Assembly: GCF_029227915.1 (NCBI RefSeq)
Contig: NC_079876.1
Coordinates: 12,462,001-12,526,000, forward strand
Origin: Hydractinia symbiolongicarpus
Lineage: Eukaryota; Cnidaria; Hydrozoa; Anthoathecata; Hydractiniidae
Length of the DNA stretch: 64,000 nt
Direction of reading: 5' to 3'
Below the pieces are notes generated by a model that worked only from the letters and a program-made list of their open reading frames with translations, ran no database searches and was not told the DNA's origin. Shown here piece after piece: positions 1-64,000 of the stretch. Every line of letters begins with the position of its first letter. The first letter of the stretch is position 1. The position numbers were made by a program, and so were the translations under genes.

Positions 1-7
1 TTAAAAA

Positions 8-175
8 ATGGTTAGTTGTTTTGCGTTTCGATGTACCAATCGATCAGAGAAGTGTGAAGAAGTAAGTTGTCACAGAATCCTGTCTGTGAAAAAGAAAGAA
101 CTCAAACAAAAATGGCTGAACAAAATACGTCTTGCAGGTGATCTATCAAGCAATCAAATTTTTATATTTGGTTAG
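8..175 (+). CDS. THAP-type zinc finger start, partial or fragment
   Basis: An ATG at 8 opens 55 codons ending at a TAG. The N-terminus has the THAP layout: Met-Val followed by a C-x4-C pair (residues 4 and 9), then Cys-His (21-22), then K-W-L-x-K-I-R, the family's conserved Trp region. THAP domains are C2CH zinc fingers that bind DNA and are common in transposase-derived genes. Only the first half of the domain is present: the second C-x2-H pair is missing. A possible donor (CAG/GTGATC near 137) could carry the protein into a later exon that I could not find. A dead fragment of a P-element-like transposase is equally possible. The THAP-like start is seen; the function is inferred. Confidence 0.5.
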   Translation: MVSCFAFRCTNRSEKCEEVSCHRILSVKKKELKQKWLNKIRLAGDLSSNQIFIFG

Positions 176-1202
176 CGCACTTCACAGATAGTTCTTTTAA
201 AAGAGATCTCCAGGAAATGAACTTCCATATTAAAATATTGCGACTGTTAAAATGTCATTTTAGCTGGTGAATGCGATCAAAGTTTCTCATTTCTTCTCAT
301 TTTATTATTTGTACTTAACACACCAAATAACGTTTTGTACATTTTTATATTAAATAAAAGAACATACCAATTTCCAATACAATCACCGACAAAAACGTTT
401 TCTAGTTACGTGTGTCTTTTGTAGCGCTCAAGTTTTTATTCTTTGTATTTGTACCAATTTTGGCTTAAAATGAAATTTTGATAACAAAAAATCAGAGGAA
501 CGTGAAATCCCAGGGTCAATTTTTTCTCAAAAAGCGCTCCAAAAGAAAAAATGACGTTTTTAAAGAGTTTCCTGCGCCTTCGGGCGCAGAAATTCAATTA
601 ACATAACATTGCAAAAAAATAAATGAAGATATGCATAATTTATATCTATATCATCTCTCTGCATACTCAGTTCACACATTTTTATAACACCTACAGAAAT
701 CTTTAAAAACAAATATCTTGTTAGTAAATTTTCGCATCTTTACGTTTGTGGTCTCTTTTTCCGAAAGCTTCCTATGGCTCATTAAAATTTTCGGTAATGG
801 AAAGCTGAATAAATTATGTACAAAAGGTTCCCGGATTTTTTTGTATAAATTACTGATTAGCGAATTATGACGATTATGTATAATTACAAGTAATTTTATA
901 ACAACATTATTAGAAAAAAAAACCGGGAACCTTTTTTAATTTAATTTATGCTGAATATTATGGTGCGAAAGCGAGATGTCTGCGACCACGCGCTCGAAAA
1001 AAGAAGCCATTTTAAAATGTACGGTGAAAAATTTTTCTTTCTGGAAAATTAACATCTCACGAAAGTAACACCATCAAAAAAGTTTTTCATCAAGCATTCA
1101 GAAACAAAAAAATTTTAAACAGATATAAAAGTATGGAGAAAATTATAAGGGTTTTTCTGAGACTACTCATCAATTGAGTTTTTTCCTTTACAGTAACCTT
1201 AA

Positions 1203-2625
1203 CCCTTCCCGCCCCAGGCATTTTTTAACACATTATGTCCCTGATCCCAGGCGTTTTTAGCAAAAAAACACATTTTTCGTAAATTTTATTAGTCTAAAAT
1301 AAACCTTAACAACTAATTTAAAGCATATACTATGTTTAAAATGCATGTAAGGTATTTCCCTTTTTTAAAAAATGTCATAAAGCATTATCAAGTCCCGGTT
1401 CGACTCCGGTAATAGACAATTCAGTAAGAATTGTAAGTATATAAAAGGAAAGTTGCCAATCCGTCTATTAGCCATGCTTAGATTGTGCTCAATGGACCAC
1501 AACCTATGCTTAGTTAGTGCTTTAGACCAGCAAATAAAAGGAATGTAAGAGGAACTTCTTATCAAATATATAAAACATAATTTTGAGATATATAAAACAT
1601 AATGTATATACTAAAACGTTATCAGTTTCTCAGTTCTCTATTCAGACATCATTTGAATATATTTACCAATGAAATCTTTATAATTATGATAAAGCATCCA
1701 TTTTTGACATGACAGTTCTTGGAAATGGAGTAAAAATAGTAGTGTCTGTTGACCAATAAGACTTTATTAAATCTTTTTTACTATGCCGAAATAAAAAGTC
1801 AAAGCCAAGAACCTTGACATTTTTTTCAGTGGAGATTCCATTTACTGGCCATCTAGCCAGGTCTGAAGAGGAAGGAAGACCATCACCAGCTTTTTTAAGA
1901 AATTCATGAGCATGGCGACTAGTTTCAGTAGTTATATCATAAATAATTTCATTGGTGATAAACAGTTTGAAAAAATAAAGTTCGTCGGCATCCTCATCCT
2001 CAGACATTTATTCCAGGATTTGCAGCAAAATGGGGCAACTTTTGTAACTTCTTGTCACCAGATTTCCATTGCCCCATGTTCCAACCATGAGGGTTTGGTT
2101 CCCTTCTAGCTTTCTTCGAACTAGGTTCTGCCAATTCATCATTATCAGTTGAACTTTCATCAACAAATTCTTTCCCACCATCAGAAAATCCAAAAAAATC
2201 TTCGTCATCACTATCACTCCGGCCAAATAATCTGTTAATTAGATCATCACTTGCTACTACATCCTCATCGCTATCCTCTTCAAGGTTTAATTCATTAATA
2301 GAGAAGCCAAATGATGCATTACTGCTGCTAAAAGGCGAAGATCCAGAGCCACAGCATGCTCTAAATCCAGTCGCCATCTTTGTTTTAATTTTTAAAAGCA
2401 AATCTGCATAACTTACGGTAGCCGAATTTAAAAATCGTCAGATCAAGCGCAAATGAGAGATAAATTATTCTAGTGTTAAAAAAATCGATCTTGTTAGTTT
2501 TAAAGATACAGGGCGGCCGTGAGGGCCGTTCAAAGTGGTCCTAGTGAAATCCCGGACCTGTCCGAGATCGGGATTATTTTAGTGCAGCAATATCCCGGAC
2601 TAGTCCGGGAACGGGACGGGAAGGG
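1203..2625. mobile_element. piggyBac-type DNA transposon, internally deleted
   Basis: The element is bounded by TTAA on both sides (1199-1202 and 2626-2629), the hallmark target duplication of piggyBac transposons. The ends are inverted copies of CCCTTCCCGnCCC (13 bp, one mismatch). Just inside the right end lies a perfect 18-bp palindrome at 2593-2610 (TCCCGGAC/GTCCGGGA around CTAG type centre) and a second imperfect one at about 2551-2570, probably subterminal transposase-binding sites. It encodes only the first part of a transposase on the minus strand. At 1423 bp it is well short of autonomous relatives, so it looks non-autonomous. Confidence 0.8.
1684..2401 (-). pseudogene. piggyBac transposase N-terminal part, frameshifted and truncated
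   Basis: Two overlapping minus-strand frames (2401 to 2000 and 2007 to 1684) join by one frameshift near 2003 and read as one protein start. It has an acidic Ser/Asp-rich leader, then the piggyBac N-terminal pattern: Pro-Gly-Ile-Asn, Y-F-F-K-L-F, an I-x-x-I-T-x-E-T-x-R-H-A segment, a Trp-Pro, and a late Y-W-S-T-D. These match the DDE_Tnp_1_7 family before its catalytic core. The reading stops after about 240 residues, before the catalytic Asp residues, against the roughly 550-600 usual in the family. A start at the second Met (just after the first) is also possible. The protein cannot be an active transposase as it stands. Confidence 0.75.
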
Positions 2626-2670
2626 TTAACTACACTATAAAAAATACAACATTATGAGCACTAGATCTTA

Positions 2671-3221
2671 CCCTATTGTACCTAGGGGGGACTAAGTGCC
2701 TGCAGCCTTGTTTAACTTTAGATACACATGTGATTAAGTGCTAAAATTTTGTGACTATTCCTAACTTTTATTATTGCTTCTGATAAAAAAAAAAAAATTT
2801 TTGGAATAATTTTGTACTTTGGGGGTATTGCTTTTTTTGGACGGGGTAAATTTTTTGGAATTTTGAAAACCGTTGAGATTCATGTAAGAATGTTATAAGA
2901 TGTTGTATTCAGTATATAATTATTTATTACATGTGTTGGTTACTAAGAGGTAACCAAGCTGTTGCTACGATGGTATATGGTTACTAGGGACAAAAACCTG
3001 ACCAGATTTGAAGGAAATATTGATCCAGCAAATTGACGTCATTTCTAATCCCTATGACGTCATCAAATTACTTTTTTTACCTGGATTGAGTTTGTACTAA
3101 GACATTCTCCAATTGAGCCAGGTTTCATCACTTGAGCACCAGTGGTTCAGAATTTATGGCCCGCGGGCACTTTTCCCCCCCCCAGGGTTAAAAGGGCCAA
3201 AAAAGCTCAGGTATAATAGGG
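2671..3221. mobile_element. TTAA-type MITE, copy with TIR CCCTATT..
   Basis: The left end reads CCCTATTGTACCT and the right end, reversed, CCCTATTATACCT. TTAA follows the right end at 3222-3225. On the left the flank is TTA with the next base lost. About 550 bp, no coding capacity. The ends resemble those of the elements at 11242 and 47192, so these belong to one loose piggyBac-like group. Confidence 0.6.
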
Positions 3222-3607
3222 TTAAGACATTCTTTTAAAAATCAGTCAACCCGCTTTATAAATAAAATTTTTACCGCCTTGGCTAGTTTCTCATATAATC
3301 TCGCACATGAATTGGCTCTGCGTATAATATCTACCAATGTACTCATTATTTATTTTGAGACGAAGAAAGGCTAAACCAAACACACATTCTGCAGATTGTC
3401 TGAATAATCTGCATGTGACGATGTTGAAAATACTTTCAGCACGAAGTCTATAGAATTTGTAAACAAAGGCAATTAAAAAATAAACTTTACTGTATTATAA
3501 TACGTTGCTTTAAAATAATCTATTTATGTCACACTATAACTTGCACAAGCAATCGTGACTCTGATCTTAAAACAAGATGCACGTTATTGTCTAAATCCAT
3601 CCATCCT

Positions 3608-3898
3608 TATGATTATTATAATATATCACATATTATATAATGGTGAAATATGTTTGCTAGCTAAAATGTACTGCCACTGAACTATCGCTCCGCTTTATAA
3701 GGGAAAAAAATACTTTGCAGAATATGTCATAACACCCTCCTCCGTAATAATTATTATGATATATCATATATAGCTAATGGTGAAATACGTTTGCTAGCTA
3801 AATATATAACTGCTGACTATTGCTTAAATAGTCCGCTTTATAGGGAAAAATATAAAAAATACATCGCAGAATATGCTTTCCGTAACACCCTCCTCCGT
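3608..3898. repeat. Tandem duplication of a ~145-bp unit
   Basis: Two diverged copies lie side by side, about 3608-3744 and 3745-3898. Both share the run TGGTGAAATA, then GTTTGCTAGCTAAA, then CCGCTTTATA, and both end with AACACCCTCCTCCG. The second copy is longer by small insertions. No coding potential was seen. Confidence 0.65.
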
Positions 3899-4199
3899 TC
3901 AAAAAAATTGCACATGTGGAACATAGATTTTTTATAGGACAAGAAAGCAATAATAAAATTTTTATTAAAATAATCATTAAACTTTATTACTTTGCGCTAA
4001 TACCTAAGGGGATTTTATTTTCAAAAAGTTTTAACAATGAAACTCACAGTTATTAGAAAATAATTACAGTATTGTTTTATCGCGAAGCATTTGTTAAATC
4101 ACTCACAACATAGCTCTCGCAAAGATCATTAAATGATTATGATAAACAAAAGATTAAAGGGCTTCCGACTTGCAGGAAAAGGTTTGTATAGCACGTGCG

Positions 4200-4600
4200 C
4201 AGAAGGTTAAGGGTTTGTTACACTTATTAAAATTTGCAAGTGCTTGTGCAAGTACTTGTATGTTATTGCTGCTGCTATTATCCATTATCCATGGGCTTGT
4301 ATAACAACTTGTGCAAGTTCTGATTTTTTTAAAATGATTTAAAAAAATCTACTGTCCCTGTAGAATAATTTTGAAGAATTAGCTTGCTATAGAAAATATG
4401 TACGCCAAAGAAAAGTGTAAACTTCAAATAAAATGTACGCGCAAAAGCATTTGTTTTTCGTATTTGAAATTGACAAAACTTGTGCAAGTATAAAAACTTG
4501 CACAACTGCTTGTACAAGTACTTGCAGAAGTATTTGTGTGGTATTTGCTATTCACAACTTTACTACGTGTAATGGACCCTTTACATTTGGACTGTACAGT
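4200..4600. repeat. Region rich in CTTGTGCAAGT-type words in both orientations
   Basis: Many copies of ACTTGTGCAAGT and GTACTTG variants occur on both strands between about 4225 and 4535, around a centre at about 4350. This looks like the remains of a small transposon with subterminal repeats. The ends could not be fixed with confidence. Confidence 0.35.
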
Positions 4601-4864
4601 ATTTTGCTTGTTGTAACAAATGCAAATACAAATGTTATTGATTGAAATAACGACTTACTATTGTTAGTGCAATCTTCAAACGCACAAATTTTACCAGCAT
4701 TCAATCTACCACATGATACTTATTAACACAACAATTATCTTTTTCCAAATGAATGTATATTTTCAGTATTACAAATTTTAACTCATGTAAACGAACTGAA
4801 GTAATATTAAAACACAACTCCAATGAAACTCCACAGATTATTAACACATGAAGTCTTTTTTCAG

Positions 4865-7800
4865 ATCGACTGGCACTAGCCTACAATTTATGTACAAAAT
4901 TTATACAAGACACAAACGTTGCACCAGATCGTGGAGAAGAATTTTGTTATTCATTGTTTGATTATGATTCAGAAAAGGTTTCTAGCATATTTTCGAACTC
5001 CTGGATTAAGTATCCTGTATTAGATTGTATTTGTGAATGGTTGTTCAACAATACAAATCTTCATTTCAAAGATGTTGTTGTGACAGTCAATAAGTGTTTG
5101 GTGAAATGTGGAAGACTGTCTTATGAGATAACAGAGGAAGACTTAAAACATCCCTTCCACGAAAATGAAGGTAAATATTTGTAACATTCATTTAAAATAA
5201 ATCAGACAAATTTTAAGTATTTCGTCTACATTTTAGCGGAAGTTGGTTATCATTCAGTTGCGTTTAAACCAAAAGACAGAAAAAAAATATATCAGTACCT
5301 TGCACAGGAGATATCAGCATGGGACATACGCTACTTAGCACATTTCTTGATTCCTTACAACGATGTAAACAAAATATATACTAACAATGTGGGGAATATT
5401 GAAGGAGTTATAGCACGTGTGTTGGAAACCTGGGATAGGAAATCACCTTCTTGGAATTGTCTGAAATCAGTTCTAACTTTCTTACAAATGGAAAAACATG
5501 TTACTGACATTGAAAGTAGGCTATATTTATGTTCCAATTGCTCTCCATCATCTTTTGAGAATTTTAATATTCTAACATGTGAGTCTAATAATTTTTAAAG
5601 TTATGCTGGAGGAGAGTCTGCTCATTGATCAAGACATTTTTAGGTCAGTTAAGTCTATGCCTTATGAGCTATTTTGATACGAGTCATTAATTTTATTATT
5701 TCTTTCTATTTTATAACGTGATAATTTTGTTAACATATTGATTGTGTGATTATGCTCGCGTGAGGCAGGCAAAAGCTATAGCATGAATTTATAACAAAAA
5801 TAGTCGCTTTATGTTGACACATTAATTTAAATTTCATATAAACAATGCAACAGTTTTATTTGTCATAAAAAGTCTGTATCGTGATATCGGCCAAATGACG
5901 TATGTATTTTTCTTTTTGTAGGTGGTGTGCATATGCAAGACAATTATGGTAAGTCTTACTTTGACTTGCCGTTTACCAGAAGCCTGTTTTAAACTTATAA
6001 AATTTTGTGACAAAGAAGAATTCGTTAGATGTTTCTTCCTTTTTTGTAAAAGCGTAAATATCCTTGCAGAATGTCAATAAATATAGGATAGGTTTATTAA
6101 GTTGCTATATTAGTTTGTTGTGGCTTCTGTATGTTCTACATTTGAAATATTTTCAAATTATTTACAAGTATCATTTATTTTTAATTTTAGACCATGAAAT
6201 AGCTGTACCAAGGTAAAAATGTTCTTAGTCATAATTTAGTTTTCATTAGTTTAAATGCTATTTTCATTAATGTTAAAAACGAAATAATTTTTCCATTTTA
6301 GCTATTTAATGTACAAAGACCATCGGAAAAATCTTGTCATACAATTTGACAAAAAGTGGTCTGTGGAAACTGTCCACAGCGTTGTTAGTGCAACAACTGC
6401 AGAACATTGGAAGCAACTTTGTTTAGATGAAGATTTCACTATCAAAGAAAAAGAAGGAAGATTATTTCTGATTATTTGCAACAACAAAGCAGATATAAAA
6501 AAAATATCAGTTTTATTAATCCATGAAAACAAAAAATCTCAAAAAGTTTTGATCAATGGTAAGTTATTTTATTACATTTATTATCTTTTATTGTGTTTAT
6601 ACTCAATTTGTGCTGCTTAAATAAACTACTCACATAAGTTTCCGAGGAATTTCCTCATCATGTTACTAAAGTTCGTTAGAAAGAAAGCTGCGTTTTTCTG
6701 AATGATTGTTTTAAAATCCTAAACCTTGACATTTTTTATTTCTTTTCTTGTTAGCTCTAACAAAATTATTTTTATTGGTAGAATAAACTTTAACGAACTT
6801 AAACGAAAAAATATAATATAAAAATATATATATAACTCAGCCTTTCAATAAAAAATCTGTAAATCAAATCAATTATAAAATTTCTTATACTTCTTATTCC
6901 ATTATTCTTCAAGGTGCTATTCACAAGCTTAAATTTTTGCAATATTTTCTTCGCAGACAATTCCTTTCCTAAAAGCATATTTATTTTATTTAGATATTGA
7001 ACTGGCAACTATACATAAATGTCCGACAACCGATTATTTAAATGTCATCACTCACAACAGTCGTTTGATATCTAAGCAGATAGAGTCTATTGTAAACAAG
7101 GAAACAAAAGAAGCAGATATCGAATTTATATGTGGTGGCAGCCTGAAAAGAATGTCAGCCAAAGCATACGAAGAGTATGAAAAAGATTACTCTGATCAAT
7201 ATTTCACCATCAATGGCAAGCGCATGGAGGAACCACTCCAGTTCCCACCTCCAATCTGTAACCAAAAATCTTCTGTATTTGCACAGAAAATGAAAGATGT
7301 CATACTAAAGTTAAAATACCAGTTTTTTACGATATTTACACATTATGATAGCAAGGATCATATCCAATTTTTGAATCTAAATGAAGAATTTCCCTTGAAA
7401 AGCAATATATCTAATGATAACCGAATACTACTAGTGTTTCTCAAGACATTGATAAACATTAGATACACTGATACAATCAACGCAATTGATATACAAGATG
7501 AGTTCAAAGCAGGCGAGACAGACCTTAAGGAATTATCCATCATCAATAAAAAATGTTTTAAACATGGTAATTGGACCATAATTAATGTTGTAGCTGCACC
7601 AAGTTTTAAAGTCAGCCAGGATACTCAAATATGTGTAAACTGTAACTTACTCTGTAAGAAAACACTATCTGAGGAAAGCAAGATTCTGGACTTTTTTTCT
7701 AACCTTCTACAGAATGCACACAAGAAAAGCAGCCGTGATGACGCGAAAGAACAATATATATCAATGGTTAGCAAAATAATGTGCTTTATGGCCACACGTA

Positions 7801-10800
7801 AAGCACTTTATACTGTTCCTTCACTTAGTGATAATATTCACGAGCAAATAAGTTCACTGATACTAAGTATACAGCAGCTTCGAATTTTGTATAGCAAATG
7901 TCAGAAGAAAATTATAACTGGTCCGTTAGGTAGTGGCAAAACTGTTTTAGGGTTATCTCACTTAGAACTTGCTTATGAATACTGTAAAGAAAACTCCATC
8001 ATTTTCTATGTAATTTGGGATGACAAAACATTACTAAAACAAGACGTTTTCAATTATGCTAATAGATTTAATTACAAGAGCAATGTTGATGTTATCGTTA
8101 CGGATATTGTCCAGTTAGCGAAGGATATAGAAATGCCTAAGGTTCCAACACCCTTACAGTTGTTTAAGTCGTTAGTTGAGAAACATGTTGGTAAGCAACT
8201 ACATTTTATACTTGACGAATTTAATGGTGAGATGCTTGGAATTGAAGAAGCATTATCACTGAAAAAATACTTTGAAACAGAAGCTAGGTTAGAACACTCA
8301 TACATTGTTGTATTTCCACAATCCATTGAAAAGCATAGATCCTTCGTTTCGCATGAAACAATCACAAAGCATGACAAATATAAATATGAGGAAACAGGGT
8401 TAAAGTTATATAAGCTTGAAAGGGCGATGAGAACATCTGAATCGATCTTTCAATTTTTAAGAGCTTTTGAACAGTTAGCAAGCAAAGGAAAAACAGTGAT
8501 TAAACTTCCTGTGCAAGAAGCCCAGCAAACGGTTAATACAAGCGTCGTTGGGACATTTTGGAATATTCTACAAAAGTTATTTTCCAGTTTAAAACAACCA
8601 GTACAACAGCCCCACAAATTGCAACAACAAGCAAATCAATCACAGCAACAATTACTGAAGCAACAACAACCAAAAGAGATTACTACGCCTTACAGAGATT
8701 TTGTAGAAAAAAATATAGACAGCAACTTTGAGGCTCTAATTGATATTGATCGTCTTGCAACGGCAATCCCAGATGAACATCTTTCAGATGTTGTAAGAAC
8801 AGAAACAAATTTTCATTTTAATTCAGCAGCTTTTATTGGTCATAATATAAAAGGTACCAAACCATTGTTGATACACCCTGAAGAAAAGAAAACAGAAGAA
8901 AAGGAGTTCATTCCAATGTTAGCTTTAGTTCTTCAAGACATTTGCTTGCATTACAATACTAAGCGTTTATTTATTTATAACACATATCATCAAATGACTA
9001 TATTTTACAGATTGCTGAAGCTATTAAACTTGAATTTTTTTCATTACGACGAGTCTACTGAATGGAAACTTTTAAAAAGCAATGAAGAAATCCCGGATCT
9101 TTTGCAATATTCAAGCTACAACATACTCACTACGCCTGAGGGTAGTCGTGGCATGGAAGCAAGTGAGTGCATCTGCCTAATTGAAAACAACGACTGCACA
9201 TTAAAACATTTAACATTGGAATCGATGTCTAGAGCTACACAAAACCTGATCATTGTTTCAACATCGAACATTCACCTATCTAAGTATTTATCAACTGGTC
9301 ACATTATCAAAGAACTTTTACGTGAATATTTAACTGAATATATTGTTACACATTCTGAAGAATTGGACAGTGAAAAACCATACACAAAAGACAGTGTGGA
9401 TAAAGTAACTTTCAACATAAATACACGATCCCGTAGGTTTGAAGAATTATTAAACAACATTGAACATATTGATCATCCTCAAGCAGCCCCTGTAACTGCA
9501 AATGTGGAAGAGATAATTTTTAAATGGTAAGCAGTTGGTAATGTTTAATTGCCCTGATTATGTTTCTGTGTTTTATTGTGTTGTTTTAAATCTTAACCTT
9601 AACACGTTAAACAAATGTTGTTGTTTTTTCCACCTCTTTCATAGAGGTATACTATGATGTGCGGCTCCTTGAGTAAAATATTTAGGCTAAATAATATAGT
9701 GGGGTTTTTTTGAGTGTAAGAATATGAAATGATAATACCCATCTGGCCTAAAATGGTATTTCCCGTTTTTATTACTAAATTTTTAGCGAGCATTTTTAAA
9801 ATTTTCTTAAAAAAGTATTTGAGGTGTTACAAAATATCAAACCCTTCAAAAACTAGGATTTTGTATTGTATAGAAACATGTCTAATCAATTATTCATTTC
9901 ACTTTAGCCTTCATCCTCCCGAAAAGGTTGACAAGATAACCTGCTTCTGTTTGTCAGAGAAATCATGTGAATTACGTTGGCAGCATAGTGCTGATAAATA
10001 TACAGTTAAAAAGAAAAGCAACTATTTCGATTGGGAAATTTTGGCAAGTGGTATTACATCTAACACATTCATCGTAGATGACATCAGTATAGGAGAAATT
10101 TGCACATTTTCAGTAGTTGCGGATAACCAAGTGGGTCAATCTGATGACAGCATTTTTTCATACCATCATAACTGGTAAGGTTAATTTAGATATATAGATA
10201 TATAGATATCGATATGTAGATATAGATATATAGATATAGATATAGATATATCTATCTGTATGTAGATATATAGAGATATATAGATATATAGATATCGATA
10301 TATAGATATAGATATAGATATAGAGAGATATAGATATAGATATAGATATAGATATAGAGAGATATAGATATATAGATGTAGATATAGATATATAGATATA
10401 GATATAATATATATATATATTTTTTTTTAGGCCTCCAACATTTAAAGGTAAGGATATTTAATATTTAACATTATATTAAAACTTACGGCCATTTATATGA
10501 AAGTAACCATGATACACAGTGCAATATTATATTTTATTTTCTGTTATTGCATTGAGAGGTTACTTTTGTAATATAATTTTCGGTATAACTACCACATTTT
10601 ATGTGTACAATCCTTACTTTTATCTGGTTTTAACATGAATTTCCTGGGTTTTTTTATTGTAAGCGAATAAGCAAGTATGATACAAAGAATTTTAATTGAA
10701 GTATAATAAATATTTTTACCTGATATAGTTATTTGTATTTATTATATTATTTGAAGCACTTACATAGGAAACGATATTTGAGTTAATACAAGTCCTGATT

Positions 10801-13800
10801 TATAAGTAAAATACTGATAAAGTAAGGGGCTAAAAACGAGCTGTTGATTTTTGACATTAGTGACTTACACAAAGAATTGTAGAAGCAACAAGGGCAATAA
10901 ACAACACCCTAAATAATCTTGATATTATATTGGATAGCCAATATAACTGAAAAGGATAACAAAAAGGAACCTTAAAAATAATGGATATTTTTAATTTTTC
11001 TACACAAGCAGTTACCAAGTTTTCTGCTTAATGAAACTTTAAACTATTTTGACCTGGCTAGATAGCTATTCCCTCCTAAATTCTCCACATAAACATATCA
11101 AATTATGGTTTATAAACTCAAGTTAAGGCAACAAATTCTTTTTAGATGTATTAATCACCTTTTTCGGCGTAAGTATATAAAAAAGGTGTGTTAATTTAAA
11201 ATGCTTTTAATTCACAAAAACTTTATTCTTTGATACATTAACCCTATTCGCTCCGGGGTTTTTGCGAACATACTATGACTGGGGGGGGAGGGGGGCGGAT
11301 TCCGCCCCCCCCTCAATAACTTTTCATAGGGTTGTTCAAATTGAATCAAACTTGGCACACTTATAGTACGTCATAAAAGAAACAAAATGGCGCCAAAAAA
11401 ATTTTGCTTGCGTCAGCACATTTTCTGTGACGTCATCAAAAGCTTAAAAATTGTTAAAAATGCCACTATCTGCTTAAAATATAATTACTTTTGTTCTAGA
11501 GTGAATTTTTACATTCTGTTTGAAGTTTCTGAAAGCTAAATAAAAGTTATTTAACATATCTTCCGGTTTTTACATATATCGGATAAAAAATTGCCCGAAA
11601 AACCGGTTTTTTCCGATTTTCGAGTAAAATCCGACAAAATCGGGAAATCGGATTAGTCACGTGTTCAAATTTTTCAAAATGTTTCTTCTTAATGAAGCAA
11701 AGTTGTGTTGCAAGTTTCAAGTTCTAAGGATAATCATAACAGGAGTTATTTTATTTTCTCCATTATAAGGATTTCATAGAGATTTTTAGGGGTAGTTTCG
11801 AGTAATGGCCAATATCAAAGCCTCTGAAAGGTATGGGACCTAAAAAATTTGCATGCAAGTGTCTAATAGATAAATGTTGAAACTCAGTAAGTATCATAAC
11901 CATATAACACAAAGCAATCAGGAGTTATTAAGAAAAAACCGACAGGGGGGGCGGAATCCGCCCCCCCACTCCCCCCCCCCGGACCGAATAGGGTTAAGGT
12001 ATATATTTTTAGAAAGCTTATATGATTTACTATAAAAATATTATAACTTTAAGGTCAGAAACTTTCGCGGGAAGAAAGTTTCGGGGATAGCCTAATTTCA
12101 GATATTTCGCGAGAAAAAACTTTCGCGGAGAGAAAATAATAAAGACAACTTTTTGATTTATATATCTATTTTTTTTATTTTTTAATCAATTTCTTTTCAC
12201 GTTTTTTTTTTCTGCTTGTCATTTGTTCCTCGAGACATTTCGTTATTTCAAACGACAGGATTAAATAAATGTTTGTTAAAAATTTTACGGGAAAAAACTT
12301 TCGCAATTGAGGCATTTTGAAAAATTTTGCGGGAAAAAACTTTCGCAATTGAGGCATTTTGAAAAATTTTGCGGGAAAAAACTTTCGCAATTGAGGCATT
12401 TTGAAAAATTTTGCAGGAAAAAAACTCTCGCAATTGGGGCATTTTGAAAAATTTTGAGGGAAAAAACTTTTGCGAAAGGGCTCGAAAACCGCGAAACCGC
12501 AAAACTTTATTCCAGCGAAAGTTTCTGACCTTAAAGTATTAAGAAAAAATAAAGTTTAAAGATTTAATAGACAAGGATAAAAAAACGATATATTTATATT
12601 ACACAATTTTTAACTATGATCGTCGTTTTGTACTTGAATGTTTTTATGTTAGCAAGCTAAACCAGTGTAAGATTAGTGGAATAACTTCAATTAAATAATA
12701 TTATTTAAATATAGATATATATATCTAGATATATTATATTAGTTTTGTCTACCGAAGTCACACTCGTATCTTAGAGTTAAAATTGGACTAGCTCAGCACG
12801 ACAATAACTAATCCGAAAGTAACTAACGGTAGGGGTCCATACGACTCCATTATTCCCTTAAGCGGAAAATGTTTGAGAGCTTTTTCCATAAGCATGCACA
12901 ATGAAGTCGTATGACTGCTGACTGACGACAATCCCATAGCTTAGGATCTGCATGTCGGTTTACAATCAAATTTTGTGAGTAAACATATAGGGCCTGTACA
13001 AGCTTACCCAGAAATTTTTTGTGCACACCAAGTTGCAGATCCTGAGTTATTGGGTCATCAGCAAAAAATAAGATTTAATCTGTTGACGATGACGAAGATG
13101 GTGATAATTCTGTGATTAAAAAGAAAGAAGTTTCTATTGCCACAACGCTAACAATGCTTGACCAGCTTATAGAACCAAACGATCTCAATAGAAAGAAAAG
13201 GAAACTCTTTCCTCCATTAAGGAGAGTCTAGATCATTTATCCATCGACTGGTGGTCTTATGGTGGAGCGTTCGCTTCCAGTGCGGTAGGTCTTGGGTTCA
13301 AACCCCGGCCAAGTGATGCCAGAGACATAAAAGTGTGAATCTACCCTTTCTGCTTAGCGCCCAGCATGAGAATAGGATTGATATCTTAGGCAGTTGTCTA
13401 GTTGGGCGATTGCTGTGCTTGCACGACTTTCGTAGCTCAAATGGGAGCTTTAAATGCACTAAGACGCCTTTCCTGGACCCTCTTAAAAAGTAGGAACTGA
13501 AGAGACTATCATTTGTTAAAATTTGTTTGAGAGACTTTAAAGATCTGTAAAGATTGAAAGTTTTATTCGTTATCATTATGTTAATATTATATCATTTGTT
13601 ATTTTTCCTTTGTGATACAAAAATCGGCTTTATTTTCTAATTTGCGGCTTAAAATGTAAAACCTTCGAAAAGGCGGACACTTCCAATTAGCGAACACTTT
13701 GGTGATACACCGACGGTGTCCGTTAAGTGAAGAGTATACTGTTTTGCGAATTTTTGAAAATCGAATTATTTTGTTTTTGCTATGTTAAATTACTACGAAA

Positions 13801-16722
13801 ATTAGCAAACGTTTTTATAGGCTGCCGATAGCCTTCATTTAGGAAACTGCATTAAAATGTAAGCATGTAAATTCCGTCAGTTAGGAAAGTGGCCGCTGAC
13901 GTAAAAATTAATAATGGCAGTAATTAAATTTGGCGGGCGGTAAAAAGAAATGACGTGAATTTAAATTGTCAGCCATCAAAAGAATTATTCCATAATATTT
14001 TAAAGATAGTACCCGAATAGTCCTACGGCTTTTAAGTCGGTGGAACTGTAAAATGAGCTCCTTTTTTGTTGCCCTTGTTACTACCGAGACTAGTTAAGCA
14101 AAAAACGGTACCAGTGTAGTGATGCATAAAATTATTAGTTGTTGTGTATTGTAAACAGAACTGTACGTTGTTAAACAAGATCATGAAATCAAGCTTCTAA
14201 ATTTTTAAGTACTTCAATCTTTCCCAAAACGTCTATTTCTGACATACATCCTAAGTAAATAGTCACTGTGTTGGAGAGCTCATTTCAAAACAGTTCTGAG
14301 TCGCAGCTTATTTATATGCTAGAGCATAGGATGCTTTAAATATGAAGAAATGAATTGATTTAAGGATGTGTTGTGAATTTATTGTTAATTTTAAAACTTT
14401 ATATAAACAAGCGAAGAAGTTAAAAAAACATTCATAGCCATAGTTTTTTTTCTAAAAATACCAAGATTACGAGCTACACGGTTTTTTTTATAAGAAACAT
14501 GTTTATAAGAAACCGACATGTAGAATTTTCAAATATTAAGAAACTTTTCAAATTAATTCTTACAATTAATTGAAGATGTTAAAATCATCACTATTGTGTT
14601 GTTGAGAAACGGAAAAAGGTTATATTTTTTATATTTTTTAACCAACTAGTCCAAAAATTAAAGAAACTTTTAGAACTAGCTATTTATTTGATATAAGAAA
14701 TCCATATTTTGCTAGGAAAATTAAGAAACTAAATCAAAAATATTTGTAACTAAAAACGTGGAATTTCAGCCAACAAGTAAGAAACTAGGCCCTTCAGGTT
14801 TCTTATAAAAAAAACCTGTAGCTATTAAAATGCTCTTTCCCGTTGCGATATGGTAAATAAATCAGACAAAAATCTCGTTGCGAAGTACCATCCAAACGAA
14901 AACCATGCTAAAAACCAGGAATTTGGGAACAGGCCTAAATTAAACCATACTGTGTCAACACCCATGAAATGATACATCAAAATTATTTTCACGTGAAAAG
15001 TTGTGTTTATAAAGATTAAAAAAAAATGAGTGTTTTGTTGCTGACGAAGCTTTATAATGTCGTTCATGTATAATCGCGCCAATTATTTCGCAGTTTTAGC
15101 AGGGGAGAAAATTGCAAGAAAACACAATTGTCGGTGAATGGAGAAAGAATTTTAAGAGAATTCGTAACCTAGATTGTTCTTATTTCGTAACAAATTAAGA
15201 ATTAGGGTCTGAAACAAATGATTGAGTCCAGGCTATTCTTGTTCTGTCTCTATTTTTCGTCAATATCTGAGGCTCGTGTTCTTATAAAATTGTTCTTATA
15301 AAACTTGTGCACCAAAAATTAAAAAAACAGAAGTGGTTCTGAAAACAGGAAATATATTTGTGTCGATATACAGACAATTAGCATAAAATTGAGATCGCGT
15401 GTTAAAAAATGTCTTTGACGCGCACGGTCGCCTCAGAGGAATGAATGCAGACAAAATCGAATATTTTGTATCCAATTTTTCTATTTTTAAAAGCATATCT
15501 TTCTTGGCTAAGTAAAAATTTTTCATTTGATCGAACATTCTGTGATAAACAAGACGTGCCAGGTGAGAAATATTTTTTTCTACTGAGAAAATCATTTCTG
15601 TAGGTAGTTTTGGATTATTTCAAATTTGCTAAAATATTTCTCCCAAAATTTTCTGTTAGTGTAGATTCCTATATTGAACCCGCGAAGTTTTTTTATTTTG
15701 TTTCATTTTAAAAACAAAAGCATTTTAAACATATCTATTTTTTCAACTAACATGCTTATGTCAGCATGAAATAGGCAAAACACATATTTTGAAAAATTGT
15801 CTCCAAATGCGAATTATCCTATACATGATGACGTCATCACATTATTAATATTTTAAATTTTGTGTTCCGTCTATTTGTATTTATATTTTTGTTTTACTTG
15901 TCTAAAAATTAAATATATTAACAATTTCTTATTTATATTTTCAAGTTGACAAAGTATTCTTATTTCAGACAATAATTGTTTTACGCTTTGATCTGCATAT
16001 GATGACGTCATAATAATATTATTACCCTAAATTTGTTTGTTTTTATATTCTAAAATTTTTATAATTAATACTGAATATTTATCATAATATTAACATCCTT
16101 TTTTTAATATTTTCATGTTTATATAATGTTTTAGTCTCTCACAATAAACAAATCCTTTTTTAATATTGTTATCATGAGTTATATTTTTATAAATTTATAA
16201 ATTCATTCATTTATTATTTTATTTTTAGATATCAAGAAAATTATTAAATCTAACGATATCGAGAAACTGAAAAAATTACTATCCATTCATCCGAACATCG
16301 TTCACATGAGAGGTGAAGATGAATACACACCATTGATGTGGACAGTACTGTTCACCAACAATACATCAATGGTGGAAATACTCATCTCATATGGGAGTGA
16401 TGTTTGGGCGGAAGATGGATGGAAACAAAACAGTTATCATTTGGCTGCATATCGTGGTCGTCACACAATATTAGATATGTTATGTCGACATGATGTAACA
16501 AACATCAACCGTGGAAATGTTCACAACTTCACACCATTATATGAATCTGCAGATAATGGTCACATCTCATGTGTTGATGTTTTGTTGCGTCATGAAAATA
16601 TTGATGTGATGATCAAAGATATATATGGAAGAACAGCTTATGATGTTGCTGGAGGATTGATGAATGAACAAAACCGGGAAATAATAAGACGAAAAATAAA
16701 AAAATACGAAGTAAGTTATTAA
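4865..16722 (+). CDS. Death-fold / SF1-like P-loop NTPase / FN3 / ankyrin protein (5' end missing)
   Basis: Nine exons keep frame: 4865-5170, 5237-5578, 5922-5948, 6191-6212, 6302-6558, 6994-9526, 9908-10174, 10431-10447, 16229-16722 (about 1420 codons). The second exon matches a Death domain: I-Y-Q-Y-L-A then [15 protein letters not shown] and a closing L-x-x-L helix. The sixth exon holds an NTPase with Walker A GPLGSGKT (7920-7943) and Walker B FILDEF (near 8211). Late motifs SRGME and MSRAT resemble UvrD/Rep motifs V and VI. A fibronectin III domain (9908-10174) and about four ankyrin repeats (16229-16722) follow. Death domains recruit signalling partners and ankyrins bind proteins, so a cytosolic sensor or signalling scaffold is plausible, but that is inference. 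The first exon is not found. The last exon may also splice on, since GTAAGT lies 13 bases before the stop. Confidence 0.8.
10183..10422. repeat. GATATA/TAGATA microsatellite filling an intron
   Basis: About 240 bp of TAGATA and GATATA units with a few variants (GATATC, GAGAGATA). It occupies almost the whole intron between the FN3 exon and the 17-base exon at 10431 and runs right up to the T-rich acceptor tract. Confidence 0.9.
11242..11993. mobile_element. TTAA-flanked MITE with GC-rich hairpin arms
   Basis: TTAA flanks both ends (11238-11241 and 11994-11997). The ends are inverted copies of CCCTATTCGnnCCGG. Just inside each end sits a G-run or C-run containing GCGGA(A)T(C)CGC, so each arm can fold on itself and pair with the other. 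The body is AT-rich and non-coding. It lies in the last intron of the Death/NTPase gene. A 5' copy of the same family is at 47192. Confidence 0.8.
12046..12537. mobile_element. Inverted-repeat element with internal 41-bp tandem repeats
   Basis: The 23-bp ends (12046-12068 and 12515-12537) are perfect inverted copies beginning ACTTTAAGGTCAGAAAC. Inside, between about 12270 and 12475, a unit of about 41 bp containing TTTTGCGGGAAAAAACTTTCGC and AATTGAGGCATTTTG is repeated five times in tandem. No intact gene: the open frames here are artefacts of the repeat. Confidence 0.75.
13252..13530 (+). mobile_element. tRNA-derived SINE
   Basis: The head has RNA polymerase III promoter boxes: an A-box-like TGGTGGAGCG near 13258 and a perfect B box, GGTTCAAACCC, near 13294. 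The B box is followed by an unrelated body (AAGTGATGCCAGAGACATAA onward) rather than an acceptor stem. This is the plan of a tRNA-derived SINE. No proper cloverleaf can be closed, so it is not called a tRNA gene. The 3' limit is approximate. Confidence 0.6.
13660..13742. mobile_element. Tigger/pogo-type terminal repeat fragment
   Basis: Read on the minus strand, the segment starts CAGTATACTCTTCACTTAA and continues with GGACACCGTCGG and repeated GTGTCCGC/GTGTTCGC words. Ends of Tigger/pogo elements look like this. No transposase sequence is attached; it seems to be a solo end or small MITE. Confidence 0.45.
14472..14823. mobile_element. 352-bp MITE with TATAAGAAAC ends
   Basis: The two ends (from 14472, and to 14823) are inverted copies reading AGCTACA(C/G)GTTTTTTT then TATAAGAAAC, about 28 bp with one mismatch. 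The interior is AT-rich and repeats the word TAAGAAAC. It sits in the last intron of the Death/NTPase gene. No coding capacity. Confidence 0.65.
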
Positions 16723-28698
<11,976 letters not shown>

Positions 28699-29085
28699 AA
28701 TTATTTCGGGCTGCCGAACACAACACACACGGCCAGCTACGATTTAAAAAGAACGAAAAAGAGCATGGTCACAAATAAAGCCCCGGCCCTAGGTCGAATT
28801 TGCTTTTTAAAAAAGTGAACCACAGTACGTTATAAAATACGGACATTCAAGAATTTGAGATTTTAATGCAGATTTTTTTGTCTTGCCTTATATTATTTAA
28901 AAAACATAAAAGGTTAATACATTTTTAAAAATAAATTTTGTCAGTAAATACAAATCTAGATTTAAACACCTCTTTTACATATTATCAGCGTCAGAATATG
29001 GTCGGTAATTTACCTTGTAAGTACATTAATGGCAGACAAGCTGTGATGTTGTCAGAAAGTTTTTAAAAACTTTAAACTTTTAAAC
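28699..29085. promoter_or_regulatory. Shared head-to-head promoter region
   Basis: 387 bp separate the start codon of rps28 (minus) from that of the NDUFA11-like gene (plus), so both promoters must lie here or overlap. On the minus strand a pyrimidine tract at 28746-28763 (CTCTTTTTCGTTCTTTTT) resembles a TOP transcription start. No TATA box was recognised. Confidence 0.55.
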
Positions 29086-32000
29086 ATGGATAGGATGGAG
29101 GGAGATGTAGGGCCTGCTAGGTCGCCAAATGAACACGAGCGGTTTGGTCCACTTTTATTGCGCGAATTCGATGAAAATCCAGGAGAAAAAGCATTTGATA
29201 AGAGTGTTGCTTTTGGAATCAGAGGTGCCGCTGTTGGTACGTAAAATTTGTTTATTGACTGTGTTATGATGGGTCATTTTCACCCCCCTTGCTGGGTTTT
29301 TGCTTTAATAGGGTTTTAATAGGTTAACAGGGTTTTTTGCCATTCCGGACAAGGAAAAGTTTTAAAAACTTTCTTCATGTATATGTTCTGCCCAGATTGC
29401 GAAAACGGCCTGTTTACAACCGGTTGTAAACAGAACATAATCCGGCTGTCCCGGTTACCGGGACAGCTGTATTATTAGGAACACTGATATAATGGCCGGC
29501 CAGGCAGGCAGGCTGTGATTGGTATTTTCTTCGAACTTTTGTTAATTAAAAATATTCTCTGAAAGAACCAGGGTGCTGATAAGCCACATAAACCGTAAAA
29601 AGTGCGGGCGCTTCGGGCGATTCTCCCAAAAAAACCTGCATAGGCCTGAACAATGCCCAAAAAACAAAAACAAAAAAACAGACAGTAATATGATTCAAAA
29701 AAACTATAAAAATTAAACTAAACTTACTATGTGGTAGCAAAGTTCTTAAAAAAACTTTTTTTGATGGGTTTTGACAAAGTTTACTTTATAAATAACTTAT
29801 ATATAAACTTTATTAACTCCTTTTTGTTCTAGCGCCTTCTTCCCAACTATCGTCCTCAAGGTTTATTACAAGCAATTGCATTTCAGGAATGTTCCGGGCG
29901 AGCTCGGGAAAGTGCGGGCGAGCTCGGGGGACAACCACCAATTTATTCGAAAAGTCGCCGGAACTCGCCGGAATATATGCGGGCATTTGCAGCTTATCGC
30001 CACCCTCTTCTGGAAGATAGAACACCCCTAAAAACTAGACATGGCGAAAGAAAAAAGTCCTGACGTAATTCTTAGTATAAAGTACTCTTGTAGTAAATAC
30101 ATTTCAACATAATATACTTTGAAGTAACTAAATTTCACAGAACCTAAATTATTCTATATATTTGCAGGAATTAAGTTTGGTGAAAAGTTATTAAACTTGC
30201 GAATCCCAAAATTTAGTATTTGCCACAAAATTTCGTTTCATTTGAAACAACAACAACTTTGCCACCAGGGCTATTTGCTTGTCAGAAGTGACGAATGATA
30301 TAAAAGCGGTGGGCCCCGATTATATTTGTTCTATAAGTCTTGAATAATATTTGACTGTCATACATAAGTCGGCCTTCCCCGATTATGTGCGTTCTACAAT
30401 AAGTGAGAATGCTATACACGTGTATAATAAAAGTGTAAGAAGGTGTTAAAATCTGTTACAATAGAATTCCTAGTGAGAAATCATCATCATCATTCTCGGC
30501 CTAACGTCCGTTTTCCATGCTAGCATGGGTTGGACGGGGTATATTAATGACCCTCTTCCAGTCTGATCTAGACTGTGTTAGATCTAAACTCAACTTCCTC
30601 TGTATCAAGTCTATCCTTATAACCTCCTGCCAAGTCTTTCTCGGTCTGCCTCTGGGCTTTGCCCCAGGAACTATCAAGTCTCTACAATTTCTTACCCAAT
30701 TATCCTCCTCCATTCTTTCCAAGTGCCCCAGCCAATTCAATCTTCTTATCTGGATAACATCTACGGAGACTTAGCCTGCTTCTTAGCTCATCTGAACTCT
30801 TTCTGTCTCTCAGACTGGCGTTACACATCCACCTAACCATTCTCATATCATTCCTTTCTAAACGGTCAAGATCTTCCTGCTTCACTGCCCATGTCTCACT
30901 ACCGTACAACATAACACTTCTTACACAGGCCTCATACAACCTACCTTTTACCTCAGTTGACAGGGCTCTGCTAGTCAACAAAGGAAGTAACTCTCTGAAC
31001 TTTTTCCAAGCAGAACCTACGCTACAAGTAGCACTTCTTCCAACACCCCCTTCACTGCCCAACATATCACCTAAGTAATAGAAGTTCTCAACTATCTCTA
31101 ACGAGCCACTGTTGTACATCATTAAAGCTGGAAATACTTCATTCTCTATAATCTCACCTTTGCAACGCTTGCATACAAACTGTATGTCAGCTCTTAACCT
31201 TCCACTAATACTACTGCACTTCTTATCTTGCAAGTCTGACAAAAAATTGAGTTACTACCAACCCCTTTCCTGCAAACTCCACAAGAAATAATATAAAAAT
31301 ATGCCTTAAACATTTTACGTTTGTTTGAAATAAGCCAGCCAGTTAAAATAACAAGAATAACAAGATGCAGAACCTGCATCTCTCTCATAATTCTTTGGTT
31401 TAGTTTACATTTGGGAAAACCAAAGTAGTGTATGCTACTTAACCTGTAGCCTTAAATTATTCTACGTTTTGAAGCTTATTTTAAGTGAGTCTTGTCAGTT
31501 GCTAAAAAAATGCAAAACGAGGGAAACAGCTGGATATCATCATCATCAAAATCATCATCACCATCCCCATCATCCTTGCCAAGTCTTTCTCGGTCAACAT
31601 CTTTAATTCTACGGAGACTTAGCCTGCTTCTTAGCTCATCTGAACTCTTTCTGTCTTTCAGACTGGCGTTACACATCCACCTAACCATTCTCATATCATT
31701 CCTTTCTAAACGGTCAAGATCTTCCTGCTTCACTGCTTATGTCTCACTACCATACAACATAACACTTCTTACACAGGCCTCATACAACCTACCTTTTACC
31801 TCAATTGACAGGACTCTGATAGTCAACAAAGGAAGTAACTCTCTGAACTTTTTCCAAGCAGAACCTATCCTGCAAGTAACACTTCTTCCAACACCCCCTT
31901 CACTGCCCAACATATCACCTAAGTAACAGAAGTTCTCAACTATCTCTAACGAGCCACTGTTGTACATCATTAAAGCTGGAAATACTTCATTCTCTATAAT

Positions 32001-35000
32001 CTCACCTTTGCAACGCTTGCATACAAACTGTATGTCAGCTCTTAACCTTCCACTAATACTACTGCACTTCTTATGTACCCAATGCTTGCAAGTCTGACAA
32101 AAAATTGAGTTACTACCAACCCCTTTCCTGCAAACTCCACAAGGCACTTTCCAACTACAAGATCACACTTGGCTGCAATGCTGCTAATCATGACTTTAGA
32201 CTTTGCTGTGTTCACCCTTAGCCCTTTCTCTTCTAGTCCTTTCTTCCACTTCTCAAACTTTTCAACTAATTCTTCCATTGACTCTGCTATGAAAACCAAA
32301 TCATCTGCATACTATAACTCCCATGGACAACCTGTTCTGAACTCCATCGACCACGTTGCAGTTTCTAAAACAGCTTTGTCAAAACAGCCACTTATAAATC
32401 AGTAGCTTCTGCAACGCATTTATGACCTACCATAATCATAAGAATGATTTTTATTTATACAATATTAATACCCCCGTTTTACTAACTTATGACTACACAA
32501 ACATTATTCGGTCTTTCGATTACGCATTTCATTGAAATGCGTAATCCGTATGCGTAATCCATCATGAAGAAAATTTTAACGTTACATAAAGTTTGTTTGA
32601 TTTTGGCAAAAAAAAATTAAGTTATAAATTTATTTTTATGATATCTATACAATTATAAATTTTGAATGCAAATACCTTAACAGGTCTACAATTCTGGTGG
32701 CAAAAAATGCTAAAATTTGCTATTACTTAAATATGATATCATAATTTATGCAGCATAATTAAATCTAAAAATGTTTTAGTTGTGAATATCTTTAGAACGA
32801 AAAGAGCGTTTTAAAAAATGTAAAATTAATCAATAAGTCAAACATCATGTTAACCTTAAGCTCCTTATAATCTGCCCAGATTGTAGTTTATGTTTTCTGT
32901 ACAATAGAATCGTCATTCCTCTATTATTTTGCACACAGGAATTTTACTGCATTTTAAAAAAGCTAAGATAGGCAAATACGCAACCTGACAGTACTTTGGA
33001 CGCTTTTCAATCACCTATTTTTTATGATAAGAAATTGCATTGGTTCTGCTTCACTCAAAAATTCACAGGCAAAGAAAAATTCCCTCCCCCTTCACCTTAT
33101 CAAAAAACTTATTTTTTCATCTTTCTTTATAATGTGTCTTTTCTCTTTGAGTGTTGTGATAAAAAAATTTACGCTACAAAGATCGAAATTACTCTGCTCA
33201 AATAAATTCAATAGTGGTAAAAAAAAATGTTATATATTGATTAACGCACCAGCTCAAAAGACCAAAGATCAAGAAAAATAAAGGTTTAGCAACTTTAGTT
33301 AAATAATAAATATTCACAAATCAGTTTTGTTGCAATAGCCTGGTTGGTTAGCGCATTACACTTAGATGCAATTTTTCTGTGCTGGTTTAAATCTCCCTAG
33401 GGTGCGTTTTTGTAAAAAGAACTTTGTGAATAAAACCTCATTGATGATGTTGCATTTGACCATTTGAGGCATAGCCAGTTAGCCCAGTATAAGTTGCTAG
33501 AAATTATATTGCAAGTCAACAAACTATATATGCACTACTTCGCTAAAAATTTTAGCCTGTCCCATTTTCGTGTTATCCAGTATTATATGTATACTTCATG
33601 AAATGTAAATAGATGTGGAAATATGTCTATTGATTTGTGAGCACCCCTTTGTTTGTGAGTGATCACCCCTTTATTCTGCACTACAGTTGCTTGACTTTAT
33701 GCACAACTTTTGGACCTCTTATGTTATTTTAAGCAAATAGCAGTAACAAAACATTTTTTCATTTATTTATTTATTTTTCTTAATTCATTTATTTATTCAT
33801 TTATTTATTTTCAGGTGTTTTAGTTGGTGGTACTTATGCAGCTATGTTTGAACCGGCATCAAAAGTTAATGGTATTACATATGCTTTGCGACACATGGGA
33901 AAAGCTGCAGTATTTGGAGGTAAAGCCTCATATTTTACTCTTGTGCAACAAAGTAAAAGCAATGTTATATTATGCATTGGTATTCCAATCGCGGTTACCA
34001 GGGCTACTAGTGCCTAATACACTGCAAGCCACAAAATGTTAATGACATAAAAAATATATATAGATAAAGGTTTATCCTGGCATATCCATTTTTTTTGTAG
34101 AGATAAACCTTCATTTATACAAATTTAAAGTATTTTCTCATATTGCAAGGCAGTGCATTGACAGAGGTCAATGTTCTCCAGTAGTGCCTGAGACTAATAG
34201 TTACTGTATGGATTAGTTTTAATAAATCTCATTTCATGAAGTTTACATATAATTATATAATTATATATCAACTATTTTCTACGCTAGCAAAGTGTGAAAA
34301 ACTTAATAAGTAACAAAACTTTATTTAAAGTGCTGTTCATATCAATATCAGTCACCAGTGTGTTTAAAGTATTTCCAGCATGTAAAGTCTTATATTACTG
34401 CTTAGAAGGTTAATATGTTAGCCTAAATTTGAATTGTTGTTGTATCCATGACACTTTATCAGATATGAGCATTGGCACCTGTAATGCGTTTGTCTGCGGC
34501 TCCCAGTCCTGAGGGACCACGGTTGAGTCTCCCTTACTGCCAAGCAGTGTGTTAGTGATGCGCAAATGTAGCTTCTCTGCAATATGATAAAATGTTCTTG
34601 TGGGAAAAAATATGGAAAGTTGTAAAAGTGGGAAAAACTATAGAAAACAATATTTTATAATAATGTTATTGTTTTTAGATCTATCTTTTCTAGTCATCAA
34701 GCTGGCAGTTATTTACATCTGTTTTTGTTGTTGTTGTTTTAATTCCAGGTTTTGTCAAATCTTACACCTGGTCAGAAACTTTCTAGAATATTACTTCAAT
34801 AAATATTATTCCATATTTGCTAATATTGAACATATGACAGTCCTATTATTTACGAAGGTCTGAACTGATTGTTTATATTTTTTGTAGGTGCTTATGGAGC
34901 TCTGTTAGGTGCAGGTATTCCAATTGCACAGGCTATCCGAAAGAAGAATGATCCAGTGGCTTGGATGTGGGGTGGATTCGCTGCTGGAACAGTTTTTGCG

Positions 35001-35306
35001 TTAAAAAGTAAGATTCGCTGTCTGGAATATACGTAATTGAATTAAACATTACAGAGGAAACTTGAAAACCGAAGGCTGTTTAACCTACATCATTTGAAAT
35101 ACCTGCTCAATTGTTATGAAACTAAATTGAATATTTTTAGGACAGGCATCTTTTTGGGGGGCCACAAACTTTTTGACTTGATTTTTTAGGATGTGCCTGT
35201 AATTAAACTTTTTTGTAAAAAAAAATCACTATAGTAAAATAATTAAAATATTTGCTTTGGATAGGTAAGGGTATTTTTACTTAATCTCTTTAATAATAGC
35301 TGTCTA

Positions 35307-35391
<85 letters not shown>

Positions 35392-37769
35392 GACGCAAAA
35401 TGTTAGCTTAGCTGCGCAATTAGCGAGCCGCACGCAATGCGATATCAAAACGACGGGTGAACTCTTCTGTTTCTGCGCAAGATGGCACCTTAAGTAGCGA
35501 GACATACGAAATGCGGTATATAAAGAACGGGCGACCCCGTGGATTTTTCCAGGGGTTAACGACTAGTCTATATTAAATACCCGTATACGTCTGTCTATCT
35601 GTCTGTCACGCAAAATGGTAGCTTAGCTGCTCAAGTAGCGAGACGCACGTGATGCGGTATAAAAAGGACGGGCAAACCCGTGGATTTTTCCACGGGCTAA
35701 TGACTAGTTTTGAAAATTACTTATGACATCGCACAAAAAAAATGCTAGCGACAGCATTAAAGTAATTATGTTCATTTATTTCTTTGTTCCAAGCTTTCGG
35801 CCATAAATGTAATTCTTTTGATAATTTAGGGACAGTGAGGACTTTATGCTGCCCTCCTTAACCTGAAAGAACAAAAAAAAAATAGGGTTAATTTGCGGTC
35901 AAAGATTATGCTTGATTTTTTTTAAATTTCTTTAAGTAATATGAACTTGCATGGTTAAACAAAATATAAAAAAAGGAAAAAAATAATATTTAAAGTGCAA
36001 AAAACTGGAAATTTAAAATTAATAAAATTGTCACTCCCTTAGTAAACCAACTTGTTATTAAAGTCTATTTTATTAGTGTCCCTCATTTCAGTATCTAGTT
36101 TAGTTCCTTGTAAAAAACACTGAATTTTCACAACAGAAGTGTTCCACCACGTGCGCCGCCCACAGTGGGTGCTATCTCCAGCCGTATTTGAGTATTTATT
36201 TTAATCACGTAACTTGTGTAACTATCAATAACAAGCCTTCCTCTAAAATGTCACTGAGCGTCTATTTCGAGATTCAACTCCTCCTTTTTTGTGTTGCTTG
36301 TTTTAAAGATAAATTTAATGAGCACAAATTCTTTTATGAACAAGTAATTGTATATTTCGCAGGAAGCGGTTTTAGAAGTGTATACCCTGTGATGACGATG
36401 GAGGTTGATAAAACAATACTGCGGACAGAATCACGGTTCTTATGGTTGCAAAGCGAATTTTCTAATCACTGTGAAACTTCAGTTTTAGGGATATTTTCAA
36501 ATACAGTTTTTATCTAGTTATGATGTCACAGCGACTCGCTGTGTTTGTGGATATTTAAATACTTCACTTCTCATACGTTGAAATGTTTAGGAATGTCCAT
36601 TTTTGAATGTTGTGCGTTTGTTTGAACTGTTCTCACGAATATCAGTTTCGTTTATGTGTTCAAAAAAATTAAAAATGGCACGAAAACTTTTGAAACAGAA
36701 AACTCGAAGTGTGGTAAAAAATGGCGCGAAAACTTTTAAAACAGAAAACTTGAAATGTGACAAAAAATGGCGCGAAAACTTAACAGAAAACTTGAAATGT
36801 GGCAAAAATGGCGCGAAAACTTTTAAAACAGTAAAAATAGGGGGAAGACCTTAATAAATTTGTTACGAAATATTTGAGAAAACTTCTGTTCATATGGGAA
36901 AATGCATTACCCGCTTACCGAGATCTCGATCATGTGCACCCTAGATCCCGGTAGGCGGGAAAAAGTTTTCTCTCGTATGAACGCAACTAACTTTTGTTAA
37001 CAGTTTGTTAACAACCCAAGATCTCGATATTTCAAATATTTCCCATATGGACAGCCCCTAAGCCAGTTTCGTCGAAGATGTAGCGATGGTCGGTACTGAC
37101 TGTTGCTATGGTGGCATGTTGCTATGGTTTTATGACGTCGTTAAGATGATAAGCAAACCAACGCAAATACATGCCATATCCGTATCGTCTTTTTATTGTG
37201 TGTAAAAATAGTGCTGTTAGTTTGTGCTGGGGTTGTAATTAGGTAGTAGCGAAGGAAGGACGTTGTAATGTTTTCAGTAACTAATTTTGTTGCTACAAAC
37301 ATTTTAAGTGCTCGGTTATTCAGAATTTTTGTTTATTAAAGAGGTACGAGAAACTTCTTTATCATATGTACAGGAAAATGTAAATTTCCGTAACATAAAT
37401 TATTCTTCAACTAAAACACGCATCATTTCTTCCAATGATATTTAAAATAAAAGTTCTTTTAAAGGGTTTACTGAATTTGTTATTGGAGTGTTTACGCCTA
37501 GCTTACACTATATTTTGTTATTACGTTAGGTATTTGTTATAGTGTAAGCTATTAGGCTAGTTTACACTATAAATTGTTTTTTAGGTGGCCGACCAACAAC
37601 TGGATTACAAGTCGGTGTACTTACAGGCTTAGTGATGGGTATTGCGAAACTTACTGAAGGTTATAAAGAGCCATATCCTGATCGTCTAAAATATTTACGT
37701 AAGCCTCCCCCGAAGACATATAAACTGTTTGATGAGGAAGGGAATATGATTACACATACAAGATTATAA
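29086..37769 (+). CDS. Tim17-family protein, likely complex I subunit NDUFA11
   Basis: Four exons join in frame: 29086-29236, 33815-33919, 34888-35007 and 37585-37769, giving 186 residues. All introns fall after a first codon base, with GT/AG sites. The protein has a charged N-terminus of about 45 residues, then a Gly/Ala-rich set of four likely membrane helices with Tim17/22/23-type small-residue motifs (GIRGAAVG, VFGGAYGALLGAG, MWGGFAAGTVFALKSG, GLVMGIAKL). The loop IRKKNDPVAW matches the conserved I-R-x-K-D-D-P region of NDUFA11, a membrane-arm accessory subunit of mitochondrial complex I. The C-terminal tail (about 30 residues, KYLRKPPPKTYKLFDEEG) is longer than in the human protein. Other Tim17-family members remain possible. 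It starts head-to-head with rps28. Confidence 0.75.
30480..31276 (-). pseudogene. Non-LTR retrotransposon 3' part, copy 1
   Basis: Minus-strand fragments encode the end of a LINE reverse transcriptase protein: a partial zinc finger, the segment V-E-N-F-Y-Y-L-G-D-M, then Y-E-A-C-V-R-S-V-M-L-Y-G-S-E-T-W and R-M-V-R-W-M-C-N. It closes with W-L-G-H-L-E-R-M and RGRPRKTW, a common C-terminal signature. Broken by a frameshift near 30740. The 3' end carries CATCATCATCAT and the motif GTCCGTTTTCCATGCTAGCA. It lies in intron 1 of the NDUFA11-like gene, opposite strand. Confidence 0.8.
31540..32330 (-). pseudogene. Non-LTR retrotransposon 3' part, copy 2, with RT YADD
   Basis: Reading leftwards: the reverse transcriptase catalytic motif Y-A-D-D (near 32310) with L-V-F-I-A-E-S, then the thumb (K-G-L-R-V-N-T-A-K-S-K-V-M). 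After a deletion comes a PHD-like finger, C-x2-C-x9-C-x2-C-x4-H-x2-C-x16-C-x2-C, and then the same C-terminal segment as in copy 1. The shared stretch (30759-31276 and 31610-32142) is nearly identical. Frameshifts and lost ends make it inactive. The ATC-rich run at about 31536-31578 marks its 3' tail. Confidence 0.8.
32519..32545. repeat. 27-bp near-perfect palindrome
   Basis: ATTACGCATTTCA, one central T, then TGAAATGCGTAAT: two 13-bp arms that pair perfectly. A further copy of TGCGTAATCC follows at once. It sits in intron 1 of the NDUFA11-like gene, just beyond the LINE pieces. Confidence 0.7.
33336..33500 (+). mobile_element. Degraded tRNA-derived SINE
   Basis: An A-box-like TGGTTGGTTAGCGC (33341-33354) and a B-box-like GGTTTAAATCTCC (about 33384-33396) are about 40 bases apart, as in tRNA-derived SINEs. 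A non-tRNA tail follows. The match is imperfect and the limits are approximate. Confidence 0.45.
34475..34590 (+). mobile_element. Possible tRNA-derived SINE
   Basis: A B-box-like GGTTGAGTCTCCC near 34522 with weak A-box-like sequence (GTTTGTCTGCGG) upstream. The tail, with GTGTTAGTGATGCGC, does not close a cloverleaf. Low support. Confidence 0.3.
35296..35566. mobile_element. Helitron-like unit A with expanded CTGT microsatellite
   Basis: The unit contains a (CTGT)n run of about 95 bp (35300-35391), then a core with GACGCAAAATGTTAGCTTAG and GAACGGGCGACCCCGTGG. The 3' end has a hairpin (CCCGTGG, loop, CCAGGGG) and ends GACTAG at 35566, the CTRR-type terminus of Helitrons. The 5' end is not clear, perhaps lost. 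Unit B starts at the very next base. Confidence 0.65.
35567..35707. mobile_element. Helitron-like unit B, 141 bp, abutting unit A
   Basis: It starts with TC (TCTATATTAAATACCCG) and ends with CTAG at 35707, followed by T. The 3' hairpin is perfect: CCCGTGG, ATTTTT, CCACGGG, seven bases before the end. Between lie a short CTGT/CTAT run and the core ACGCAAAATGGTAGCTTAGC. These are the structural marks of a short non-autonomous Helitron. Unit A's CTAG touches unit B's TC with no base between. Confidence 0.7.
36670..36850. repeat. Short tandem repeat of ~45 bp (GGCGCGAAAACTTTT)
   Basis: Four imperfect units with AAAAATGGCGCGAAAACTTTT followed by AAACAGAAAACTTGAAATGTG. Open frames on both strands come from this repeat. 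It lies in the last intron of the NDUFA11-like gene. Confidence 0.6.
37499..37551. repeat. 14-bp inverted pair just before exon 4 of the NDUFA11-like gene
   Basis: TAGCTTACACTATA at 37499-37512 pairs perfectly with 37538-37551 around a 25-base loop. A third related word, TAGTTTACACTATA, is at 37558-37571, right by the acceptor of exon 4 (37585). Confidence 0.6.
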
Positions 37770-39411
37770 ATTTTGATGTGTCGTAATATGTGCTTAAATA
37801 TATATATAAATATACTTAGTTTGGTTAATACATTGTTTTGCATGTTGTACAGATCTTAGCCTATCAAATGTTAGTATTCGTTTTACACTAGTCGCTGTCT
37901 ATGACAAAAGCGATACACATATATCGCATTTGCTATTTCGTGTGTTCGCTGGACAATTTTTTTTTCGCGCGAAGAATAAATTTTAAATCATCAAGTAAAT
38001 AATAATCTACAAAAAAAATGAATGACACTTTTTTTTACATACGATTAATCTTTTGCGATTCGCCCTAAACATTATTTAGCTATTCAGGTAAAATGCCCCT
38101 AAAAATTGTTTAGTTATCGTTTGCCTGGTTCAGATTCTACGGAGTAACCTGTTTATTTAAGGGTTTACTTTTGTGCTTTTGCTTTTGTAAGCATATTTGG
38201 TTTCATTTGTAGTTTGTAAAATTGTAAAACTATCTCGTTTAAAAAAACTACAAAACATTCACAGCACCCAATTCAGTTGTTTAATTTACACATATAAATG
38301 TTTACACTTAGATGCAACGGTCTGCTGCAGTGGTGGTTCGAATCCTCATTGTTGTGTTGTTGGATTTTTAAAGTCACTTCATTTTGCGCAGTTTAATATT
38401 CAATACCTGAATTTACTGTTTCATAGTGACAAAAAGGTAATCAATCAACGACCGCTCTAGTTCTCAAAATTTTCGTCAGTTTGTAGCACTGATTCAACAA
38501 AGGGCCGCACGAAAATAAATTCCAATATTGCAACGGCCGTTCTAGTAGTCTCGTTTGCGTGTTAATCAATGTATCTTGCAGTCTCATACACATAGCATGC
38601 AGCGCTTCATACTTGTGTTAGAAAACGTTACAAGTCCTGGGTTCGATGTTGATTTGTCATGATAAGTTGTGACCGGAAAACTACTGTCTGGGAGAATTAC
38701 ATTAAGAAAAACTACTTCTGATATAACCAAAACAAACAGACTTTGTGTTTCCAGTAACAATAACATAGGTTCATATCTGCCATCTTGTAATGTTGATTCT
38801 TGGAGGATTCTTTCCTCTAAGGTTAATTTCATCATTCAAATGACAAAGAGGTAGCACCCGCTCTGGTTTTAAAAAAGTATTTCTTATTTTTAATGTAGAT
38901 TTCCATGTTTAAGCAGCAACCACAGTCGAAGCGGTCGTTGCATAGTTCTCTAACAACATGGTTTTCCCTCTTAAAACTTTTATTTCCCGGCAATCAGCTC
39001 TCTAATTTCTCTCTAATGGGAATCGTGCAACCAGAACACGAAAAGGTACTTATATATATATTAAAACCGTCGAACAAAATCACGGATTTATAATTTTAGT
39101 AAAAAGATTTTTTTTTGACTTTCACATCTATTTTTTCATTAATATAATGCAAAGTTTAATAAACAAAGATTTATAATAAATAATATATATATAAATATGT
39201 ACAATTTACAAATGCTAGAACAAACTTCACCATACAACTACTGTTTTATAAAACAACTTTATCAGGTTTCTGGACCAGCCAGTTCTTTATTCAAGTTATT
39301 CTGCAGCTCAAGGAGCGTAACGTGAAAATATTATTCAATGCAGGTCAGTCACAATCAGACGGGTAATCACGCCGTTTTCCGCACCGTGTGGAAATTGATA
39401 ATGCAGTCATA
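37770..39411. other. Intergenic stretch downstream of the NDUFA11-like gene
   Basis: No gene supported. AATAAA at about 37974 could serve as its polyadenylation signal. Two B-box-like words (GGTTCGAATCC near 38335 and GGGTTCGAT near 38638) hint at old SINE pieces, but there are no clear A boxes. Confidence 0.4.
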
Positions 39412-39801
39412 TTAGAATTTCGTAACAAACTCGATACTTGTTCCAACAATGTTCGATTTGGAGTCGTTTTCAACCCAAGTAGGGATAGATTCAATACTTT
39501 TGTAGATTTTTTGTTTTTTACTTATTCTTTTATCTGATTTTCGTGTGTCTTTTACATCAGACTCTTGCGGGATCGACTTTCTAAATGAGCCCAAATTTAA
39601 AAGTTTGTTAGAGCGCCTGTGCGCTTGAGATGCATCATACACGTTTACATCCAAACCGTTAGAGTTTGTCTTTGTTAAGGCGTTCTTTAGGTTTGATTTA
39701 GGTGTTAACTGGAACATGTCGTTGTATATTTGAGTAAGCGAGGCATAACAAGAATCGCATACTTGTTTCGGTAGAAGAACATCTGCAACTGCTAAAGGCA
39801 T
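39412..39801 (-). CDS. Small ORF with half of a ZAD-like zinc finger
   Basis: 129 codons, with an in-frame stop just upstream of the ATG. Residues 9-32 (LPKQVCDSCYASLTQIYND) look like the second half of a ZAD-type finger, with the usual Leu-Pro, C-x2-C and a following helix. The first C-x2-C is missing, so either an upstream exon carries it or this is a fragment. The rest is Lys/Ser-rich and unrecognised. There are no C2H2 fingers. It could be the last exon of a minus-strand gene; a T-rich acceptor-like TTTTTTAG lies at about 39837-39844. Confidence 0.35.
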   Translation of the reverse strand: MPLAVADVLLPKQVCDSCYASLTQIYNDMFQLTPKSNLKNALTKTNSNGLDVNVYDASQAHRRSNKLLNLGSFRKSIPQESDVKDTRKSDKRISKKQKIYKSIESIPTWVENDSKSNIVGTSIEFVTKF

Positions 39802-39844
39802 CTCGTTGTGTTAGTCTCGTTTAGTAATAAATTACCTAAAAAAC

Positions 39845-42632
39845 GAAGTATAACAAATTAAATTATTGCCATATTAACAAAGTAGCAGTGCGGTGTTTAC
39901 AACTGACAACGTAAATCCACTTTGCTTTCCGGGCGGTTAAATGGAGTGGTACGACAGAAATGTACCACCATGACGGACAAGGTAAACATTCTATTAACAA
40001 TAATTACAAACGTCGTTAAAGTATCCGCTAATTAAATGCTTCATTAAAATCGAGTTAATGTTGTCGTGATCAATTTTTTTGTCCTTGAATTGTTAAAATG
40101 ATAAACACAGTTAACAAATAAGATGAAATCTATGGTAGTTTTTGTTCCTTAAAATTTAAGGAGAATTTAATTTCTTCTTTTCTTTTCTTGTTTTCTATTT
40201 TTATTATTTTTATTAACTTCTCAAAGTACTACAAAAATTTAAAATTAAAAAGAAAACAAAAATATCAAAAAGCAATAATTTTACTTGTCAAAACCAATAT
40301 TTTTTAACTTTTTCACCATTCAGCATATCCGATCTCATATCTTAAGTCAGTAAGGAACAATCAAGAAGGACATTGCATGAATTTTTCACATTTCTTATGA
40401 GATTAGGATTCTAAACGAATGATATATATCTGGGTTGTCAATTGTAATTTAATAAAAACTCGTCAGAAATGGTAAATATGTATTTATTCTACTTAAAACT
40501 ATTCTCCTATTTTCAAAACGATAAGTCAGAAATCAAGAGATTAAGATATTATCAATCTTAGATAACCCGCGTTAAGTTTAATGTCCAAATCCCGCTAGGA
40601 AATTAAAACAATTCATAGCAACATTCGCTGTTGTTGTTTTATAATAATTCCACACCAGGGTACTATCTTAAGGTAACTTACTCGTAAGTTAGGTCCCCTC
40701 TTCTAAGAAGGAACCAAAAATAGAGATACAAAAAAGGATCCACCATAACATAAAGACAAAACAAGTATGTAAGCCACTAAATTCTAATTTGATTGACTCT
40801 TACCTATTACAGATGGTCAAGTCGTACTTGCTTCACTGTTTGAAAATTTGGAATGTCAGAAAGATCTGTGATAATGATGTATTTATTAACAACAAGTGTC
40901 AACAATGAAAGATTGATGATAGCAATTAAAGTTTTATAAGTGTTTTGCTTAATTAGGAAACGAAACAGACATAAATACTATCCCCCTGTTTTCAGCACAA
41001 TTAGCCTACTTTCAGGGGGTTATAACAAAAGACAGGTAGTGATTTAATACGGTTTAATATGTTTTGGACGCGTATTTGTTTTGACACAATAATTTGTCAT
41101 AACGAGCTATAAAACTGCTAAAGAGGTAATTGAAAAACCCTAAAATATTGTACTTGTTAAATATTTCTGCTGATGTCATCAAATATTTGACTTTGTGATT
41201 TAACTATATGACGTCAGACATCTATGCACCACCGTGACTTCCTGTGATGGTTTTGTTGCATTCTCATGTCCTGTGACACTGTGTGGCATAGCATACACGT
41301 AAGTTCTATATTCCGTTACATGCGCTAAATGTTTTTTTTTAATCATTTTAAAGTATTTTTTATCAACTTTTTATTTTTTCAACAAACGAGATTCCGCACG
41401 CCTGTGATTTTAGCTGTCAAGTTTGTTTTCAATACAGTGTCAAGCAAACGCTGACTTTATGAATATGAAGGCAAGGGTGAGGAAACACCCATTAGAACGC
41501 CTATCATAAATGAGTCTGTAGTCGAAAGTGGTAAATAATTCAGCCTTGAAGGAAAGAAACTCCAAAGATTCAGAGAAATGAAGATCCTGGGCAATCACCT
41601 CTAGTTTTCAGCTTTTAATTAGAATCAAACTATTATTTAGCTTAAAACGATAGTAAATGAACTGACAGAGAACTGGTAAAAACCATAAAAGGACATGTAT
41701 GAAGCTCTGAAGAGAAAAGCCAAAGTGGAATCATAAACAAAAATAATAAAACGACTTTAAAAAATTCCCTTAATAAGTGATAATGATAGTTGATAAAAAC
41801 ATGGATGATTGTATTGAAGGGAAGAGGGAGAAAGCCAGATCAACCTCGTCCCCAGGACATCTTGTACCTTTTCTGACATTGGGACGGCGATACGAGCAAG
41901 CTGATCTCAGAGAAGATGCAGGATGCCCTGGGGACTAGGTTGGGTGTGAAATCATCAATATTTTTCAGGATGTTTTATTTCGTTTCATATAGTTATATAA
42001 TTTCCTGTCTTGGGTTTCATTCTAAGGACCCTTGTGAAAAAAGTCCGTTGCAAGTTTCCAAGCAGGAACGTCGGTATATCATAAAAAGGTCAAATGTAAC
42101 AGGGCCAGACGATTTCTGCTACGAAAACCATCGGAAATGAATACCGTCGTCATGAGGGTTGTCGGGAATAAAAGCCGTCATATTAATATTAATGTGAGAA
42201 ACTTCATAGACACCAGGAAGTGCTAGTTTACAATTAATCTTTGCTTTGGAAGGTTGTATAAGTTAATAGGTTATAGTCTGTTGATTCATTTGCATTTAAA
42301 ACTTTGCTTCGTATGTTTCATCAAGAAGACTCTGAAGATAGTTTGAATGACAACCTATAGTGTGTTTGGGTTTGCAGACAACTTGGAACACTTTATTAAC
42401 ATTATAGTGACAACCTCGTTCCCAGGTTTTTAGCATGTGATAAAGTCGAAGGATTTCCGCTTAGCAGCAAGAATAACAACAAATTGTAATTTTGGATTCT
42501 ACGTCTGGTCTAAACAATTTTATTTTTGAACAGCGAATTTATTAAAAAAAAATTAGGTTTAAGAAATCCATCAAAGAAGAAAACAGTAGAGATGCATCCC
42601 ATGTTTATTCGCTGTAAAAGCTAACCATAAAA
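39845..42632. other. AT-rich stretch, no supported gene
   Basis: No exon chain seen. ATGACGGACAAG/GTAAAC at 39972-39989, in a good start context (CCACC before ATG), could be a four-codon first exon on the plus strand, but nothing downstream links to it. About 41847-41940 carries a member of the CTCGTCCCCAGG...CTGGGGACTAGG inverted family. Confidence 0.35.
41845..41942. repeat. Member of the CCTCGTCCCCAGG / CCTGGGGACTAGG family
   Basis: The left part AACCTCGTCCCCAGGACATC and the right part GATGCCCTGGGGACTAGGTT form an imperfect inverted pair around ATTGGGACGGCGATACGAGC. The copy at 49993-50096 shares the same plan (TTGGGACGGCGAGATGAACA in its centre). Confidence 0.6.
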
Positions 42633-45600
42633 ATGGATGCGAAAAAGAACTGTACAAGTGAGACTACAGGTATGTAAACAAATATGTAAATAAATATGGC
42701 GCTCGATCGAACCCGAAAGCGTTTTTATTTTTATATTTAGAAACGCAATTATATACATGAATTAAATCTACGAACCACTGAAGTTTTTGTTTTTATGTAT
42801 AACATATAGTATCCCCTAAATAGCTGTGGAAAACAGACAAAAATTCTCTTGTGTACGCATTTATCAGTAATCGATAAAGTTGACGGAGATTGCATTTCAA
42901 GAAAAAGTTGCTCCATCTAATAAAGTCCACCATTCTAACAATTTGAATTCGCATGGTATTTAAAAATGAAAGGACATGTCATTTTTGTCATTTTTTGTCA
43001 TCTATATTAAAAATGTCAGCATGGATCAATATAATTAATTAACGTTTAGTATTTATTTAACATATTGAAATAATTTCTCAAAGTTTTTTTAGATACAGCT
43101 GATGGGAAAATTTTAAAGTTTTGTTTAGAGCGCTATAGCGGAAAACGAGCCTTGACTTAACTAAATGCAGTCAAACACCCCACGTGTCTCATTGAATTGT
43201 TAATCCCTTTTAATTTGGTGGCATGAGGACGAAATAATATTTTTACAGCTTCCTTTTGTGTGTGGCACATGATTTAGGAATTCATTTTTAGGAAATCTCT
43301 CCGATTAAACTGTCTTTATTCCATGTGTTTGTAAAGAGTAAAAAAAAAATTAAGATTTAATTTTGATTTGAAAGTGTTTGCGTCAAATCAGGGTCCAAGG
43401 TGAATTTCTACCTCCTTTTAAATGAGAACTTTGATATTATTATGGAATCGTTTACCGTCACATTTGCTATATCACCAAAATAGAATTTTCGAAATCTAAA
43501 ATTGACTTTTTAGTCACGTCAAGTTATATAAGGCAGATGTACACAAGAATTAACAGCCCTGAAAATGAGACTGCTTCACATTAAAATAAAGGTACCTCGA
43601 AAAGAGGAGTAAAAAAAGTAATATTTCTTATCAATATAAATCAGTTATTTAATTGCAGCAATTCCAGTTGTTTTTAAGTCATAAAACGATTTCTTTCTTA
43701 GATATAAAGAAATAATTTAAGAAAATAAAAATCTTAGAAAACCAAACAAGCTTGCTCACCTCTTGCAACAGCTATCTTTCTTTCATCAACGTTTGAACTA
43801 ACTTAATCTCACTACATGTTTCTTTTATAAGCAACTCTTAGATTGCTGATTAGCAAAAAGCAGTCATGCGCGTAGGAAAAGAATGTATGACGTCACAAAC
43901 TACTTATTTAATAACCAGGCTCTTTAGGTTAGCCACGAATGCATGCAAGATAGCCTGAAATGGTAAAGATGGAAGTGATGATAAAAAATGGAGATTTTGA
44001 AATCTGCAAAAAATAAATTACTTTCAGCGTCTGTTTACGACAACACATTTGTGAGATGCTATCTGTGAGATAAGTATTAGACAACCTAAATGCGAACATA
44101 GTTAGGACTTATACTAAGTGTGTTTTATTTTCTGCTGAGTGTGTTCACATATGTCATACACTAAATTTAAATTATGAGTTAACTGGAAGTTAAAAATGCA
44201 TTAACGGTTTAAGAAGTGTGTTGTAGGTTTAGGAAGGAATTAAAAAGATTATAACCTCCGAAACTTACACAAACAAAAACTATTATGTTTCTTCATCAAC
44301 ATTGTGTTTTTCAGATAAACTTACTTAGTTTTTTTAAGGAGTACATTTCGTCCTAAATGTTACTATTGTGTGTGAATACTTTTTTCCATCCACGCAAAGT
44401 GTCAAAGAATCTATATTACAATACCCGTATACGTCTGTCTGTCTGTCACCCAAAATGGTAACCGCAGTAGCGGTACACAAACAATGCGGTTAATAAAAGG
44501 ACGGGCAAACGCGTGGATTTATATACGGGTTACCGACGAGTGTGAAAAATTCTTTCCTTGCCTTTTTTGATTATCGTGTAAGTCACTATAATCAAAAATA
44601 ACGGACTATTTCGTCACCTTTTTGGTTTGTGATGGTTCTGTTATTATTCATTTAGTATTAATAACACATACAATGAACTTTATGAAGGAAAGTTAAACAC
44701 AAACTGCTGGGTATGAAAACATGAATAACTGAGTCGCGGTATGCAGGGAAAGAAAACTTTGGATAACCAAGTCGCACAGTAATCATTAACGTCGTCATCA
44801 ACAGTGAACTTCACAAGAATCGTTATTCATATAAACTTTGGAGGTTTTTGGCTGTTACGAAACATTTATAACTTTTTAAACAAGCATATCTTTTATTACT
44901 TTTATTCACTCGCAGCCTGGAATACTGCTAACAAACCTTTTCCTTTTTTGAAAAAAAAATATGTGCTTTATGTTGCTTTTAAGCTGCTGCTTATAGAAAC
45001 CGCGTGTTAGACGTAACCAGCGTATCATCTGAAACCTACCTGGGCGCTTATAATATGTTTCGAGTGCACCCGGATGCTTATAATATGATTCGGGCGCACC
45101 CGGGCGCTTATAATATGTTTCGAAAATTTGAGAAACAGTTCTTAGTGAGAATACTTATTGGGTGCTAATTAAATTACTATTGAAACTGTTTAAATTGGTG
45201 CACCCTCGTAGGTGTTCTTGTATCAATGTTTAGAAAAAATATAAACGCATTTGATTAGTTTACCAGTTTTAATTTTACGCGATATGTAAAAATAAATGAC
45301 TAATTATATACACGACACAAACAAATTGTATCTATGGCAACATCAAAAAACAAACGGAAAGAGGAAAAAGATAATACGTATCATCACAAAACAATATAAC
45401 TGTATCAACTTTTTACTGTTGTTGTTTTTGATTAGATGGGCAGAACATAACCTTAGTTACCAGGGCTCTTTTTCTCTTTCTGCCAATCTCGGACGGGCAG
45501 AGCTCTTTTGTTATTTAACACAGAGTTTTTAATGTATTACAAATCTTTTAAGTTATTTTAGAGAGTATGGTCTACATCTTGATTTTTTTTCTTACCTCTG

Positions 45601-46235
45601 GACTTACACAAAAGCACCAGAAATGTCATCTTGTGTGCTAAATAAATGACCCTGTTATATCTTTTTCTCATACTAGAGCACTAGTTTGTTTGATTATATG
45701 TTACCTAAATGTTTTGGTACTATGGGAAATGAATAGATGAGGTCTTAAGATTCGAAATATTACGTAACAAAGAGTTGGTGGTCCTAGATTTGTTACGATG
45801 CGTTACGAGGGGTGGGTTGGTGGGGTGGTAAAAGTTATTTCCTTAAACAATTGTGAAATGGCACGAGAATAATCAAGATTTACCGCCTGTTACAGATATC
45901 TAACATGCGTTAAGGCTTGAAAAAGAGAAACTATTGTAGTTGTGTTGAAGAAGAACATTTACAAATTAATGTATGTTTTGGAAAGTATATGCAATTAACG
46001 GGCGTCGAATAATTTGTTTGTTATTTCCTGCATAGGTTGCTAAGCAATCGTTTGTTTGTTATTTTTTAACCAATTAGTTTACTTTATCAATATCCCTCCA
46101 GCTGTTCATTAACAGATGTTGGACAGCACCCTCAATCTCAGAGCTTTTTACCCTCATCTACATGGCAAGAAGTGAAAGAGATAACAAAAGAACCTGTGAT
46201 AGAGTGTGTGGGCGTGATGATGCAGAGGATATCCA
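42633..46235 (+). CDS. Tentative two-exon gene, ends unknown
   Basis: A possible first exon, 42633-42669, starts ATGGATGCGAAAAAGAACTG and ends at a good donor (ACAG/GTATGT). A possible second exon, 46116-46235, follows an acceptor (TTAACAG) and runs 40 codons with no stop in protein-like composition (WQEVKEITKEP...). It ends at A/GTAAAA. The phases fit (G plus AT gives Asp). I recognise no domain and could not find the next exon. This may be chance; transcript data would decide. Confidence 0.22.
44410..44538. mobile_element. Helitron-like unit C
   Basis: Third copy of the family at 35567. It starts TCTATATTACAATACCCG after an A and ends CGAG before a T. It shares CGTATACGTCTGTCTG, AAAATGGTA and GGACGGGCAAACGCGTGG. 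The 3' hairpin is decayed. Confidence 0.6.
45040..45125. repeat. Three tandem ~31-bp units (GGGCGCTTATAATATG)
   Basis: Three units of CCGGGCGCTTATAATATG plus TTTCGAGTGCAC, with small changes. Related GCTTATAAGCGCACCC words are at about 17905-17945. Confidence 0.6.
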
Positions 46236-47187
46236 GTAAAAATTTATTAGCCTAAATTGTGGACAATTATTACGCGATGATTCTGGCGAATCTCTTTCAT
46301 ACTCGTTTCTCAACGATTCTCCATCCCAAACTTTCCTATTCTTTATTGCACCGAAGAATATAGAAATGAAAAAAGAAGAAAAAATTAGTATAAAAAAAAA
46401 CAAAATTCATGTTTTTATATCAGAAACATACTTAGTAAGTATGTTTGTCCTAAATTTTTTTTTAACTTCATGTGGGCCATATTTTTCTATATAAACCCCC
46501 GAGCTTAGATCTATGATATAATGCTTGAATAAAAACGCATGGATGGAATCATCACCTAGTCATTTTTACTACGTTTGATTGCGTTATTGTTGTCTTCCGC
46601 ACCTTAAAATTAATAGACAATCCAATTAACAGAAATGCATAGGAAATGGGTATTTTTTAAACTTTTTTCTTTCTAATTAGAACACACTTGCAACAAACAA
46701 TGTCACTGATTTTTAAATTATTTCTGTACATAAATAAGTAACAAAAAACAGTGTTTTTACTAAGATTTTTATTGTCGTATTTCAGACATTTAGAAATAGT
46801 ACAACATGTTGTACTACAAAACCAGAATTTCATTATCATCTCTTTTTATCTAGAACAATTTTGCAATGGTCATTAGAAAAAAAATATAGGGCAGGCCTTT
46901 CTGATTAACGGACGGATTCTATTTCCACTAATGCTGCGTGTAAATTGTTTCACAATTAATAAATACGACAATCTAGATTTTTTATCACGTGTTTTGTTAC
47001 CTAAGCTAATTTCGTCCAGGTCTCATATTCTTGGTAATAAAGCATAAAAAGCCTGTTTATAATCTCGCACAGCTTATTGGTTTTTACAAACCTAGCTAGG
47101 GCACCCGCTCTCCTTCTCACTTCTTGGATTTTTTTTAAACATGTATTCAATTTACGTTGATATTTTGTTTTCATGATTTTAGCTCCC
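45126..47187. other. AT-rich spacer with one repeat fragment
   Basis: Apart from the tentative exon at 46116-46235, nothing codes. At 45455-45500 there is a fragment of the CAGGGCTCTTTTTCTCTTTC family also seen near 19165 (AATCTCGGACG follows in both). Confidence 0.35.
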
Positions 47188-47191
47188 TTAA

Positions 47192-47848
47192 CACTATTCG
47201 GTACGGGGTTTTTCGAACATACCATGACCGGGGGGCAATAACTTTTCATAGGGTTGTTCAAATTGAATCAAACTTGGCATACTTATAGTATATCATAAAA
47301 GAAACAAAACGGCGGCAATAAATTTTTGCTTGCGTCAGCACATTTTCTGTGACGTCATCAGAAGCTTGAGATTTGTTAAAAATGCCACTATCTGCTTAAA
47401 ATTTAATTACTTTTGTTCTATAGCGAATTTTTACATTCTGCTTGAATTTTCTGAAAGCTAAATAAAAGTTGATTAATATATCTTCCGGTCTTTACATGGA
47501 TCGGATAAAAAATTGCCAAAAATTTCCCGAAAATCCGTTTTTTCCGATTTTCGGGTAAAACCCGAGAAAATCGGGAAATCGGATTAGTCACGTGTCTAAA
47601 TTATGCAAAATGATTTTTCTTGATGAAACAAAGTTGTGTTGAAAGTTTCAATTTCTAAGGATAATCCCAACAGGAGTTATTATATTTGCTCTATTATAAG
47701 GATTTCATAGAGATTTTTAGGGGTAGTTTCGAGTAATGGCCAATATCAAAGCCTCTAAAAGGTATGGGACCTAAAAATTCGGCATGCAGGTGTCTAATAG
47801 ATAAATATTGAAACTCAGTAAGTTTCATAGCCATATAACAAAGCGATT
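47192..47848. mobile_element. TTAA-type MITE, 5' part of the 11242 family
   Basis: TTAA at 47188-47191, then a TIR-like ACTATTCGGTACGGGG. From there it follows the element at 11242 closely (GGGTTGTTCAAATTGAATCA, CTTGCGTCAGCACATTTTCT, GGGGTAGTTTCGAGTAATGG) for about 650 bp. It stops before the right end, so it is truncated. The G-run arm is shorter than in the full copy. Confidence 0.8.
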
Positions 47849-48517
47849 TTTCGTAACATCTGAAGTCACCTAAATTGGTGAAGAATATAACCACGGTAGC
47901 AGAGTCGTACAACAAACTAAAGTCTCAATGTAGTTAAAAGATGCTGTTGAGTATTAACGACCAACACGAAAACATCATCACGAACAATGAAATGTCAAAT
48001 TAATGCCGTTCAAGATAAAGAATATTGCCTCCCTACCAATTTTTTTTGATTAGCGTCTCTCTGTCAGAAAGATACAAGAAATCTTATGATTTGACTTGAG
48101 ATGAATATACCGATATATAGTTTATCACCAAGAACGAACCGCATATTTTGTGATAGGATTATACGACAACAAGATTTAATAAAAGATTAAGTGTCTAGCG
48201 AAAAAATATGACGGAGATATGCGATGTGTCATGGATGTAACATCAACCTAGGTGATATATCGGAGATAAAAAGTAACGAATTTCCATAACATCTGTTCAC
48301 ATTGGACAATCAAGTAAATATATATGATTGAGAAACACAATTCGTCGGGAACTCCTTTTACATAAAGTCTATCTGTGCTGTACAACGGCTCCCTCTCACC
48401 CCTTACTACCTCGAGTTTTCGAACTTAGGAGCGTGGACTACATCGGTATTTTAACGTGTTAATATATCGTAGTTAGAATTAAAGATTTTCATTTGTACTT
48501 GGTGCTCTAGATAACAG

Positions 48518-48740
48518 GTGGAGATGGTGTAGTGGTAGCGCTTTCGACTTGTAATTTACAAGGTTCCATGTTCGAGTCGCCTTCCGACGCACTTTAAATG
48601 TACGGTTGTCAGCCCATTTGGTGCCATCTAATGACCGCTAACAACTTGTGTAGCTGGAAAGCAAGTTAGAGCAATGTTATACGTATCTCTGGCGGTAATG
48701 CAACGTAGTTACAGTCGGCCATTAGGATGGAATCCCCAAG
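48518..48740 (+). mobile_element. tRNA-derived SINE
   Basis: The head GTGGAGATGGTGTAGTGGTAGCGC holds a good A box, and TGTTCGAGTCGC near 48573 a good B box, about 40 bases on. The tail (GCCATCTAATGACC..., GGCGGTAATGCAACG...) is not tRNA-like. No closed acceptor stem, so a SINE rather than a tRNA gene. The 3' limit is approximate. Confidence 0.6.
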
Positions 48741-49009
48741 CACGTTAAAACTTCCCGTTACTCTTACATGAAATTGAAAAATATTGATGTGGAGATTTAT
48801 CCCCTTATAAAACAGGATTGCATGAAGCGTTAAAGTAAATTCGTATTTAAAGTTAAGAAATTGAAATTTATGTCAACAAAAACAAGTCCAATATTCAAAC
48901 CACTTCGTACGTAGGCTTTTCTAAAAATCATATTTGTTTGAAAAAATATCAAAGAGCGCTTGACAGTTGGCAGGGTAAAATAATATATTAGTAACTAACA
49001 ACTACTTTA

Positions 49010-49315
49010 AAAATAGAAACTTTCACCGAATAAAGTTTCGCAAAATTGGTAGAAACTTCCGTGAATTTGCGAATTAGCCGATTTAGGATTTTTCTCGAGA
49101 ATTAACTTTTGCAAATTTAATAGGTGTAACGAACCATGAAATATTTTACACTTTTTCGAAAAAATGTGTAAAATGCAAGAGAATGATAAATCAATTTTTT
49201 AGCGAGCACAAACTTTTCCGTTTTTAATAAATCAATTTTTTTGCGGGGCCTAACTTTTGCGATCTAGACCAAAAATCTCAAAATCGCGAAAATCTATCTT
49301 TAAAGGAATAAAGTG
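49010..49315. mobile_element. Diverged inverted-repeat element related to 12046
   Basis: The ends ACTTTAAAAATAGAAACTTTC and, reversed, CCTTTAAAGATAGATTTTCG are imperfect inverted copies. The interior repeats words such as ACTTTTGCAA and TTTTTTGCGGGG, as in the element at 12046. Limits uncertain. Confidence 0.4.
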
Positions 49316-49992
49316 TTGGGTCGGAGTTCAATACATTGTCTGCTTAATGAAGTTCTTTAGCGTGGTTTGTTGTTTTCTGAATGTCTCAGACCAATCAGAA
49401 CAGTACATCGGCATGCATAATTAAACGTCTAAACAGGAAATCATAGAACCTCACGTATTAAATTAGCAAGTTGAACTAAATTAGCAAGTTGGGCTAGCCT
49501 AACGTAAAAAAATAATTCACTCCACATCTTTTACTTACTGAAGTATGCTTTTTTTGTTATCTACCTTTTCGAAATTTCGTCTTGATTAGCCGTCTTTAAA
49601 TTACTGTCTCAATTAACTTGGTGTCAACTGCGTAATTTGTTGACGAAGGTTTTTTCCTTCTTACTTTTTTTATCTCGATTTTGTGGGAAGATAAAGTGTT
49701 CTATGTAAACAAGTTATCATGAAAACAGTCAGACAATTCATACAACAGAATCATTGACCAATTCTACATTGCACGCACTGTTGAAGAATGTTGTTGTTGT
49801 TGAAAAAACTATGTGTAATACAAACTGATAAAATTATCTACCTCCCTGTTTAGTGAAGTTCTGCGAAATTTAAATTGGCAGAAATTTAACTTTGGTAATC
49901 ACGTTCGTTGAAGAATAGACAATAGTTTAAATTTGATTAGTTGATTCAATTTTCCGTTGCAATCCCAATTAAAGTCATTTTAGTTTCAAGTC

Positions 49993-50096
49993 CAGCCTCG
50001 TTTCCAGCGCTTGTTGTCTCTTTTATATTGGGACGGCGAGATGAACATGCGTCCCGATGCCAGAAGATACAAGATACCCTGGGGACTAGGTTGCTT
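49993..50096. repeat. Member of the CCTCGTTTCCAG / CCTGGGGACTAGG family
   Basis: Same plan as at 41845: CCAGCCTCGTTTCCAGCGC at the left, TTGGGACGGCGAGATGAACA in the middle and ACCCTGGGGACTAGGTTG at the right. Confidence 0.6.
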
Positions 50097-50981
50097 CAAG
50101 ACAAGAACGAAAATTTTTATACATCTTAAATTTTGCAAAAGAATAATTAGCCAAAGGGCCAATCAATTCAAAGTATTTTTTTATTCTGTTCCGTTTTGGT
50201 TATGAGTAGAAATTCAGCTCAAAAAATTTGGATCAGCAAAAATTATAAATTTGCGTGCAAAATATTTTCCGACAACAAAACATTTCAGGTTTCGCAAACT
50301 TGCTGAACACACGCAAAGATTTCTTAGTTATGCCAAAAATGTTTGTAAAATTGTAAAATTATTCATTCTGTGAGACCTTTTAACATTTCTTTTTATAAGA
50401 GACAATAAAAACAAGGATTGTAAAAATGTTAGTTTTTATTTTTCAATACACAATATACAGAGAGTTTAACAAATACAACATAAAACAGCACTTGGTCGTA
50501 CTTTAATTCTAAAAAATAAAAGCGGATAAAATGAACAGCATTTTGACAGAATGTAAACAAATGGGATACACCTCTTGTTTCTTAATCTCTCGTTGCTGCG
50601 AAAAATTTACACCAAGTGGCACACAAAACTAGAAAATATTCTCCTGCTATTATCATGGCGCTGTAAATAAAGATAACGAAATTTACTATCGGAATTTGAC
50701 AACTAAATAGCCAATCAGATTAGACTTCCTAAAATACGACAAGTTACCATGGTAATATATCATACTGTCATTTTTTTTTATAAATTTTCATTTTTTAAAA
50801 AACAAATTTAAAAGGATTATAATAAAACAAACAAACAAACGAACAAACAAATTAAAAATTTAATATATCCATATAATACATATTCAAGCAGCTCCTGGTA
50901 GTACAAGATGTTTTCATATCACCACAACTATTTAACAACTTGATAATTCTCGATGTAAAATTAAAAATTATAAATTTTTTT

Positions 50982-59490
<8,509 letters not shown>

Positions 59491-60207
59491 GTCTTATTAT
59501 TATTATTATTATTATTCTATGTTATCATAAAAAATTTAGGAAGGTTTAGGAATTTAGGAAAGTAGGAAGAAATTTCATTTATTATTTATTTATTAATTAT
59601 ATTCACGAAAATTTCACAAATGCAAGTGCCAAAATTTTAATTAGATTAACAACAACGGACAGCTAAAAAAATTTAAGATTGCCAATTTGTTTTGAATAAT
59701 AGTCGTAGCAAAACTAAAATTACATTTCAGTACAAATAATAAAAACACTTTTATATAAAAATACTAAACGTCTTTTAATGAAAAAAATATTACAAAAATA
59801 AATAAAAAACTATTTACTCACTGCAATTAAAAACTGTTCTCCCTCCTAATATACATATATACATTTACAACAATTGCTATATCCACAAAAAAAAACGGAT
59901 TACATCTGGACAGTACCTACCCTCTTTTGCCGTACCAACACCACACCTACACACCTTGTTTCACAGGTTGTTAATGCAATAAAGTTAAATTTATTCAAAC
60001 TGTAAAAAAAAGTTGAAGCTTAAAATTAAAAATATCAGCTAGTACGTACAAGTCTCGTGCTTTAAATTAATTCGATAGTTAAAATCAGATGGTTTGAAAA
60101 AAGAAAAGACTTTAAAATTATGCATTTTGTGCTCCCTTATAGTTTCTCTCTCTCCTACACAGGTACTCACACAACTTTAAATCTGAAACATTTCCCGATA
60201 ATTATTG
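59491..60207. other. Spacer between kinase start and beta-helix gene end
   Basis: AT-rich; begins with a (ATT)n run at 59498-59518, just upstream of the kinase ATG, so the kinase 5' UTR and promoter must be here. No exon recognised. Confidence 0.5.
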
Positions 60208-62990
60208 TTAAAAAATCTTAACCTGTAACCTTAGAGAGCGGGATGGTTGTAACAGGCGTGTCTTTTTAGGTGAGACTATACTTCCAAGCAGTAAAAACAC
60301 ATCTTTAATGTACATCATCACAACAACATACAAAAACGAAATCGCTGTAAAAATGATCCAAAAAATAACTGGTTTGCAGTTGCCACTTGGAATGCAATTT
60401 GATGACAAAAAGTTCTCTGTGTACCCATGTTCGCATTTACTACACAAAACGCCATATCGGTTCCAAGCACAGGTCTGGTAAGATGAGCATTTACGATTAG
60501 TTGTAAAACAACAATAAGAAAATGGACATGGCAAAAACGCATATTCTCCTTTTTTGTTGACAAAACCCCAGTAATTATCTGAACTTTTAATTCCACCATC
60601 ACAAAGAGCACCACTCGGGCATTTGGGACATACAAACCCAACATCTATAAGTTTTGTGGCATGCAAATATTGATATCCACTCTTGGTACTAAATAAACCT
60701 TTAGGGCATTGAATACAATAGGCTAAGAAAAAACTGTACATGGGGTTAACTCGTTGACTAACTTCACGGTTTGACATAGCTTTATAATTGACTGGACATT
60801 GAAATAAATACTTCAATTGGATCTTAATACATATTGTATAATCCAGGCAATATAGATAAATCAGTGGACTGAGAGAATTAGCATTTGGTGCAATTATTGT
60901 CACATTGTGCAGAACTGTGTCACTGAGACTATATAGAACTGTACCTGTGAGTGATAACTTTGATGATCCATGGATTTGTGTATGATATAAAGAAAGGGTA
61001 GACTTTCCTATATTGTAAATTGTTCCACCATTTAAAGGCGCAAAGTTATTTTTAAAATAACAGTTCGTTGCATTAAACATACTGTCACACAAACTTATTG
61101 CCCCTCCGTTGATGGGTGCAGTGTTTTTAACAAATTTGGAAGCAACAACTGAAACTATACTTCTATTTGCTGCAATAGCACCTCCATCCACATCTACAGA
61201 TGCATTGTTGTTTTGAAATAAGCAACGTTCAATGTGGATTTTTGACATTACTATATAACATGTTGATAAGCCATTAGTGTTGATCAAATTACAGTTGTAA
61301 ATACTTCCATGTGCAACATTGATCAGATAAAATGCATATATACAACCAGTAAAGTTTGTACCAACAACAGTTACGTTATTTACATGTTGAACCTTCAATG
61401 ATGAGGTGTTGCTAAAAACAGAATCTCTTATCAGCAGTGAACTATATATATTGTGTGTTGTTAGCATGACCCGTAGAAAACAAAACAAAAATTTAGATTT
61501 TTCGATTCTGACAACTAGTCTTGATTCCATTTTATTGGAAGAAATCAATAAATTTGAGTATAATGGAATGCCAATAAATGTTGTGTTAACTATGTTTAAA
61601 GTCACACGTGAAAATATATATATGTTCATTGCTCCATTACTAAACCCCTCAAAAACACAGTGACGAAATTCTGCCGATATATTCGCAAGTTGAGAATTGC
61701 TTGTTAGACCAATGGAAAAATTGAAAATTGAATGGCTAATAAACACATCACCAGATGTTGTAAAATTGAAAACAGTTGCACTGTCAAATTTTAATTCTTG
61801 CAATGTGAGGCGGTGTGTTGTTTCTTTTGTGAACGTAAATACAGAGTAAGTAAAATCATTTGTTGTAATGATGGGTTTCATTTTGCTTTGTGGATGCTTT
61901 TTGATGTATACGTTTTTTGTGACATAGATAGTACTGTTGCAATGGTAAATAAAAGGATACTCAATTCCTCCCTCAATTAAGATTGTGTCATTTCTATTAG
62001 CAATAGTTCTGATAGCATACTGTAATGTTTTACAAGGATGTGCTGCACTGCCACAAAAAAGCCAGTCTTCACTGTCATGCAAGGATACCCAGATGCTTCT
62101 GCAACAAACGTCTAAATATGAGTCATTTTTGTATTTTTCGGGAAGATTCAAACATATCAAAAAATATTATTATTTTTAAACTAAAACTACAACATTAAGT
62201 TGTTTAAGATCAGAGAATTTTTTTTTTAAATTTATTATTGTCTGTCTGCAGCATTAAAAATCTGTTATGGATTTCATGGTGCTTGAAGTACCCATATTTT
62301 TACTTTTGCTTAAAGTAAAACCTTCATATTGCTGTAGACATTCAAACATTTGCAAATAAATCAAGTATGAATTTTTGCCTAAATTTATGTTATATACAAA
62401 AAAGAGGATGGCATTATTCGATAAACTTATAAACCGCTTATTATAAAAATTTCTTGTGCATAAAATTATGTGTATTAAAGGCGAAAACTCGCAAAAGTTT
62501 CTGCTTGCAAATATTTCTATGCCTAAGTAAGCTCAAATGAACTTTTCTTTGTAGACATTGTTTCTCTAGGTTGTTTTTAACTTTGAACTCCTAGTGCCTG
62601 ACATTGAGTTATCGCTATGATATTCCACCTGGTTATCAGTCTATATGCACCTCTTGAGCATTTACAAAAGTTTAAGCACCAGTCGGATTCAACCACATTT
62701 TTGTTTTTATTTGTTTGCCTGCTTTTCTATGGCATACCATCATGTGACAATTCCTTGTCATACCAATATCAAATGTAAAAGTACAGTATATATATTGTTG
62801 CTAATTTGAGGCTGGCTGTTTATAAAAAAAAACAGGCTTTTCCTGTCGCTAAAGCTTTTGCATAACATATTACTAAGGTCACTAATAAGTTTATTAAAAC
62901 AATATGTAAGCATATAATAAACAAATCAGAAAGGTACTTACCAAAGATCTGCAACAGCATAAAAAATGACACAACAATTTTCTGAGCCAT
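60208..62990 (-). CDS. Secreted/membrane beta-helix, Cys-rich protein (pectin-lyase-like fold)
   Basis: Exon 1 (62942-62990) encodes MAQKIVVSFFMLLQIFG, a clear signal peptide. It joins exon 2 at 62111 (acceptor ATATTTAG) in frame, giving about 650 residues. The body has many short beta-strand repeats with N-x-T/S sites and the phrases NGGAIS, NNFAPLNGGTIY and SIVSVVASKFVKNTAPI, typical of right-handed beta-helix proteins. A Cys-rich part follows (CPKCPSGALCDGG, then CAWNRYGVLCSKCEHGY). Near the end is one hydrophobic helix (FWIIFTAISFLYVVVMMYI). Large families like this exist in cnidarians and other marine animals; their roles are little known. The frame stops at 60208, but GTTAAG after 60223 could be a donor leading to further membrane segments. 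A frame-open extension (MICLNLPEKY...) upstream of 62111 is probably intron. Confidence 0.8.
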
Positions 62991-64000
62991 TACAATTCAA
63001 AAGAGATCATTTCTGTCCTGTCTATTCTATCATGATGACCTTTTACCACACAAGATCTGATTGCTATAGAAAGTTAAAAAAATTTATGCAGAAGTGCAAG
63101 ATATGCCGACCTATGATTTTGTTATATATCTTATTTTTCTTTTCCTTACTGTTTACTAGCAACAAAATGTGACATGGCATCCTGAGTCGTAAGTCAAAGA
63201 CCTGTCATAACTCCTACTTCACTGGTAAGGTAGTGCAATTTGCAGAATATACAGCATTAAAGTTGAAAGAAATACTTTATTGTCTATAATCTCATCTTTG
63301 CAACATTTGCCTCTGAGGTTTAAAATGAAACAAAGTAAAAGTGGATGTGAAACAAATCTCAAACAAATTTCAAAACGTCTGAACGAAAATGTTCTCGCAA
63401 AGCAATTAAAATTTGTTGATTTGCTGCTATTATTAGACTTCATTTATATACACCACCATGTTACTCTTTTTGGAGTGGAATTCTATTTTTCATTCTTAAA
63501 CAACTATAAGCAAGTGTATTTGAGACTGTATCTGGAGCCTATACAGTAATGTTCTTATTACTATCCTGTTTTAGTAGTTTTCAAACTAACTGCTAAGATG
63601 TCTTATGATCATGTTAAACTACGGAACATCTTTTTTGACATTTTTAAGAAATTTACAGCCTCATTTTGGTGGTTTTTAAACAATGTTGACTTGATAAGTT
63701 TAAGCTCTGTGTTTTATGTAAATTGCAAGTTGTGAGCACCAACTAGTTTAGGCAGAAGCAATATCTTGTATTGCATGGCTCAAGTCTGATTCACACTGCG
63801 TCAATCTTGCGCACTGTGTGAACATGAATGAAGTAAGTGATGCAAGATCAACACAACTACGCAAGAATATCAAAAAAATTTAATATATTGCCTCGTTGAG
63901 TTGTTCTTGCTTTACTCCTGCGGCATATTTTTATAATGTGAACACAAAAACGCTATGTGAGCAACTGAGAGAAGTGAATAAAATCAAAATTTTGGATACT
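62991..64000. other. Upstream region with a decayed LINE piece
   Basis: No gene found. 63245-63320 (minus) resembles the LINE at 31110-31190: both read GAIIENEVF-like protein after a C-x2-C, here C-K-D-E-I-I-D-N-K-V-F. The open frames 63219-63549 are from this repeat. Beyond, 63790-63960 has words such as TTCACACTGCGTCAATCTTG and ATGTGAACACAAAAACGC in inverted sense, perhaps a MITE. Confidence 0.45.

Follow-up and report, generated by a model that had tools for sequence, protein, structure and literature searches.

Among described systems, the nearest precedent for the gene family studied here is found in the NLRs of fungi, which likewise combine varied effector, NTPase and repeat domains, and whose WD, TPR and ANK repeats are described, in the passages cited, as internally conserved and as undergoing concerted evolution within and between family members, with positive selection acting on the concave ankyrin surface (PMC4986451). 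However, the ATPases of fungal NLRs are NOD modules of the NACHT type, and their repeat number varies within a locus (same passages of PMC4986451), whereas the Hydractinia proteins have a helicase-like core and carry their repeats in a one-exon cassette of near-fixed length, devoid of structure between lineages whose NTPase silent sites are near saturation. Within the same phylum, cnidarian NACHT proteins bear front domains of the same kinds (DZIP3-HEPN, DD, TIR), but on a NACHT core, and the part of that survey cited here mentions no exchanged hypervariable ANK exon (PMC8260672). Fusions of HEPN domains with ankyrin, NACHT, CARD or Death domains are on record for various animals, but the cited text on DZIP3/hRUL138-type HEPN proteins mentions none that joins HEPN to a hypervariable ANK exon and a core of SF1 helicase-like type (PMC3710099). 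Finally, DARPins have in common with the Hydractinia ankyrin exon a constant scaffold and diversified positions, which are said in the passage cited to form the DARPin paratope (PMC8683736), but the Hydractinia exon is natural, varies at position 10 too and lies inside a multidomain protein. Among open-licence PMC papers, we found none on hypervariable ankyrin repeats in Hydractinia and, for HEPN in Hydractinia, only the cnidarian NACHT survey (PMC8260672). Compared with these systems, we place the Hydractinia family among NLR-like variable receptors, its core being unusual and its pattern of exchange striking. On balance, and with modest assurance, we favour the reading that they are NLR-like receptors built on a Schlafen/UvrD-type core, in which the recognition exon is diversified by selection and inter-gene exchange.

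The whole stretch of DNA analysed (64,000 nucleotides, hereafter the window) corresponds to C2:12462001-12526000 of the 481-Mb genome of Hydractinia symbiolongicarpus and contains the gene LOC130629467. As the sequence-only reading had proposed, nine exons with AG/GT borders at each join into a single frame of 1,399 amino acids, the last exon being open to the stop. In window positions, these exons are:

4865..5170, + strand, first Death-like candidate, coding exon of ~100 aa (11 genome matches)
5237..5515, + strand, second Death-like candidate, coding exon (21 genome matches)
5922..5948, + strand, linker micro-exon, from the spliced frame
6191..6212, + strand, linker micro-exon, from the spliced frame
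6302..6558, + strand, coding exon before the NTPase (a similar stretch is seen by eye in relatives with other front domains)
6994..9526, + strand, large exon with a pre-helicase module and a predicted SF1 helicase-like NTPase (GPLGSGKT, LDEF, SRGME, MSRAT)
9908..10174, + strand, fibronectin III exon, weak alone (E 0.088)
10431..10447, + strand, micro-exon PPTFK at the FN3-ANK joint (same joint in P0002)
16229..16710, + strand, hypervariable ankyrin cassette exon (donor at 16711)

The same reading had placed the gene start at 4865 and the end of the last exon at 16722, and both limits have to be moved. The annotated protein starts with MDYD, and the sole match to that exon pattern within 20 kb upstream lies at C2:12456832, a start-exon candidate ~5.2 kb before base 1 of the window. 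At the other end, a GTAAGT/GTGAGT donor follows the KEYE codons in 30 of the 30 ANK exons examined, so that the exon ends at 16710, the stop at 16722 being reached by the open frame only via read-through of the donor; annotated relatives have a few extra residues past the ANK exon (ARKK, DRTK). Isoform X2 of LOC130629467 (P0001) matches the spliced frame at 100% up to and including the FN3 exon, after which it ends without ANK, a point that counts against the main reading. Hence, the membership of the ANK exon in LOC130629467 rests on paralogs with an FN3-PPTF-ANK arrangement, such as P0002, the FN3-linker-ANK continuation being present in both P0002 and P0013. Moreover, P0005 (1,475 aa) and P0028 (1,330 aa), whose longest contigs measure 4,575 and 4,287 bases, feature HEPN, FN3 and ANK, and since these contigs barely exceed the coding length, they are presumably transcripts joining front, core and ANK. 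With these corrections, the nine exons named in the sequence-only reading are confirmed. In the introns of this gene, a GATA-type simple repeat (10190-10410) and a ~42 bp tandem repeat (12270-12500) were seen by eye. Elsewhere in the window, an 845-codon open frame (21625-24162, minus strand), which resembles a two-module AAA ATPase of SPATA5/AFG2-like type, stands out as an uninterrupted single exon, while frames at 1684-2437 (minus strand) resemble a piggyBac-derived transposase fragment.

A Death domain had been suggested at the front of the protein. Pfam Death was recovered in 2 of 9 homologs of exon 2 (best E 0.016) and in 0 of 9 homologs of exon 1, the two sets comprising nine of 11 and nine of 12 pieces, once duplicate and stop-bearing pieces had been left out. 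In the PDB, exon 2 had 0 matches and exon 1 had three (E 0.1-0.19), none of them Death. The Death fold is thus a candidate, a point that counts against the main reading. The front domains of the relatives are HEPN_DZIP3, TIR_2, a Death-like pair or none annotated; P0021 associates TIR_2 (E 9.3e-17) with ANK, and P0004 associates HEPN_DZIP3 (E 2.8e-18) with ANK. The NLR-like layout (signalling front, NTPase, repeat sensor) is found in these two relatives, while the front of LOC130629467 itself is Death-like at best and its ANK comes from the spliced frame. Between the front domain and the NTPase, P0009 has a very long repeated coiled-coil-like stretch (NQDDIKANKD...). As for the proposed C-terminal FN3 and ankyrin repeats, the ANK exon matches Ank_2 well above threshold (E 8.5e-22, 78 bits vs. 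a cut-off of 27.3), whereas the FN3 exon of the window reaches 13.5 bits for a cut-off of 25; in relatives, fn3 scores above this cut-off in P0004 (31.1) and P0020 (25.2) and below it in P0013 (22.3) and P0021 (21.7).

The motifs on which a UvrD-type helicase had been proposed (Walker A GPLGSGKT, Walker B LDEF, SRGME and MSRAT) are all found in the large exon and conserved across ten sequences, down to 22% identity, with most key residues invariant and the rest at least 90% conserved. The features of SF1 (UvrD-type) proteins are present, i.e., Walker A/B, helicase motifs III-VI and, in the structure model, a tandem RecA-like fold. The best structural matches of the predicted NTPase model are SF1 helicases, with no NACHT entry among the best 50 re-ranked from Foldseek's top 1000, and no NACHT or NB-ARC profile matches the NTPase. 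The structure model leans towards SF1 rather than NACHT/NB-ARC, next to weak matches below cut-off to NPHP3_N (best E 0.00035 in members) and nSTAND3 (E 0.031 in P0030). Since the hhalign yardsticks are weak (UvrD/Rep E 0.019, MalT E 0.03, RhlB E 0.28), the SF1 fold call rests on the structure model; a PDB sequence search with the NTPase returned no match for the single sequence and one chance match (E 0.49) for the profile. Regarding group III Schlafens (SLFN11, SLFN14), the Hydractinia proteins differ in having no Pfam Schlafen match above cut-off, with none for residues 1-280 of the large exon, and SLFN structural matches begin at model residues 12-58 with a high rmsd. We know of no FN3, ANK or TIR/HEPN/Death-like partners in either SLFN11/SLFN14 or UvrD helicases. 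Altogether, the model shows a predicted helicase-like fold of SF1/UvrD type. An ATPase of helicase type (Schlafen/UvrD-like) may therefore be able to take the place that NACHT or NB-ARC has in NLRs.

The family has a multidomain architecture and many members. The NTPase search of the genome yielded 68 matches, corresponding to at least 54 merged loci, at least 39 of which are on C2; these counts are lower bounds, 54 of 117 NTPase and 150 of 345 ANK candidates having been scored. Of the 54 loci, 51 have an ANK exon on the same strand, at most 20 kb downstream. In divergent members on C14 and C15, the Death-like exons are followed by an NTPase, by an exon that looks FN3-like by eye and by ANK. 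In-frame stops (one each) interrupt the NTPase exons of L006 and L073 among intact copies; some members may thus be pseudogenes. The third protein search returned 21 matches, all from Hydractinia or unlabelled 'lgn' records, except P0030, an ENA record with 24% identity in the NTPase module that could show the reach of the family; none of the pattern matches to relatives in bacterial and archaeal genomes (532) or in IMG/VR (103) was confirmed. A 2019 survey of the immune repertoire of H. symbiolongicarpus, cited in PMC8260672, may describe some of these genes. LOC130629467 is one member of a large, lineage-expanded family, whose products are probably intracellular defence receptors. In addition, C1 seems to hold a second large family, TRIM-like and with a related ANK exon: the one locus read, L080 (C1:31662000-31669900), has by eye a TRIM-like RING/B-box joined to such an exon. 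Eleven cassettes of this TRIM-ANK family, inspected by eye, show variation at comparable ankyrin positions, but their pooled dN/dS is only 0.77 despite the relatedness of the cassettes, which counts against the main reading.

The hypervariability of the ANK exon sits at the expected contact positions. Over the whole exon, pN/pS is 2.39 (30 exons, 29 distinct), and 16 of the top 20 variable columns fall on the 20 DARPin columns of 160 (p 5e-15), i.e., on ankyrin positions 2, 3, 5, 13 and 14, which we take to be those randomised in DARPins; the repeat register was set by eye, and position 10 was added to the contact set after seeing the data. dN/dS amounts to 4.6 at DARPin columns vs. 1.4-1.7 at other codons, the latter value counting against the main reading. 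In eight close genes, pooled dN/dS is 0.33 for the NTPase and 2.43 for ANK (L066, missed by the search pattern, is lacking here as well as in the sets of 42 and 41 exons). The contact sites also outpace their flanks. In the 71 of 150 pairs with alignable upstream intron for which upstream divergence is below 0.08, median divergence is 0.030 upstream and 0.026 downstream, compared to 0.435 at positions 1-2 of the 24 contact codons and 0.040 at other codons; eight disjoint pairs, hand-picked from 40 listed of the 71 (the pairs not being independent), give 2.0% for the flank vs. 43.8% for the contact positions. Contact haplotypes are distinct in 40 of 41 cases, and the contact residues include 15% Y, 12% R and 8% W. 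L039 (C2:7004899) and L040 (C2:12152404), ~5 Mb apart and identical over 3.5 kb, either arose by duplication very recently or were duplicated in the assembly, and L043/L057 have all 22 contact codons in common; these non-diversified copies count against the main reading. L040 was left out of the intron-divergence, linkage, invariant-column, lineage and residue/stop counts. Such variability is as expected under intense pressure to recognise changing targets.

In addition to being hypervariable, the ANK exon is for the most part without lineage structure. Across 41 loci with ANK identity of at least 70%, identity to the window ranges from 37 to 80% for the NTPase and from 74 to 84% for ANK (Spearman 0.015; the window itself and nine loci with ANK below 70% were left out, and 64 of 153 ANK matches were entered by hand). 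In those nine of 50 paired loci, ANK and NTPase diverge together, which counts against the main reading. NTPase and ANK distances are uncorrelated in 16 proteins (Mantel r -0.09, p 0.89; P0010 and P0011 left out), and mean ANK distance is 0.210 in 29 close NTPase pairs vs. 0.208 in 63 far pairs. For six between-lineage pairs, NTPase dS goes from 2.5 to saturated, while ANK dS is 0.027-0.063. Two lineages with NTPases ~38% identical have no fixed ANK codon difference (27 vs. 14 exons), and codon identity within lineages and between them is 0.210, 0.230 and 0.205 at contact codons and 0.881, 0.886 and 0.882 at other codons (41 exons).

When the window ANK locus is aligned to ten other-lineage loci, the main block consists of the exon with 14-495 bp upstream and 44-64 bp downstream, besides which there are a few short, weaker blocks. 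To state that cross-lineage homology is confined to the ANK exon would nevertheless be too strong, as several copies (L026-L054, both lineages) have a 93-95% identical block ~0.8-1.4 kb upstream, often separated from the exon by unalignable sequence; this block, which counts against the main reading, can be a longer exchanged stretch or a shared repeat. In the young pair L044/L054, the NTPase regions differ by 7 mismatches in 5,531, the ANK exon is identical over codons 33-104 and then differs, and the downstream flank is unmatched (461 mismatches in 1,509), a configuration that points to a recombination break inside the ANK exon. The lack of lineage structure and this mid-exon break favour exchange, and the exon is most simply kept alike between lineages by gene conversion or recombination.

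Likewise, the supply of variation is most simply attributed to cassette exchange combined with strong diversifying selection. Alternatively, a targeted mutagenesis (cassette editing or hypermutation, in the germline or somatic) might create the contact-codon variation, selection acting as a filter, an explanation that we find rather unlikely. Several observations would suit it: ten close copies do not differ from all other pairs in contact-site identity (0.256 in both); contact sites are near linkage equilibrium except for adjacent codons (21-70 codons apart, 9-11% pass p<0.05); L027 and L030 have zero amino-acid substitutions in aligned NTPase codons (dS 0.004) for an ANK dN of 0.109; and the youngest non-identical pair displays an adjacent two-base change at codons 31-32. 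With flanks diverging by 1-3%, the contact sites already appear saturated, so that a targeted mutational process may also contribute. Furthermore, cross-lineage runs of at least five contact codons occur in 2 of 378 pairs (longest 6), whereas shuffles give a mean of 1.3 pairs and runs of up to 9, so that no donor block is identified, the six contact codons common to L030 and L067 included; this slightly lowers the main reading and slightly raises the mutagenesis alternative. Yet codon positions 1-2 account for 45 of the 53 high-entropy columns, which is what selection would produce, and the L044/L054 break is of the kind predicted by recombination. Diversity-generating retroelements (DGRs) produce variation at template adenines, so that invariant columns should hardly be A. 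Here, A occupies 107 of the 283 invariant nucleotide columns, which disfavours DGR-type editing.

A second alternative, to which we give no more and no less credence than to mutagenesis, concerns function rather than mechanism: the family might serve to tell self from non-self (allorecognition) or be engaged in another arms race, for instance the control of selfish elements, instead of antimicrobial defence. Hydractinia is a model for allorecognition, and both the extreme diversity between copies and their clustering (39 of 54 loci on C2, as lower bounds) would fit such a role, while the front domains, which by sequence appear to be of intracellular signalling or nuclease types, argue against it. 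It is much less plausible that we are dealing with an ordinary repeat family, in which the ANK exon would be homogenised and its contact sites relaxed rather than selected. High copy number and recent duplications, as in L039/L040, are compatible with this view, but contact sites diverge ~21x more than flanking introns, and relaxation alone cannot surpass the neutral rate; that comparison contradicts the repeat-family view, except if a recent homogenisation had affected the flanks and bypassed the exon, and contact codons contain 0 stops vs. 26.6 expected from independent base use. Least credible, if by little, is an assembly artefact, in which uncollapsed or mis-joined haplotypes would mimic copies as the L039/L040 identity at a distance might suggest, for misassembly would not put differences at contact codon positions 1-2 in intact frames, and if some pairs were alleles, the result would be extreme allelic polymorphism instead.

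The analysis shows the architecture, the helicase fold (in a model), an ANK exon lacking lineage structure and hypervariability at the expected contact positions. We return to NLR-like receptors with a selected and exchanged recognition exon, for which we infer an immune role and, by analogy with NLRs, a ligand, a switch mechanism and a signalling output. The ankyrin face of the C-terminal exon would be the recognition surface and bind the target, and binding would be relayed via FN3 to the SF1/Schlafen-like helicase core. This core would act as the switch, through an ATP-driven change or oligomerisation, and free or cluster the front domain. The latter, a Death-like pair in LOC130629467 and TIR or DZIP3-HEPN in its sister genes, might then set off cell death, signalling of NF-kB-like type, RNA cleavage or NAD loss. 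Exchange would keep the ANK exon alike between lineages, while diversifying selection would scramble its contact codons. The interpretation given in the sequence-only reading is supported in part.

A bolder possibility, which we hold to be slightly less probable than either mutagenesis or allorecognition, is that Hydractinia has an anticipatory, antigen-receptor-like system, in which ankyrin cassettes would undergo active, repeated diversification of their paratope codons and would move from one receptor gene to another of differing output (Death-like, TIR, HEPN, perhaps TRIM), possibly within the long-lived stem cells of the colony, yielding natural DARPin-like repertoires. It is an open question how recognition can be specific in animals that lack antibodies. 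In this family, the exon presumed to mediate recognition is uncoupled from its host receptor, and the residues expected to make contact change faster than the neighbouring introns. As Hydractinia is a genetic model with clonal colonies, the question of recognition becomes directly testable.
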